From: Halobacteriales archaeon QS_8_69_73
GTDB lineage: Archaea; Halobacteriota; Halobacteria; Halobacteriales; Haloarculaceae
NCBI GenBank assembly: GCA_003022945.1
Contig: PXRZ01000055.1
Span: 1-64,000 of the forward strand
DNA length: 64,000 bases
Direction of reading: 5' to 3'
A program made the position numbers and the translations under genes. Of this stretch, positions 1 to 64,000 are shown piece by piece; the first letter of the stretch is position 1; each line of letters begins with the position of its first letter. The notes under the pieces are model-generated. The model was not told the origin of the DNA and searched no databases. It saw nothing but the letters and a program-made list of their open reading frames with translations.

Positions 1-122
<122 letters not shown>

Positions 123-308
123 CGGTCGTCGGCAGTACGGCTGCTGTATCGGAGCCGAACGGCGAGACGCCCGACCGGTACGTGCGAGCGATGCGGTGGC
201 AGAGATCGAAATGCTATCCCTTGTCGGAATCGGCGTGCCGAACGAGACGTTCGTACTCAGCGAAGATTTGCTCTTCTATGTCTGATTTCGGAGTGGGAGT
301 GTCAGGGG

Positions 309-1112
309 TTAGTCGTGATTCGTATCATCTTTGCCTAAGTCCTGGATCAGACAGATCAGCGTCTCGTCTTCGGTATAGCGAAGCGCGTGATCGACCTGGA
401 TTCGTTCGCCGTCCTTCCGAACGTACGTGGTGACGCCCGACCAGCGACCGTCGACGGGCACGGTCGGCAGAATCTCGTCATAAATAATGTCAGTTTCGTC
501 CTCGGGGCAGAGAAATTCCCAGTGGGTATCGAGGAGTTTCGCTCGTGCGTACCCCGTCGTTTCGGCGAAGGCTTCGTTGACGTAGAGAAAGTAGCCGTCC
601 TCATCGAGGAGGCTAATGCCTTCGCGGGCGGTCTCCAATGCCTTGAATCCGTGAACCATCTGTTCGTTCGCTCGATATCTGTCGATCGCGTTCCTGATAC
701 GGTTCGCGAGGAGGGCGTACTGGCTGGTATCGCGTCCCTTCTGAAGATAATCAGTGACGCCCGCAGAGATGGCCTCACTCGCGATCTCCTCACTTCCTTT
801 TCCGGTAAAGAGGATGAACGGCAGGTCGGGATATCGGATACGGAGTTCACGAAGGAACTCCAATCCGTCCATACCCGGCATGTCGTAATCGCTGACGATA
901 CAATCGAGATCCTCCGCATCGAAGTGATCGAGCGCGTCGTGGGCGCTGGTTTCCGTGCTGACGTCGAACATATCGTCCTCGCGTTCCAGGAACCTGGAGG
1001 CGAGCTTCACGAACTCCGGCTCATCGTCGACGTGGAGGATTCGATACGTATCCGTCGGTGGCCGAACCACCTCCTCGATATCCAGCCCACTTTCCCCCTG
1101 TTCGGAAGTCAT
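309..1112 (-). CDS. Response regulator receiver + PAS domain protein
   Basis: Receiver motifs ILHVDDEP, DCIVSDYDMPGMDGLEFL, FTGKGSEEIA, then PAS-like region (ISLLDEDGYFLYVNEAFAETTGY). Confidence 0.85.
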   Translation of the reverse strand: MTSEQGESGLDIEEVVRPPTDTYRILHVDDEPEFVKLASRFLEREDDMFDVSTETSAHDALDHFDAEDLDCIVSDYDMPGMDGLEFLRELRIRYPDLPFILFTGKGSEEIASEAISAGVTDYLQKGRDTSQYALLANRIRNAIDRYRANEQMVHGFKALETAREGISLLDEDGYFLYVNEAFAETTGYARAKLLDTHWEFLCPEDETDIIYDEILPTVPVDGRWSGVTTYVRKDGERIQVDHALRYTEDETLICLIQDLGKDDTNHD

Positions 1113-1388
1113 GCTACCTATTTAGGGGTACGTCATGTTAATCCTTCTCACCATCTGCGACGCTTCGTCACTGGCGAATACCCGCCCCGTATTCGGCACG
1201 TCGGTAGAAATGGGTTAGAAAAGTTGGTAGCTTCTCCGGTGGTTCGTCCGCGTCTCGCTACATCGACTCGGGTTCGGCGCCGTATCGAACGAGAAATCGT
1301 ACTCACGACCACCGGTGACCGGCCCCGTCCGCACCTGTCGGCTCGGACCGACACGAGACACTTGCGGCCGTACGGACCAGTCTGCCGC

Positions 1389-2850
1389 GTGCTCGTGGGC
1401 GGAGTGCCGCTCGCGGCGGCGGTCGACGGCCTCGCGGTCGGCTTCTACGTCGCGGTCACCGCCCTGCTCGCGTCGGTCGGGCTCTACTACGGACTGCTCG
1501 CCGTGGAGCGGGTCGTTCGCGGCGCGGGCGACGGCGACGAGCCGGAGCGGTCCCTGCCGGCGCCCCGTCCGGGCGTCACCGTCCAGGTACCGGTCTACAA
1601 CGAGCGACACGTCGTCGACAGGCTGCTCCGGGCGGCGACCTCCGGTGGCCGGCCGAGCGGCTCCAAGTGCAGGTCATCGACAACTCGACGGACCGGACTT
1701 CCCGGGTCGTCGAGCGGGAGCTGGCCGCGCTCCGCGAGCGGGCCATCGCGGTCGAACACGTGCGCCGGGAGTCGCGGGACGGCTACAAGGCCGGCGCGAT
1801 GCAGCGGGGCCTGGAGTCGGCGACCGGCGAGTTCGTCGCCGTTTTCGACGCGGATTTCGTCCCGGAGCCGGACTTCCTGGAGGCGACGGTGCCGTACTTC
1901 GAGAATCCGGCGGTCGGCTGCGTCCAGACCCGCCGGAGTCACCTCAACGAGTCGCACTCGTGGTTCACGCGGGCGCAGGCACTGGCGCTCGACGCCCACT
2001 TCGCCGTCGAGCAGTGGGTCCGGGCGCGGGCCGGGAGTCTGATGAGCTTCAACGCGACCAGCTGCGTCTGGCGCCGGGAGACGCTGGAGGCGGCCGGCGG
2101 CTGGTCGTCGGAGACGGTGGTCGAGGACCTCGATTTGACCGCGACGGCGCTGGCCGACGGCCGGGAGTTCGTCTACACGGAGGACTACGCCGTCCCTTGC
2201 GAGATACCGGTCTCGCTATCGGGGTTCGTCGACCAGCAGATCCGGTGGGCACGCGGCAGCGCACAGAACCTCCGCGAGCACCTCGGGCGCCTGCTCCGCT
2301 CGCCGGCCCCGTCGGGGTGGGCGACCGTCCACTCGGTGCTGCACATGCTCCACTACGCCTTCTATCCGTGTTGCTCCTGTGGCTGCTCGCACACGTCGTC
2401 GTGACGCTGACGACGGGCGTACCGCGGTGGGTGCTCGTCGTGGGGTTCCTCGGGACGACGCCGGGGCCGCTGGCGTTCTTCGCCCTGGGTCAGCGGCTCA
2501 CCGACCGCCCGGGTCGCCCGACGCGCCTGGCGGCCGTCGTGCCGCTGACCGTCGTCGGCGTCGGCATCGCCCGGCGGATGAGTCGGGCGGTCCTCTCGGG
2601 GCTGGTCCGGCGCGGCGGTCGCTTCGCCCGGACCCCGAAGTTCCGCGTCGAGAGCCGGGCCCGGTCCTGGCGCGGGCGGACGTACGACCGGCCGCTCGGG
2701 ACGACCGCGCCGGAACCGCTCCTCGGAGGCTGGTGTGCGGCCGGGGCGGCGCTGGCCGTCGCGTCGGGCGCCCTCGGGACCGTCCCGTCGCTGTCGTTCT
2801 TCGCGACCTCGTTCTGGGGCGTCGTCGCCGTCGCCCGGCGCCAGCGGTAG
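1389..2850 (+). pseudogene. Family 2 glycosyltransferase (membrane), split over three frames by two indels
   Basis: Frame A ...VTVQVPVYNERHVVDRLLRAATS; frame B WPAERLQVQVIDNSTDRTSRVV...DADFVPEPDF...QIRWARGSAQN...HMLHYAFYP; frame C LLLWLLAHVVVTLTTG... to stop 2850. Joins near 1645 and 2372. Confidence 0.75.
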
Positions 2851-2896
2851 ACCTCGCGGGGCGCCGTCGCCGGCCGCCGGCCGTCGGAGGGGACGC

Positions 2897-3295
2897 TCAT
2901 CCCGCGCCGCGGTACTCGACGTCGACGACCCGCCACAGCACGAGCGCGGCCGCCAGCCCGAAGGTGGCGACGTTGACGAGGTGCCGGCCGGGGGCCGCGA
3001 AGCCGGCCGCGACGACGGCGCCGACGCCGACGCCGAGGTGGGTTCCGATCCCGGGGTCGCGGCCGGAGCGGAGGTCCGCGGCGACGCCGGCGACGGCGAC
3101 GACTGCGGCGCCGGCGCCGAAGACGACGACCGGCCCCGGCTGGCCGCGGGCCGCGGCGGTTCCCGTCGCCAGCAGGCAGGCCGCCCCGGCGAACAGCAGG
3201 AGCAGCCCCTCGTCGGAGAGCCCGGCCAGCGGCACCGTCTCGTCGTCGGACTCGGACGGGCCATCGGCCGACTCGCCGCCCTCCGGCTGGCTCAT
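2897..3295 (-). CDS. Hypothetical membrane protein
   Basis: Acidic N-terminus then several hydrophobic segments; single ORF of 132 aa. Confidence 0.55.
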   Translation of the reverse strand: MSQPEGGESADGPSESDDETVPLAGLSDEGLLLLFAGAACLLATGTAAARGQPGPVVVFGAGAAVVAVAGVAADLRSGRDPGIGTHLGVGVGAVVAAGFAAPGRHLVNVATFGLAAALVLWRVVDVEYRGAG

Positions 3296-3405
3296 GCCCC
3301 CGACTGTGGCGGGCGGCGGCTTCGGCCTTGCGCTCGACGGCCGGCCGTCGCTCGACCGCCCCGACCGGTGGCCTTTTAGCCGTCATTCCCCTTGTATCGA
3401 CAACG

Positions 3406-3777
3406 ATGGGACTCGGCTCGGACATGTACCGCCAGCAGATCCTCGACCACTACAAGAACCCCCGCAACTACGGGGAGCTCGAGGACCCGGACATCGAGCA
3501 CGTCGGCGAGAACCCGATGTGCGGCGACACGATCAAGGTCAGCTTCATCGGCGACGGCTGTGCCATCAGCCAGGCGTCGGCCAGCATGCTCTCGGGGGAG
3601 CTACGGGGAGAGTCGCTGTCGGCCGTGCGGGAGATGGACCGCGACGACATCGTCGACATGCTCGGCGTCGACCTCAGCCCGATGCGCATCAAGTGCGCCG
3701 TCCTCGCCGAGAAGGTCGCACAGGACGGCGTCGCCATCCACCAGGGCGAGGACGTCGAGGTGACGAAAACCGAGTAG
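3406..3777 (+). CDS. sufU: Iron-sulfur cluster assembly scaffold SufU/IscU-like
   Basis: MGLGSDMYRQQILDHYKNPRNYGEL...NPMCGDTIKVSF...GDGCAISQASASML, conserved scaffold Cys motifs. Confidence 0.9.
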   Translation: MGLGSDMYRQQILDHYKNPRNYGELEDPDIEHVGENPMCGDTIKVSFIGDGCAISQASASMLSGELRGESLSAVREMDRDDIVDMLGVDLSPMRIKCAVLAEKVAQDGVAIHQGEDVEVTKTE

Positions 3778-3848
3778 GGCGGCCGGCGGGTTTTGCCGTG
3801 GTGTGACGTATCACAGCGTGTCCGGCGAACAGCCACGCCACCAGCCGA

Positions 3849-4082
3849 TGTTCGGACGGGCCGTCCGCGATGAAAACGGCACGAACTCGGCCGTGTCCGG
3901 CGATTCGAGGACGGCGGCTTCCACGTGACCAGGGTAGAGGGCGTCTCGACGCTGGCGTAGGCCGAGAGCAAGGTCGGCGAGAAGACGCCGCTGTGGCGGT
4001 GCGCCGACTGCGGCGAGTTGGGCGACTCGACGACGTGCCGCAGCCGTGTCCCTCCTCCGGCGGCTCCCCTCGAAACTGCTGA
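3849..4082 (+). pseudogene. Degraded rubredoxin/zinc-ribbon-like small protein (DUF7130-like)
   Basis: Pieces in several frames: FEDGGFHVTRVEGVSTLA*, ESKVGEKTPLWRCADCGELGDSTTC, DVPQPCPSSGGSPRNC*. Confidence 0.45.
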
Positions 4083-4153
4083 CGGCGGCCGACGCGGCCG
4101 ACGCGACCGACGCGACCGGGGGCTTTTCACTCCGACCGGCCGAACGCGGGGGT

Positions 4154-5053
4154 ATGGATGTCGTCGTCTTCGGGGCCGGAAGCCTCGGCAGCCTGATAGG
4201 CGGGCTGCTGGCCCGGCGTCACGAGGTGACCCTCGTCGGCCGGGACCCGCACATGCGGGCCGTCGAGGAGGGCGGCCTCCGGGTCGAGGGGGCCGTCGAG
4301 GCGACCGTCCGGCCGGCGGCACGGCGCGATCCGCCGGGGTCGGCGGAGCTGGCGGTCGTCTGCGTGAAGGCCTTCGACACGACCGCGGCCGCCGACGCCC
4401 TCGCCGGGGCCGACGTCGAGGTCTGCGTCTCGCTGCAGAACGGCATGGGCAACGAAGCGACGCTGGCCGACCGCCTCGAGGCGACGGTGCTGGCGGGCAC
4501 CTGCACATACGGGGCGATGCGGCCCGACCCCGGTGTCGTCCGATGTACGGGCGTCGGCGAAATCACCGTCGGCGCGCCGACGGGCAGTCCCTCGCGGGCG
4601 GCCGACCGAGTCGGCGAGGCGTTCAGGGCGGCGGGGCTCGTCACGACCGTCGCCGAGGACATGCCGCGCCGGCTGTGGGAGAAGCTGGCGGTCAACGCCG
4701 GCATCAACGCGACGACCGCGCTGGCCCGGGTCGACAACGGCGCACTGCTGGAGGGACCGGCCGACGCGGTCGCGACCGAGGCGGCCCGGGAGGTCGCCCG
4801 GGTTGCGCGGGCAGAAGGTATCGATCTGACGCCGGAGGCGGCCGCGGCCGCCGTCGAGCGGGTCGCGGCCGCCACCGCCGACAACGCCTCCTCGATGCGG
4901 CAGGACATCGCTGCCGGCCGGCCGACCGAGGTCGAGGCTATCGGCGGCTACGTCCTCGAGCGGGCCCGCGAGCGGGGAATCGACGTCCCGGTCAACCGGA
5001 CGCTGACGCGACTGCTGCGGGCCCGGGAGGCCGGCTACACGTCCAGCACGTAG
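4154..5053 (+). CDS. panE: 2-dehydropantoate 2-reductase (ketopantoate reductase)
   Basis: MDVVVFGAGSLGSLIGGLLARRHEVTLVGR Rossmann start; CVSLQNGMGNE; LWEKLAVNAGINATTAL. Confidence 0.88.
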   Translation: MDVVVFGAGSLGSLIGGLLARRHEVTLVGRDPHMRAVEEGGLRVEGAVEATVRPAARRDPPGSAELAVVCVKAFDTTAAADALAGADVEVCVSLQNGMGNEATLADRLEATVLAGTCTYGAMRPDPGVVRCTGVGEITVGAPTGSPSRAADRVGEAFRAAGLVTTVAEDMPRRLWEKLAVNAGINATTALARVDNGALLEGPADAVATEAAREVARVARAEGIDLTPEAAAAAVERVAAATADNASSMRQDIAAGRPTEVEAIGGYVLERARERGIDVPVNRTLTRLLRAREAGYTSST

Positions 5054-5520
5054 CGGTTCTCCCGGTAGCTCTCGCCGTCGATGACGGTCTCGCTCTCGTC
5101 GGCCCGCTCGAAGCCGAACCGCTCGTAGAACTCGTTGCCGCCGTCGTTGGCCGCCAGCACCATCGCGCTGACCCGGTCGACGCCGCGGTCGGCCAGCGCC
5201 GTTCGCGTCGCCGCCAGCAGCTCCCGTCCGCGGCCCGCGCCGCGGTGGTCGGGATGGACGTACAGCCGGAGGATGTACCCCTCGTCGTCGTTCCAGGTGG
5301 CGTGGGCGAAGCCGACGACGCGGTCGTTGGCCTCGACGACCGACAGCAGCGTTCGCTCGGCGTCGAGCGCCGCGGCGAGGCTGTCGGCGCCGTACCACTC
5401 CTCGGCGGCCGCCTCGGCCGTCTCCCGCGAGAGGATGTCCGGATAGTCGGCCGCCCACGACCGCTCGGCGACGCGTTTGACGGCGTCGATATCGTCGGGA
5501 TCGGCCGGTCGAACCGTCAT
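5035..5520 (-). CDS. GNAT-family N-acetyltransferase
   Basis: MTVRPADPDDIDAVKRVAERSW...ILRLYVHPDHRGAGRGRELLAA. Confidence 0.85.
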   Translation of the reverse strand: MTVRPADPDDIDAVKRVAERSWAADYPDILSRETAEAAAEEWYGADSLAAALDAERTLLSVVEANDRVVGFAHATWNDDEGYILRLYVHPDHRGAGRGRELLAATRTALADRGVDRVSAMVLAANDGGNEFYERFGFERADESETVIDGESYRENRYVLDV

Positions 5521-5602
5521 GTGTAGACGTACCACGGCGGCGAGTTAGTCCTTTGGCCGCAACCGCCGAAGATTTTTTATCACCGTCATCGACGCTTACA
5601 CT

Positions 5603-5815
5603 ATGGACGAGTCCACCGCCCTGGTCGTGATCCCCGCGGTCGCAGTACTATACGGGGTCGTGATGGGAGGGTCGATGGGAGCCATCGTCGGGTTCGCCTT
5701 CGGGGTCCCGGTCGGTGCCCTCCTGCTGTACGCCGGAAGCGACCCCGATGACCGCATCGAGGAACTGGAGCGGGAAATCGAGGAACTGCGCCGCACGCTG
5801 GAGGAGGAAGGCTGA
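5603..5815 (+). CDS. Small membrane protein with C-terminal coiled coil
   Basis: 70 aa, N-terminal hydrophobic segments, C-terminal RIEELEREIEELRRTLEEEG. Confidence 0.6.
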   Translation: MDESTALVVIPAVAVLYGVVMGGSMGAIVGFAFGVPVGALLLYAGSDPDDRIEELEREIEELRRTLEEEG

Positions 5816-5825
5816 CGATCCGTCG

Positions 5826-7237
5826 TCATTCCATGTAACCGAGGTCCTGGAGCCGCTCTTTGGCCTCCTCGTCGATGTGCTCGAGGGCCTCGGCAGCGCC
5901 GGCGGTGTCGGCGTCCCAGCGGTCGGCGGCCCGGGTCTCGAACCGCTCGAGGGCGTCCCGGACCGCCCCGACGGCGGGGTCGTCGACGGCGACCGGGTCG
6001 GTCTCGCCGTGGTCGGCGTCGAGCCGGTAGGCCTCGTCGGCGACGCGCTCGTTGCGGATGTACTTGGCGTCGGGCCGGCGGGCCGCCCGCATCCGGGAGT
6101 AGAACCGCGGAAGGCGTAGTCGCCGTCCGCGACGTCGCGACCCGCCGATAGCAGCGACCGGCCGGCCTCGAAGGCGCGGCCGCCGACGGCGTCGGTCGCA
6201 TCGGTCGCGGCGGCCGCCTCCAGCACCGTGTCGTAGAGGTCCAGCAGCTCGACCTGCCGGTCGGTCCGGCCGGTTCCGAGGTCGGGGTGTTTGATCAGTA
6301 GCGGGACGTTCACTAGCGGATCGTAGACGGAGAACTCGTGGCCGTAGAGGCCGTGCTCGCCGTGGAGTTCGCCGTGGTCGGCGCAGATGACGACGACGGT
6401 GTCGTCCCACTGGCCGGTCGTCTTCAGGTGGTCGAACAGTCGGCCGAGCTCGGCGTCGATGTGGCGGATCTCGGCGTCGTACAGCCCGCGGATGTCCTCG
6501 AACTCCGCCTCGTCGATGTCGCGGGCGCCGGAGTTGTACTCCTTGGAGTTCTGACACACTCCGGTCGGGTCGACGCCGGGGGCGAACCGCTCGCGGTACT
6601 CCTCCGGCGGGTAGTACGGCAGGTGGGCGTCCATCAGGTTGACGAAGGCGAACCAGCCGTCGTCGGCGTTGTCGTCGGCGAACGCCCGGACCCGGTCGAG
6701 TATCTCCGGCGTCTTCGAGTCGGCGCCCTCGCCGCCGGCGAGGTGTTCGTGGACGTCGTTGCCGACCTCGACGAGGCGGTCGGCGACCCACCGGAACCGG
6801 CTGTCGAGAACGCGTTGCCAGAGGCCCGCGGCCAGCCCCGACAGCGCCTCGCCGGGCAGCACCTCGAAGAAGTTGTCCTGGCGGTCGAAGCCCGCCGTCA
6901 GCCGGGTGTACGGCGTGATCCAGGCGTTCGAGGAGTAACACGCCGTGGCGTAGCCGGCCGCCGACAGCGCCTCCGCCAGCGTCCCGACGTCCTCGGGGAG
7001 ATAGGGTGCCTCCTGGGTGGCGGTGTGCTCGGCGGGGTACAGCCCCGTGAACATCGAGGCGTGGACGGGCAGCGTCCACGGCGCCTGCGCGACGGCCTCC
7101 TCGTAGACGAGCGCCTCCTCGGCGAAGGCCTCCAGCGTCGGCGTCGTCGGCCGGTCGTAGCCGTACGGCGTCAGGTGGTCCTTCCGCACCGTGTCCATGA
7201 CCACGAAGAGCACGTTCCGGCCGGCGGATGCCCCCAT
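5826..7237 (-). pseudogene. Sulfatase (alkaline phosphatase superfamily), one frameshift near 6107
   Basis: MGASAGRNVLFVVMDTVRKDHLTPYGYDRPTTPTLEAFA...DDTVVVICADHGELHGEHGLYGHEF in one frame; YSRMRAARRPDAKYIRNERVADEAYRLD...DLGYME* in another. Confidence 0.8.
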
Positions 7238-7284
7238 CGGTAGCCCTACCTCCGTGGGTTTCGGGCTTAAACGGTGTGGTGTTG

Positions 7285-7640
7285 GCTCTCGACCTCCTCC
7301 CATCCCTGAAGAAGTGGGATTCCTCCGCGTCGGCGATCCAGCCCGGTGCTGGTGCCTTCCGGAGGCAAGATTCCCCACGTCGCCGTGGGTACTCCGGTCT
7401 GCGGGTTCCGCTTCGGCCCCTCATAGAGGGGTCTGGTATGCTTGCCCTTCCGGAGTATCCGATCGCGGCAACCCCGCTTCGTCCTGGCGACGACGCGGTG
7501 GTTCCACCGTCGTGTTCTCTCGGGGGCCAGCGGGCCGGGCCGTCGGCCCCACCGCCGTTTCAGTCTCGGGGAGCGGTGGCAAGTGCAGGGCAGGCTCGCT
7601 TTTCATGGCGGAGACACCCGTCCAACTCCAAGTTCCCCTG
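7285..7640 (-). mobile_element. Remnant of an IS200/IS605 (IS1341-type) TnpB element: degraded C-terminal coding tail plus right-end hairpin/omega-RNA-like region
   Basis: Minus strand ...RTKRGCRDRILRKGKHTRPLYEGPKRNPQTGVPTATWGILPPEGTSTGLDRRRGGIPLLQGW; terminal stem GAATCCCACTTCTTCAGGGATGGGAG. No intact tnpB. Confidence 0.5.
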
Positions 7641-7728
7641 AGTTGTTTACTACGTTGTACTGCCTCTTTTAACTAAAATATCTAGATCGCTGCCGGCAGA
7701 ACGCGGTAGGACGGTGCACTATGCTATC

Positions 7729-7768
7729 GCTCACGCCCACCCGTGAACGGGTGGGCTTCCGCTTGCTC
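7729..7768. repeat. Perfect hairpin cccaccc-gtgaa-cgggtggg, IS605-end-like
   Basis: Inverted repeat in 'ctcacgcccacccgtgaacgggtgggcttccgc' just downstream of the ligase-like gene. Confidence 0.5.
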
Positions 7769-7772
7769 CGTG

Positions 7773-9290
7773 TCACGGCGCCGGCCAGTCGGCGAAGCTT
7801 CCCTCCAGCAGCGTGCCGCGCTGTGCGTCGAGGTAGTCGCGGGCGGCGGCCGTCACCGCCCGCGGCAACGGCGCGCCGTCGGCCGCGTGGGCCCGGAGTC
7901 GGCCGCGCTTCCAGCCGGCCGGCGAACGGCGGGCCTCGACCCGCGCCCGCAGGCGGTCGAGGTGCCGATCGGCGCCGTCGACGCCGGCGGCGTCGAGCCC
8001 CTCGGCGGCGACGGCGAAGAGGTCCGCGTACAGTGCGTCGGTGTCGGTCGTCTCCGTCCCGTCGGCGGTCACCCACGCCAGGTCGGCGCCGAGCCCCTCG
8101 CGGGCGGCCGCGTAGAAGTTGTCCCGGGCCCGCTTCCACGACAGCGTCGCGACGGGGTGGTCGGTCGCGACCAGCCCGCGGAGCAGCCCCGCGACCGTCG
8201 CCACGAGCGCGGCGGCGTCGGGGACCGTCGGCTGACCGGGCAGCGGACGGAACTCGATGCGGGCGTTGGCGGCCGCCGGCGTCGCTCCGTCGAACACCGG
8301 CCGCACCCACCGCCAGTAGGAGCCGTGTTTGTGCCGCAGGTGGGCGAAAGCGTCGTCGAAGCGGTCGCCGCCGTCCAGTAGCTCCGGCGCGATGGGCGGG
8401 TCGGCGGCGACGCGGTCGACGGCCGCCTCCACGGCGTCGAGATCCCGCGGGAATCGCACCTTCGCCGGTCGATCGGGGTCGTTCATCACGGCCTCGTACA
8501 GCTCGACACGGTTCTCGCGGTGGCCGTCGGCGAGAACGCTCTCGACGGTTGCGTCGGCGTCGTACAGCGACGGCGGGAACAGCGGCGAGTTGGCCGCGAC
8601 CGCCAGCAGCGGCCCCGCCGCTCGCAGCGCGTAGTTGAAGTACGTCGGCAGCTCCGCCGCCACCGGCACCTGGTAGTGCGGCTGGATGCTGGCGGTGAGC
8701 GTCGCGGGAGCGATGGTCGGCGTCTCGAGGGTGACGTTGGCCGTTTCGAGTCGGCACCGCGACTCGTACACCGGCGTGTTCGACATCACGTGATAGCGGA
8801 CCGACGGCGGGATGTTCGGCGAGATGTCGAGACCGTCGACCTCGGCGTGGGCGCCGAGGTAGTCGGCGGCGGTCTCGTCGACCGGCGGGACGGTCCAGAA
8901 GCCGTCGGCGACGAGCCGGACGTTCTCGGCCCGACTCGCGGCGTCGCGCGCGCTCCGGACCGACGCCTGCGTCTCGTGGCGCAGCGCCGCCAGCCCGTGG
9001 GGGCCGAACGGCTGGGGACGACCCGCCATCTCCGCGTTGTGTCGACCCAATTCCTTCTCGAAGCCGACGAGCTCCAGCAGCGGCACCGGCACGCGCCGGA
9101 GCCGGTCGCGGGCGTCGACGGCGTAGAACTCGTGTTCGAGGCCGACGCTGGCGTTCGGATTGTCGAAGGTACCGACGGCGAGTTCGGCCTTCAGCCGGTC
9201 GGCCTCCTGCTCGACGCGGCCGGCGAAGGCGTCGACGTCGACCTCGCGGGCCGCCCGCACCTCGGCCGCGAGGTCCGCGAGTTCGTCCAT
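7773..9290 (-). CDS. Glutamate-cysteine ligase (GCS2-like) family protein
   Basis: ASVGLEHEFYAVDARDRLRRV; ASIQPHYQVPV; NARIEFRPLPGQPT; 505 aa intact. Confidence 0.75.
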   Translation of the reverse strand: MDELADLAAEVRAAREVDVDAFAGRVEQEADRLKAELAVGTFDNPNASVGLEHEFYAVDARDRLRRVPVPLLELVGFEKELGRHNAEMAGRPQPFGPHGLAALRHETQASVRSARDAASRAENVRLVADGFWTVPPVDETAADYLGAHAEVDGLDISPNIPPSVRYHVMSNTPVYESRCRLETANVTLETPTIAPATLTASIQPHYQVPVAAELPTYFNYALRAAGPLLAVAANSPLFPPSLYDADATVESVLADGHRENRVELYEAVMNDPDRPAKVRFPRDLDAVEAAVDRVAADPPIAPELLDGGDRFDDAFAHLRHKHGSYWRWVRPVFDGATPAAANARIEFRPLPGQPTVPDAAALVATVAGLLRGLVATDHPVATLSWKRARDNFYAAAREGLGADLAWVTADGTETTDTDALYADLFAVAAEGLDAAGVDGADRHLDRLRARVEARRSPAGWKRGRLRAHAADGAPLPRAVTAAARDYLDAQRGTLLEGSFADWPAP

Positions 9291-9396
9291 ACGACCCGGT
9301 CGCCCGCGGTCGACTTCAAGCCACGGAATGCGCTACCGCGTGACAGGGACCGCGGCGGCGCGGTCGCTGCCGGCGCGGCGGCAAACGGTCGGCGTC

Positions 9397-9762
9397 TCAG
9401 AAGGGGGCCTCGGGGCCCTCATCGTCGCCGTCGCCGCCGCCGTCGGGGCCGGGGAAGGACGGCGACATCCCGCCGCCGGCCATCCCCTCGGTGCCGCCGT
9501 CCATACCGGTGTCCGCGTGGACGGTGTCGATTTCGGGGATTTCCTGGGTCATGCGGCTCTTGATCGCCTGGATGGTCATCGGCGAGATGCCGCAGCCGGA
9601 GCAGGCGCCGCCGAGCATGATGGTGACCTCGCCGGCCTCGCGGTCGAGGTCCTGGATGGCGGCGCTGCCGCCGTGCATCTGGATCTGCGGGAAGTTTCGC
9701 CGGAGGAAGTTGCTGATGCGCTCGCGAAGTTCGTCGCTGCCGTCGGCGGAGTCCGTGCTCAT
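9397..9762 (-). CDS. NifU C-terminal-domain (Nfu-type) Fe-S protein
   Basis: FLRRNFPQIQMHGGSAAIQDLD...GACSGCGISPMTIQAIKSRM with CxxC motif. Confidence 0.88.
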   Translation of the reverse strand: MSTDSADGSDELRERISNFLRRNFPQIQMHGGSAAIQDLDREAGEVTIMLGGACSGCGISPMTIQAIKSRMTQEIPEIDTVHADTGMDGGTEGMAGGGMSPSFPGPDGGGDGDDEGPEAPF

Positions 9763-9922
9763 ATAATGGAATACGCGGCGCAGGCGTATGAAGATTGGGC
9801 TCCGATTCCGTCGGGGTGGCACGGTCGGTCGGGGTCGGCGTCGGCGTCGAAGCCGGTCGCCCGGCGGCGGTCTGACAGGTGTCTGACGGGTGTTTATCAG
9901 GTTCGCTCACGGTCGTACTGTT

Positions 9923-10384
9923 ATGCCATCCCGCCGCCATCTGCTCGCCGCCGCGGGGCTCGCCGCCGCCAGTCCCGGCTGTCTGCGGGTTCTCGGCGAC
10001 GACGGATCCGAGTCGACGAACGACGCGTCCGCCGACACGACCGGCGACGCTCCCGCCGAGACCGAGGGGGTCCGCATCGAGAAGCTCTCCGTCCGGAACA
10101 ACCACGATGAGTCCCACCGGGTCCAGTTGGCCGTCGAGTCGGGCGCCGGCATCATGCACATGGACACCTACGAGTTCGACGCCGGGGGTGGGACCGTCGT
10201 GGAGGGCGACTGGACCTCTACGGCCGGCGAATACACCGTACACGCACGCCCGGACGACGACGAGATACAGTCGGCCGACGTGGCCGGCAGCGTCGACGAC
10301 GAGACGACCTGTGTGCGGATGGTGCTGCGCATCGACGCGGAGGGCAGCCTCGGCGTCCTCTACGGCCCGAACTGCGACCGCTAG
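9923..10384 (+). CDS. Tat/lipobox secreted hypothetical protein
   Basis: MPSRRHLLAAAGLAAASPGCLRVLG, twin Arg and lipobox-like Cys. Confidence 0.7.
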   Translation: MPSRRHLLAAAGLAAASPGCLRVLGDDGSESTNDASADTTGDAPAETEGVRIEKLSVRNNHDESHRVQLAVESGAGIMHMDTYEFDAGGGTVVEGDWTSTAGEYTVHARPDDDEIQSADVAGSVDDETTCVRMVLRIDAEGSLGVLYGPNCDR

Positions 10385-10659
10385 TCGCCGAAGACCCGCT
10401 CCAGTTCCGTTTCCACTGCCGCGACGTACTCCTCGAGGACCGTCTCGAACCGCTCCTCCTCGACGACGACGTCCGTGAGCCGCCCGTACGGGTCGTCGGG
10501 CAGCTCCAGACGGAACCCCTCCTCGTCGTCGTAGAACGGCTCCGACTCGTCGAGCACCTGCTGGTCGATGCCGTGGACGAGCGTCGAGTCGTACCGCTCG
10601 TTGACCCGGTTGAACGCGTTCCTGTACGCCTGCTGGAGCTTCGGGAGGAATCCGGGCGG
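10381..10659 (-). pseudogene. DUF5783-like protein, 5'-truncated
   Basis: LPKLQQAYRNAFNRVNERYDSTLVHGIDQQVLDESEPFY...VEEYVAAVETELERVFGD; no plausible start, upstream frame is unrelated sequence. Confidence 0.55.
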
Positions 10660-10672
10660 CGGACCGATCGGT

Positions 10673-11149
10673 ATGTACCGCAGCGGAGCGTTCGTCGCCG
10701 GACAGGTGACGCCGACGACCGACGAGCAGGTCCAGCCCAACGGGGTCGACCTGACGCTGGCGTCGGTCCACGAGCAGCGCGAGCCGGGTCGTATCGGCCG
10801 GGACGACAAGACGGTCGGTGCCCGCCGGGAACGGCCGGTCGACGCGGTCGACGGCGGCGACGGGACCTACTACCTCCCGTCGGGGGCCTACGTCGTCCGG
10901 TACGCCGAGATCATCGCAGTACCGGACGACCACGTCGGGTTCGTCTATCCCCGGTCATCGCTGCTACGGAACTCCTGTATGCTCAATACCGCCGTCTGGG
11001 ACGCCGGTTACGAGGGCCGCGGCGAAGGGCTGTTGCAGGTCCACCACGACGTCGAAATCGCCGCCGGAGCCCGTATCGCACAGTTCGTCCTCGCGGCGGC
11101 CGACGCCGACGGAACGTACGACGGAAGCTACCAGGGCGAGAACCTGTGA
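10673..11149 (+). CDS. dUTPase/dCTP deaminase-family nucleotidohydrolase
   Basis: MYRSGAFVAGQVTPTTDEQVQPNGVDLTL...HVGFVYPRSSLLRNSCMLNTAVWDAGYEGRGEGLLQVH. Confidence 0.88.
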   Translation: MYRSGAFVAGQVTPTTDEQVQPNGVDLTLASVHEQREPGRIGRDDKTVGARRERPVDAVDGGDGTYYLPSGAYVVRYAEIIAVPDDHVGFVYPRSSLLRNSCMLNTAVWDAGYEGRGEGLLQVHHDVEIAAGARIAQFVLAAADADGTYDGSYQGENL

Positions 11150-11337
11150 CCGGCCCCCGCGAGTCGTGGCAAATGTTGACACGTTTGGACGCGTGTGCCA
11201 GTAAATACTTATACTATCGAGAAAGAGCGGGCCAGAGATAGTCACCCTTACTTATACAGCCACGAATGCATTGCGAAACGAATTTTAAATAGTACCCCAT
11301 TAATTCGGTAACTTCCGCGCTCAGCACTTCATTATCC

Positions 11338-12675
11338 ATGTCAAAGAATACTATACGGCGCCCGGTTGCCGTGCTGCTGGCCCTCCTCGTCGTCTGTTCG
11401 TTCGGGGGGATTCCGACGGTCGCGGCGGCCGGCGGTGGCAGCTCGGTCGGGGACGATATGAGCGGTGTCCTCGGCTCCGACGGCGGGTCCGACGGTGGTT
11501 CGACCGGTGACTCCGCCGGGTCCGACGGCTCCGATTCGGGGTCCGACTCCGACTCCGGCTCGGGCTCGGGCTCTGATTCTGACTCCGCCGAGGGGTCGGA
11601 CTCCGGCTCGGACGGCGGGGAGGACGTCGAGGCCGTCGAGGACACGGCCATGGCGGTCGAAGCGAACGCGGTCGAAGCGACCGGCGCCCTCAACCTGACC
11701 CTTGGGACGACCGACGGCACCGTCCAGGAGACGACCTACGAGGCGCTCGCGGCGGTCGACGGCACGGCACCGATGGCCGGTCAGTCGTTCGACGGGACGA
11801 CGCTCGAGTTCGACGACAGGAGCGAGCAGCTCTGGGCGCGACAGACCGCCGCCCGCCAGACGACCCGCGACGACAGCTACGACGCGGGCTACGACATGGG
11901 GACCGACACGACCGCGATGCTCGGGGCCGCCGAGGCGACGCGGGCGACGCGGGCGACGCGGGCGGCCGGCGGTCAGGACGGTCAGTCTCTGCCGGACGGC
12001 GCGGGCGGCGGCACGGCGCTCGGCCTCGGCGCGCTCGCGGCGGCGGTGGTGATCCGGTCGACGCCGCTGGTCGCCGGGGGCGGGGCCGGGGCCAGTGCCG
12101 GTACCTCGGCAGCGTCGGGCTACCTCTCGACGCTGCTCGACCGGCTCAAGCCGTTCGTGTTCCCGCTGCGGTACAGCCGGTACGACGACTCCGACCCCCT
12201 GGAGCACGACGCCCGCGAGCAGGTCTACGGGATCGTCAGCGAGACGCCGGGGTCATATCTCTCGAAGGTCAGCGAGCGGGCCGACCTCCCGCTGTCGACG
12301 ACCCGCCACCACATGAAGGTACTCGAGCGCGAGGGGCTCGTTTCGGGGGCGAAGCTCCGGGGCAAGCGCCGGTTCTACCCCGCCTACGCCGAGGGCATCG
12401 AGCTGGCGGCGGCGCTCAACGACGAGTCGACGGCCAGCATCATCGACGCCCTGGCGCGACTCGGCGCCGCCTCGGTGAGCGACCTCGCCACGGACCTCGG
12501 CCGCGACCCCAGCACCATCAGCCACCACCTCCAGCGGCTCGAGGAGGACGACATCATCGCCCGCGAGCGCGAGGGTCGTGCGGTGATGAACAAGCTTTCC
12601 CCGGAGGCGCGGACCGCGCTCGATCCCGAGCAGACGCCGAAGCCGGAGGAAACCGCCGAGGCCGTCGCCGACTGA
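11338..12675 (+). CDS. Membrane-anchored winged-helix transcriptional regulator with signal peptide and Ser/Asp-rich linker
   Basis: N-terminal signal, low-complexity SDSGSDSDSGS, TM region, two C-terminal wHTH units (YLSKVSERADLPLSTTRHHMKVLEREGLV; DLATDLGRDPSTISHHLQRLEEDDII). Confidence 0.85.
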   Translation: MSKNTIRRPVAVLLALLVVCSFGGIPTVAAAGGGSSVGDDMSGVLGSDGGSDGGSTGDSAGSDGSDSGSDSDSGSGSGSDSDSAEGSDSGSDGGEDVEAVEDTAMAVEANAVEATGALNLTLGTTDGTVQETTYEALAAVDGTAPMAGQSFDGTTLEFDDRSEQLWARQTAARQTTRDDSYDAGYDMGTDTTAMLGAAEATRATRATRAAGGQDGQSLPDGAGGGTALGLGALAAAVVIRSTPLVAGGGAGASAGTSAASGYLSTLLDRLKPFVFPLRYSRYDDSDPLEHDAREQVYGIVSETPGSYLSKVSERADLPLSTTRHHMKVLEREGLVSGAKLRGKRRFYPAYAEGIELAAALNDESTASIIDALARLGAASVSDLATDLGRDPSTISHHLQRLEEDDIIAREREGRAVMNKLSPEARTALDPEQTPKPEETAEAVAD

Positions 12676-12739
12676 CCGCGTCGCCGACTTCTCCTGGGGG
12701 GCCGCCACGTGCATCGTGCGTGTCGAACGAGTGGGCAGC

Positions 12740-13000
12740 GGAGTGTTCGGACACGGGCACCGACGGTCGATCAGGGATGTCGGCAGAGTTGCCGACGCCT
12801 TCGTCGGTCGCCACGGAACCGGCGTACTGGCGCTCGCTCAGGGGACGAGCCGTACGCGGTTCCGGTCCCCCACGGCTACGACGGTCGGCGATTGTACCTG
12901 CGACCGGTGTCGGCGCCGGACGGCGAGAGGTATCGCGTCCCCTCGTCGCGGCCGTCATCGCCGAGCGGACGCCTGACCGCTATCCGACGCTGCCGGCGCC
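12740..13000 (+). pseudogene. Pyridoxamine 5'-phosphate oxidase-like family remnant
   Basis: FVGRHGTGVLALAQG in one frame continuing as GDEPYAVPVPHGYDGRRLYLRPVSAPDGERYR in another; no complete C-terminus. Confidence 0.5.
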
Positions 13001-13140
13001 GCCGACCGACGAACGGGCCCCCCGATGGGCCATCGTCCAATCCCTCCGACACCGAGCAGCTCCGGCTGTCGGCCCTCGAAGCCGGCGACTGACCCGGCCG
13101 CGAGCGCCGGGGTTTTGCGTCCGCGCCGCCATCCGTCGGT

Positions 13141-13884
13141 ATGGAGATCGGCGCGTCCGTCGGGCCGTACCTCGACCGCATCGAGTCGCTGTCGTCGTTC
13201 GACTTCGTCGAGTACGCCCTCGGCGAGGGGGAGGTACCGCTCGATTCGTTCGACGCCGCCGCGGTCGCCGATCGCCTCGACCGCGCGGGCGTCGACGGCG
13301 TCGTCCACCTGCCGTACCGGCAGCCGTTGTCGACGCCCGTCGACCGCATCGACGAGGCGACGCTGTCGTACCTCGACGACGTCCTCGCGGCGGCCGCGGA
13401 CACGGGCGTCGGGACCGCGGTCGCCCATCCGAGCGCCCGCGGCGCCGGCCACGACACGGAGCGGCTGACGCGGCGGGTGTCGGCGCTGTGCGAGCGGGCG
13501 GCCGACCGCGGCGTGACCGTCTGTCTGGAGACGGTCGGCCACGCCGGCGGACTCTCGCTCGACCGCGTCGGCGCGCTGGCCGACCGGGCCGGCGCCGCCG
13601 TCTGTCTCGACGTCGGCTACGCCTACCTCGAGGCCGACCTCGGAGGGATCCGCGAGTTCCTCGCCTCCTACGGCGACATCGTCGCCCACCTGCACGTCCA
13701 CGGCGCCCGCCACCGACGAGACACCCACATTCCCGTCGGGAGCGGCGACGTACCGTACGGCGAGATTGGCCCGCTGGTCGCCGACGCCGCGCCGGCGACG
13801 GCGACCGTCGAGGTGTTCACCGACGACGTCGACCACCTGCGGGACTCCGCCGAGCGGTTCCGCGCGGCCGTCGACGGCCGCTGA
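13141..13884 (+). CDS. Sugar phosphate isomerase/epimerase (TIM-barrel)
   Basis: GVTVCLETVGHAGGLSLDRVGALADRAGAAVCLDVGYAY...HLHVHGARHRRDTHIPVGSGDVPY. Confidence 0.8.
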   Translation: MEIGASVGPYLDRIESLSSFDFVEYALGEGEVPLDSFDAAAVADRLDRAGVDGVVHLPYRQPLSTPVDRIDEATLSYLDDVLAAAADTGVGTAVAHPSARGAGHDTERLTRRVSALCERAADRGVTVCLETVGHAGGLSLDRVGALADRAGAAVCLDVGYAYLEADLGGIREFLASYGDIVAHLHVHGARHRRDTHIPVGSGDVPYGEIGPLVADAAPATATVEVFTDDVDHLRDSAERFRAAVDGR

Positions 13885-13892
13885 CCGCGACG

Positions 13893-14555
13893 TCAGCCGC
13901 CGGGGCCGAGCGCCGCGATATCGGCGCCGACGGTCGCTCGCGCGTCGGCCGGGTTCGGGTCGCTGTCGGCGAGGTGCGTCCACTCGTCGGCCGGCAGCCC
14001 CGACAGCAACTCGGCGACGGCCCTGCTGTACGCCCGGCAGGACGGCATGCACGACGCCTCCCCCCAGACGTCGTCGACGACCGTCATCGAGTCGATACGG
14101 ACCTCGACGGCCGCCGGCGAACAGCGCCTCGACAGCGTCTCGAGCCCCAGCTGTAGCGCCGCGTACTCGGCGACGTTGTTGTCGGTCTGGGAGCCGACCG
14201 GGCGGCCGAGCCGGGCGACGGCCGCGCCGTCGACCCGGACGACGGCGCCGGCGCCGGCCGGCCCCGGGTTGCCCCGGGAGCTGCCGTCGACGTACAGCAC
14301 GACCCGCGCGCCCGTCGCGGCGGCCAGCGGGTCGGGCGACCCGGGAGCGGCGTCGGCGGCGTCGTCGAGCGCCGCCCGGAGCGCCGTCGCCGAGGTGTCG
14401 GAGTCGAAGACGCCGCCGATACCGGAAACGGCGTCGTCGATGGCCTCGATGGCCGCCGCGAGCTCGTAGCCGTACAGCGCCAGCACCTCGTCGACGCGGG
14501 CCGCCAGCGGCGACAGCGGCTCCGCCGGCAGCCGCCGATCGTCGGTCGCCGTCAC
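13893..14555 (-). CDS. rnhA: Ribonuclease HI (archaeal type)
   Basis: VVLYVDGSSRGNPGPAGAGAVV...NNVAEYAALQLGLE...VEVRIDSMTVV. Confidence 0.9.
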   Translation of the reverse strand: MTATDDRRLPAEPLSPLAARVDEVLALYGYELAAAIEAIDDAVSGIGGVFDSDTSATALRAALDDAADAAPGSPDPLAAATGARVVLYVDGSSRGNPGPAGAGAVVRVDGAAVARLGRPVGSQTDNNVAEYAALQLGLETLSRRCSPAAVEVRIDSMTVVDDVWGEASCMPSCRAYSRAVAELLSGLPADEWTHLADSDPNPADARATVGADIAALGPGG

Positions 14556-14582
14556 GGTCGGCCTCGTCGGGACCGCGAGCGG

Positions 14583-16115
14583 CTACAGCTCACCGTGGCT
14601 CTGCGTGCGCCGGAGGTCCTCGACGCGCTCTTTGATCTCGTCCATTTCGCCGCTTTCCTGCTTGGAGTCGACGTGGCTGTACATCAGCCCCATCCGGTGG
14701 TTCGACCGGAGTTGCTCCTCGTTTCTGTCGAGGAAGTCCCAGTACAGTGCGTTGAACGGACACGCCCGGTCGCCGGTGTCCTTCGTCTTGTAGTAGCGGC
14801 AGTCCCCGCAGTAGTCGCTCATCTTGTCGATGTAGTTCGCCGAGGAGACGTACGGCTTCGAGGCGAAGACGCCGTCGCCGTACTGGCCCATCTCGATGAC
14901 GTTCGGCGTCGTCACCCAGTGGTAGGAGTCGACGTAGGTGGCGTGGAACCACTCGTTGAGTTGCGACGGCTTGACGCCCCACAGCGTCGCGAAGTTCGCC
15001 AGTACCATCAGCCGCTGGATATGGTGGGAGTAACCCCGCTCGCGGACGTCCTCGACGGTTCGGCGGAGACACTCCATGTTCGTCTCGCCGGTCCAGTAGA
15101 ACTCCGGGAGGTCGTGCGGCGCCGACAGCTGGTTGGCCTCGGCCAGCCCCGGCATGGCGTGCCGGTAGACGTGTCGCATGAACTCCCGCCAGCCGATGAA
15201 CTGCCGGATGACGCCCTCGACGGAGTTCAGCGGGATATCGTCCCGCTCGTGGTAGGCCTCTTCGATCGCCTCGACGGCCTCCATCGGGTGCAGTAGTCCG
15301 AGGTTGATCGACGAACCGAGCAGCGCGTGCGACATCGCCCAGTCGTCGCTCCGCATCGCGTCCTGGTAGGGGCCGAACTCCGGCAGCCGACCGTCGACGA
15401 AGTGTTCGAGCTTCCGCTCGGCCTGCCGGCGGGTGACCGGCCAGACGAGGTCGTCGTCGGCGCCCCAGGTGTCGAACTCCTCGGCGACCCACGCGCTCGT
15501 CTCGGCGGTCAACTCGTCGTGGTCCGGCTCGTACACCGGCGGCGACTCCCAGTCGTCCGGCGGGAACTCCTGGTTGTCGTCGTCGTAGTTCCACTCCCCG
15601 CCGACGGGGTCGCCGTCGTCGGTCATCAGCACGCCCGTCTGCCGGCGCATCCACCGGTAGAACGTCTCGTGTCTGAACGGCTCCCGGTCGGTCTCGTTCG
15701 CCCACCGGTCGAACGCCTCGCGGGTGCCGACGAACAGTTCGTTCGGCACCACCTCCAGGCTCCCGCCGGCGTCGTCGACCAGCGTCTCGAACGTCTCGGC
15801 GCTGCGATGGCTCGGCGAGCGCATCTGCACCAGCTCGTCGTCGGGATGCCGCTCGAAGTATGTCTCCAGGCCGTCGCCGAACGTGTCGGCCTGGACGTAC
15901 TCGACATCGTAGCCCCGCTCGCGGAGCTCGTCTCGGAACTGTCGCATCCCGGCGAAGACGATCGTCAGCTTCTGGTGGTGGTACCGCATTCGTCTGGCGA
16001 AGTCGTGGGCCTCGATCAGCAGCACGCGCGAGCCCTCGGGCGCCCGGCCGAGTGGCCCGGCCTCCGGGTGGAGCTGCGTCCCCAGCACCCACGGCACCCT
16101 GTGTTCGTTAGCCAT
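14583..16115 (-). CDS. Photolyase/cryptochrome-related protein, FeS-BCP type
   Basis: VPWVLGTQLHPEAGPL; Cys-rich C-terminal half incl. ETNMECLRR, YCGDCRYYKTKDTGDRACPFNALYWDFL. Confidence 0.88.
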   Translation of the reverse strand: MANEHRVPWVLGTQLHPEAGPLGRAPEGSRVLLIEAHDFARRMRYHHQKLTIVFAGMRQFRDELRERGYDVEYVQADTFGDGLETYFERHPDDELVQMRSPSHRSAETFETLVDDAGGSLEVVPNELFVGTREAFDRWANETDREPFRHETFYRWMRRQTGVLMTDDGDPVGGEWNYDDDNQEFPPDDWESPPVYEPDHDELTAETSAWVAEEFDTWGADDDLVWPVTRRQAERKLEHFVDGRLPEFGPYQDAMRSDDWAMSHALLGSSINLGLLHPMEAVEAIEEAYHERDDIPLNSVEGVIRQFIGWREFMRHVYRHAMPGLAEANQLSAPHDLPEFYWTGETNMECLRRTVEDVRERGYSHHIQRLMVLANFATLWGVKPSQLNEWFHATYVDSYHWVTTPNVIEMGQYGDGVFASKPYVSSANYIDKMSDYCGDCRYYKTKDTGDRACPFNALYWDFLDRNEEQLRSNHRMGLMYSHVDSKQESGEMDEIKERVEDLRRTQSHGEL

Positions 16116-16409
16116 ACCGTACTGCGGGGTCTCACCGACGATCGGCGTAGTCACTACCGTAGCCTGGGGCGTGATCCACTTAGCAGGTGCGGTCGGTCCG
16201 ACGCCGGCCGGGGCCCGTCGCCGGAACCGAAGCCGGTCAGCGCATCGTAGCCGTCACCCGGACGACCGGACGTCGCGGAGGCGGGCCCGATGGCTCCCGG
16301 CCGAGGAAGCACCTGCACCCTCGCGACCGCCGCGCCGGACGCGACGCCGTCGTTGACGGCGGCGGAGTCGGCGGCGAGACGGCACCGCACGGCGACCGAC
16401 GGCGCCGAC

Positions 16410-16868
16410 CTACTCGACGGCGGCCAGCTCCGAGAGCGCCGCGCGGGCATCGTCGGGCCACGCCGGGCAGTCCGTCGTCGCGACGTGGAGCCGCCGGCAG
16501 GCCGCCGCCGGGGGCGTCCCGCTCAGCGAGACGACTGGCCGGCTCCGGCGCTCCCAGGACAGCGTCCAGTCGGCCGGCGGCTCCACCCGGGCGTACCGCG
16601 TCGCCTCCTCCGCCACGAGCGCCGACAGCCGGCGCCGCTCGCGGCCGGCCGTCGTCGTCCGGTCGACGACCACCGGGGCCGTCTCCGGCACCCCCTCCAG
16701 GTCGCCGGCGGCCGCGAGGAACCGCCCGAGCCCGTCGGCCGTCCACGTCAGCGAGCAGTGCGTCGCGAACGTCTCCACGTGGACCGGCGGGTCGACGGGA
16801 AGTCGCCGTGGGGCGTCGGTCACGCGTCGCTCGGGCGGCGCCCCGCCGGGCTCGTCACTCCAGTTCAC
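16410..16868 (-). CDS. Hypothetical protein
   Basis: 152 aa ORF, overlaps next gene by 14 nt; protein-like composition. Confidence 0.5.
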   Translation of the reverse strand: MNWSDEPGGAPPERRVTDAPRRLPVDPPVHVETFATHCSLTWTADGLGRFLAAAGDLEGVPETAPVVVDRTTTAGRERRRLSALVAEEATRYARVEPPADWTLSWERRSRPVVSLSGTPPAAACRRLHVATTDCPAWPDDARAALSELAAVE

Positions 16869-17178
16869 CCCGCCACCGCAGGGAGTTGCGGTTCAGCGCC
16901 TCGACGGCCGGTCGTCCCGCCTCGAGCAGCCGGTCGGCGAGGGCGACGGCCTCCTCCAGCTCCGCCGCTGAGAGGTGTTCGTAGGCCGGTCGACCGTCGA
17001 CGTGGTCGTACCACACGTCGCCGAAGACGTTGTCGAGGACGACGCGGGCGAAGCAGTGGTCCTCGGAAATCGGCCAGTCCTCGCGGCGGGCCGCCCGCGG
17101 GAGCTCTTCGGTGACCCGTCGGACGTATGCCGCCCGGAGCTCGGAGATGTCATCGCCGTCGAGGGTCCGCTGTCCCAT
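16855..17178 (-). CDS. Conserved hypothetical protein
   Basis: MGQRTLDGDDISELRAAYVRRVTEELPRAARREDWPISEDHCFARVVLDNVFGDVWYDHV. Confidence 0.65.
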   Translation of the reverse strand: MGQRTLDGDDISELRAAYVRRVTEELPRAARREDWPISEDHCFARVVLDNVFGDVWYDHVDGRPAYEHLSAAELEEAVALADRLLEAGRPAVEALNRNSLRWRGELE

Positions 17179-17289
17179 ACGCGCCGTCGGGCCCGCAGGC
17201 GGTTCAGTTCTTCGCGGCGGGACGTCACCCTCCCGGCCCGACGGGACCGGAGCGTCGAATTAATCCGGGCGGGCGTCGTGGGTGACGGT

Positions 17290-17511
17290 ATGATTCGGAT
17301 CCGCGACCCGAGCCGGGAGACCGTCATCCAGTACGGACTGATGGTGCTGTCGGGACTCGGCTGCGTAACCGCGGCCGTCGCGCCGATCGAGCCGACGCAG
17401 CAGGTCGCGCTGGTGTCGGTGATGTTGGGCGTGACCGTCGGCCTGTGGGTCGGCCATCTCGTGCAGACGCTCCAGGGCGCCGTCGACGACGTCACGCAGG
17501 TCAATGGCTGA
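17290..17511 (+). CDS. Small two-TM membrane protein
   Basis: MIRIRDPSRETVIQYGLMVLSGLGCVTAAVAPIEPTQQVALVSVMLGVTVGLWVGHLVQTL; overlaps next start by 8 nt. Confidence 0.65.
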   Translation: MIRIRDPSRETVIQYGLMVLSGLGCVTAAVAPIEPTQQVALVSVMLGVTVGLWVGHLVQTLQGAVDDVTQVNG

Positions 17512-18361
17512 CGGGGATCGTACGCCCGGTCTCGGCGCATTCCTGGTCCTCGTCTTGGTGGTGACGTCGTCGTTCGTCATCGTCTTCCAGCAGACGCTTC
17601 CGGAGGGCGTCGCCACGACCCTCAGCTGGGTCGTCATCGGCGTCAGCGCCATCAGCGCCATGATGGGGTTCGTGCTCGAGGCGCTGAGCTACTTCGACCG
17701 CGACGGCGAGGCCGAACGGACGGAGCCGGCCGAACCGACACCGACGACCAGCAGCCGTCCGTGGGTGCCAGACGGCGACGTGAAGCCGCTGCCGCCGCTG
17801 ATCAACTTCGACGACGAACTCGAGCAGCTGTACGACTACTTCGACGGGGAGTTCCCGAGCCAGGCGGAGACGTTCCTCGACGGCTACGAGCGGATGAAGA
17901 CCGCCGACCGGGGCCAACGCGGCTCCATCGCCAGCGACGTCCGGGCGGGGCTGAACCCCATCATCGTCCTCGTCGACGACCCGGAGGTCGAGTCGATGCT
18001 CTCTCAGATGGGCGAGGACCTCTTCGCTTACGTCAAGACCGACGGCGCGGAGCTGGTCAGCGTCGACCGCTATGCACTGTACGACGACGGCAAGAAGGCG
18101 CCGGTCGACGAGCTCCAGGGCCGGCAAGCACGTATCAGGGCGAGCGTGAGCAACGACGGCGAGTCGATGAAGACCGACGTGCTGTTGCGGTTCGCCGACG
18201 GCGACGGAATCGAGGTCAAGCGGACGAAGCTCCCCGTCGGCGAGGTACCGACGGCGGCGACGAAGGAGCTGAACACGCAGGTGTACGTCCCGTCGGTGGC
18301 ATCGTCCGTGACGGTGTCGCCCGTTCCCGCGGCCGCCTCGCGGGAAGTACTCGACATGTAA
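17504..18361 (+). CDS. Hypothetical membrane-anchored protein
   Basis: Two N-terminal TM segments, soluble acidic C-terminal domain, 285 aa. Confidence 0.65.
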   Translation: MADGDRTPGLGAFLVLVLVVTSSFVIVFQQTLPEGVATTLSWVVIGVSAISAMMGFVLEALSYFDRDGEAERTEPAEPTPTTSSRPWVPDGDVKPLPPLINFDDELEQLYDYFDGEFPSQAETFLDGYERMKTADRGQRGSIASDVRAGLNPIIVLVDDPEVESMLSQMGEDLFAYVKTDGAELVSVDRYALYDDGKKAPVDELQGRQARIRASVSNDGESMKTDVLLRFADGDGIEVKRTKLPVGEVPTAATKELNTQVYVPSVASSVTVSPVPAAASREVLDM

Positions 18362-18534
18362 CTCCGCCGGGGGCGACCGGTCGCTCGCGCGTGTCGCGTC
18401 GCGACCGCATTCCGGAGTCGCGCTCATAGTGATTATTACGGTAATATTCGGCGCAATGACCGAAAACAACAGATGCTGGCGCTAAGCGACCGACTCGCCC
18501 GGCACACGGCGGTAACGGTTCGCAATAATTAGTA

Positions 18535-19330
18535 TTAGTCGTTGGACTTCCGTCGCTGGTCGGGATGGTCGGCGACGAAGACGCTCGTGTCGTCGGGGAC
18601 GTCGTCGGTCACCCAGGAGTTGGCGCCGATGCTCACGTTGTCGCCGATCTCGATCGCGCCGAGGACGTTACTCCCGGCGCCGATGACGACGTGGTCGCCG
18701 ATGTCGGGGTGGCGCTTGTAGTCCTTCGCCAGCAGGTTGTCGGCGTCTTCGGCCTCCTCGAAGTGGAGCGCCCCCAGGGTGACGTTCTGGTAGATCCGGA
18801 CCCAGTCGCCGACGGTCGTCGTCTCGCCGACCACCACGCCCGTCGGCGAGCTCGCGGGCATAGGCGAACCGCTCCGTTTCGTAGAGGCGGTGGGCGACGC
18901 GGTGGATCAGGATGGCCTGAAAGCCCGGATACGACCGGATGATCTCGCAGTAGCTCTTCGCGGCGGGGTCGCCTTTGTAGGCGGCCTCGACGTCCTTCTT
19001 GAGGGTCCGTCGGATCGCCGGCAGCCGGTCGAGCGTCCGGTCGACGATTCCCGCCGGGTCGTTCGCCTCGGGCTCGGCGTAGGCCGCGATACCCCGGTGG
19101 AGGCAGGCGCCGAGGTCGGTCAGCCGGGCGCGGGTCGTCTCGGGGTCGTCGAGCAGCTCCGTCGCGTTCCAGCAGCAGGGAAACAGGAGCTGCCTGAGGA
19201 GGGGAAGTTCGTCGCGCAGAGCGTCGCGGCGGGGGTACGCCGTCGAGGCGTCGGTCGGAAAGGGCGACTCGTCGGCCCGGTAGGCCGCGACGAGTTCCCG
19301 ATGGGCGTCCCCCGAGTAGTCGTAGGTCAT
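18535..19330 (-). pseudogene. cysE: Serine O-acetyltransferase with internal deletion and frameshift near 18845
   Basis: N-part ...[27 protein letters not shown] then out-of-frame [30 protein letters not shown]...[34 protein letters not shown]. The usual xTGIDIHPGA...FIDH segment is absent. Confidence 0.8.
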
Positions 19331-19408
19331 CCATCGGGTATTGACGAGTGCCGATCAAGTACTTACTGACCGATCCGTTCGTCGTGCCGGGCGAGGGCAG
19401 CGAGTCCG

Positions 19409-19951
19409 TCAGCCGTCGACCGACCAGCCGACGAACGCCTCGTCGGCCTCGATGGGAATCGACAGCGCGGCGAGGAACCGTTGTGTGGCGAGGTAGTGCG
19501 TCGCCAGCAGCGTCACGCCGACGAGCGTCGAGTCGTCGACGGCGTCGGCGGCCGCCGCGAAGACGGCGTCGTCGACGTCGTCGGCCGCGACGGCCCGCGC
19601 GTACTCGACGATCGCCGTCCGCCGGTCGTCGAGGTCGTCGAGGCGGTTCTCGGCGATGGCGGCCAGTTCCGCCTCGGCGACGCCCCGCTCGCGGGCGACG
19701 GGGAGGTGCCGGTGCCACTCGTAGGCCGAATCGAGTTCCCGGGCGACCGCCAGGATGACGCGCTCGACGTCGGCCGCCCCGAGGCCGCAGTCCTCCCACA
19801 GGGCGGAGCCGTAGCGCATGTACGCCTGGAGGGCGTCGGGGTTGTTCGCCATGACCGTCAGAAGGTTGATCTCGCCCATCGCGTCCTCCGAGAGCAGATA
19901 CTGGTAGTCGTCCGGGAGCTCCGACTGCGTCCGGCCGTCGAGTCGTGGCAT
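19409..19951 (-). CDS. Carboxymuconolactone decarboxylase-family protein
   Basis: MPRLDGRTQSELPDDYQYLL...NNPDALQAYMRYGSALWEDCGL...AYEWHRHLPVARERG. Confidence 0.8.
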   Translation of the reverse strand: MPRLDGRTQSELPDDYQYLLSEDAMGEINLLTVMANNPDALQAYMRYGSALWEDCGLGAADVERVILAVARELDSAYEWHRHLPVARERGVAEAELAAIAENRLDDLDDRRTAIVEYARAVAADDVDDAVFAAAADAVDDSTLVGVTLLATHYLATQRFLAALSIPIEADEAFVGWSVDG

Positions 19952-20797
19952 AGGGGACACAGGGCCGAGGTCGCAAACAATCTCCCGGTCGGAGCGGCTC
20001 ATGAGATTGGCGCGGGCGACACAGCGTCCGTCGCCGGGGGCGCTCGGTGTCGTCACGCAGGACGGCCCGGAGGTACCGCCGGCCGGGCTGGTCTTCGACC
20101 GGCGCGTCGGCGTCGACAACACTCGAACGTTATAAGAACACACTAACGTTAGCACACGCTGAGATGTCCGAACCGAAGGCGAAGGGCGAGTCCCGGGGAG
20201 ACGAACGACACGCGGTCCTCGACGAGATGCGACCGTGATCGACGAGCAGGATGGCCTCGACCCGGCCGAGCAGCCGAGCAGCGCGCGGCGGTCCGCGAGC
20301 GGTACGCCGTCCTCGCGATCGGCGACTCCTGCCGTTACGACGACGCCGGAACCGACCCCCGTGACCTCGGCCCGGGGGCCGACCGTCGCCGCCCTCGCCG
20401 ACACGGCCGTCGCCGGAGGCCGTGCGCACGGGGTCGCCCGCTGTCTCCGAAAGTGCCGCCGTGTCACCGTCCGACTGTGCGGTCGGACCCGAGTCACCGT
20501 CGCACGGGGCGCCACCGATGAGACCTGCTGAGGGACGCCCCGGGACGAGAGGGACGGAGACGGCCCTCGGCCACCGGACAGCGGCCCGGTTCAGGGAGAA
20601 CCCATGACCGACCCCTCTATCACTCTCCGTCCCGCCGGCCGTCCGGCGGACGACCGAGTTCACGGACCTGTGTCCGGACTCGGCCACCTGCATGCGGCTG
20701 GGCCTCGGGTAGGGTCCGTTGGTGACTCCGGCGCTACGCGTCCCGGGGGGAGGTCGAACTGCAGGTGGTCGGCGACGAACCGGTCTGACGGCGACGA

Positions 20798-21355
20798 TCA
20801 CCGCTCGTCGACGGCCGCTTGCAGGCCGAACCAGTGTTCGACGGTGCCGTTTTCGTCCGGGACGGGAACGAGCGAGACCCGGTTTGTGAACCGCGTGCCG
20901 TCGGCGCGGTAGTTGCACACCTCGACCGTGACGGAACTCCACCCGCGGAGCGCCTCGCGGAGTTCAGCGACGGTCGCGGCGTCGGTCCGCGGGCCCTGGA
21001 GCCGACGCAGGTTATCGCCCTGTAGCTCCGCGAGCGTGTAGCCCGTGAGCCGGCGGGTCGCGCGGTTGGCGTACAGCAGCGGGTTGTCGTGGTAGGCCGC
21101 GCCAGTGAGCACGACGCCGAGCGGCGCGTCCTCCAGCGCCCGGGCGCGCCACACGAGGCGTCGATCTAAGGCGGTGAGCGTGCCGAGACACGCCGGCGGG
21201 TCGAACGTCTCCGGGGCCGTCCCGAGTCCCGCCACGTCGAAGCCGTGCTCGGTCGCGAGCCGGTCGACGGCCGCCCGGAACGACTCGCGGTCCGCGGCGA
21301 GAGCGTCCTGGAGCGCAGCTCGTAACTCCGGGCGCGGCCGGGGCTGTCCGTTCAC
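20798..21355 (-). CDS. PAS-domain protein (truncated sensor-like)
   Basis: APLGVVLTGAAYHDNPLLYANRATRRLTGYTLAELQGDNLRRLQGPRTD...TNRVSLVPVPDENGTVEHWFGLQAAVDER. Confidence 0.75.
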   Translation of the reverse strand: MNGQPRPRPELRAALQDALAADRESFRAAVDRLATEHGFDVAGLGTAPETFDPPACLGTLTALDRRLVWRARALEDAPLGVVLTGAAYHDNPLLYANRATRRLTGYTLAELQGDNLRRLQGPRTDAATVAELREALRGWSSVTVEVCNYRADGTRFTNRVSLVPVPDENGTVEHWFGLQAAVDER

Positions 21356-21551
21356 GCTCTGTCTTCGATTTCGGGGCGTAAAATCGCGGCGACAGAAGGG
21401 CGATCGGCAGGGATTCGCCCCCTCGTCGCTGCCGCACCCGGGGAGGCGGGAGCCTGCCGGGTCGAACACGGTGTCGGTTGAGCTGTGCGTTCGGCAGTCA
21501 TCGGGTCCCCGGGGGCTCCGTCACCCGTCGAACCAGCGTTCGACACTCGAA

Positions 21552-21644
21552 GAGCCCGACGGGAATGAGGCGAACGCGAAGCGTTCGCGAACTGCATCAA
21601 GCGAGCGACGAGCGAGGCGACGAAGGAGAACGAGCCCGATGGGA
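21552..21644. repeat. tRNA-flank-type repeat, distal copy (A)
   Basis: gagcccgacgggaatgaggcgaacgcgaagcgttcgcgaac...cgagcccgatggga, same architecture as copies at 25135 and 25332. Confidence 0.6.
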
Positions 21645-22069
21645 ATTCGTCCGAGAGCGGTACGAACTGATTCCTATATCCAGTCGTACGCAAAGCAGGC
21701 CAGACGAACGAGACCTCCTGTGCTTCGTCCCTTTTTGAAATTCCCTGGTTCGAAGTGTATCTACGTGAATCTGTCAAAACGGCAGCCGCATTTCCGTTCT
21801 ACGATGGGAAGACGGGGCTATCAACCGAGTTCAAGTGGACATCACGAAACACGGTGAAATCGTCGATGTCCGGGTCGATGGGTTGAACCACATCGAGAAT
21901 CTCTCATTCGATATCAGGAGCGTCGCTCACGATTTCGACACGGCGAAGCTGAACGGGGCAAAAGATGTTCTGGACTCCCGCGTCTCACCGGAGGGCAGGG
22001 ACGTGACACTCCGGCCGAATAGTTCGTCTTCCGCTGGGTATTAGCGGCTTCCCGCCCTTATTTACGCCA

Positions 22070-23218
22070 ATGAAGACGGTCAAGGTCGGCGACCTCTCAA
22101 TCGGGGATGGACACGAGTCAAAGGTAATGAGTGTTCTGAACATGAGCGAGGACTCCGAATACGAATCGAGTGTCCACATCGACGCCGAGAAAGCGGCAGC
22201 AGTGGTAGACGAAGAGTTGGTCCCTGCCGGCGCCGATATCATCGATATCGGGTTACAGTCCGCCAACCCGAAGTACGAGACGAAGTCGCCGGAGTACGAA
22301 CTCGAGAGACTGAAAGCAGCTGCCGAGGTGATCGACAACGTCGAGAGCGACACGGTATTCTCGATCGAGACGCGCTACGCCGAGGTGGCCGAAGAGGCGA
22401 TCCAGAAGGGATTCCACATCATCAACGACGTGTGTGGATTCGCTGATCCGGAGATGCGGCCCACGTGCGAGGCGTACGACGTCCCGGTCATCAAGATGGC
22501 GAGTCCGCCGGACCTCGATCGCCCGGGGGCACTGAAGACCGTCGATGACGTGTTCGAAGCTCTCGAACGGGGCGGGGTCACCGATCGTACGATCGTCGAT
22601 CCCGCGTTCGGTGGGTGGTACGACCGAAAGACGTACGAGGACAATCGGGAGATGTTCAGACGGCTCTCCGAGTTCCGAGCGTTCGGGTGTCCGATACTGA
22701 CCGCGACGAACAGGGAAGATTTCTTGGGCGACCTCGCAAACCAGCCGGAGACGGAAGATCAACTCGCGGCTAGCTTGGCTGCGGCGGCGTTGGAGGTCGA
22801 CCGGGGAGCACACGTCATTCGCACTCACGACACCAGGGAGACGTACGATGTCGTCCAGGTCGTGCATGCACTCGGGAGGGAGCGTATCAGCCGGACGAAT
22901 CCGGTGAACGTGACCGAGCTTTCCGGTGTCACGCGACGAGAGATGCGACGTCATTTCTCAGTGAGCGATCGAACGGTGAACCACCCCGCCCGAGCGAGTA
23001 GTCTCACGTTCTCGGTCGAGAATCTGCCGGACGGAGCGACCGACACAGCGGAGAAGATAGCCAGGCTGAACGACCTGCCGGCAGCTATTTCCGACGGTAC
23101 CCTGGTTCTCTCGGGCACCCCACAGACGTTCGTCGATTTCCTCGATGATCTTCCCACCGACGATCCCGAGTTAGCCTCGGTGGCCGACTCGATCGGGGCT
23201 TCGCTGGAACGGAAATGA
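22070..23218 (+). CDS. folP: Dihydropteroate synthase (haloarchaeal type)
   Basis: KVMSVLNMSEDSEYESSV...AGADIIDIGLQSANP...VFSIETRYAEVAEEA...HIINDVCGFADPEM...VIKMASPPDLDRPGA. Confidence 0.8.
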   Translation: MKTVKVGDLSIGDGHESKVMSVLNMSEDSEYESSVHIDAEKAAAVVDEELVPAGADIIDIGLQSANPKYETKSPEYELERLKAAAEVIDNVESDTVFSIETRYAEVAEEAIQKGFHIINDVCGFADPEMRPTCEAYDVPVIKMASPPDLDRPGALKTVDDVFEALERGGVTDRTIVDPAFGGWYDRKTYEDNREMFRRLSEFRAFGCPILTATNREDFLGDLANQPETEDQLAASLAAAALEVDRGAHVIRTHDTRETYDVVQVVHALGRERISRTNPVNVTELSGVTRREMRRHFSVSDRTVNHPARASSLTFSVENLPDGATDTAEKIARLNDLPAAISDGTLVLSGTPQTFVDFLDDLPTDDPELASVADSIGASLERK

Positions 23219-23578
23219 CCTGAGACGCCGACGCCACCCTGACGAACAGCGGGTCGTCACTCCCACTGCTGGCCATATCGTCAGTCACCAGACGGACGAT
23301 GAACGCGGAGCGATGGGGGCGATATCAAATAATTCGAGGAGGCGAGAACCGTTTTTGCAGCTTCTCTCGTACGTGTCGGAGAAAGACTCGTCTGTTTCCC
23401 AATTGCAACACCGACGGAACCAGAGCTTCCCGTATTCAGATGGAGTCGACAAATCTTTTCCACTGATTCTCTCGACTTCTCGAAATCCTAATCCGAATCA
23501 GCGGAAGATCTTTGTAGTACTATCTCCTTAGAGATAGATGGAGAACGGCCCCACCTGGGGGGCAGACGACACGAACTT

Positions 23579-24256
23579 ATGACCGAATTGATGGATGGAA
23601 CAGCAGCTAAAATCGTATTGTCGGCCAAGAGGGGCGATTCTATCAACCGAATTGCAGACAAAATCGGTGTATCGTACTCATGGACGTACGACTGGATTGA
23701 ACGATTAGAGGAGGCAAGGGTTATCGCCAGGACCGATAACGGAATAGAAGTAGTCGATCACGAGATACGCCAACAGTATGCCGAAATGATGGCTGCGTTG
23801 TACAGTCGCGACGCCATCTCTCAAGAGGACGCATACATCATTCCTCACTTCGCGGGGATAGAGTTCGCCTGCACGGAAATCGACGCTGCATACGTCTGGA
23901 CGCACGGCGGCTATCAGATTGCCAGAACACACGATGATTACCCGGTGTTCATCCAAGTTCACGACCGCGATGTCGGACGGTGGAACGCGTTCTTCCAGCA
24001 GTTCGACATCGAGGCGACGATCAACGAGCGTCCCGACGCCGACGACATTGACGGGGACATCCACTACGTGGTGTTCCCCGAAACCGACGGAATCGACATT
24101 GAGTGGGTTAACGGGAACCCAGTCATCCCGTTGGAAGATGCCGTCGACCAGATGATGGAGAATCGTCCGGCTTACGAACCAGCATTAGAAATCATCGCCC
24201 GTGAGTACGATATCGACATCGATGCAAGTCATCACGACGCCATGACTGCAGACTGA
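23579..24256 (+). CDS. HTH-domain protein, probable antitoxin partner of the following gene
   Basis: SINRIADKIGVSYSWTYDWIERLEEARVIAR HTH; 13-nt gap to the nucleotidyltransferase. Confidence 0.65.
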   Translation: MTELMDGTAAKIVLSAKRGDSINRIADKIGVSYSWTYDWIERLEEARVIARTDNGIEVVDHEIRQQYAEMMAALYSRDAISQEDAYIIPHFAGIEFACTEIDAAYVWTHGGYQIARTHDDYPVFIQVHDRDVGRWNAFFQQFDIEATINERPDADDIDGDIHYVVFPETDGIDIEWVNGNPVIPLEDAVDQMMENRPAYEPALEIIAREYDIDIDASHHDAMTAD

Positions 24257-24269
24257 GTGGGACTTCGAG

Positions 24270-24958
24270 ATGAGCCTCCCCGAACGACAGTCGGAACTCG
24301 TTGGAACGTACCGCGCGATACGGGGTGCCGAGCTCCCACACGTGCTTGTCGGCGGCTGGGCAGTCTCGGCGTTCCAGACGCGGTTCACCACAGACATCGA
24401 CGCGGTGCTTCCGGAGACCTCTCTGGCGGACTTCGAGGCCCTACTCTTCGATCTTGACTACGAGAAATCGTTCGAGAAGGATGTCTCGAAGCAGTACGAG
24501 GGGCAAATGGTTCAGTATAAAAAGCCAGTCGGGGAGAACGAAGTGAAGTTCGAGGCCCTGGTCGATGCGCTTCGTTGTCGGCAGACAGATGCAGAGTGGT
24601 CGTATCGGTACCTTCGGGAACACAGCACCGTCGACTCCCTCAACGTATCCGAAGGCCTCAACGGGCGGATTCCGGAGCCAGCGCTCCTGTTCGCCCTGAA
24701 AATTCATAGCGGCCGGATGGCCGATACCCGAGATCTCGTCGTCATCAGTATCCAAGCGGACTTCGACCGCATCGAGCGACACCTCAATCGAGGTAATCCC
24801 TCGGAACTCGATGGGCAGATAGAGGACGTAATAGGCCGACTCGAAAACGACACCTTCGAAGACTCGTTCAAGGGGGTTTCAGACAGAAGGAGATTCCCGA
24901 AGACGCCATCACTCAACTTATCGCCTTCCTATGTGATCAACGAGAGCGACTTGCTTAG
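24270..24958 (+). pseudogene. Nucleotidyltransferase-family (AbiEii-like) protein, frameshift in G-run near 24872
   Basis: LPHVLVGGWAVSAFQTRFTTDIDAVLPE nucleotidyltransferase motif; after GGGGG the natural C-terminus FRQKEIPEDAITQLIAFLCDQRERLA* is in another frame. Confidence 0.65.
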
Positions 24959-25134
24959 GTGGTCTTCTTTTCGGCTCGGAACAGAGTACAGCCACAGTAT
25001 CTGTGCGATCAACAGACGATTCTTTGGCAGCAGACAGCCAGCACGGAGCCACTCCAATGGACGGTTGCGGAAAAAGTCAGTAATTATTACGACCCATTGC
25101 CGTCTATTGATTTCGGTTCGTCATGTGAGATAAC

Positions 25135-25228
25135 GAGCCCGACGGGAGTGAGCGAACGCGAAGCGTTCGCGAGCTACGTTGGACGAGTGACGAGCGAAGC
25201 GAGGAGTGAGCCCGACGGGATTTGAACC
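25135..25228. repeat. tRNA-flank repeat copy B with partial tRNA 3' end
   Basis: gagcccgacgggagtgagcgaacgcgaagcgttcgcgagctacg...gtgagcccgacgggatttgaacc; matches copy C. Confidence 0.75.
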
Positions 25229-25331
25229 GGAGGGAGACGTGCTCCTCACGACGTTCGCCGTGCGCGTCTCCCAGGGTTCAAATTCGTCGCTGGCGCTGTT
25301 TGCTCCTCACGTCCGTTCGTCACAAAACAGC

Positions 25332-25424
25332 GAGCCCGACGGGAGTGAGCGAACGCGAAGCGTTCGCGAACTACGTCGGGCGAGTGACGAGCGAAACGAG
25401 AAACGAGCCCGACGGGATTTGAAC
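25332..25424. repeat. tRNA-flank repeat copy C, 197 bp after copy B, running into tRNA-Arg
   Basis: Near-identical to copy B; final 21 nt are the tRNA 3' end (reverse complement). Confidence 0.75.
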
Positions 25425-25476
25425 CCGCGACATCTTGGTCCGGAACCAAGCACTCTGTCCACTGAGCTACGGGCTC
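25404..25476 (-). tRNA. tRNA-Arg (anticodon CCG)
   Basis: GAGCCCGTAGCTCAGTGGACAGAGTGCTTGGTTCCGGACCAAGATGTCGCGGGTTCAAATCCCGTCGGGCTCG; 7-bp acceptor stem, anticodon loop TTCCGGA, T-loop TTCAAAT. Confidence 0.92.
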
Positions 25477-25567
25477 CCGTATGCAGGTATCTCGGCGGGC
25501 GGCTTAACGGTTGTGACACGAATCCGGCGATCCGCCGAGTTGTGCCGGAAGGGCACGCACCGCGCAC

Positions 25568-25784
25568 ATGGAGTACACGCTGCAGTAGTACGACCTCGTA
25601 TCGGCGGGCATCGTCGGGTCGCTGGCGGTCGGCGGCGTCGGGGTGCCGACACCGGTCGCGGTCGTCGTCTCCGATGCCGTCGCGGTCGGCACCACGGGTC
25701 ACGCGCTGTCGGTCGGCGCCCCCGGCGACCTCGCCGAGGAGGCGGACGACGCCGATCCGGAGAAACCCCCGCTCGCGGAGTGAG
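25568..25784 (+). pseudogene. Small membrane protein ORF interrupted by in-frame TAG
   Basis: MEYTLQ-stop-YDLVSAGIVGSLAVGGVGVPTPVAVVVSDAVAVG...DPEKPPLAE*. Confidence 0.4.
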
Positions 25785-25792
25785 CTGCCGTT

Positions 25793-26413
25793 TCAGGGCG
25801 ACTCGCCGGTCTCCAGTGTCAGGTCGTCGGTCGGGTAGGCGACGCAGGTGAGGGTGTAGCCCTCCTCGAGTTCGGGCTCGCCGAGCATCTGGTTGGTGTG
25901 GTGTTCGACGTAGTCCTCGGCGTGGCCGCCGTCGGCGACGTGGCCCGCACAGGAGATGCACTGCCCCTCGCGGCAGGCGTACGGCAGGTCCCAGTCCTCG
26001 TCCTCGCCGGCCTCGAGCAGCGTCTCGTTCTCCCTGACTTCGACCGTCTTGCCTTCCTTTGCGTACTCAACCTCGAAGGTCGCGGCCTCGTCGTCGGGGA
26101 TGGCCGCGGGGCTCTCGTCGATTTCGGCTTCCTCGGCGAGTTCGCCCTCGCCTGCGACCTCGGCGCCGACGGCCGCGACCGCGCCGCCGCCGCCGAGCGT
26201 CCGGTTGGACGGCTCCGCGAAGTCGGTCTCCGGCACCGACTCCGCCCGCTTCTCGATGACGTCCTGGGAGATGTCCTCGCGGGGCTTCCAGTCGGAGCCC
26301 CCCGAGAGGTGGAGGATGACCGCCACCAGCGTCAGTATCGCCCCGCCGACGATACCCACTGTCGTGACCATGTCCGAGATTGGGTGAGCCTCCTCAATAG
26401 CGTTGTGATTCAT
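25793..26413 (-). CDS. Membrane-anchored [2Fe-2S] ferredoxin
   Basis: CREGQCISCAGHVADGG...YTLTCVAYP plant-type 2Fe-2S motif; N-terminal TM segment. Confidence 0.88.
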   Translation of the reverse strand: MNHNAIEEAHPISDMVTTVGIVGGAILTLVAVILHLSGGSDWKPREDISQDVIEKRAESVPETDFAEPSNRTLGGGGAVAAVGAEVAGEGELAEEAEIDESPAAIPDDEAATFEVEYAKEGKTVEVRENETLLEAGEDEDWDLPYACREGQCISCAGHVADGGHAEDYVEHHTNQMLGEPELEEGYTLTCVAYPTDDLTLETGESP

Positions 26414-26556
26414 CCCACCCCCCGTCGACACCGCTCCCGACGCCGGTTCCGGCGCCCAGGCGGCGGGCCGTCGGACACTCCGAACACGAGCGGAGTGGCG
26501 GCAACACACATCACTGCCGGGGAGCATATGAGCCGAGAGATCGTAAATGAGGTACG

Positions 26557-27516
26557 ATGAATCAGTTCGTGAACGGCGAGTGGGTGACCGAGTACGAGGC
26601 CACCGACGAGGACGGCGAGTTCGACCGACAGACGACCAGCTTCCGCGACACCGTCGCGCCGGAGGACGTCGAGGCCGGGCGGTACCACCTCTACGTCTGC
26701 AACGCCTGCCCGTGGGCCCACCGGACGCTCATCACCCGGAAGCTGCTGGGGCTGGACGACGCCATCACCGTCGACTACGTCGACCCGTACCGCGGCGACG
26801 GCGGTTGGCAGTTCACCCCGGAGAAGGAAGCCTGCACCGCCGACTCCGTCAACGGCGCCGACTACCTGCGGGAGCTGTACGTCGCCGCCGACGACGACTA
26901 CACCGGCCGCGTGACGGTTCCGGTACTGTGGGACAAGCAGGAGGACACCATCGTCAACAACGAGTCCCGGGAGATCATGCGGAACCTGACGACCCGTTTC
27001 GCCGAGAAAGGCAACGGCGTCGACCTGGCGCCGGTCGACCTGCGGGACGACGTCGACCGGATCCTCGACGAGATATACGAGCCGATCAACAACGGCGTCT
27101 ACCGGGCGGGCTTCGCCGACACCCAAGAGGCCTACGACGGGGCCGTCACGGAGCTGTTCGACGCCCTCGATCGCTGGGACGAGGTCCTGGCCGACCAGCG
27201 GTATCTCGCCGGCGAGCGGCTGACCGAGGCCGACATCGCGATGTACACGACGCTGGTCCGGTTCGACGAGGTCTACCACACCCACTTCATGTGCAACCGC
27301 AGTCTCATCCGCGAGTACGACAACCTGTGGCCGTACCTCCGAGACCTCTATCAGACGCCCGGCTTCGGCGAGACGACTCACATGGGCCACATCACGGAGC
27401 ACTACTACACGACCCACCCGGACGTCAGCCCGAAGCGCATCGTCCCGACGGGCCCCGATCCCGACTTCGAGGCGCCACACGACCGCGACGACCTGGCCGG
27501 CGAGCCGCCGGTCTGA
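26557..27516 (+). CDS. Glutathione S-transferase family (glutathionyl-hydroquinone reductase-like)
   Basis: GRYHLYVCNACPWAHRTLITRKLLGLDDAITVDYVDP...YLAGERLTEADIAMYTTLVRFDEVYHTHFMCN. Confidence 0.88.
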   Translation: MNQFVNGEWVTEYEATDEDGEFDRQTTSFRDTVAPEDVEAGRYHLYVCNACPWAHRTLITRKLLGLDDAITVDYVDPYRGDGGWQFTPEKEACTADSVNGADYLRELYVAADDDYTGRVTVPVLWDKQEDTIVNNESREIMRNLTTRFAEKGNGVDLAPVDLRDDVDRILDEIYEPINNGVYRAGFADTQEAYDGAVTELFDALDRWDEVLADQRYLAGERLTEADIAMYTTLVRFDEVYHTHFMCNRSLIREYDNLWPYLRDLYQTPGFGETTHMGHITEHYYTTHPDVSPKRIVPTGPDPDFEAPHDRDDLAGEPPV

Positions 27517-27604
27517 GCGGCGGGTGGCGACGACTGACGACGAGCGGCGGGCGGCGACCGCCGCCGACACGCCTATGTGTGTGGATGGTATACACACCCA
27601 CACT

Positions 27605-27757
27605 ATGCCGGACACGAAGCGAGGCCGCGAACGGAAGGGCAGGACGAAGCGCCAGCAGCGCCGCGAGCGCGAGATCGAGCGGGCGCTCGCCGCGCGCGAC
27701 CGAAGCCTCGATTTCGAGGAGCTGTACGACGACGAGGAGATCGACTTAGACATCTGA
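27605..27757 (+). CDS. Small highly charged protein
   Basis: MPDTKRGRERKGRTKRQQRREREIERALAARDRSLDFEELYDDEEIDLDI. Confidence 0.55.
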   Translation: MPDTKRGRERKGRTKRQQRREREIERALAARDRSLDFEELYDDEEIDLDI

Positions 27758-27852
27758 GCGGGCGGCCGGCGCGGCGAGTCGGGTCACATTCTCGGCGGCC
27801 GCTAGAGCGACGGACCACAAAGCAGTAACACGGCCGGCCGCACCGTACGGTA

Positions 27853-28941
27853 ATGAGACGTCGGAGCGTCATCAGGGCCGGAGCCGGCGCCCTCTCGGCG
27901 GGGCTGCTGGCCGGTTGTATCGGCGGCGGCGACGGCAGCGACGGCGGCGGAGACGGCGGCGAAGACGGCGGCGGGACCCCACAGCCGACCGAGAATGACG
28001 GACGCCGCGACGGCGTCTACGTCCAGAAGTTCACCGACGGCATGGCGATGCAGGGGACCGCGGAGGCCGGCGACCTCGAGCTCGCGGTCATGTACTCCGC
28101 TCCCCACCGGTTCTGGCGGATGGTCGGCGACGAGCGGAAGGAAGAGCCAGTTGCGGAGAGCGATTCGATGCACCTGATGGCCGCCGTCTGGGAACCGGAG
28201 ACCGAAATCGTCGTCCCGGAGACGGGGCTGACGGTCGAGATCGCCCCGGAAGGCGGCGCCTTCGACGAACAGGTCATCTATCCGATGCTCTCCCAACCGA
28301 TGGGCTTTCACTACGGCGCCAACTTCGCGCTGGACGGCGACGGAACGTACGACGTCCGGGTCACCGTCGGCGGGCTCAACGTCCGCCGGACGGGCGCCTT
28401 CGAGGGCCGGTTCGGCGACCCCGCGACCGCGACCGTCGGCGTCACCTTCGACGCGGAGACCAGAGAGGAAGTCGGCGACCAGGCCCGGGAGCTCGATAGC
28501 TTCGGCGACCCCGGCGCAATCGAGCCGATGGAGATGATGATGCCGGACGGCACCCTGCCGGCCGCCGGGTCGATGCCGGGCGAACTGGTCGGGAGCGAGC
28601 GGACCGACGACGCCGTGTTGCCGCTGCTCGCGATCCGCGACAACCCGCCGGTCGAGGCGGGGGCGTACCTCGCCGTCTCGGCCCGGACCCGCTACAACGG
28701 GTACACCCTGCCGGCCGCGGGGCTGGAGGCGACCGTCGACCGCGACGGCGAGACGGTCTTCGAGGGGCCGCTCCGGCGGACGCTGGACCCGGAACTGAAC
28801 TACCACTACGGGGCGGCCGTCGACGCCCTGGAGTCCGGCGACGAGGTGACCGTCCGGCCGGTGACGCCGCCGCAGGTCTCCCGGCACCGCGGCTACGAGC
28901 GGGCCTTCCTCGAGATGGAGCCCGTCAGCTACACCGTCTAA
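27853..28941 (+). CDS. Tat lipoprotein, P19/Tp34-like iron-transport family (DUF7350-like), copy 1
   Basis: MRRRSVIRAGAGALSAGLLAGCIGGG signal; HRFWRM..., MGFHYGANFALDGDGTYDVRVTVGG, LNYHYGAAVDALESGDEVTV. Confidence 0.75.
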   Translation: MRRRSVIRAGAGALSAGLLAGCIGGGDGSDGGGDGGEDGGGTPQPTENDGRRDGVYVQKFTDGMAMQGTAEAGDLELAVMYSAPHRFWRMVGDERKEEPVAESDSMHLMAAVWEPETEIVVPETGLTVEIAPEGGAFDEQVIYPMLSQPMGFHYGANFALDGDGTYDVRVTVGGLNVRRTGAFEGRFGDPATATVGVTFDAETREEVGDQARELDSFGDPGAIEPMEMMMPDGTLPAAGSMPGELVGSERTDDAVLPLLAIRDNPPVEAGAYLAVSARTRYNGYTLPAAGLEATVDRDGETVFEGPLRRTLDPELNYHYGAAVDALESGDEVTVRPVTPPQVSRHRGYERAFLEMEPVSYTV

Positions 28942-29943
28942 ATGGAACGGACGCCCGCGACCGCGACGGCGCTGTCGGTCGCCGTCGTCGCCCTATTATG
29001 TGTGGCCGTCGTGCCGGCCGCCGCCCACGTCTCCGGCCTCGAGGCCGACGACCAGCGGTCGGCCGACGGGACGCTACACCTGGAGTGGGAGTTCGCCGAC
29101 GCCGGCTCCTGGGTAGTCGTCCGGGCCGACGACGGCGGCGAGCCGGGCGAGGTGCTCGGCTACCGCCGGGCCACCGACGAGACCGCCTTCCGGACCGGCA
29201 CGACCGTCGCCGTGGACGACGGCGCCTGGAGCGAGGTGGCGGGGAGCCGGGAGCTGTGGGTCGTCCTCCACAGCGAGGCGGGCGGCGAGGGGTTCGACCC
29301 CGAGGAGGACCCGATGGAGACGGCGTTCGGCGAGCCGGCCGGCAGCCGGCTGACCGTCGAGCGGGCCGCGGGCGCGACGACCGTCGCCGCCCAGGGGTTC
29401 GGGGCACAGACGTCGACCGACGGGACCGTCGCGGTCCGGCGGGCCGAACTCGCCGAGGACGGCTACCTCGCGGTCCACGCCGTCGACGCCGACTCCTCGG
29501 CGTCCGCCGGCGACGAGGATATCGGCGAGGCGGTCGGCGTCGTCGAGCTGTCGGCCGGCGTCCACGACGACATTACCGTCGAACTCGACGATGGGTACCT
29601 CTCCGGGGCCGAAAGCGAGACACTCCTGGCGGCGGTCGTCCACGCCGGCGGCGACGAGTTCGGCGCCGACGCGACGGCGCCCGTCACCGCCGGCGGCGCC
29701 CCCGTGAGCACGATCTTCGGCGTCGAGTTCCGGACCGCAGGGGCGGCGGCGACGGCGACGCCGACGCCCACGCCGGCGGAGTCCTCGCTCGTCACCACGG
29801 CGGCGGACGCCGGCGGCTCGTCGACGGCGACATCGACGGCGACGGCGACGGGGACCGACGGCGACGGCGCCGGCGTCGGGGCGGTCTGGGCGGCGGTCGC
29901 CGTCGCCCTCGCCACCGGGCTGGCCGTCCTGCGGCGGCGCTGA
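28942..29943 (+). CDS. Secreted surface protein with repeated DUF7282-like units and C-terminal TM
   Basis: Signal peptide, two similar ~100-aa units, Thr/Ser-rich linker, TM + RRR tail. Confidence 0.7.
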   Translation: MERTPATATALSVAVVALLCVAVVPAAAHVSGLEADDQRSADGTLHLEWEFADAGSWVVVRADDGGEPGEVLGYRRATDETAFRTGTTVAVDDGAWSEVAGSRELWVVLHSEAGGEGFDPEEDPMETAFGEPAGSRLTVERAAGATTVAAQGFGAQTSTDGTVAVRRAELAEDGYLAVHAVDADSSASAGDEDIGEAVGVVELSAGVHDDITVELDDGYLSGAESETLLAAVVHAGGDEFGADATAPVTAGGAPVSTIFGVEFRTAGAAATATPTPTPAESSLVTTAADAGGSSTATSTATATGTDGDGAGVGAVWAAVAVALATGLAVLRRR

Positions 29944-29979
29944 GACGGGCGCAACCGACTTGTCGACTCGCCGTGTACC

Positions 29980-30300
29980 GTGCGACCGGCGACAGTGACC
30001 TACGAATTCGTCCTCGGCCTGCTGCTGGGGACCGGCGCCGTCGGCGCGACCGTCGTCGCCGGCCTCGCGGCGGCCGCGTTGGTCCGGCGCCGTTCGTGGC
30101 CGTACCTGCTGGTCGCCGGAGCGCTCGGGACGCTCCTCGTCAGGTTCGTCGCCGGCGTCGGCCACGTACAGGGCAGTCTCGGCGCCGAGACCCACCACCT
30201 ACTGGAGCACGGCCTCGACGTCGCGATGGCGGCGCTGGTCATCGCGGCGGTGGCGGTCACGCGGGACGTCTCCGAGATGACGGGAGGTGGCTCGCAATGA
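29980..30300 (+). CDS. Small membrane protein
   Basis: Hydrophobic TM segments; overlaps start of next gene. Confidence 0.65.
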   Translation: MRPATVTYEFVLGLLLGTGAVGATVVAGLAAAALVRRRSWPYLLVAGALGTLLVRFVAGVGHVQGSLGAETHHLLEHGLDVAMAALVIAAVAVTRDVSEMTGGGSQ

Positions 30301-30797
30301 GCGACGTCAGAAAGCGCATCGAGCGGCGGATCCACGACGACCCCGGGGTCCACTTCAACCAGCTGGTCCGGGAGCTGGACCTGGCGGCCGGGCAGGTCCA
30401 GCACCACGTCAGACGGCTCGCCGAGGAGGACCGCGTGGCCGTCGCCGAGCTGTTCGGCCGGACCCACCACTACCCGCCGGCGTACGACGACTGGGAGCGG
30501 CGGGCGCTGGCGCTGCTGCGGCGGGAGACCAGCGCCGCGGTCGTCGCGACGCTGCTCGACGAGGGGCCGTCGCGACCGGTCGACGTCGCCGAGACGGTCG
30601 GCGTCGCCCGCAGCACGCTCGCCTGGCACGCCGACCGGCTCGTCGAGGCCGGTCTCGTCGAGAAGCGCCACGACGGCCGCCAGCTCGTCGTCGCCGACGA
30701 GCACCGCACCGCCGAACTGCTGGCGGCCGCCGACCCCTCCCTGCCGGAGCGGCTCGTCGACCGGTTCACCCGGCTCGTCGACGGGCTGCTGAGTTGA
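30297..30797 (+). CDS. Winged-helix transcriptional regulator
   Basis: MSDVRKRIERRIHDDPGVHFNQLVRELDLAAGQVQHHVRRLAEEDRV...VDVAETVGVARSTLAWHADRLVEAGLVEK. Confidence 0.8.
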   Translation: MSDVRKRIERRIHDDPGVHFNQLVRELDLAAGQVQHHVRRLAEEDRVAVAELFGRTHHYPPAYDDWERRALALLRRETSAAVVATLLDEGPSRPVDVAETVGVARSTLAWHADRLVEAGLVEKRHDGRQLVVADEHRTAELLAAADPSLPERLVDRFTRLVDGLLS

Positions 30798-30832
30798 GTC
30801 GACACGGACCGAAAGCCTGACCCATCGGCGTC

Positions 30833-31918
30833 ATGGAGATCGAGACGATGAGACGCCGCGACTACCTCGCCGCCGCCGCGGCGGCCGGCGCCGTCGGCGT
30901 CGCCGGCTGTGGCGGAGAGGTCGAGACTCGCGCGCTCCGCTCGACGCCGCCCGTCCTCGAGAACCGTCCCGAAGGCGTCTACCACCCCACCCACGTCGAC
31001 GGGATGGAGCCGGTCGGAACGGCCGAGACCGGCGACTACGCCGTCGCGCTGACGTACACGTACCCGCACCGCTTCTGGCGGGTCGACGCCGCGACCGAGA
31101 GTGTCGCCGACGCGGCCCGAGAGTCGCCGGACGGCACGGACGTCCACCTGATGGCGCTGGCCTGGGACCCCGAGACCGGCCGGACGCTCCCGGAGTCGGG
31201 GCTCAGCCTCGAGATTGCAAGGGACGGCACGACCGTCGGGGAGGGAGTCGTCTACAACATGCTCTCGCCGCAGATGGGCTTTCACTACGGCGCCAACTTC
31301 GCGCTGGACGGCGACGGGACGTACGACGTCCGGGTCACCGTCGGCGGGACGACCGTCCGCCGGACGGGCGCCTACCGCGGCCGGTTCGACGACCCCGCCA
31401 CCATTACCGTCCCCTTCGAGTACGCCGCCGACGCCCGCGACGAGATACCGGTCGAGCGGACCCCCGATCGGGCCGGCGAGCGCACGACTCCCGACAGAAT
31501 GGAGATGTCGGTCCCGCTCGGGGTCGCCCCGGAGCTGGCGTCACTGCCGGGCGAGCACCGCGGGACGGCGGCGTCCGGCGACGCCGAACTCGCGGTCGTC
31601 ACGACGGAGACGCCGCCGGCCGGCGTCGACGGCGAAGGGTCGTACCTGGCCGTCTCCGCGCGAACGCCGTACAACCGGCTGCTGTTGCCTCGGATGACAC
31701 TGGCGGCGACGCTGCGGCGCGACGGGACGACCGTCTTTGACGGCGAGCTCGTCCGGACGTTCGACGACCGGCTGGGCTACCACTACGGCGCCGTCGTCGA
31801 CCCGCCGTTGGCCGGCGACGAGCTGACCGTCCGGGTCCGGACCGCCCCGCAGGTCGACCGCCACGAGGGCTACGAAACGGCGTTCCTGTCGATGCCGGAC
31901 GCGAGCCTGACCCTGTAG
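30833..31918 (+). CDS. Tat lipoprotein, P19/Tp34-like iron-transport family, copy 2
   Basis: MRRRDYLAAAAAAGAVGVAGCGG; PHRFWRVD; MGFHYGANFALDGDGTYDVRVTVGG; paralogue of 27853..28941. Confidence 0.75.
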   Translation: MEIETMRRRDYLAAAAAAGAVGVAGCGGEVETRALRSTPPVLENRPEGVYHPTHVDGMEPVGTAETGDYAVALTYTYPHRFWRVDAATESVADAARESPDGTDVHLMALAWDPETGRTLPESGLSLEIARDGTTVGEGVVYNMLSPQMGFHYGANFALDGDGTYDVRVTVGGTTVRRTGAYRGRFDDPATITVPFEYAADARDEIPVERTPDRAGERTTPDRMEMSVPLGVAPELASLPGEHRGTAASGDAELAVVTTETPPAGVDGEGSYLAVSARTPYNRLLLPRMTLAATLRRDGTTVFDGELVRTFDDRLGYHYGAVVDPPLAGDELTVRVRTAPQVDRHEGYETAFLSMPDASLTL

Positions 31919-31946
31919 TTTTGAGGCCGCGGCGCGTAGAACGGCC

Positions 31947-32648
31947 GTGGCCGCCGACTGCGTCGTCTGCGGCGAGCCCGCGGCGGTCAGCGGCGCCTGT
32001 CCGCACTGCGGGGCGGCCTGCTGCGGCGACCACCGGCCGCCGTCGGCCCACGACTGTACGGGGACGGCGGCGGGAACGACGGGCGGCTGGCGACCCGATC
32101 TCGACGGCGCGAGCGTCAACCCGCCGGAACGATCGCCGGCGTCGCTGCTGCGGCCCGGCGTCGGCCTCGGCGTCGTGACGCTGCTGGTCGTCGTCGCGGC
32201 CGTCGGGGCCGTCGCCTACGTCGGTCCCCCCGACGACGGGCTCGACGCCGGCGCCGTCGAGACCGAAACCGAGGCGGCGACCGTCTCCGAGCGGCGGGCG
32301 GCCGGCGTCGGTGCCGTCGAGACGGACCCCGACCTCGCGGCCGTCGCCCGGGCCCACAGCCGCGACATGCGCGACCGGGGGTACGTCGACCACGTCGACC
32401 CCGACGGCGTCGGCCCGCAGGACCGCGCCGAGGCGGCCGGCCTCGATTGTTTCGTCGGCGAGAACATCTATCAGACGCCGCGCGGGGCGCTGGCCGACTC
32501 CGAGCGCGCGCTGGCCGGCCAGGTCGTCCGCGAATGGCTTGACTCGGCGGGCCACCGCGAGACGCTGCTGTCGGAGCGGTACGACCGGCAGGGCGTCGGC
32601 GTCGCCGTCGGCGAGGGCGCCGTCTACGTAACGCAGCTGTTCTGCTGA
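31947..32648 (+). CDS. AN1-like zinc finger + TM + CAP (SCP/PR-1) domain protein
   Basis: CVVCGEPAAVSGACPHCGAACCGDHRPPSAHDC; LAAVARAHSRDMRDRGYVDHVDPDG...GENIYQTP...VREWLDSAGHRETLLSERYDRQGVGVAV. Confidence 0.85.
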   Translation: MAADCVVCGEPAAVSGACPHCGAACCGDHRPPSAHDCTGTAAGTTGGWRPDLDGASVNPPERSPASLLRPGVGLGVVTLLVVVAAVGAVAYVGPPDDGLDAGAVETETEAATVSERRAAGVGAVETDPDLAAVARAHSRDMRDRGYVDHVDPDGVGPQDRAEAAGLDCFVGENIYQTPRGALADSERALAGQVVREWLDSAGHRETLLSERYDRQGVGVAVGEGAVYVTQLFC

Positions 32649-32681
32649 CCGGGCCGTCGTGCTCGCGGGCGAGCGGCCGGA

Positions 32682-33481
32682 TCAGTCCGTCGCCCGCCGT
32701 GGGTCGTCGGGCCGGCGACCGGACGGAGCCGACGATGGGGCGTCGCTCGTCCCCGTCGTCTCGGGGCGACGACGGCGGTAGTAGGCGACGTGGTAGGCGA
32801 ACGAGACCGCGAAAGCCAGCGGGAGGAGCACGACGGCGAGCACGCCGAGCGCCGCGGCGAGCACGCCGCCGGCCGCGACAGCCCCGGGAGCGGCGTCGCC
32901 GACACCGGCGTGCTGAGCGGGCCGTCGCGAACGACCGCGACGGCCTCCTTCACCGCATCGAGTCCGCCGTCGGCGCCCAGCACCACCGCGACGTCGAGGA
33001 ACTGCTGGATGACCCCGAGGATGAAGGCCACGAGGAAGAAGACGAGAAACAGCAGCGCGACCGCCGCCGACATGCCGGCGAGGGCGCCGGCCGTCGGCTC
33101 GCCGCTTGCCACGCCGCTGGCGGCGAACAGCCCCACGCCGGCGAGGACGGCGACCACCACGAGCGCGATCACGACGGCGAACTGCAGCAGCGTCCACACG
33201 CCGTAGGCGACGACGGCCGACGCGCCGTGGCGTTCGATCCCGTCGGTGAAGTCGCCGAGACTCGTCGACCCCTCGACGGCGGCGTCGCACATCGTGACGA
33301 GGCCGACGAGCGCGACCGGGACAATGACGATTCCGTAGACGAACCCGCCCAGGATCGGAACCAGCGCCACCACGAGGCCGACGAAGAGGACGAGCCCGCT
33401 CCCGGCCGCCCCGAGGAGGACGTTTGGGTTGCGCCGAAGCGCCGCTCCCGCGTCGCCGATCGCGTCGATCGCAGCCCCCAT
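32682..33481 (-). pseudogene. Multi-TM membrane protein (DUF7847-like), frameshift/deletion near 32905
   Basis: N-part to VKEAVAVVRDGPLST; C-part AAPGAVAAGGVLAAALGVLAVVLLPLAFAVSFAYHVAYYRRRR in another frame. Confidence 0.65.
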
Positions 33482-33654
33482 GAACGGCCGGTACGAGCGG
33501 CGCAGAATAAAGCTACGGCCGCGCTCACCGTCCGTCCCGCGACGACGGGCGGCGGCCCGACGGGGTCGAGAGCCGTTGGACGGGAGCGCCGCGGCCGCTC
33601 CAAGCGCTCTCGAAGGCAGGAGAACTCGGCTCCGTCGACGGCCGGGTTACGGCC

Positions 33655-33706
33655 GAGTGAGCTACAGCCGGGTGAGCTTACAGTCGGGTGAGCTTACAGC
33701 CGGGTG
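33655..33706. repeat. About 16-bp tandem repeat (3-4 copies) derived from the cspA 3' end
   Basis: gagtga-gctacagccgggtga-gcttacagtcgggtga-gcttacagccgggtgag. Confidence 0.85.
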
Positions 33707-33888
33707 AGGTCCTTCGCGCGCGGTCCCTTGTCGGCCTCGACGATCTCGAATTCGACCTCCTGGCCCTCCTCGAGGTCGGGGCCGCCGACGTCTTCCATGT
33801 GGAAGAACACGTCCTCGTCCGCCTCGTCCGTCTCGATGAATCCGTAGCCGCCGGTGTCGTTGAAGAAGTCGACCGTTCCAGTTGCCAT
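33694..33888 (-). CDS. cspA: Cold shock protein CspA family
   Basis: MATGTVDFFNDTGGYGFIETDEADEDVFFHMEDVGGPDLEEGQEVEFEIVEADKGPRAKDLTRL. Confidence 0.95.
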   Translation of the reverse strand: MATGTVDFFNDTGGYGFIETDEADEDVFFHMEDVGGPDLEEGQEVEFEIVEADKGPRAKDLTRL

Positions 33889-33941
33889 CTCGCGTAATAT
33901 ATGAGCAGCCCGGGACATAATCCTTGCGAGACGGCCGCCGG

Positions 33942-35111
33942 TCACCGGCCGGCCCACAGCAGGGCGACGGCGGCGGCGACCAGCAGGCCCGCGAGGGCGG
34001 CGAAGGCGACGGTAAAGTCGAGGCGGTCGGCGACGACGCCGACGAAGGCCGGCCCGAGGCTGCCGATCCCGAGAAACAGTGTTCGAGCGGCGCCGAGGTC
34101 CGCGCCGGCGTCGGCGTCCGGGGCGGCGTCGAGCAGGATGGCGTCGATGACGGGAAACTGTGTCTTATAGCCGAGGGCAAAGACGACGATGGTGGCGGCG
34201 ACGGCGACGGTAGAGTCGGCGACGACGAGCCCCCCGAGGGCGGCCGCCGCCAGCAGCATGCCGACGACGGCGACGGTCCGACGGCGGAATCGGTCGCTGA
34301 GCGCACCGGAGACGGGCTTGACCGCCAGTCCGACGGCGAAAAGCAGCGCGAAACCGCCGCCGGCCAGCGCCGGCGAGAACCCCTTCGTCGCGCGGAGGTA
34401 CTCCGGCAGGAAGTTGAGCACGCCGTTGACCATGAAATAAAAGCAGACGAAGGCGACGATGGTCCGGCGTCGTCGCGGCGTCGCTAGCAGTCGGCACAGC
34501 GTCGCGACGACGGGCAGCTCGGCGCGGCGGACGACGTACGGCTCGCGGTTCCAGGCGGCGAACGGCACCAGCAGCCCGAACAACAGGACCGCGACGGGGG
34601 CGAAGACAGCCCGCCAGGAGGCGACGGCGATGGCGGCGACGGCCGCCCCCGACGCCAGGATGCCGCCGAGGTCCGTGCCGGCGCTGAACACGCCCAGCGC
34701 CCGCCCGCGGCGCTCGACGAACAGATCCGACAGCAGCGCCCGCGAGGGGATGGCGTACAGCCCCTTGCCGACGCCGAAGACGGCCATTCCGGCCAGCAGC
34801 GTCGCCAGGCCGGCGGCACCGCCCAATAGCAGACAGCCGGCTCCGAGGACGACGAACGACGGCGCCAGCAGCGTCGCCCGGCTCCACTCGTCGGAGAGCC
34901 GGCCGCTGGGGTACTGGAAGACGGCGTAGACCCCCTGCAGGACCGCGAGGGCGGCGCCGGCGCCGGACAGCGACAGCCCCAGGTCCGCCCGGATCTCCGG
35001 CAGCAGCGGCGGCACGGCGAACCGGGCCAGCTGGAGCGTCGCCCACGCTAGCGCCGTCACCGCCAGCATCCGGCCGGTGTGGCCGCCGACCAGTCGCTCG
35101 TCGCCCGACAC
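33942..35111 (-). CDS. MFS transporter
   Basis: About 12 TM segments; GVYAVFQYPSGRLSDEWSR; VKPVSGALSDRFRRRT. Confidence 0.88.
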   Translation of the reverse strand: MSGDERLVGGHTGRMLAVTALAWATLQLARFAVPPLLPEIRADLGLSLSGAGAALAVLQGVYAVFQYPSGRLSDEWSRATLLAPSFVVLGAGCLLLGGAAGLATLLAGMAVFGVGKGLYAIPSRALLSDLFVERRGRALGVFSAGTDLGGILASGAAVAAIAVASWRAVFAPVAVLLFGLLVPFAAWNREPYVVRRAELPVVATLCRLLATPRRRRTIVAFVCFYFMVNGVLNFLPEYLRATKGFSPALAGGGFALLFAVGLAVKPVSGALSDRFRRRTVAVVGMLLAAAALGGLVVADSTVAVAATIVVFALGYKTQFPVIDAILLDAAPDADAGADLGAARTLFLGIGSLGPAFVGVVADRLDFTVAFAALAGLLVAAAVALLWAGR

Positions 35112-35390
35112 GCCGCGTCGTCAGCCGGCGAGACATTTCCGTCCACGGATACCGGCCGACGACATCGGCACTGCCCGGGTCCGACTCGAGGTACACCGGC
35201 ACCGGTGACGCTCGACTGCGACACCCGCGACCGGACCGTCCCGGGCGAGGAGGCCGTCCGGCGGAAGACGATCGTCGGCCGCGATCCAGCGGCGTGGTAG
35301 ACGCTCCGCTGTCCGGGCTGCGGGAACCGACCGGAGACGATGCCCGTCGCAGACGAGTGATTTTTACTGCGGCCGGGCGACGCTCCGCCG

Positions 35391-35899
35391 TGTTCCGCGT
35401 CGCGCGCGAGACCGGCCCCGCGCTTCTCGTCCCGGCGGCGTGGGCGGTCGTCGCCGCCGCCCACGTCGACGTCGTCGCCGACCGCACCCTCCTCATCGCC
35501 CACGCCGTGATGACTACCCTATTGGTCGTCTTCGCGGTCACCGGCCGCGCCGATATGCGGGAGGGGACGCTCCGGGTGTGGTGGGTCGTCATCGCCGTCG
35601 GCGTCGTCCCGGCAGCGGCCGGGACCGCCGGGCTCGCCGCCGGGAACGCCGCGCTCCGGGCAGTAGCGCTGTACGGCTGGATGCTGCTGCCGGCGGTCGG
35701 CCTCGTCGACACCGGCCGCCGCGTCCCGCGGGCGAGCGTCCGTTATCTCGGCGGGGCCGTCCTCTGCGTGATCGGCGCCACCGTCCACGCGGTCGCGGGG
35801 GCGCTGCCGGTCGCGACATCGACGGCCGCCGTCGCCGGCGTCGCCGTGGTCGGCGCCGGCCAGAGCGCCGGCATCCTCGACGCCGTCGTCCGGTACTGA
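35391..35899 (+). CDS. Hypothetical membrane protein
   Basis: ORF with ~6 TM segments from VFRVARETGPALLVPAAW; GTG start inferred. Confidence 0.55.
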
Positions 35900-36002
35900 G
35901 CGGGGGGTCGACCGACGGCCGGACCCGCACCTCCGTGCCACCCCAACCCTCTTGTCGGATCGGGAGCCACCGTCGGATGGAGCCGCCCGGCTCCGTGAGC
36001 CC

Positions 36003-36585
36003 ATGGATCTCGAGGAGTTCGAGCGCCGACACCGGCCGACGGACTCGGAGGAACCGTTCCAGCTGGAGAACAGCTACACCCTCGACGTCGCCGTCGACGG
36101 GGCGGCGACGGCGAAGGCGGGGACGATGGTGGCCTACACCGGCGACCTCTCCTTCACCGGACAGGCTTCCGCCGAGGGCGGCATCACCGGCTTCCTGAAG
36201 GAGGCCACCTCCGGCGAGGGGACGCCCGTGATGCGCGTCGAAGGACAGGGCCACGTCTACCTCGCCGACCGCCGCAAGAAGGTGCAGGTCCTGCGACTCG
36301 GCGACGGCGAGTCGATCACCGTCAACGGCGAGGATGTCCTCGCCTTCGAGGAGGAGGTCGCCTACGAGGTCGGCCGCGGTCACGACCCACGGCGATCCGA
36401 CGGTCCTGTCGCCGCCGGTCGCGACGGACCCCGCCGCGACCGTCGCCTGGAGCGACACCACACCGGACGTCGAGGTCAATGCCGGCCTCTCGGACATGGT
36501 CGGCCAGGAGTCCGGCGAACGACTCCAGATGGAGTTCACCGGCGAGACGGGGTTCGTCGTCGTCCAGCCGTACGAGGAGCCGTAG
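36003..36585 (+). pseudogene. AIM24-family protein with internal deletion and frameshift near 36385
   Basis: MDLEEFERRHRPTDSEEPFQLENSYTLDVAV...FEEEVAYEVGR then out-of-frame AVTTHGDPTVLSPPVATDPAATVAWSDTTPDVEV...GFVVVQPYEEP*. Confidence 0.75.
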
Positions 36586-36707
36586 CGGCCGTCGGCGGCA
36601 CGGCCCATCTGTTTCGTCCGCTCGACCGCCGACCCGTATCTCGACGTACCTCGTTCCATCGCCCTGCCGAACGAGGGAATCGAATTATCGGTCACCGACA
36701 GCCGCCC

Positions 36708-37471
36708 CTACCGGAGCGCCTCGACCACCTCCGTCACCCGCCGCTCGTCGACCGGTGCGGTCGTCTCGCCGCCTTCCTTCAGCGCGGTGCCGACGATCGC
36801 GCCGTCGGCCGTCGACAGCAGCGCCGTGTCGTCGGCGCGGGGGCGACCGCGTCGCGGGCGTCGGTGGCCGCCGCGAGCGTCGACTCCGCGGTCGTCCGGC
36901 CGGTCGCGGGGCCGCTGACGACGACCGCGTCGGCCAACCCCCGCTCGCAGGCGTCCCGGACGGCCCCGCGGACCGACCGCTCGCCGAGCGGAGCGGAGTG
37001 TTTCACGTCGACATCTGCCCAGACGGCAACGTCGGCGTCGAGCCGCTCCCGCAGTCGGAGCGTCTCGTGGGCCCGGCCCTCGAGGAGCCCCTGGTCGGCG
37101 ACGCGGGCGCCGACGTGGACGTTGACCCGGAGGAAGTCGCCGCCGGCGGCCGCGGCGACCGACAGCGCCGCTGCGGCGTCGTTCCGGAGGACGTTGACAC
37201 CGACGGGCCGATCGACGGCCTCGACGACGGCCCGCGTCGCCCGCGTCATCCCGGCGACGGTGTGCTTCGGGACGTCTTCGGGGTGGTACGGGGCGTCCCC
37301 GAGGTTCTCGATAATAATCCCGTCGACGCCGCCGGCGGCCAGCGCCTCGGCGTCGGCGACCGCCCGCTCGATGACCCCATCGAGGTCGTCGCCGCCGGGC
37401 GCACCCGGCAGCGGCGGCAGGTGGACCATCCCGACGACCGGCTTCGCCGCGTCGAACGCGTCGAATCCCAT
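36708..37471 (-). pseudogene. BtpA family protein with internal deletion/frameshift near 36840
   Basis: MGFDAFDAAKPVVGMVHLPPLPGAPG...VDGIIIENLGDAPY...TTAESTLAAATDARDAVAP; then out-of-frame STADGAIVGTALKEGGETTAPVDERRVTEVVEALR*. Confidence 0.75.
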
Positions 37472-37484
37472 GCCACTCCGCCGG

Positions 37485-37937
37485 CTACTCCCGGTAGCCG
37501 ACGTCGTCGTCGCGGCGGTAGTAACCGTGGACCGACCGCTCGCCCTCGCCGCCGGGCGGCGCGCCGACGAAGACGCCGAGCTTGCCGACGTCGGGGTAGA
37601 CGGTCACGTCCGGCTCCGTCATCGTCGAGATTTCAGGTACCGCAGCGGGCCCTCGGAGTCGTCGACGACGCGGTGGGCGCCGCGCTCGTCGGCCGGCAGC
37701 GCGGCGTAGACGCCGGCCGACAGCGATAGCTCCTCGGCGTCGAGCCGGAGCCGCCCCTCGCCCGACAGGACGAACAGCGCCTCCTCGTTGCCGGTGTGGT
37801 AGTGGTACGGCCACGACCGCTCGCCGGCCGGCAGCTCGTAAAGGCTGCAGCCGAGCCGGTCGCCGTCGGTCGCGGCGGCGAGCTTCTTCCGACGGAGATT
37901 GGTGTCGTCGACGGTCGTCCGCGTCGATCGTGCCCAT
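37485..37937 (-). pseudogene. Cupin-domain protein with two indels
   Basis: MGTIDADD / VDDTNLRRKKLAAATDGDRLGCSLYELPAGERSWPYHYHTGNEEALFVLSGEGRLRLD...GPLRYL / ISTMTEPDVTVYPDVGKLGVFVGAPPGGEGERSVHGYYRRDD. Confidence 0.75.
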
Positions 37938-38016
37938 GCCGGCGGCTCTCGGCGGCGGCAACAAAAACACGACGGGCAATCGTGGGCTTGATGCCGGCCC
38001 GCGACGCCGGACCGAT

Positions 38017-39042
38017 GTGCAGCGCCGCGACGCCGCCGCGACGGCCGCCGGACTCGGCGCCGGTGGTGCGGTCCTGCTCGTGCTCGTGGTCGTCGCCGGC
38101 GGCGACGCCGTCGTCGGCGCGCTCGGGCGGGCGGCACCGGCGCTCGCGGCGGCCGTCGCGGCGACCATCCTCGGGTGGCTCTGTCTGTGGGGCGTCGGCT
38201 TCCGGGCGGTGGCGACCGCGACCGGCGCCGACGTCGGCCTCGTCGACGCGGTGCTCGTCACCGCGGGAGCGGCCTTCGCCGACCACGTCACCCCGTTCGG
38301 ACAGGCCGGCGGCGAGCCGGCGACGGCGCTGCTGCTGTCGGACGTCGCCGGGACGCCGGTCGAGCGGGCGCTGGCGGCCGTCAGTAGCTTCGACGCGCTC
38401 AACGTGCCGCCGTCGCTGACGTTCGCGGCGGTCGGCGTCGGCTACTACGCCGCCGTCGCGGCCCTCGACGCGACGCTGCGGGCCGTCGCCGCCGGCCTCG
38501 CCGTCGTCGCGGCCGCGGCGCCGCCGCTCGTAGTGCTGGCGTGGCGCCGCCGGAAGGGCCTCGAGCGGGCGCTGGTCCAGGCGGTGACGCCGCCGGCGCG
38601 GCTCGCCGGCCGGCTGCTGCCGCGGGTCGACCCGCCCGACCGGTCGGCCGTCGCGGCCCGGGTGGGCGGGTTCCGCGGCGCCGTCGAGTCCGTCGCCGCC
38701 GACCGCCGTCGGCTGGCGGTCGCGCTGACCTGCTCGGCGGCCGGCTGGCTCTCGCAGGTCGTCGGCCTGTGGCTGGCGCTGCGGGCCGTCGGCGTCGCCG
38801 TCCCGCTCTACGTCCCGCTGTTCGTCGTCCCGCTGGGGACGGTCGGGTCGGCGCTGCCGACGCCCGGCGGGCTGGGCGGGATCGAGCCCGTCCAGGTCGG
38901 CCTGCTGACGGCGGCGACGACGGCGACGGCCGCGAGCCTGACGGCGGCGGTCCTGCTGTTCAGCGTCGGTGGCTTCCTGCTGACGACGTCGGTCGGCGCG
39001 GCCGCCGTCGCCGCCCTCGGGGCCCGCGGCCGCGTCGGCTGA
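38017..39042 (+). CDS. UPF0104/LPG-synthase-TM-like flippase family membrane protein
   Basis: Multiple TMs; VVPLGTVGSALPTPGGLGGIEPVQVGLL motif. Confidence 0.82.
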   Translation: MQRRDAAATAAGLGAGGAVLLVLVVVAGGDAVVGALGRAAPALAAAVAATILGWLCLWGVGFRAVATATGADVGLVDAVLVTAGAAFADHVTPFGQAGGEPATALLLSDVAGTPVERALAAVSSFDALNVPPSLTFAAVGVGYYAAVAALDATLRAVAAGLAVVAAAAPPLVVLAWRRRKGLERALVQAVTPPARLAGRLLPRVDPPDRSAVAARVGGFRGAVESVAADRRRLAVALTCSAAGWLSQVVGLWLALRAVGVAVPLYVPLFVVPLGTVGSALPTPGGLGGIEPVQVGLLTAATTATAASLTAAVLLFSVGGFLLTTSVGAAAVAALGARGRVG

Positions 39043-39049
39043 CCGTCGA

Positions 39050-40324
39050 CTACCGGTAGCCGAGTGCCCGGAGCCGGTCGTCGACGTCGAGCCGGTCGCC
39101 CTCGCCCAACTCGGCGTCGGGGAACCGCCGCCGCAGCGCCGCGACCCGCTCGGGGTCGGGGTCGACGACGGGGTCCAGCTCCTCAGGGTCGGCCTCGAGG
39201 TCGTACAGCGTCGCCGGCCACGCCCGATCGGGGTGCTCGACGTACTTCCGGCCGTCGGCGCGGACGGCCCGCGCCCAGTTGGCCCGCCGCCGCATCGAGG
39301 CGCCGCAGGCCCGCACGTACGCCGGCCGGTCGTCGACCGCGCCGGGCGGCAGCAGCGACGCGCCGTCCAGCCCCTCAGGGATGTCGACGCCGGCCGCCGA
39401 CAGCAGCGTCGGCAGAACGTCCACCTGGCGGGTCGTCGCGTCCACGGTCGCCGGCTCGATGCCCGGGCCGGACAGCAGAAAGGGGACGTTGGCCGCGAAG
39501 TCGAAGACGTTCTCGCCGTGACCGTTCTCGAGGTAGTGGTCGGCGACGTCGGCGCCGCGGTCGGCCAGCGCGCGGTTGAGCCGGCGGACCGGCCCGCGGG
39601 TGTCGACCCCGCCGTAGTACTTCAGCGCGTCCCGCAGCGACTTCAGCCCGAGCCGGAGCGAGCTGTGACGGTTCGTGATCGACTCGCCGTGGTCGCCGTG
39701 GACGGCCACGAGCGTCCCGTCGGGCGGCGCCTCCAGTAGCGCCTCGAGCTCGCGGTCCAGTGCCGACAGCGCCCGCGCGTACGGCGTCTCGCCGTACCGC
39801 GGCTCGTCGAAGGCCGGCGGGACGTGGACATCCTCGTGGAGCTCCCAGAGGTGGAGGTAGGCGGCGAACGGCTCCGGCAGCGCGGCCAGCCGCTCTTCGG
39901 CCGTTTCCCGCCAGGGGCCGAACAGCGACGCCTCGGGCTCGCGGTAGCGGTAGTCGTCGAAGCCGCGGTCCAAGCCCGTCTCGGCGACCAACGGCCCGGT
40001 GACGAGCGCCGCGGTGTGGTAGCCAGCGTCGCCAAACCGGCCGGCGAACGTCGGCACGTCGTCGGCGAGGGGGCCGACGTCCAGCGAGAGGATCCCGTGC
40101 CGCTCGGCGTCGGTCCCGGTCAGCAGACTCGCCACACAGGGGCTGGTCGTGGTCGCGGCGGCGTACATTTCGGTCGCCGTCAACGCCGACTCCCGGAGGG
40201 AATCGAGGAAGGGCGTGTCGGCGGCCGGCCCGGCGACGTGGTCCTGTCGGAGGCAGTCGACGCAGACGACGAGAACGTTCAGACGGTCGACGGACACGCT
40301 ACAACCCGCGACGGCGGCCGACAA
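39050..40324 (-). CDS. Sulfatase-family hydrolase
   Basis: LNVLVVCVDCLRQDHV...ATTTSPCVASLLTGTDAERHGI...GTLVAVHGDHGESI; LRALGYR end. Confidence 0.88.
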   Translation of the reverse strand: MSAAVAGCSVSVDRLNVLVVCVDCLRQDHVAGPAADTPFLDSLRESALTATEMYAAATTTSPCVASLLTGTDAERHGILSLDVGPLADDVPTFAGRFGDAGYHTAALVTGPLVAETGLDRGFDDYRYREPEASLFGPWRETAEERLAALPEPFAAYLHLWELHEDVHVPPAFDEPRYGETPYARALSALDRELEALLEAPPDGTLVAVHGDHGESITNRHSSLRLGLKSLRDALKYYGGVDTRGPVRRLNRALADRGADVADHYLENGHGENVFDFAANVPFLLSGPGIEPATVDATTRQVDVLPTLLSAAGVDIPEGLDGASLLPPGAVDDRPAYVRACGASMRRRANWARAVRADGRKYVEHPDRAWPATLYDLEADPEELDPVVDPDPERVAALRRRFPDAELGEGDRLDVDDRLRALGYR

Positions 40325-40342
40325 GACGGTTGCGTTCCGCGG

Positions 40343-41275
40343 TCACCGGTAGCCGAGCGACTCGAGGCGGTCGACGACGTCAACGTCGGCGTCGGCGTCA
40401 GCATCGGCGTCGGGGTCGACCTCGGCCTCTCGCGGGGCGGCGGCCGGCGGCTCGTAGCCCCCCTCGTCGGTCGCGGCGGTAACCGCCCACGGCACCTCCC
40501 GGAGCGGCCGGAAGGCGAGGCCGGCGGCGTGGCCGTAGATGCCCCGCTCGCCGAAGGCGTTGCCGTGATCGGCGGTGACGACCGCGCGGTCGGCGTCGAC
40601 GTTCGACAGCAGCAGCCGGACGTCGTCGAGGGCCGCCCGGAGGTTGGCGCGATAGGCGGCCCAGACGTCGGCCCGCGAGCGGCGGCCGAACCGGAGGTCC
40701 TCCCACACCGACAGCGGGCGGTCGCCGAAGGCCTCCAGGGCGACGCCGTCGTCGCGATCGTCGGCGACGGATGGGAAGTGCGGCTGCATGTAGTGGACGA
40801 TCAGCCGGTCGAGGTCGCGCTCGCGGCCGGCGCGGACGGCGGCGTCGGTCACCGCCCGCGGCGGGACCGTGCCGAGGTCGTCGTCCCAGGCGTCCCGCCA
40901 CACCTCCCGGAGGTAGCCCAGCGCGTCGCCGTCGACGTGGTCGTCGCTGTAGGGGTTGGCGGTGACGTAGCCGACCGAGGACAGCGCCGCCGCCGGCCGG
41001 CCGAAGACGGCCTCGAGCCACTCCGTCGAGGTGCCGGCGGGCGACAGCCTGGTCGTCCCGACCGGCAGGTCGCCGTCCGGCGGGACGATCTCGGCCCACA
41101 GGTCCGCCCGACAGGCGTCGAGGACGACCAGTAGGTCCCAGTCGGCCTCGAACACCGGGTCCGCCGACAGCCGGCGGCCGTATCGGAGGTACGACCGCCA
41201 GCAGAGCTCCCGGACGGCGCCGAACCCGGCGCCGCGGAGCTGTCTGATGGCGTCGGCGGCGGCGCTGCGGTCCAT
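40343..41275 (-). CDS. Alkaline-phosphatase-superfamily/sulfatase-like protein
   Basis: DWDLLVVLDACRADLWAEIVPPDG...DRAVVTADHGNAFGERGIYGHAAGLAFRPLREVPWAV...LESLGYR. Confidence 0.82.
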   Translation of the reverse strand: MDRSAAADAIRQLRGAGFGAVRELCWRSYLRYGRRLSADPVFEADWDLLVVLDACRADLWAEIVPPDGDLPVGTTRLSPAGTSTEWLEAVFGRPAAALSSVGYVTANPYSDDHVDGDALGYLREVWRDAWDDDLGTVPPRAVTDAAVRAGRERDLDRLIVHYMQPHFPSVADDRDDGVALEAFGDRPLSVWEDLRFGRRSRADVWAAYRANLRAALDDVRLLLSNVDADRAVVTADHGNAFGERGIYGHAAGLAFRPLREVPWAVTAATDEGGYEPPAAAPREAEVDPDADADADADVDVVDRLESLGYR

Positions 41276-41627
41276 GTCATTCGTCGGTCGGCTCGGCTCT
41301 TAATCCCCGGTGGTCCGGCTGGAATAGTGTTCAGTGAGAAGGGAATGGAGTATTTCGGCGGTGACGAGGATGTGCTCGAACGCCCCCGGCCGCTCGCGGG
41401 CTAGGCCTCGCTGTGCTCGCGTGTCGTCGCTTCTTGCGTCGCTCCTCCCGCTCGCTTCATTCCGAGGCCTCCCTCCCCTCGATCGCTCGGCCTCGCTGCG
41501 CGAGCGGTCGGCCCCGTTCGATTTCCTACCCGAGGAGGCTGACCGACCGGCTCTCGCGTAACTAAACATGGCCCCGGCCGGCGGCGAAAAGAGGAAGCTA
41601 CTTTACCTCGACAGAACAGTTCAGCCC

Positions 41628-42626
41628 GTGAGCCTGCACGTCGCGGTCACGCACTACCCGGAAGGCGCCGGCCACGCCACGCGGATGATGGCGGTCGCGC
41701 GTGGCCTCCGGCGGCGTGGCGCCGAGGTGGCGCTCGCGGGTGGCGGGCCGGGACGACGGCTGTACGGGCCGAACGGCTTCGACGCCTACGAGCCGCCGCA
41801 GGTGGACTACATCGGCGATTACCAGGGCGCCGACAACCCGCTGGCCGGGTTGGTGCGGGTGCTGACGGGGAGCCTCCCGGACAGCGCCGACCGGGTCCGC
41901 GGGCTCGTCGAGTGGCTCCACGACGTCGACCCCGACGCGGTCGTCACTGACGACATGTTCACCGTTGCGGCAGCCGCGGCGGCCGACGTCCCGCTGTACG
42001 TGCTGTCGCACAACGCCGCCGCGCTGTACCGCGACCCGCTCATCCGGGCGTCGACGGCGGGCATCAACGCCGTCCAGCGGCTGGCCGCCGAGCGGTTCTT
42101 CTACCCGGCGGTGTGGCCGCCCGGCGACGGCGACCCGCCCGGCGTCTCCCGCGTGCCGCCGGTCGCGCTGCCGGCGCCGCCGGACGCCCCGGAGCGTGGC
42201 CCCGACGACCCGGGGGTCGTCCTCGTCCCGTCGACGTACTCGACCGAGTTCGACGCCGTGGCCGCCGGCCTCCGGGCGGCCGGCCGCGAGGTGACGCTCG
42301 TCGGCGACCACGACTGGGGGCCGGTGCCGTCGCTGCTGCCTGTACTGCGGCGGGCCGAGGCCGTCGTCTGTTCCGGCTACTCGACGGTGATGGAGGCGGC
42401 CGTCGCCGGGACTCCCTGTGTCGTCCTGCCGGCGACGAACGAGCAGGCCGGCGCTGCCCGGCGGCTGGCGCCGGCCGAGGGGTTTCGGGTCGCCCGGCGG
42501 CCGGCGGCCGTCGAGTCGGCGCTGTCGGCGCTGTCGGTCGCCCCGGAGCACGCCAACGGCATCGCCGCCGTCGCCGAGCGTATCCTCGACGACATCGCCG
42601 CCGCGAGGCCGCGGGCGACGGCCTGA
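41628..42626 (+). CDS. MurG/UGT-like glycosyltransferase
   Basis: HYPEGAGHATRMMAVARGLRRRGAEVALAGGGPG...AEAVVCSGYSTVMEAAVAGTPCVVLPATNEQAGAARRL. Confidence 0.82.
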   Translation: MSLHVAVTHYPEGAGHATRMMAVARGLRRRGAEVALAGGGPGRRLYGPNGFDAYEPPQVDYIGDYQGADNPLAGLVRVLTGSLPDSADRVRGLVEWLHDVDPDAVVTDDMFTVAAAAAADVPLYVLSHNAAALYRDPLIRASTAGINAVQRLAAERFFYPAVWPPGDGDPPGVSRVPPVALPAPPDAPERGPDDPGVVLVPSTYSTEFDAVAAGLRAAGREVTLVGDHDWGPVPSLLPVLRRAEAVVCSGYSTVMEAAVAGTPCVVLPATNEQAGAARRLAPAEGFRVARRPAAVESALSALSVAPEHANGIAAVAERILDDIAAARPRATA

Positions 42627-42718
42627 TACTGCCGGCTGTACCCGCGGAGCGGGGCGTACGCGAGCCGCCGGCCGGAGACACCTCCGGACCCCTCGGAGCG
42701 AACCCCGCGAAATTACAG

Positions 42719-43110
42719 CCGGTGGTACGGGTCGTACGGTCGACGCCATCGCCCGCCGGTGGAAGGCGACCGCCGTCTCGCGGTCGACCTCCGGGTAGCC
42801 AGGGGTCGTGACCGCCCCCCGGGAGTCGACGGTGCTGTCGGCGACGACCGCTGCCCGGTGGACCGGCTCGGGATCGGGGTACGGCCGGACCGAGCCGTAG
42901 CCGGCGGCAAACGCCGACCGTAGCGGCGCCGGGTCGTCGACGTACCGATTGACGACGAGGGACTCCGCCTTCGCGGCCGACAGCGCTGCCGCCGCGGCCA
43001 GCGGCGCCTCCCGGTCGAGGACGGCCGTCACCTCGCCGTCGGCGACCAGCGCGTTCCCCGGCTGGAGGTCCCACGGGAACAGCGTCGCCCGGGCGGGGCC
43101 GACATTGGGG
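42719..43110 (-). pseudogene. Aminoglycoside phosphotransferase-family fragment (N-terminus missing)
   Basis: RPNVGPARATLFPWDLQPGNALVADGEVTAVLDREAPLAAAAALSAAKAESLVVNRYV...HRRAMAS; no kinase N-lobe upstream. Confidence 0.55.
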
Positions 43111-43359
43111 CGGTTGTGCGGTGGCGTCGAAAGACGGCGACACGCTCTGGTCGCCGCGGCGCCGAGCAGCCTCGGGGTCTACCTCAGTCATCAATGAGCG
43201 ACACGGCGGCGCGGCGGAGCGGCTGGCCGAGGCGGTCGTCGCCGGCCTCGAGGCCGACCGAGCGACCGCGGCGGCGCGCCGGACCGATCAGGCAACAGCG
43301 AGACGAGAGCGGCGGAGTGGGAACGAGGGACTTTCACGCGCGGCGTCCAACCGCCACAC

Positions 43360-44028
43360 ATGTCGACGTACGTCACCGGGCGGACCCTCGACGAGAACGG
43401 AGAGCTGGTTCCGGGGACCGGCTTCGAGGTGCGGGAGGGCGGCCGGCTTGAGGAGCGGCTCCGCGAGCGGACGGGGCCGGTCACCTCCCACCCGACCCGG
43501 CCCGTCTGGGGGATCCCGCTGAGCGGCGACGACGGACCGATCCGGACGCTGAGCGTCTTCGGAGCCGGCTACGGCGGCCCGCCGGCGCACTACCACGAGC
43601 GGAGCGTCGAGCGCTTCGCGGTCGAGTCGGGGTCGCTGACCCTGCGGCTCGACGGCGACGAGCGGACGGTCGCGGCCGGCGAGGTGGCGACCGTCGAGCC
43701 GGACGTCGTCCACGGCTTCCGCGTCGAAACCGACGAGCGAGCGCTCGTGACGACGGAGATCCGCTCGCCGGGGCGGCTCCGGCAGGTGCTGCCGACGCTC
43801 GGCGGGCTGGCACACGACCGCTCGCGCAGCGCCGACGACCCGCTCCAGCGGGCCCGCATCGCCGACGTCCTCGACGGTAACACGACCTTCGTCCGGGGCG
43901 AGCGGTTCGGCGGCGCGGCGACAGACGCACTCGCGGCCGTCGCGCGGCTGGCCGGCTACCACGGCGCCTACGCGACCTATACGCAGCCGGCGTTCTGGCG
44001 GCGCCACGTTGAGCAGCCGATAGCGTGA
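43360..44028 (+). CDS. Cupin-domain protein
   Basis: GYGGPPAHYHERSVERFAVESGSLTLRLDGDERTVAAGEVATVEPDVVHGF. Confidence 0.82.
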   Translation: MSTYVTGRTLDENGELVPGTGFEVREGGRLEERLRERTGPVTSHPTRPVWGIPLSGDDGPIRTLSVFGAGYGGPPAHYHERSVERFAVESGSLTLRLDGDERTVAAGEVATVEPDVVHGFRVETDERALVTTEIRSPGRLRQVLPTLGGLAHDRSRSADDPLQRARIADVLDGNTTFVRGERFGGAATDALAAVARLAGYHGAYATYTQPAFWRRHVEQPIA

Positions 44029-44087
44029 CGGCGACGGACCGCGGCGCGGCCGACGGATTCATCCGTCCCTCGGCGCAACCGACGTGT

Positions 44088-44393
44088 ATGTCGAGCGATA
44101 CCGACGATACGACCGAGACGGAGCCGACGACCATCCGACGCGGTCGGGACTTCGAGCGGGAGTACCGGCTGTCGGCCGCCGACGCCGGCGAGTTCCTCGT
44201 TCAACTCGGCGAACAGCTCCGGGACGACGAGACGCTGACCGTCGCCGACGAGACGGAAGGGTGGGAACTGCCCTTCGAGTCCGGCGAGCCGGTCGGGCTG
44301 GAGATCGACTTCGAGGGGACCGGCGAGCCGGAGCTCGAAATCGAGGTCGAGATGCCCGGCGTCGCCGACGACGACGGGCCGACGGTCAGCTGA
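44088..44393 (+). CDS. Amphi-Trp domain protein
   Basis: FEREYRLSAADAGEFLVQLGEQLRDDETLTVADETEGWELPFESGEPVGLEIDFEG. Confidence 0.8.
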   Translation: MSSDTDDTTETEPTTIRRGRDFEREYRLSAADAGEFLVQLGEQLRDDETLTVADETEGWELPFESGEPVGLEIDFEGTGEPELEIEVEMPGVADDDGPTVS

Positions 44394-44500
44394 GGCGTGG
44401 GCGACGGCGGGCGCCGTCGGCATCCGGTCGACCATCCGGGCCGGCTCCGCGGATGCGGCGCAACCGACCAGTCCGCGACAGATTGTAGTACGTCCGCTCC

Positions 44501-44689
44501 GTGTCAGCGATATACATGGATGTCGAAACCGAGTTCGCCGAGGAGACGGTGACCGTCAGCGCCGACGGGGAGGTCGTCGGGACGGTCCCGCGGGAGTTCT
44601 GGGAGAAGTGGACCGACCGCATCGAGAACGACCCGGAGACGTGTCTGTCGGTCTGTCTGTCGAGACGGCCGGCCGTCCGCGACGCCTGA
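44501..44689 (+). CDS. Small hypothetical protein
   Basis: MSAIYMDVETEFAEETVTVSADGEVVGTVPREFWEKWTDRIENDPETCLSVCLSRRPAVRDA. Confidence 0.55.
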   Translation: MSAIYMDVETEFAEETVTVSADGEVVGTVPREFWEKWTDRIENDPETCLSVCLSRRPAVRDA

Positions 44690-44783
44690 GCGACGGAGAC
44701 GGCGCGAGCCGTCGACGCCGGGGGCTCGCCGGCGCGGTTCCCGTACCCGTTCTTTTTTGTCCGCATCGGCCGGTACGTCGGCC

Positions 44784-45986
44784 ATGCCACCGTCACACGG
44801 GAGTCACCTGGGGACGCCGACGGCCGCGGACGCGACGACGCTGCTGTTGCTCGGCAGCGGCGAGCTCGGAAAGGAACTCGTCCTCGCGGCCCAGCGGCTG
44901 GGCGTGGAGACGGTCGCCGTCGACCGCTACGAGGACGCGCCGGCGATGCAGGTCGCCCATCGGAGCCACGCGGTCGACATGACCGACGCGGCGGCGGTCA
45001 GTGAGATCGTCGACCGCGAGGAGCCGGCGCTCATCGTCCCGGAGATCGAGGCCATCGCGACCGACGAACTCGAGCGGCTCGAGGAGGCCGGCCACGACGT
45101 GGTGCCGACCGCCCGGGCGACCCGGCTGACGATGGACCGCGAGTGGATCCGCGAGTTCGCCGCCGGGGAGGTCGGCGTCCGGACCGGCGACTACGCCTTC
45201 GCCGACGGCAGAGAGGCCTACCGCGAGGCGGCCGCCGACATCGGGCTGCCAGTGGTGGTGAAGCCGACGATGTCTTCCTCCGGGAAGGGTCAGTCGGTCG
45301 TCCACGACGACGCGGCGCTGGACGACGCCTGGGAGACCGCCCGGGAGGGGACGCGCGCGGACACCGGCCGGGTCATCGTCGAGGAACTCGTCGAGTTCGA
45401 CGCCGAATTCACGCTTTTGACCGTCCGCCACGAGGACGGGACGACGTTCTGCCCGCCCGTCGGTCACGTCCAGGAGGGCGGCGACTACCAGGCGAGCTGG
45501 CAGCCGCACCCCCTGACCGACGGGCAGCTGTCGGACGCCAGGCGGATGGCCCGCGAGGTGACCGACGGCCTCGGCGGCCACGGCATCTTCGGCGTCGAAT
45601 TCTTCGTCCGGGACGGCGAGGTGCTGTTCAGCGAGCTGTCGCCGCGGCCCCACGACACCGGGCTCGTGACGCTGGCCTCCCAGCGGCGCAGCCAGTTCGA
45701 CCTCCACCTGCGCGCGATTCTCGGCCTTCCGGTGTCGGAGGTCACCGTCGACCGCCCCGGGGCGAGCGCGGCGCTGGTCGCCGACGAGCCGCTCGATCGG
45801 CCCGCCGTCACCGGCGTCGAAGAGGCCCTCGCGACGCCGGAGACCGACCTGTGGCTGTTCGGCAAGCCGGACGCCTACGCCGGGCGGCGGATGGGCGTCG
45901 CCGTTGCGACGGCCGACGACACCGACACCGCCCGCGAGCGCGCCGCGGCGGCCGTCGACTGCCTCGAGATCGGCGACGACGCCTGA
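44784..45986 (+). CDS. purT: Formate-dependent phosphoribosylglycinamide formyltransferase
   Basis: LLLLGSGELGKELVLAAQRLGVETVAVDRYEDAPAMQVAHRSHAVDMTD...VVKPTMSSSGKGQSVV...LFSELSPRPHDTGLVTL. Confidence 0.95.
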   Translation: MPPSHGSHLGTPTAADATTLLLLGSGELGKELVLAAQRLGVETVAVDRYEDAPAMQVAHRSHAVDMTDAAAVSEIVDREEPALIVPEIEAIATDELERLEEAGHDVVPTARATRLTMDREWIREFAAGEVGVRTGDYAFADGREAYREAAADIGLPVVVKPTMSSSGKGQSVVHDDAALDDAWETAREGTRADTGRVIVEELVEFDAEFTLLTVRHEDGTTFCPPVGHVQEGGDYQASWQPHPLTDGQLSDARRMAREVTDGLGGHGIFGVEFFVRDGEVLFSELSPRPHDTGLVTLASQRRSQFDLHLRAILGLPVSEVTVDRPGASAALVADEPLDRPAVTGVEEALATPETDLWLFGKPDAYAGRRMGVAVATADDTDTARERAAAAVDCLEIGDDA

Positions 45987-46414
45987 GGTCCGCGCGCGGA
46001 ACTGCCAGTCGTTTTTGTTTTACGAGCACACCCAAGGCAGTGGCGGGGCGGGCGCTCGTCGGGTATCTGTGTCGCCCCCCGACGGTAGCCGCCTCCGTCG
46101 TCCTGCGGTCACGGGCCGGTGATACCAGTATCGTACAGGATGCCGCACTCGTCATACCGGACCAGCGTCTCCGAGTCCGGTATCGCCTCGGAGGAGTCAC
46201 CGGAACTCGCAGTATGTCGCCGAGATTGGGTCTAAGGTCGGTGTACGCCGCTGCGTCACGGCTGGGACAGACCGTGGGGACGTACTCGGCGAGGGGTCAA
46301 ATTAGATAACGCAGATGCTCGCTCTCCCACGAGTTGCGGACGAGCGACACCGGCAGTGGGGATCCGGCGCTCGGGGAAGGACACTCACTTGTCATCTTGG
46401 GGCGAACGACCCGC

Positions 46415-46618
46415 ATGGGAAGTGACGGCCTCGTCGAACTCGACCAGGAGTGCTGGGTCGCCCTCGCGAAGTACAATCTGCTCCTCGCCACCGGCTTCGG
46501 GATTCTCGCACTAGTGTCCCGAACGGCGCTGTCCGGCAACGAACTGCTGCTCATCGAGAACGGAGTGCTCGCGCTGCTCTTCGGGACCGTTCAGACGTAC
46601 GCCTGGCTCTCCGCGTGA
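46415..46618 (+). CDS. Small two-TM membrane protein
   Basis: MGSDGLVELDQECWVALAKYNLLLATGFGILALVSRTALSGNELLLIENGVLALLFGTVQTYAWLSA. Confidence 0.6.
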   Translation: MGSDGLVELDQECWVALAKYNLLLATGFGILALVSRTALSGNELLLIENGVLALLFGTVQTYAWLSA

Positions 46619-46706
46619 GCAGAGCGGGGCAGTCGACGACGCTCCCGCAGTATCCGACGGGGCCCGGCCGAGGAACTTTTTCTTCGAATAGGACCGCTTC
46701 ACGTCA

Positions 46707-47439
46707 TTACTGCCGACAGTGTGAGAGGTGTCCGGATCGGACGGAACTCGACCGTCCTCGAACGTCACCGTGACGACTCCATTTTGTGAGTCCCCCGCGA
46801 CGGCGCAGTGGGGGGCGGTCGAGTCGGTCGGCTCTCTCGGTGGTCGCGACGGCGTACTTGACCGCCCGGTCGCTGTCGGTCCGGTCGCGGTCCGCGCGTT
46901 CCAGCGGTCGGTCGGCGTAGAACGAGACCGTCGTGATGGACTGCCGCTCGACGTCCTCGGCGACGCACACGGTCGCCCCGGCCGGTACCTCGCTCGCTAC
47001 TTGCTGGCCGACGTCGCGCTGCTCCTCGTTGTACGACTCCACGACGAGGGCGCCGTACGTCGGGAGCAGAAGGAGAATGGCAAGAACGCAGACGGCGGCA
47101 TAGGCGGCCAGCCGCCGTCCCAGCGACGAAAGGGGTCTCGCTCCGGAGGATGGGGCTAATTTCTTCGAGGACCGACCCAACCCGGTCCCGGAGGCTGCCA
47201 CCGAGCGGTCCGTCCGCGGCGGCAGGCGGGACGTACCCCAGAAGCGCTGCCCCGGGAATATACATCCGGAGTAGATACCGGGCATGGTCGCCGCTCGCCG
47301 CGGCGAAGGTGTCGAAGCCGGCCGCACGGAACCGGTCGGCGCGCAGATAGTCGATCGTCACGAGCGGGACGTTTCGCGACCGACCCATTACCCCGAGAGG
47401 CACCCGGACGGCACCCGAGCGCGTCGGTCCGGGTGCCAC
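46707..47439 (-). pseudogene. Broken membrane glycosyltransferase-like gene
   Basis: Frames: NVPLVTIDYLRADRFRAAGFDTFAAASGDHARYLLRMYIPGAALLGYVPP...; RRLAAYAAVCVLAILLLLPTYGALVVESYNEEQRDVGQQVASEVPAGATVCVAEDVERQSITTVSFYADRPLE. Confidence 0.5.
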
Positions 47440-47903
47440 GCGAGGTGCGCGCGGTCCGTGTTAGCCGGATCGGCGGTCGGTCAGGGGCGGGGCGCCCTGT
47501 TCCGGCGGCGAGACGGCTCACTCGCTGGGATCGGCTGGGAGTTGCTGGCGCGACACTTCGGCGCGACGGTCGACGTCGACGGCCTCGAGAACGAATTGTG
47601 AGGCCGCGCCGACGCCCGTCGATCAGCCATGGAGGTGTTGGCACCCGGTTTAGACGGAAATGCTCGCATTCCAGACGAGTACCTATACCGCGGCGAGCGG
47701 AGCGAGTCGCAGGCTCGTGAGGAGATCAGACGCAGTAAAAAGTGAGAACGGTGCCGTCTCCTGGCGAATCGCTTGCGGTAATCTAGTACAGTGGTCCTAT
47801 AGTTCGTTTATTAGATGTAAACAGATGGCCGACGTTTTGAGAACGTTCTATCGGCAGAACGCTTATTCCGGCGGTCTGCATTTTATTCACTACGTGTAAC
47901 GGT

Positions 47904-48713
47904 GTCACCGACGAACAACGAACTACACGAAGCGGGTTATCAGAGCGAGAGAGCCGCGCGCTCGCGCGCCTGACAAGTCAGAACAGGGAGATTTTCACGA
48001 TCGACGACCTGGCGGAAGCGCTTGAGACGACCTACGACGCCGCCAAGACGACCACGTCGCGCCTTGCGAACAACGGCTGGCTCACGCGTCTCAAGCCCGG
48101 ACTCTACCTCGTCGTCCCGCTGGCGGCCGGCGAGCGCGGACAGTACACCGCCCACGAGTTCTACATCGCCAACCACCTCGTCGAGCCGATGTACGTCGGG
48201 TTCTGGAGCGCGCTCGGCTTCCACGGACTCACCGAACAGGTCCCTCGGTCGGTCACCATCGTGACAACCAAGCGACGCCCGGACCGGACCGTCCACGACG
48301 TGGAGTATCACTTCGTCACACTCGCCGAGTACAAGTTCTTCGGCCACGAGCAGTACGCCGTGGGCGGCCACCAGGTCTCCATCGCCACGCCGGAAAAGAC
48401 GCTGGCCGACTGTGCCGACCAGCCCAACCACTGCGGCGGCGTCCGCGAACTCGCCAAGGGCATTCGGGAGGGGGGCGACGGCTACGATCCCAAGACGCTG
48501 ATCGAGTATGCCCGACAGATCGGCAACGGGGCAGCCCTCAAACGCCTGGTCTACCTCATGGATCACTACGAGATTACCATTCCCAACCGCGAAACAGTGG
48601 ACGCCGAGGTCACTGAGGGGTCTTCGCCACTCGACCCGACGCGCTCGTCGAGGGGCGACTACACGCCGGGCTATCGGCTATACGTAAATATCCCCGACGA
48701 GGAGTTACCATAG
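47904..48713 (+). CDS. AbiEi-like antitoxin/transcriptional regulator (start unresolved)
   Basis: VTDEQRTTRSGLSERESRALARLTSQNREIFTIDDLAEALETTYDAAKTTTSRLANNGWLTRLKPGLYLVVPL...TPEKTLADCADQPNHCGGVRELAKGI. Confidence 0.8.
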   Translation, partial: VTDEQRTTRSGLSERESRALARLTSQNREIFTIDDLAEALETTYDAAKTTTSRLANNGWLTRLKPGLYLVVPLAAGERGQYTAHEFYIANHLVEPMYVGFWSALGFHGLTEQVPRSVTIVTTKRRPDRTVHDVEYHFVTLAEYKFFGHEQYAVGGHQVSIATPEKTLADCADQPNHCGGVRELAKGIREGGDGYDPKTLIEYARQIGNGAALKRLVYLMDHYEITIPNRETVDAEVTEGSSPLDPTRSSRGDYTPGYRLYVNIPDEELP

Positions 48714-48716
48714 CTG

Positions 48717-49545
48717 ATGCTCGACGAAGCAGCCATTCGTCGGCGAGCTCGGGAACTCGGGGTGCGAACTGACTACGTCGAGAAGGACTACGTCAACTCA
48801 TGGGTGCTGTACGGCATCTACACGACCGCCTTCGGCGACGACCTGCTCTTCAAAGGCGGAACCGCCCTCAGCAAACTCTACTTCCCGGAAACGTGGCGAT
48901 ACTCCGAGGGCCTGGATTTTACCGTCGACGGAATCTTTAGCGGCACGGAATCGGAGCTACGTGCGGCCCTGGAAACGGCGTCGCGTCGGTCCGGGATCGA
49001 GTTCTCGGTCGACGAGTTCTACGAGGGGAACGACGGCGGGTTATCCGACCTACTACGTCGAGGCATCCATCCAGTATCGCGCGATGTTCGACCACAAGAA
49101 CACGACCGAACTCAACATCATGAGCGACGAGGTCGTCGCCGCAACGCCCGCCGAGCACACCCACGACTATCAGGACGTCAATTCGTTCTCACTGCAGGCG
49201 TACTCGCTGGCCGAAATCTTCGCCGAGAAACTCCGGACGATCTACCAGCGCTCTCGCGGGCGGGACTACTACGACCTGTATCAGATCGTCATCGGAAACG
49301 AGACGCCACCGGCTGAAACGGTGGCCGCTATGTTCGACGCGAAGCGAGCCCACGCACCCGATGAGTCCTACCACACACCGCCGGAACCCAGCGGGGGGCT
49401 TCCAGTCGCTGCCACGGAGAGCATCGCTGACGACTGGAAAATGGCGATACCCGAACTCGTGGCAGATCCTCCAGTACTGGAGACGGTCCGGAAGCGACTC
49501 AACGCGTATCTCGTCGAAATCCTCGCTCCGGTGCTCGACGAGTGA
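48717..49545 (+). pseudogene. AbiEii-type nucleotidyltransferase toxin, frameshift near 49037
   Basis: LLFKGGTALSKLYFPETWRYSEGLDFTVDG then frame change at gacggcgggttatccg to YPTYYVEASIQYRAMFDHKNTTELNIMSDEVV...AEKLRTIYQRSRGRDYYDLYQIV. Confidence 0.8.
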
Positions 49546-49686
49546 GAGAGGAGCCGGGCCCGACTACCGGACTCAAGCGCAGCATTCACTCCGGCAGCTC
49601 GACGACCTCTCTCCCCGGTCTGAATATCCCGGCTCTCGTCGAGCGTCTGTCGTCCTTTCTCGAACAATCATTTGGCCCTCTTTTAT

Positions 49687-50772
49687 AATTAGTCACTCGA
49701 TTCAGGCCGTTCAATGATCGCCTCGACGCGGTCAAGTCGCTCGTCGAGTTTGCGTTCTTTGGCTATTATTACACCACCTGCCAGAGGATGAGCGCGAGCA
49801 GCAGGAGCACTAACACTGCGACGGCCATCTTGTAGTAGATGAGTCTGTGTTCGCCCGCGGCGAGCTCTCGGTCGTGTTCGTACTCCTGTTCAAACGTCTC
49901 GAGTGCATCTTCGAGTTCGAGTTAATCGTTGTTCGCGTCGACGAATTCCGTCCGTGACCTGGTAAAATACTCGCCCGCCCGGGTCGGCGTGATCGCTGCC
50001 ATGTCCGCTACCTTATCGGCGATGAACTGGTCGTCCGTGTAGCCGACGGCCGTGACGGTGGGTTGTACTCGCGGTGAAGAGCGCCTCCGCCACCGCCTCC
50101 GTGTTGAACGCCTTCAGATCCGTGTCGCTGCCGCCACCGCGGCCGGCGATGATGAGGTCAACGTCCTTGTGGCGGTCCAAGTGGTGAACGCTGTTGGCGA
50201 TCGACCGAGGAGCACGGTCGCCTTGCACGCTTGCGTCCTTGACGAGGATATCCACGGTAGGATCCCGGCCGTGGATCGCAGTCTTAAATCATCACGAGCG
50301 TCGCCCTGGAGCAATGTGACGACACCGATCCGTTCTGGGAACCTCGGTGGGGTCTGCTTGCAGTCGTTATTAAACCACCTGCGCTGTTCGAGTTCGTTCT
50401 CGAGGCGGACGACGGCCGCCGCCTGATCGCCCTCCCCGACGGCTGTTACCTCCAGGGTTTGAGGCTGATCTTCCCGCCCTCATATAGAAGTCGAGTTCCC
50501 TTCGAGGATGACCTCCATACCGTCTTCGAGATCATAGCCATGTTCCAGTGTTGGCTCTGCTAGGAGCACGCAAGGGAGGTCTGTTTGCCGTCGGTGAGGA
50601 TGAAGTAGATGGCCGTATCCCGCTCGCTTTTATCTATTACCTTGCGCATACAGCGGACGCCGTGGAGACTCTTTTTGGAGTCGACGACATCGTCAATCCG
50701 GTCGTTTAGCTCTCCGACCGTGAGTAGATTGTCCTTCGAGGGGGCATCATCCATTTCGGCCGTCTCGCCCAT
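49687..50772 (-). pseudogene. xseA: Decayed exodeoxyribonuclease VII locus (xseA with adjacent small-subunit-like remnant)
   Basis: LLTVGELNDRIDDVVDSKKSLHGVRCMRKVI; DLIIAGRGGGSDTDLKAFNTEAVAEALFT; VTAVGYTDDQFIADKVADMAAITPTRAGEYFT; internal TAA; tail KERKLDERLDRVEAIIERPESSD*. Confidence 0.75.
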
Positions 50773-50914
50773 TGGCGATCGTTCTGAATGGAATATCGCA
50801 GGTGTCGCTATCTTAATTTTGGGCCGGTGTTAGACGACCAAGTGAAACCGAGATTGAAGATAGCGGGGCCTAATAGGCCAGTCCAAACCAAGAGGGTGGC
50901 CTCAATGAGCTATT

Positions 50915-51136
50915 CTAACAAGGTCGAATATCTCGCCAACGAACATCTACTGTGTTGCCATTATCTAACTCAACTCGGTAAAGAATCGAATCCCGCTCAT
51001 CACCTGTTGATAGACCAGCGTCGTCATTCATACTCCCTTTAATCTCCCCAGTTTGGCCATGAAGTTGTGCAAAATCTGGATCACTCTGATCCGGAATGTT
51101 GAGACGGACGCGGTCTCCCACTTCAAACCCACTCAT
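50915..51136 (-). CDS. Small SH3-like/DUF8139-like haloarchaeal protein
   Basis: MSGFEVGDRVRLNIPDQSDPDFAQLHGQTGEIKG...DSILYRVELDNGNTVDVRWRDIRPC. Confidence 0.65.
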   Translation of the reverse strand: MSGFEVGDRVRLNIPDQSDPDFAQLHGQTGEIKGSMNDDAGLSTGDERDSILYRVELDNGNTVDVRWRDIRPC

Positions 51137-51349
51137 CAGCCCACTCTTCGTACTAATTGGTGAAAATATTGGGGATTAATCCCATAGCCTGTTGATGAAG
51201 GGGAGTTGAATTCACTCTAAAAATTCTGTGAGGGATGGGGTGTAAGTTGGCTCCCGCCACTGACCGAATCTCCATTTACGTGCAAGGGTTGGTGCGTATT
51301 CTATTTGAATTCCGCATAGGTCGACCTGTAGAATGGAGGCAGTAATATT

Positions 51350-51399
51350 GTCTCGAGGGATAAATACATTTAAATACAATCCAGTGAATATACTTTCTA
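51350..51399 (+). promoter_or_regulatory. Probable AT-rich archaeal promoter of the methyltransferase gene
   Basis: gagggataaatacatttaaatacaatcc with TATA-like boxes ~20-30 nt upstream of the ATG at 51400. Confidence 0.45.
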
Positions 51400-52836
51400 A
51401 TGAAGGGGTTCGTCAAGACACCAAATCAGATTGCTCAGCGAATGGTAGAACTTCTCTTCAGGGAGTCAACCCCCTCCAAGGGAGATCAAATTCTCTTTCC
51501 AGGCGTAGGGGAGGGACCCTTTATCAAAGCGATCCAAGACTACTGTCTTAACCATGACCATCCTATCCCAGAAGGAATTGCGTGTGACACCCATAAAGGC
51601 CGACTCGAGAAGGCTCGTAGTCAGTTTGAGGGTCTACCAATTCAGTTTGAGCAGTTTGATTTCTTAGGCCGCAGGCAGGGCATAGGACAATTTGATTATA
51701 TCATCGGAAACCCACCTTACGTCCCAATCACGGAGATCAGGGAGTCAAAAAAGGAGAATTACCGCGATCGGTTTAAAACTGCAAAAGGCCGATTTGATCT
51801 CTATCTGTTGTTCTTTGAACAAGGGTTAAACTTGCTGAATGACGGGGGGAGGTTGGCATTTATTACGCCAGAAAAATTCGAGTACACTGAGACAGCCAGT
51901 GCCCTCCGGCAACAATTTGATGTATACCATCTAGAGCGATTAGAGCATGTCAGTGAGGGCTCTTTTCCGAGCCATATAACATATCCAATAATATCTATTG
52001 TCAGTAACACATCCCTGAATGGAACGACAGTAGTACCCCGGAAGGGAAATGCACGTGACGTTTCGCTTCCATCCGATGGATCCCGATGGTCTCAGCTCGT
52101 TCGCGATATCGACCCAGACCTTGATTCGACCGGTGTCACACTGGGTGAAGTAACGAGCCGAATTAGCCCTGGAGTAGCGACGGGGGCTGATTCTGTATTC
52201 GTATTCTCATCCGAAAAAGCACCTTCAGAACTAGAGCTGTGGAGTGTGCCAACTATTTCGGGAAAAGGACTTGAGCAGCAGCCGATTTCCGAATCCGTTG
52301 AGCCGATTGCAAAATTCATCTGTCCCTATGATAGCTCAGGCGATCTCCTCGATGAATCGGATCTCGACACATTTGGTGAATGGCTCAATGACGTGCATCG
52401 GTCAAGATTAGAAAAAAGGTCGTGCTTTCAAAAAGGAAAACGAGATTGGTATGCATGGCACGAAAATCCGCCGATGGATCAAATGTTGCAGGAGAAAATC
52501 CTCTTCCGAGATATAACTGACAGTCCTCGCTTTTGGGTAGATAAAGGAGGGGATATTATTCCTCGCCATTCGGTGTATTATCTGGTTCCTCAGGAGGGTG
52601 TTGATATTACAGGATTACAGGCATATCTGAATACGGGCCAAGTCGAACGGTGGCTGCAGGCAAACTGTGATCATGCTCGTAATGGGTACCTCAGGCTCCA
52701 ATCCAAGGTACTCAGAGACCTCCCAGTTCCAAGACGATTCTGTAGTAGCTATCAAACTGAACAAACATCATCCAGCTCAGATAGCCCGACCGACAGTTCA
52801 AAGATGAATGCAGCAGAGCAAACGGATGATGACTAA
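51400..52836 (+). CDS. TaqI/Eco57I-type adenine DNA methyltransferase with specificity-like C-terminus
   Basis: Motif FDYIIGNPPYVPITEIR; FDLYLLFFEQGLNLLNDGGRLAFITPEKF; C-terminal ...HSVYYLVPQEGVDITGLQAYLNTGQVERWLQANCDHARNGYLRLQSKVLRDLPVP. Confidence 0.88.
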   Translation: MKGFVKTPNQIAQRMVELLFRESTPSKGDQILFPGVGEGPFIKAIQDYCLNHDHPIPEGIACDTHKGRLEKARSQFEGLPIQFEQFDFLGRRQGIGQFDYIIGNPPYVPITEIRESKKENYRDRFKTAKGRFDLYLLFFEQGLNLLNDGGRLAFITPEKFEYTETASALRQQFDVYHLERLEHVSEGSFPSHITYPIISIVSNTSLNGTTVVPRKGNARDVSLPSDGSRWSQLVRDIDPDLDSTGVTLGEVTSRISPGVATGADSVFVFSSEKAPSELELWSVPTISGKGLEQQPISESVEPIAKFICPYDSSGDLLDESDLDTFGEWLNDVHRSRLEKRSCFQKGKRDWYAWHENPPMDQMLQEKILFRDITDSPRFWVDKGGDIIPRHSVYYLVPQEGVDITGLQAYLNTGQVERWLQANCDHARNGYLRLQSKVLRDLPVPRRFCSSYQTEQTSSSSDSPTDSSKMNAAEQTDDD

Positions 52837-53936
52837 TACAGACGACACCCATTCACTTCCAAGCCGAGTCATAGAGCTATTCCAAGAAGAAAAATACTCG
52901 GAATACGGGAGAAAGCAAACCGATGTAATTTGCGAAGCTGTGGGAAACGATGTTCTATCAAAGAGTGATACCTTGCTTGAAGCAGCTCGGGCAGGAGAAT
53001 TAGTCGCTGAACGGAATTACACACCTTCTGGACACAGTTTCTACCACGATGTCGATTACGTAGTTGGCACCCCAACTGACCCCGCACAGCGGCAAATAAC
53101 GGGAGAAGCCGAACTAAACTTCGGGAACGTAGATGATGTCTGGTTAGCCCTTAATGTCGAATCGGTCGTCTTCTCGCCGAACAAAAATTGGAAAAACCGC
53201 GGAAAGGAGATCCATTCCTTCTATCTTGGAGTCTATGATACTGCTCCACTTGCAGCGACTGGTAGTGTTGTCATTTTAAACGTCGAAGACTTAGATAGGA
53301 GTCCTGACGAGATAATCGAGGGTTATCAGGAGTTCGAGTTCGCTGATGGTTCAATAGTACAAAGTCTCGACTCGCTCGCAATCCTCCCTATTAGATACAA
53401 TGAAGAAGCCCCTCAAGAAGCCGAGTTGGAAACTGGTCTCCTATCGGAGGATGATGAGTTACACTACACATCATTCATAGACGTACTCTCAGGGGCTCTA
53501 GAACGGCGATTTCGGGGGGAGTTTCGGGTCTCTCCAGACAGTGTAGAAACCGTCCTCTCACGACAAGAAAGCGACGTGCTTGAATTCAAAGAACAACTCC
53601 CGGACCACCGTGATAAAGTCGCTCAGGAAGTGGCTGCGCTCGCAAATTATGAAGGTGGGAGCATCCTGTTTGGTGTTGACGACTCCGGTACTCCAGTCGG
53701 CCTTGATTCCATCAACCAGGTGGAAGAGACGGTAGCGAATATCCTGAGTGAAGGTCCTCTCAAACGTCATTCGAAACATAGAAAAAGCCCGTGTCGAAGG
53801 AGCAGACATCCTCATTATCAACGTAGATCGAGCAACGGCAGCACCGGTTGACGTCGACGGCACGTTCTTCGTACGGACGGGAACAACCACTGATAGACTG
53901 ACTGGACGGAAAATTCTGGACCGATTCCCACGGTGA
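52826..53936 (+). pseudogene. AlbA_2 (Schlafen AAA-4-like) domain protein with uncharacterised N-terminal domain; frame break near 53745
   Basis: SDVLEFKEQLPDHRDKVAQEVAALANYEGGSILFGVDDSGTPVGLDS...ILSE, then out-of-frame KVLSNVIRNIEKARVEGADILIINVDRATAAPVDVDGTFFVRTGTTTDRLTGRKILDRFPR*. Confidence 0.65.
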
Positions 53937-53981
53937 GCTAGAGTCCGTGGCCGGCTTAGGCCGTTTGGCTCAACTACAGCG

Positions 53982-56900
53982 CTAGATCTGTCCCCAGAGG
54001 TCGGAAACTTCGTTCGGCGACGAGACGCTCAGATACCGATAATTCATCTGTAGCAATCGCTGGCGCTTTTCCTCGTCGTCTGCTTGGACGTGTTCTTTCT
54101 GATGATCTGGGCCATCAACGAATACCACAATCGGTTGGGATCGTCCTGCAGACTCATAGAAGAAGTCGGCTTCGACCACCGGTTCCTCGCCATCGTATAT
54201 CGTCTTTTGCGCCTCGTCTGGTAGGGGATAGCCTTCCTCCCGCACTCGCTCAAGGACATCGCGTTCTAAGGTAGATTCACAGGCACTCCGAAGCCCCTGA
54301 TATCGCTCCTCATCGTAGGTACAGTCAGTTGGGTTCAGGGTCAACGACTGTGTCCCTCGAAGCCACGGCATGACTAGTTCTCTGTCGAATAGAGGATGTT
54401 CACGCTGATTGTAGTATGACATCAGACACTCGTAACAGGCTCGCTCACATCCATCGGGATCGTTGGCGTGAAGCACATCAACTGCCTCTCGAATTGCTCG
54501 AGAGAAGCGGTTCTTAGTTGGATCAGTTAGGTCATGCAGCGCACCAGCACCGCCCTCGCTTGTCTCGTGGACCACGATAGTGAGATCGCCATGGTCACCC
54601 GGCGCCGGCTTTATGAAGGTCGATATCTCCTGCTCGTCAAGATCGAATTCGACGAGAATTCCCTGATAGAGGGCTTCTTTGAGCGTGTGGAAGAAGGATT
54701 CAGATCGATTGCCATCAATCTGACCGGGAAGGGGCGTCGTCACCGTCACGGTATCGTGTCTGCCTTCAGTGTAGAGTTCGATTCCTTCGCGAATTGCGTC
54801 CACGTCTGCATTCGCATAACAGCCGTCGTCAACGTGATTTTCGATCTGATTATAGCTCGTGAGCCACCGGTTACACTCCGTACATAGGGCAAAGCCCTGA
54901 AGCTCGTCGTCATCCCGGCCACGGATGCCGGAGTTGACCGTGACTATCCGCGCATTCGATTCATATGTGACGTTGCCTGAAACCCCATCGCCCGCTAGTT
55001 CGTACTCGGTTTCATTCCGGCGTTCGTAGTACTGTTCGATGTCGTAGCCCTCTCTCTGCCTCTCTTCGTCATCGCTGGTGATGTTTTCCTCCGGGCGAGC
55101 ACGCTGGTCTGGTAGCTCCATTGCGTTCGGGTTTGTGTGAACGCCGCCGAACGTCTCCTTACAGGCTGGGCAGCCTGCTGCCTCTTGGGCATCATCACCC
55201 ATCAGAATCGTCTCACAAGCTGGACAAACGATCTTGTGGCGAGTCACCGGGTCGGCATCCCGAGTCTTTGGTCTGGCATATTTGACGCCGTGTCGTTCCC
55301 CACGGTAGTATACGTGATTTCCTGGGGCGAACTCGCGGATCGCCTGAGCTTCGTCTCGCTGGATGTCATCCTCAAGTGTCGTGAACCCGAGTGTGCAGTT
55401 CGACCGAGGGAAGCCGTAATTAGGCAGGAATCCCTGTGAGCGGAGATACTGGTAGGAGTAGAATCGCTTGCCACCATCCCGCATGTTCTCGAGGCGGCGT
55501 TCTATCGCGTCACGTTCCTGTCGTTCGAGGTACTCGCCGCCTTCGGCCCCAAGTTTCTTGTTTAGCCGGCGAAGCTCTCGGGTCAATCGACTGTATTCGA
55601 TGCGCCAGGGGTCGAACGCTTCGTCGAATTCGTCGACGAATCCATCGACACGTTCCTCGATGAATTCGTCGCTAAACCAGTCAGTGTATTCCGTCTGTTG
55701 GCGCTCTCTGCTGAAGGCTTGTTTGACGGCCTGGATGATATCGTCGCGGTTCGATGCTACCGCGGATTCCAGGTCGTTACGATAACTCCCGTACAGCTCG
55801 TAACTGTTCTCAGTTGCCTTGATATCCAGAATCTGTTTGATCTTCCCCTGTAGCTTGAAGTCGATCACTTCGAGCACGAGGGCATTGATGTGTGCCTCCA
55901 GGAGATCCTGGTTGTTGAGGAGGAACGTCGGTGGAGAGATTTCGCCAGCAATGATCCGCTCCGGACGTTGGTAGAAATACTGATCATGCGAAGCACGGCC
56001 GAAACCGCTCCCACAGAACGTGGTCACGAGCGATGGCTGATTCTGACGCCCTGCCCGCCCCGAGCGCTGGGCATAATTGCTGGGGTTCGGCGGCACATTA
56101 CGCATAAAGACGTTCGACAGATCGCCGATGTCGATGCCGAGCTCCATCGTGGGGGTACAGACGATCGTATTCAGGTTCCCTCCCTCCTCCTGGAACTGCG
56201 TTTCTAACTTCTTTCGGAGCTCGCCTTCGATCTGCCCACTGTGCTCGGCGGCGAAGATGTCGACTGCATCTTCGAACGAGAGCGTGTATAATTCGTGGAA
56301 GTACGAATCTCGGAGATCGGTCTGCTCCGGCGTTACATTTCCACAGCTACTGTTGAGACACATCTCGAGACGATCTCGGGTAACGACGGTCTTGCACTTC
56401 GGACAGACAGAAACATCGCTCGGATCGTGGGGAACCAACTTAACGAGCCCAGAGTTGAGCATGTAAGCTTTGCGCCCTCGATAGATAGGGGCTTCAACCA
56501 ATAGGGGAAGCTCATTAGGGTCGCTCAGGAGATCTCGCACTCCTTCGATAACCTCGGCAGCTCGATCCGAATCGACGTCTAACGCCCTGGTCGTCCACTT
56601 GACGTGGCGGGAACGCCAATCGGTGAACCGGTGGATCTGTTCGGTGCCGCTGGTGTCTGCCGCGTCGCTGAATCCTTCAGGGAACCGGAAGAATTGCTGC
56701 TTATGGAATTGCGTATCGTCATCGAGGTTATTGATTACGTCTCTCCGGAAATCCCCGAAGTTGGTGAAGATATCGTGGTTGAGTGCCGCAGTCCGACGGA
56801 ACAAATCGAGGAACGCCTTGCAGTATTCGTGGCGGACGGCTGGGTCGGCGTCAGCTAATTCCGGTATATCATCCCAGACTTCGTCGATTGCGGCGAGGTC

Positions 56901-59279
56901 TTCGAGGTTCTCGTATTCGACGTCGATGAGACCGACGTCTTCGAGGCTCTGCTGACCCCGCTGTTGGCTCTTTCTGAGTTCCAAGAGCGTGTGGAACTGC
57001 AGGTATCGACCATACCTGGCCTTCTCGTCGTCAGGGACGCCGAACCGGTTGGTTTGTAGACCGTCTGGGAGGGTTTCGTTGCTCTCCAATATGTCGAAGG
57101 TTCGGTTCCCGATGTCCGCGAGACTCACTCGACCGTTCTCCTTCAACGCGCCATAGAGAGCGCGGCGGAATTTCACCCGCTGGTAGAGATTATTGAGGTG
57201 GGCCGCCTGCAAGGCAGTGTCCTGGCGATTATCGCTGAAGGCGATGGTTTTCTGCTGTGGATCAGGGAGTTCCTGCATCGTCGAACCGATGAGGACGTCG
57301 GTCGCGGTCGACCGGCCGACCGTCCCGAACTTGAACATCTTCGAGAGCTCCATTGCACGGCCCATCCGCGTGTGACTCACGCCGCAGTTACCACAGAACA
57401 GGAACTCCGCCTCGGTCCACATTACCTGGATTCCTTGCGTGGCGAAACACCCGCATTGTAGCTGTCCGCTCTCGAGGTGCCCGTCGGTCAAGCGATTATG
57501 CTGGGGACAGTAGGTGGCTGGTTCGGGAACTGCATCAACCCAGGTGTCCCTGAGGACGTCGTCGTCGTTGAACCAATCAGCTGGGAGCGGCACCTCTTCT
57601 CGGTCCCAATCGCCTCGCATAATGTATCCCGCGGTCTCGTCGTCCTCGACACTGAGGTCACTCACCTCTCGTGGCGCCAAGTGGCCGTGCCCATCACGCA
57701 CGATAGTGTAGTATTCCTGGCCACAGGCGCGGCAGAAGGATAGCGGGAATGCCTTGATACTCCGGTCGTATTTTCGAGCGCAGTGGCGACACTGGAGGTC
57801 CCCCGCGTCACTCAAGTGGGGTTCATCGTCCTCCAGGGTTTCCTGGGTGAGACACGCCACCAACCCAGATCCTTGACTGAAGAACGAATGGAGTTTCGGC
57901 ACGAAGATAGGCTGGTAGTCGCCTTGCACCTCCGTCGTTCCGACAGTTCCTGCGAGCAACGCGGCTTGGAGTTCCCGACGGGCTTCGTCCGGTGTGGCAC
58001 CCGGTCGGAATCTCTCGCGGTACTCCTCAACGAGCGATTCTTCCGCTTGTTCGGCGGCTTCCCCGGACGGCTGGATCTGCTGACTCCGAGTGCTTAGCTG
58101 TTCGTCGAGGAAGGCAACAGTGGGGTGATCGAGGAGGACCTCCCCGAGTGCTCTCGCGGATTTCGTTTCTTCTTTCCGGAGCGATCGCTCGGTGATCCGT
58201 TCCGCAAGTTTGGTCGCCTCGTCCGCTGACCCATCGAACCGTTGGATGTCCTCCTCAGTCACCTCGACCCGTTCGGGAAGATTCGCATCGCCAGTCAGGC
58301 CAAGGGTAAAATAGGACTCGCCAATGACCCGTTCCGGATCGACGGGCGATCCGAAGATTCGTTTGGAGAACTCGGCGATCTCCTCGTCGGCGTCCAATCC
58401 CTCCTCGCTCTGGACGGTCGCTGACGTCCCGATGCAGGTCAGCCCCTCGCCCGCGCCAGTGTGCTCACGAAGCCGGCGAATCAGGGCAGCGACGTCAGCG
58501 CCCTGCTGGCCAGTGTACGTGTGAATCTCGTCGAGGATCAAGAACTCGAGGGCACCGTCGTGTTCCGGCGGGAAGAGCTCCTTGTCCTGATGCCGGGTTA
58601 GGATGTAGTCCAGCATCACGTAGTTGGTCATTAGGATGTCCGGCGGATCCTCGCGGAGTTCCTCCCGGGAGACGACCTCGCAGTCATAGGGCTCGTCACG
58701 GCCGAATTGATTGAGGAACTCCGCCTCGCTGTCGGGATCCGTGGGCGTGTCCCCCGTGTAGAGACCGAGGCTGAGACCCGATCCATCGAGTCGTTCTGTA
58801 AACTCCTCGTACTGCGAGTTCGCCAGCGCATTCATCGGATAGACGATGACAGCCTTGATTCCCTCCTCCCCTCGATCGACGGCGTCGAGGCAGTGGCTGA
58901 CGATCGGGATACCAAAGGCGAAGCTCTTCCCGGAACCCGTACCCGTCGAGACGATTGTGTTCCCTTTATGAATCGACTCAATTGCCTCGGACTGGTGCTT
59001 GTACGGCTCGATTGGTTCACCACTCTCGTCATCAAAGACGTCCAGAACACCGGTGTGGAGAGATCCTTCGTCGACGAATTCGTTTAGGGACCGACCCGTC
59101 TGGAATCGCTCGTTGAGCTGGACAAACGGCTCCTTCCAGAGTACCTTTCCCGTGTTGATCCGCTCGTCAATCCAGACTTCAATCGTATCATCGTCGATGT
59201 TCTGGAACGTCTCGACGTAATCTCGATAAGACGTTTGAACCTCGTCGAGGGCATCAAAGGGATTGAGACGGGAGGCCAT
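53982..59279 (-). CDS. DEAD/DEAH helicase with C-terminal DUF1998/MZB Cys motif and terminal Vsr/DUF559-like nuclease-fold region (DISARM-like)
   Basis: YKHQSEAIESIHKGNTIVSTGTGSGKSFAF (Walker A), FLILDEIHTYTG (DExH), PTMELGIDIGDLSNVFMRNVPPNPSNYAQRSGRAGRQ (motif VI), CERACYECLMSYYNQREHPLFDR, ADFFYESAGRSQPIVVFVDGPDHQ...RLLQMNYRYLSV. Confidence 0.88.
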   Translation of the reverse strand: MASRLNPFDALDEVQTSYRDYVETFQNIDDDTIEVWIDERINTGKVLWKEPFVQLNERFQTGRSLNEFVDEGSLHTGVLDVFDDESGEPIEPYKHQSEAIESIHKGNTIVSTGTGSGKSFAFGIPIVSHCLDAVDRGEEGIKAVIVYPMNALANSQYEEFTERLDGSGLSLGLYTGDTPTDPDSEAEFLNQFGRDEPYDCEVVSREELREDPPDILMTNYVMLDYILTRHQDKELFPPEHDGALEFLILDEIHTYTGQQGADVAALIRRLREHTGAGEGLTCIGTSATVQSEEGLDADEEIAEFSKRIFGSPVDPERVIGESYFTLGLTGDANLPERVEVTEEDIQRFDGSADEATKLAERITERSLRKEETKSARALGEVLLDHPTVAFLDEQLSTRSQQIQPSGEAAEQAEESLVEEYRERFRPGATPDEARRELQAALLAGTVGTTEVQGDYQPIFVPKLHSFFSQGSGLVACLTQETLEDDEPHLSDAGDLQCRHCARKYDRSIKAFPLSFCRACGQEYYTIVRDGHGHLAPREVSDLSVEDDETAGYIMRGDWDREEVPLPADWFNDDDVLRDTWVDAVPEPATYCPQHNRLTDGHLESGQLQCGCFATQGIQVMWTEAEFLFCGNCGVSHTRMGRAMELSKMFKFGTVGRSTATDVLIGSTMQELPDPQQKTIAFSDNRQDTALQAAHLNNLYQRVKFRRALYGALKENGRVSLADIGNRTFDILESNETLPDGLQTNRFGVPDDEKARYGRYLQFHTLLELRKSQQRGQQSLEDVGLIDVEYENLEDLAAIDEVWDDIPELADADPAVRHEYCKAFLDLFRRTAALNHDIFTNFGDFRRDVINNLDDDTQFHKQQFFRFPEGFSDAADTSGTEQIHRFTDWRSRHVKWTTRALDVDSDRAAEVIEGVRDLLSDPNELPLLVEAPIYRGRKAYMLNSGLVKLVPHDPSDVSVCPKCKTVVTRDRLEMCLNSSCGNVTPEQTDLRDSYFHELYTLSFEDAVDIFAAEHSGQIEGELRKKLETQFQEEGGNLNTIVCTPTMELGIDIGDLSNVFMRNVPPNPSNYAQRSGRAGRQNQPSLVTTFCGSGFGRASHDQYFYQRPERIIAGEISPPTFLLNNQDLLEAHINALVLEVIDFKLQGKIKQILDIKATENSYELYGSYRNDLESAVASNRDDIIQAVKQAFSRERQQTEYTDWFSDEFIEERVDGFVDEFDEAFDPWRIEYSRLTRELRRLNKKLGAEGGEYLERQERDAIERRLENMRDGGKRFYSYQYLRSQGFLPNYGFPRSNCTLGFTTLEDDIQRDEAQAIREFAPGNHVYYRGERHGVKYARPKTRDADPVTRHKIVCPACETILMGDDAQEAAGCPACKETFGGVHTNPNAMELPDQRARPEENITSDDEERQREGYDIEQYYERRNETEYELAGDGVSGNVTYESNARIVTVNSGIRGRDDDELQGFALCTECNRWLTSYNQIENHVDDGCYANADVDAIREGIELYTEGRHDTVTVTTPLPGQIDGNRSESFFHTLKEALYQGILVEFDLDEQEISTFIKPAPGDHGDLTIVVHETSEGGAGALHDLTDPTKNRFSRAIREAVDVLHANDPDGCERACYECLMSYYNQREHPLFDRELVMPWLRGTQSLTLNPTDCTYDEERYQGLRSACESTLERDVLERVREEGYPLPDEAQKTIYDGEEPVVEADFFYESAGRSQPIVVFVDGPDHQKEHVQADDEEKRQRLLQMNYRYLSVSSPNEVSDLWGQI

Positions 59280-59440
59280 GATATCTCATGTCTGTGTCGG
59301 CATAATAAACGTTAGTTTAGAGCCGAACTGACAGCTGATTCATCGCGCATGAGAATGACTTATCTTCCACAGCCCGCGCCTCATCCGGGCAATTACGGGA
59401 ACACGGTTTGGAGTGAGCCAGCATCATCGACGAGTCCACA

Positions 59441-60499
59441 TCAAAACCAACCATAAAATCTTGTAGAGGTTTTTCCCCAGGAGCCTTCTTTCATTGCTCG
59501 TCGAATAAATTGTGTGGCTTCTTTTTCGTCGTTTACTATTTCTAATTTTATCCGAGCACCGCTTTTTGAGTCTTCCTCTACTAAGGCGATACCTTGTTGT
59601 TCAGCCCTTGCCCTTTGCACCCCGGGTACATCGTTTGGGATGTTAAGTCGAAACATGCCATTATCCTCATAAAAATCGTACTTCATTAACCTCGTTTCGC
59701 CATCACTACAATAAACCTTGACATCCTCATCTGGCCCACCCACTAGTTCATATATAACTTCACCTGCCGTTTTTGGGAACTCGACCTGAAAGGTATAATC
59801 ACCGGTGAATGATTGAAGGCCAGCCCAAGCGGCTTTTGCATGTTTTGGGTTAAATGTCGGTTTGTTAGGCGGGTTTGATTGCAGATCCGCTGGATTTGTA
59901 TTTTCTTGAGTCGGGAGAGGTTCGCCTAGGCCTACAGATTGGTGGTCTTCAGGCTGTCTTCGCTTGATTTCTGCATATTGTTCAGAGTATTGATCTAGAT
60001 CCACTGACTCTACAGGAGTACAGATCTCCCAAAGTTCTACGGCTGTTCCAGATAATTGATCGACAATTTCACTATTTTCGGTTGTAAGACCGACCTCGAT
60101 ATTATTTGACAGCCCACCGCCCGTAAAATTTGCAGAGCCGATATACCCGGCAGTTGAGTTTTTCAAGTAGGGTGCAGGCGAATTACTGCCTACTAAGCCA
60201 ATCTTTGGATGAAATTGGGGGCCCCTATTTCCCGCTAGTCGGAGAGTCCATCCCAAATCCTTGGCGTCATCAATTGCAGCGGGTTCTGTGACATACCCAT
60301 TCAGTCCAAAAATCGCTGCACAATCTTGTATACCAACTTCTTCAAACACCGATTTGAGTCTCCTGACACCATCTCTTGATACATATGCTGATGCGAAAAA
60401 GAAGGTTTGAGCTCCACACTCGTCTAATAGATGTTTGAGTTGACGTTGAGTGTTCCTAGAATCGAGCCCTGAGATGAAGACTTGAGTCCCGTGAGGCAT
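59441..60499 (-). CDS. Phospholipase D-like nuclease-domain protein
   Basis: QFHPKIGLVGSNSPAPYLKNSTAGYIGSANFTGGGLSNNIEVGL, a single HKD-type motif with GSANFT. Confidence 0.85.
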   Translation of the reverse strand: MPHGTQVFISGLDSRNTQRQLKHLLDECGAQTFFFASAYVSRDGVRRLKSVFEEVGIQDCAAIFGLNGYVTEPAAIDDAKDLGWTLRLAGNRGPQFHPKIGLVGSNSPAPYLKNSTAGYIGSANFTGGGLSNNIEVGLTTENSEIVDQLSGTAVELWEICTPVESVDLDQYSEQYAEIKRRQPEDHQSVGLGEPLPTQENTNPADLQSNPPNKPTFNPKHAKAAWAGLQSFTGDYTFQVEFPKTAGEVIYELVGGPDEDVKVYCSDGETRLMKYDFYEDNGMFRLNIPNDVPGVQRARAEQQGIALVEEDSKSGARIKLEIVNDEKEATQFIRRAMKEGSWGKTSTRFYGWF

Positions 60500-60500
60500 T

Positions 60501-63500
60501 CTATTTCTCCGTTATTCGGTCATAGGCAGATAAAATCAGTTTCTTTGTTCTAAATTCCCCATGGCTAGATATATCATTTTTCCTCACGGTGTTGAAAGAG
60601 TCGAGGATTTCGCTCAGATTCCCCCTGGTTAGCCCATACTTTTTACCAAAGTATGCATCGAGTTCTGCTTGAATATTCTCACGTCGCTTTATATCCCATA
60701 TGAACGGTGAGAAGCGAATGGTCTCTTCGGCGAACTCCGATTCATCAATCCAATCTGGCCTTCCAGACTGTTCCAATTTATTTTCTCTTTTTATTCCATT
60801 TTCCTGATATCGCTGGGAAATTTCTTTTTTGACTTCAGGGCCCGAAGAGTGCCAAATATCGTCAGCAAAAGTTGCCTGATCCCAAGATGTGTAGATGAGC
60901 TCGAGAACACGTGGAATAATAAATTGAATATCTTGCTTACCGTATTCATTCGGGGTGATTGTCGGAGTTTGTTCTATCACGTATTGTGGTAATGAAGGCT
61001 GATTTAGTTTCTGTCTAACGACAAAATCAAAGGGAATTGACCACATATTTGCATAGAGGCAGCTAATCAATTGTGGATCCGTAATACTAGTATGTGTGCC
61101 GACCAATGTATAGCTGATAGCAGATTTTGGAATAATCGTTCCCACGACGGTTCGATGATTTGTTGGGGAAGTCACCCTCTTAAACGTACCAACCCACTCA
61201 AATGGCCACTCTTCAGGCACTCGCTCCTTTATCTCGTTCTCAGCAATCCAATAGAGAGGGCCTGGAATGAAATTAGGATTTTGGTGATCATCATCTTCAA
61301 TCTTTTTGGGCTGAGCGGATCGATTTACATTGTCGGTTAGCTCAATCGTTGAATGGCGATGATCGTATAAATCCACCATCTTCCCTTCATAAACTGGAAG
61401 AAAAGTCTGACTTCCGGCCTGATATCTATTGTATTTATCAAATGAGCCACCGGAAAGACCCTCAGTTTCATTCAACAGGGAGCTATCATTGGACATATGA
61501 AACATCTGATTGAACGAAATCCCCCATGGGTCGAATCTATCTGTCTTATTTAACAAGACTGGTGCCGAATTGTGGAGTTTTAACGTTAAATCTGCATGGG
61601 ATTCTTTCCTGAATAATGGGCACGTCTTGGTGTTTGGATTTATTATTTCTAAATCTTCTGGAGACAGATTAAAATGCCGGCTTGGATTATAAAGTTGGTT
61701 AATGTTCGTCATAAAGAATGCAAAGTCAGCTTCTTCTACATCTAGATCCGGCCCGGATATTGTTAATAAACTAAATTTCATTCTGTTATCAATACCCGGG
61801 AATAGAGCCTCACGGTTTTCAAAGTCAAATAGCGATACCAAACTCCTTGATTCGATAATGTCACGGAAAAACTCTTGTGTATAGTAGTCGGTAGCGATAC
61901 CACTAGGGACAACAATGCCAGTTCGGCCAGTCCCGCCTAGGAGATCTCGATTCGATTCTGCAAATAGAGGGTAATAATTAAGATCTCCTTGGGCTGTGAG
62001 AGGATAACGGCCAGACTCTCGAAGGAATTTTGCCCGTTGCTTTTTTCGTTTTACCTTCATCTGATAGCGATGATATAAATCTGGGTCTTCTTCCTCCAAT
62101 TCGTCAATAAGGTCCTGGCGATCCGATTTCTTGTCAGTTGCTGCGATTTTCGGAGCAGCAGTAGCAAAGAATTCCCTCTCTTCAAGCTTATTTCGTTCCC
62201 AAGGAGGGTTCCCTAACACACAATCAAACCCGCTCGAATTACTAAGAAATACGGTAGGGAATTCAAGTTCCCAGTGGAAAAATGATTCTTCGTCAGCAAT
62301 ACTCTGTGTAAACCCGACTAGATCATTATTCCGGGAGTCGACTGCTTGAAGTCCTTCCCGTCTGATTTGTTCAACCTTGCTTGGAGTCGGATATTGGTCA
62401 AGTGTTCCATCCAATGGCCAGTAGAAAGCTGCTGTCCAGACATCGAAAGCGAGCTTCTCTTTCTTATAGTCCGTTGACCCGACCACTTCTTCATAGAGTT
62501 GTTTTTTCTTTTCTATGTCGTTTATATTCCTTTCTGGAATGTCTTCAAGCCGCTTTGCGGTTTCCACATATTCTTCTGCTCTCTCCCAACTCCAATCAAG
62601 ACCTGATTGGAGCTGTTGGTCCTCCCTCAAGCTCTTATTCTCACTACGTACTTTTTTTCTTATTTCGTTACCAACATGACCATCTCTTCCTTTAGATGTC
62701 TCAAACGCATCTACAGGGATCCCTTGTTCAAGCAGCTCTGAATTGGTCCCAACCAGAGAGTTTCCTTGCTTAATTCGGTGATCGAGAAAACTCAGTGGTT
62801 GATCCTCCACAGCCGAGTTGATCCACAAGCTCACTTTGGCAAGCTCTACTGCCATAGGGTTCAAATCAACTCCATACAGACAGTGTTGGACCACAGATCT
62901 CCGAGCCCTCCGAACTGTGGCCTCATCGGGATATGCAGAGTCACTACGAATCTCTGCCAACCTTTTGCCGAGATAGTTGTTGGCTGCAATGAGAAACGCT
63001 CCGCTCCCTACTGCTGGGTCGCAGACATCGATGTCGAGTAATGCTTCCTCTTTTTCTTCCTTTGTATCTGCCTTTCCCAACCGGTCATTGACGACAGGCT
63101 TCAGAGCACTCTCGATGAGCTCGTCGACGAGTTCTGGTTTAGTATAGTAGCTTCCCGTCTCTTTCCTCTCCATCCCCCGATCATCGAGATAGAATTGACC
63201 ACGAGAAATCGAGCGATCATCAAGCTCCAGAGCCGTGTCTGCTAGTTGAGGAGTGAATTCCAGCAGGCTTTCGTAGACTGCCCCGATTTCGTCGACGCCC
63301 AAATCCGCGTACGAAATTCGTTGCTGGTAGCCCTGTTGCTCCACGTGGGTGAGGTTGTGGATCGCACTGAGGATTGCGTCATTATTACACGCAGCGTCCT
63401 GTACGAATTCCAGTTTCTCGTCATCGAAGAGGCCTCCATTGTACCCCGGAACGTGCAGATCGTCTTTATCAACGCCTTGTCCAACAAGGCGGAACGTAAT

Positions 63501-64000
63501 CTTCAGTCCCTCCCAGAGGTCCGTTTGATGATCCCGAGACTGTTTCCGTTCTGCCCGCTCACGAAGCGCACTAATGCTGTATTCTTTGGTGTAGAGGGCT
63601 CCCCGATCCGCCATCATCCCCCGTTGTTCTGCGAACAGAAGGAACAGAAGGCGATAGACGATTCGCAGGAGGTCCTGGTAGTACGCTTCAGCCTCCTCCT
63701 GACCACCTTCCTCGAGAGCCTCTCTGATTTCCTTGTTGAAGAAACCGTTACCGAGTGTCTCTAGAGCCTCGACGACGTTTGACTGTAGATCCTCACCGAC
63801 TTTGACGCCGGTGGCGAGAGCGACCTGATAGAGCGATTCTAAGGAGGATTCAGCGTCGTCTCCGTCGCCCCTCGGAATGAACCGGGAGGCGTGACAAACA
63901 CGATAGAGTGCTCGGAAGTCGTCGTAGTTCCGATTGGTGAAGATGTTCTCGAGATCGAATTCGACGTACCCTCGGGTGTAGGTGTGGTAGTAGTCACGGA
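60501..64000 (-). CDS. Large DISARM/BREX-like adenine DNA methyltransferase; 5' end outside window
   Basis: CDPAVGSGAFLIAANNYLGKRL; HCLYGVDLNPMAVELAKVSLWI; FDCVLGNPPWERNKLEE. The frame stays open upstream of the listed ATG: RDYYHTYTRGYVEFDLENIFTNRNYDDFRALYRV...LLRIVYRLLFLLFAEQRGMMADRG. Confidence 0.9.
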   Translation of the reverse strand, partial: RDYYHTYTRGYVEFDLENIFTNRNYDDFRALYRVCHASRFIPRGDGDDAESSLESLYQVALATGVKVGEDLQSNVVEALETLGNGFFNKEIREALEEGGQEEAEAYYQDLLRIVYRLLFLLFAEQRGMMADRGALYTKEYSISALRERAERKQSRDHQTDLWEGLKITFRLVGQGVDKDDLHVPGYNGGLFDDEKLEFVQDAACNNDAILSAIHNLTHVEQQGYQQRISYADLGVDEIGAVYESLLEFTPQLADTALELDDRSISRGQFYLDDRGMERKETGSYYTKPELVDELIESALKPVVNDRLGKADTKEEKEEALLDIDVCDPAVGSGAFLIAANNYLGKRLAEIRSDSAYPDEATVRRARRSVVQHCLYGVDLNPMAVELAKVSLWINSAVEDQPLSFLDHRIKQGNSLVGTNSELLEQGIPVDAFETSKGRDGHVGNEIRKKVRSENKSLREDQQLQSGLDWSWERAEEYVETAKRLEDIPERNINDIEKKKQLYEEVVGSTDYKKEKLAFDVWTAAFYWPLDGTLDQYPTPSKVEQIRREGLQAVDSRNNDLVGFTQSIADEESFFHWELEFPTVFLSNSSGFDCVLGNPPWERNKLEEREFFATAAPKIAATDKKSDRQDLIDELEEEDPDLYHRYQMKVKRKKQRAKFLRESGRYPLTAQGDLNYYPLFAESNRDLLGGTGRTGIVVPSGIATDYYTQEFFRDIIESRSLVSLFDFENREALFPGIDNRMKFSLLTISGPDLDVEEADFAFFMTNINQLYNPSRHFNLSPEDLEIINPNTKTCPLFRKESHADLTLKLHNSAPVLLNKTDRFDPWGISFNQMFHMSNDSSLLNETEGLSGGSFDKYNRYQAGSQTFLPVYEGKMVDLYDHRHSTIELTDNVNRSAQPKKIEDDDHQNPNFIPGPLYWIAENEIKERVPEEWPFEWVGTFKRVTSPTNHRTVVGTIIPKSAISYTLVGTHTSITDPQLISCLYANMWSIPFDFVVRQKLNQPSLPQYVIEQTPTITPNEYGKQDIQFIIPRVLELIYTSWDQATFADDIWHSSGPEVKKEISQRYQENGIKRENKLEQSGRPDWIDESEFAEETIRFSPFIWDIKRRENIQAELDAYFGKKYGLTRGNLSEILDSFNTVRKNDISSHGEFRTKKLILSAYDRITEK

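Follow-up and report, generated by a model that had tools for sequence, protein, structure and literature searches.

What is a DNA methyltransferase (MTase) doing beside a protein that ends in a Schlafen-like domain and begins with a region matching no recognized family? Two overlapping genes raise this question in the window, the 64,000-nucleotide stretch of haloarchaeal DNA that we analyzed (host assembly G000, 76% complete). Our answer, which we hold tentatively and at a little under an even chance, is a two-gene restriction-modification (R-M)-like unit with its origin in a CTCGAG (XhoI/PaeR7I-type) system; a restriction-fold domain would serve as the DNA sensor and a Schlafen nuclease as the effector. 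The MTase open reading frame (51400..52836, + strand, 478 aa) matches Pfam Eco57I (E 6.6e-23) and TaqI_C (E 4.8e-7) and carries an NPPY motif, which bears out its preliminary description as an NPPY methyltransferase with a TaqI-like specificity end. The partner frame opens mechanically at 52808, from which we number its residues (D83, N116, E118, E254 and so on), while the start that matches its intact orthologue lies at 52829 and gives an 8-nt overlap with the MTase gene, as in the homologous locus of genome G077; the 11-nt overlap originally reported holds for an ATG at 52826 and not for the orthologue-matching start. The partner frame (347 aa) stops at 53851, short of 53936. The AlbA_2 domain is frameshifted, which the preliminary description did not mention.

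We searched 151 genomes of the same family and 400 of the same class for the fused gene, and found the protein in three: that of the window, G077 (79% identity), and G385 (about 60%), representing three genera in two families. All three fused genes lie directly downstream of the same type of MTase and are convergent with a gene encoding a DruE-like helicase. A neighborhood search for MTase + AlbA_2 pairs, as the preliminary description had proposed, thereby recovered the pair intact in two other genera, and this recurrence in the same position relative to the DruE-like gene argues that the pairing is not due to chance. In a tree of the MTases the three fused loci cluster together, with XhoI and other partners intermixed among the remaining loci. 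The N-terminal domain alone is present in further Halobacteria, and none was found outside that class in a 298-genome sample of the phylum that overlaps the earlier genome sets. We found no relative of the window protein in viral contigs and only domain-level matches in plasmids; a search of phages returned a single AlbA_2-only match, with the G077 copy as query.

The MTase belongs to the gamma-class N6-adenine enzymes of PaeR7I/XhoI type, an assignment based on its NPPY motif, its two Pfam domains, and its distant homology to M.PaeR7I (paeR7IM; 24% identity over 93% of the query, E 1e-22), which has the same Eco57I + TaqI_C make-up and is followed by the R.PaeR7I gene. PaeR7I recognizes CTCGAG and methylates its A (PMC3031569). 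Among the 21 class genomes that encode this MTase family, an XhoI-family gene adjoins the MTase in nine (eight upstream, one convergent), and the neighbors that were scanned match PF04555 at E 1e-51 to 4e-56; beside the MTase copy on plasmid phalar02 of archaeon DL31, an XhoI-family gene (E 2e-62) is divergently oriented. In five of the 21 genomes, and as a broken copy in one more, a ~280-aa protein of another unknown family replaces XhoI beside the MTase. This family, encoded upstream of the MTase (L072, L073, L076, L078, L079), shares a GEPDxVxP...GExRV motif, shows no Pfam match in the two members scanned, and is a candidate for a new CTCGAG restriction enzyme. Two MTases (L084, L085) have no detected partner. 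No XhoI-family gene was found in G077, in G385, or in the incomplete G000 by a search that detected such genes in four other genomes as a positive control, so the fused protein is the sole candidate partner seen.

The C-terminal part of this partner is AlbA_2/Schlafen-like, as first described: PF04326 matches residues 254-309 (53567..53749, + strand) at E 3.8e-12, and in the intact G077 copy it matches over positions 1-117 of 118 at E 7.4e-22. A haloarchaeal AlbA_2 profile aligns with SLFN11-14, including 5yd0, and this profile alignment places window residues E254, E259, and D292 on E205, E210, and D248 of rat SLFN13, whose mutation abolishes or lessens RNA cleavage (PMC5862951). By analogy, the Schlafen domain may be an RNase. 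All three acids precede the frameshift, a single extra C that DNA alignment against both intact homologues maps to 53750..53760 (+ strand) and places near 53755-53759. The second half of the domain follows in the shifted frame (53763..53936, + strand, within the frame of 53748-53936), where it matches PF04326 positions 71-117 (E 0.0011) and is colinear with G077 and G385. A programmed frameshift was rejected because both homologues are intact in a single frame and lack the extra base. By eye, third-position-type differences persist past the shift, so it is either recent or an assembly error. Elsewhere, a second haloarchaeal fusion joins DUF4365, a PD-(D/E)XK-type nuclease domain, to a Schlafen AlbA_2 domain (L007:1060-1980), so the combination of restriction-like and Schlafen domains may be more general. 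Three other AlbA_2 proteins (L009, L012, L013) have an N-terminal GIY...YxG-like pattern by eye and no Pfam GIY-YIG match.

The preliminary description recognized no family in the ~210-aa N-terminal region, and we likewise found no match in Pfam (including XhoI, PF04555), NCBIfam, or PADLOC, and none among PDB sequences. Stand-alone relatives of this domain (257-324 aa, 25-28% identity; L035-L040 and L004) align with one another over W-N-x-D-L-V ... D-A-K-S and a K-A-R-R-N-R helix, a sequence pattern that identifies them as putative PD-(D/E)XK nucleases. At all loci examined they adjoin a beta-class N6_N4 DNA methylase, mostly directly downstream of it. This methylase is patchily distributed, as expected for an R-M gene; we rejected its identification as the ubiquitous CTAG orphan MTase, since it forms a separate family to which the common copy is only ~40% identical. 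In one Halorhabdus, three consecutive genes encode the beta-class MTase, the stand-alone N-domain protein, and an XhoI-family nuclease whose gene overlaps that of the N-domain protein (L054:8468-10992, the same locus as L036).

We performed the structure prediction that had been suggested for this region. AlphaFold2 models of the window's N-domain (pLDDT 76, pTM 0.77) and of a stand-alone relative (pLDDT 80, pTM 0.83) both show the strand-strand-strand-helix-strand order expected of PD-(D/E)XK proteins, supporting a predicted restriction-endonuclease-like fold for 52829..53530 (+ strand). The best Foldseek matches are restriction enzymes (BbvCI, BspD6I, SgrAI; E 0.018 to 0.13, with 0.045 for the window's domain), although none reaches 1e-3. 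Together with the PaeR7I/XhoI-type MTase and the recurrence in three genomes, this predicted fold supports the original proposal of an R-M or R-M-like unit. The catalytic segment of the fused copies aligns by hhalign with that of XhoI (P 0.0016, 0 of 100 column shuffles reaching the score), which is only suggestive of kinship with XhoI itself; for the stand-alone copies 19 of 100 shuffles reached the score, and a relationship of these to XhoI is not significant.

The fused copies depart from the D...(D/E)xK motif of the PD-(D/E)XK superfamily. Alignment with the stand-alone homologues, which read DAK in every intact copy, shows D83 ... N116-V117-E118 in the window protein (codons 53153..53161, + strand), with NVE also in G077 and DVE in G385. 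D83 is invariant. Every fused copy has glutamate where the motif has lysine, and in two of the three the paired acid is asparagine.

Counts of CTCGAG around these genes fit a cutting enzyme at the XhoI loci and, at the fused loci, either no cutting or far weaker cutting. The six XhoI-bearing loci hold 16 sites against 64 expected, with five of the six clearly low. The three fused loci hold 90 (68 expected), and two loci with ~280-aa partners hold 19 (17 expected). Because the regions are short (14-64 kb), we treat these counts as supporting evidence only. Around a lone MTase in genome G285 the site is over-represented (31 observed, 11.7 expected). The absence of avoidance at fused loci bears on the possibility that the partner is a conventional type II restriction enzyme whose active site is a BamHI-like variant (D...D/NxE) and whose AlbA_2 domain is an added nucleic-acid-binding or regulatory part. 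Its pairing with a PaeR7I-type MTase would be a classical R-M pairing and D83 is retained, and since BamHI is active with glutamate in place of the lysine (PMC4081073), loss of DNA cutting is likely rather than certain. A type II enzyme is nevertheless the less comfortable fit for an active site whose second acid is asparagine in two of three copies, for a site that five of the six XhoI loci avoid and the fused loci do not, and for a Schlafen domain that keeps its catalytic acids, and we consider it unlikely, though more probable than the other alternatives. Three observations (Lys to Glu in every fused copy with asparagine as the paired acid in two, no CTCGAG avoidance, intact Schlafen acids) indicate that the N-terminal domain, first proposed as the effector, is probably not one; they make Schlafen the better effector candidate and the N-domain a likely DNA sensor.

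A CTCGAG site also lies at 51352..51357 (+ strand), 43 nt upstream of the MTase start, where it abuts a TATA-like box in the MTase promoter (51360-51376, + strand; ATAAATACATTTAAATA). Six loci (the window, G077, G385, G285, G469, and DL31 phalar02) have it in the equivalent place, 42-48 nt before the MTase start and directly against a TATA-like box, and in an alignment of these six it forms six invariant columns within an otherwise diverged region. The site also sits beside the MTase TATA-like box at six loci with the second type of partner (one of them broken) and two of XhoI type, for a total of 14 loci (the window and 13 others). Six XhoI-first loci, all in one clade, lack it, as do two partnerless MTases within that clade. 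The lone MTase of G285, which occupies the same spot beside a DruE-like gene, has two CTCGAG copies in its leader (L057:13328-13359). Since the promoter site is independent of partner type, its most likely role is in regulating the MTase itself, as has been described for CfrBI (PMC3874152). The site is independent evidence for CTCGAG as the target. Given this site, the XhoI-family partners of haloarchaeal relatives, and site avoidance at XhoI loci, CTCGAG is very probably the sequence that the MTase methylates.

The promoter site might instead be read as an operator, with the fused protein a regulator whose dead nuclease domain binds CTCGAG and represses the unit. Cleavage-deficient BamHI can act as a repressor (PMC8845596), and each of the three fused loci has the site directly beside the promoter. 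Against this, the site is just as well conserved beside XhoI-type partners, beside partners of another family, and where there is no partner, which assigns it to the MTase; the Schlafen catalytic acids, moreover, are retained. We regard such a regulator as improbable. Still less probable is a decaying R-M remnant with a dead nuclease and an MTase kept as an orphan: the lost motif lysine, the frameshift in the window copy, and the existence of MTases with no detected partner (L084, L085) are in keeping with decay, but in G077 and G385, at about 60% identity, the frames are still full length and the Schlafen catalytic residues are conserved.

On its other side the pair faces a composite defense operon (window 53982-64000 plus L071:1-5495) that mixes parts of DISARM and Druantia: a DrmD-like protein (E 1.8e-118, beyond the window end), a DrmMI-like protein, a weakly DrmC-like PLD protein, and a DruE-like helicase with an MZB domain (53982..59279, - strand, 1765 aa; PADLOC DruE, E 3.5e-120), which is the conserved convergent neighbor. 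The preliminary description called this operon DISARM-like; the convergent arrangement is as it stated, whereas the DruE-like helicase makes the operon a mixture rather than pure DISARM. The DrmMI-like gene might seem to lack its N-terminus at 63617, but we rejected such a truncation: the frame runs on beyond the window end, where the intact gene starts. Where the window has its PLD gene, G077 has a 761-aa HATPase-domain protein between the DrmMI-like and DruE-like genes (L042:4033-6318), and G285 has an unrelated 734-aa ORF. That the pair is an accessory module of this operon, for example a backup suicide effector with a second methylase, is also very unlikely: despite convergent adjacency at all three fused loci, the lone MTase at the same spot in G285, and reports of Schlafen RNases accompanying BREX loci (PMC12839542), the fused gene is missing from the majority of DruE-like loci and relatives of the MTase occur without a DISARM/Druantia-like operon.

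In the sensor-effector unit that we favor, the MTase would mark host CTCGAG sites, with its expression probably tuned by methylation or occupancy of the promoter site. The PD-(D/E)XK domain of the partner is most likely a restriction endonuclease that, having diverged, binds DNA and no longer cuts it efficiently; cleavage-deficient restriction enzymes can still bind their site (PMC8845596). By sensing foreign unmethylated DNA, this domain could release or concentrate the activity of the Schlafen domain, whose likeliest substrate is RNA, for instance tRNA. On the model of bacterial Schlafens and PrrC, RNA cleavage would then halt growth or kill the infected cell. The full version of this scheme, in which unmethylated CTCGAG triggers shutdown through a non-cutting sensor and a Schlafen RNase as a form of methylation-gated abortive infection, is possible rather than probable. 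Counting against an R-M-like unit with a Schlafen effector are the lack of a significant Foldseek match in the PDB (best E 0.018-0.045), the weak relationship with XhoI, the glutamate of BamHI, and the small number of fused copies (three); AlbA_2 domains are also annotated as DNA-binding, and the window's copy is frameshifted.

Several known systems resemble parts of this one. Type II PaeR7I/XhoI systems share the MTase family and architecture, the M-then-R order (as in PaeR7I), the CTCGAG that here lies at the promoter, and the XhoI-family partners seen in haloarchaeal relatives, but here the restriction gene gives way to one whose product lacks a Pfam XhoI match and carries a Lys-to-Glu change and a Schlafen domain. 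PrrC/EcoprrI also couples an R-M unit to a presumed translation-blocking RNase, an anticodon nuclease that EcoprrI keeps silent as long as the R-M enzyme is not inhibited (PMC12707154); that unit is type I, whereas the window system is type II and a single fused polypeptide with a Schlafen rather than a PrrC-type nuclease. Prokaryotic Schlafen/AlbA_2 defense proteins, such as those reported beside BREX systems (PMC12839542), share the E-E-D acids and the defense neighborhood, and differ in having a kinase-like or wHTH region where the window protein has a restriction-endonuclease-like sensor half. The stand-alone N-domain proteins (L035-L040, L004) have a homologous domain and an adjoining DNA MTase; these systems are themselves uncharacterized, and unlike the window's they keep D...DAK intact, lack AlbA_2, and use another MTase class. 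The closest designed parallel is BamHI D94N/E113K-gHNH (PMC8845596), in which a cleavage-deficient restriction enzyme binds its site and carries another nuclease domain, although that protein is man-made and its second domain nicks DNA. With most subscription papers and preprints outside our literature search, we found no paper on a restriction-endonuclease-like domain fused to Schlafen in an R-M setting.

Our data suggest that a restriction system has been rewired into an alarm-and-shutdown device. The promoter CTCGAG of 14 haloarchaeal loci offers a concrete, testable case of archaeal R-M self-regulation through a system's own site, and a named putative target (CTCGAG) together with the catalytic residues of both domains makes the mechanism directly testable. 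If true, self/non-self recognition by DNA methylation would be tied directly to an RNA-level suicide response within one polypeptide, and restriction enzymes would be connected with the Schlafen antiviral family of mammals.
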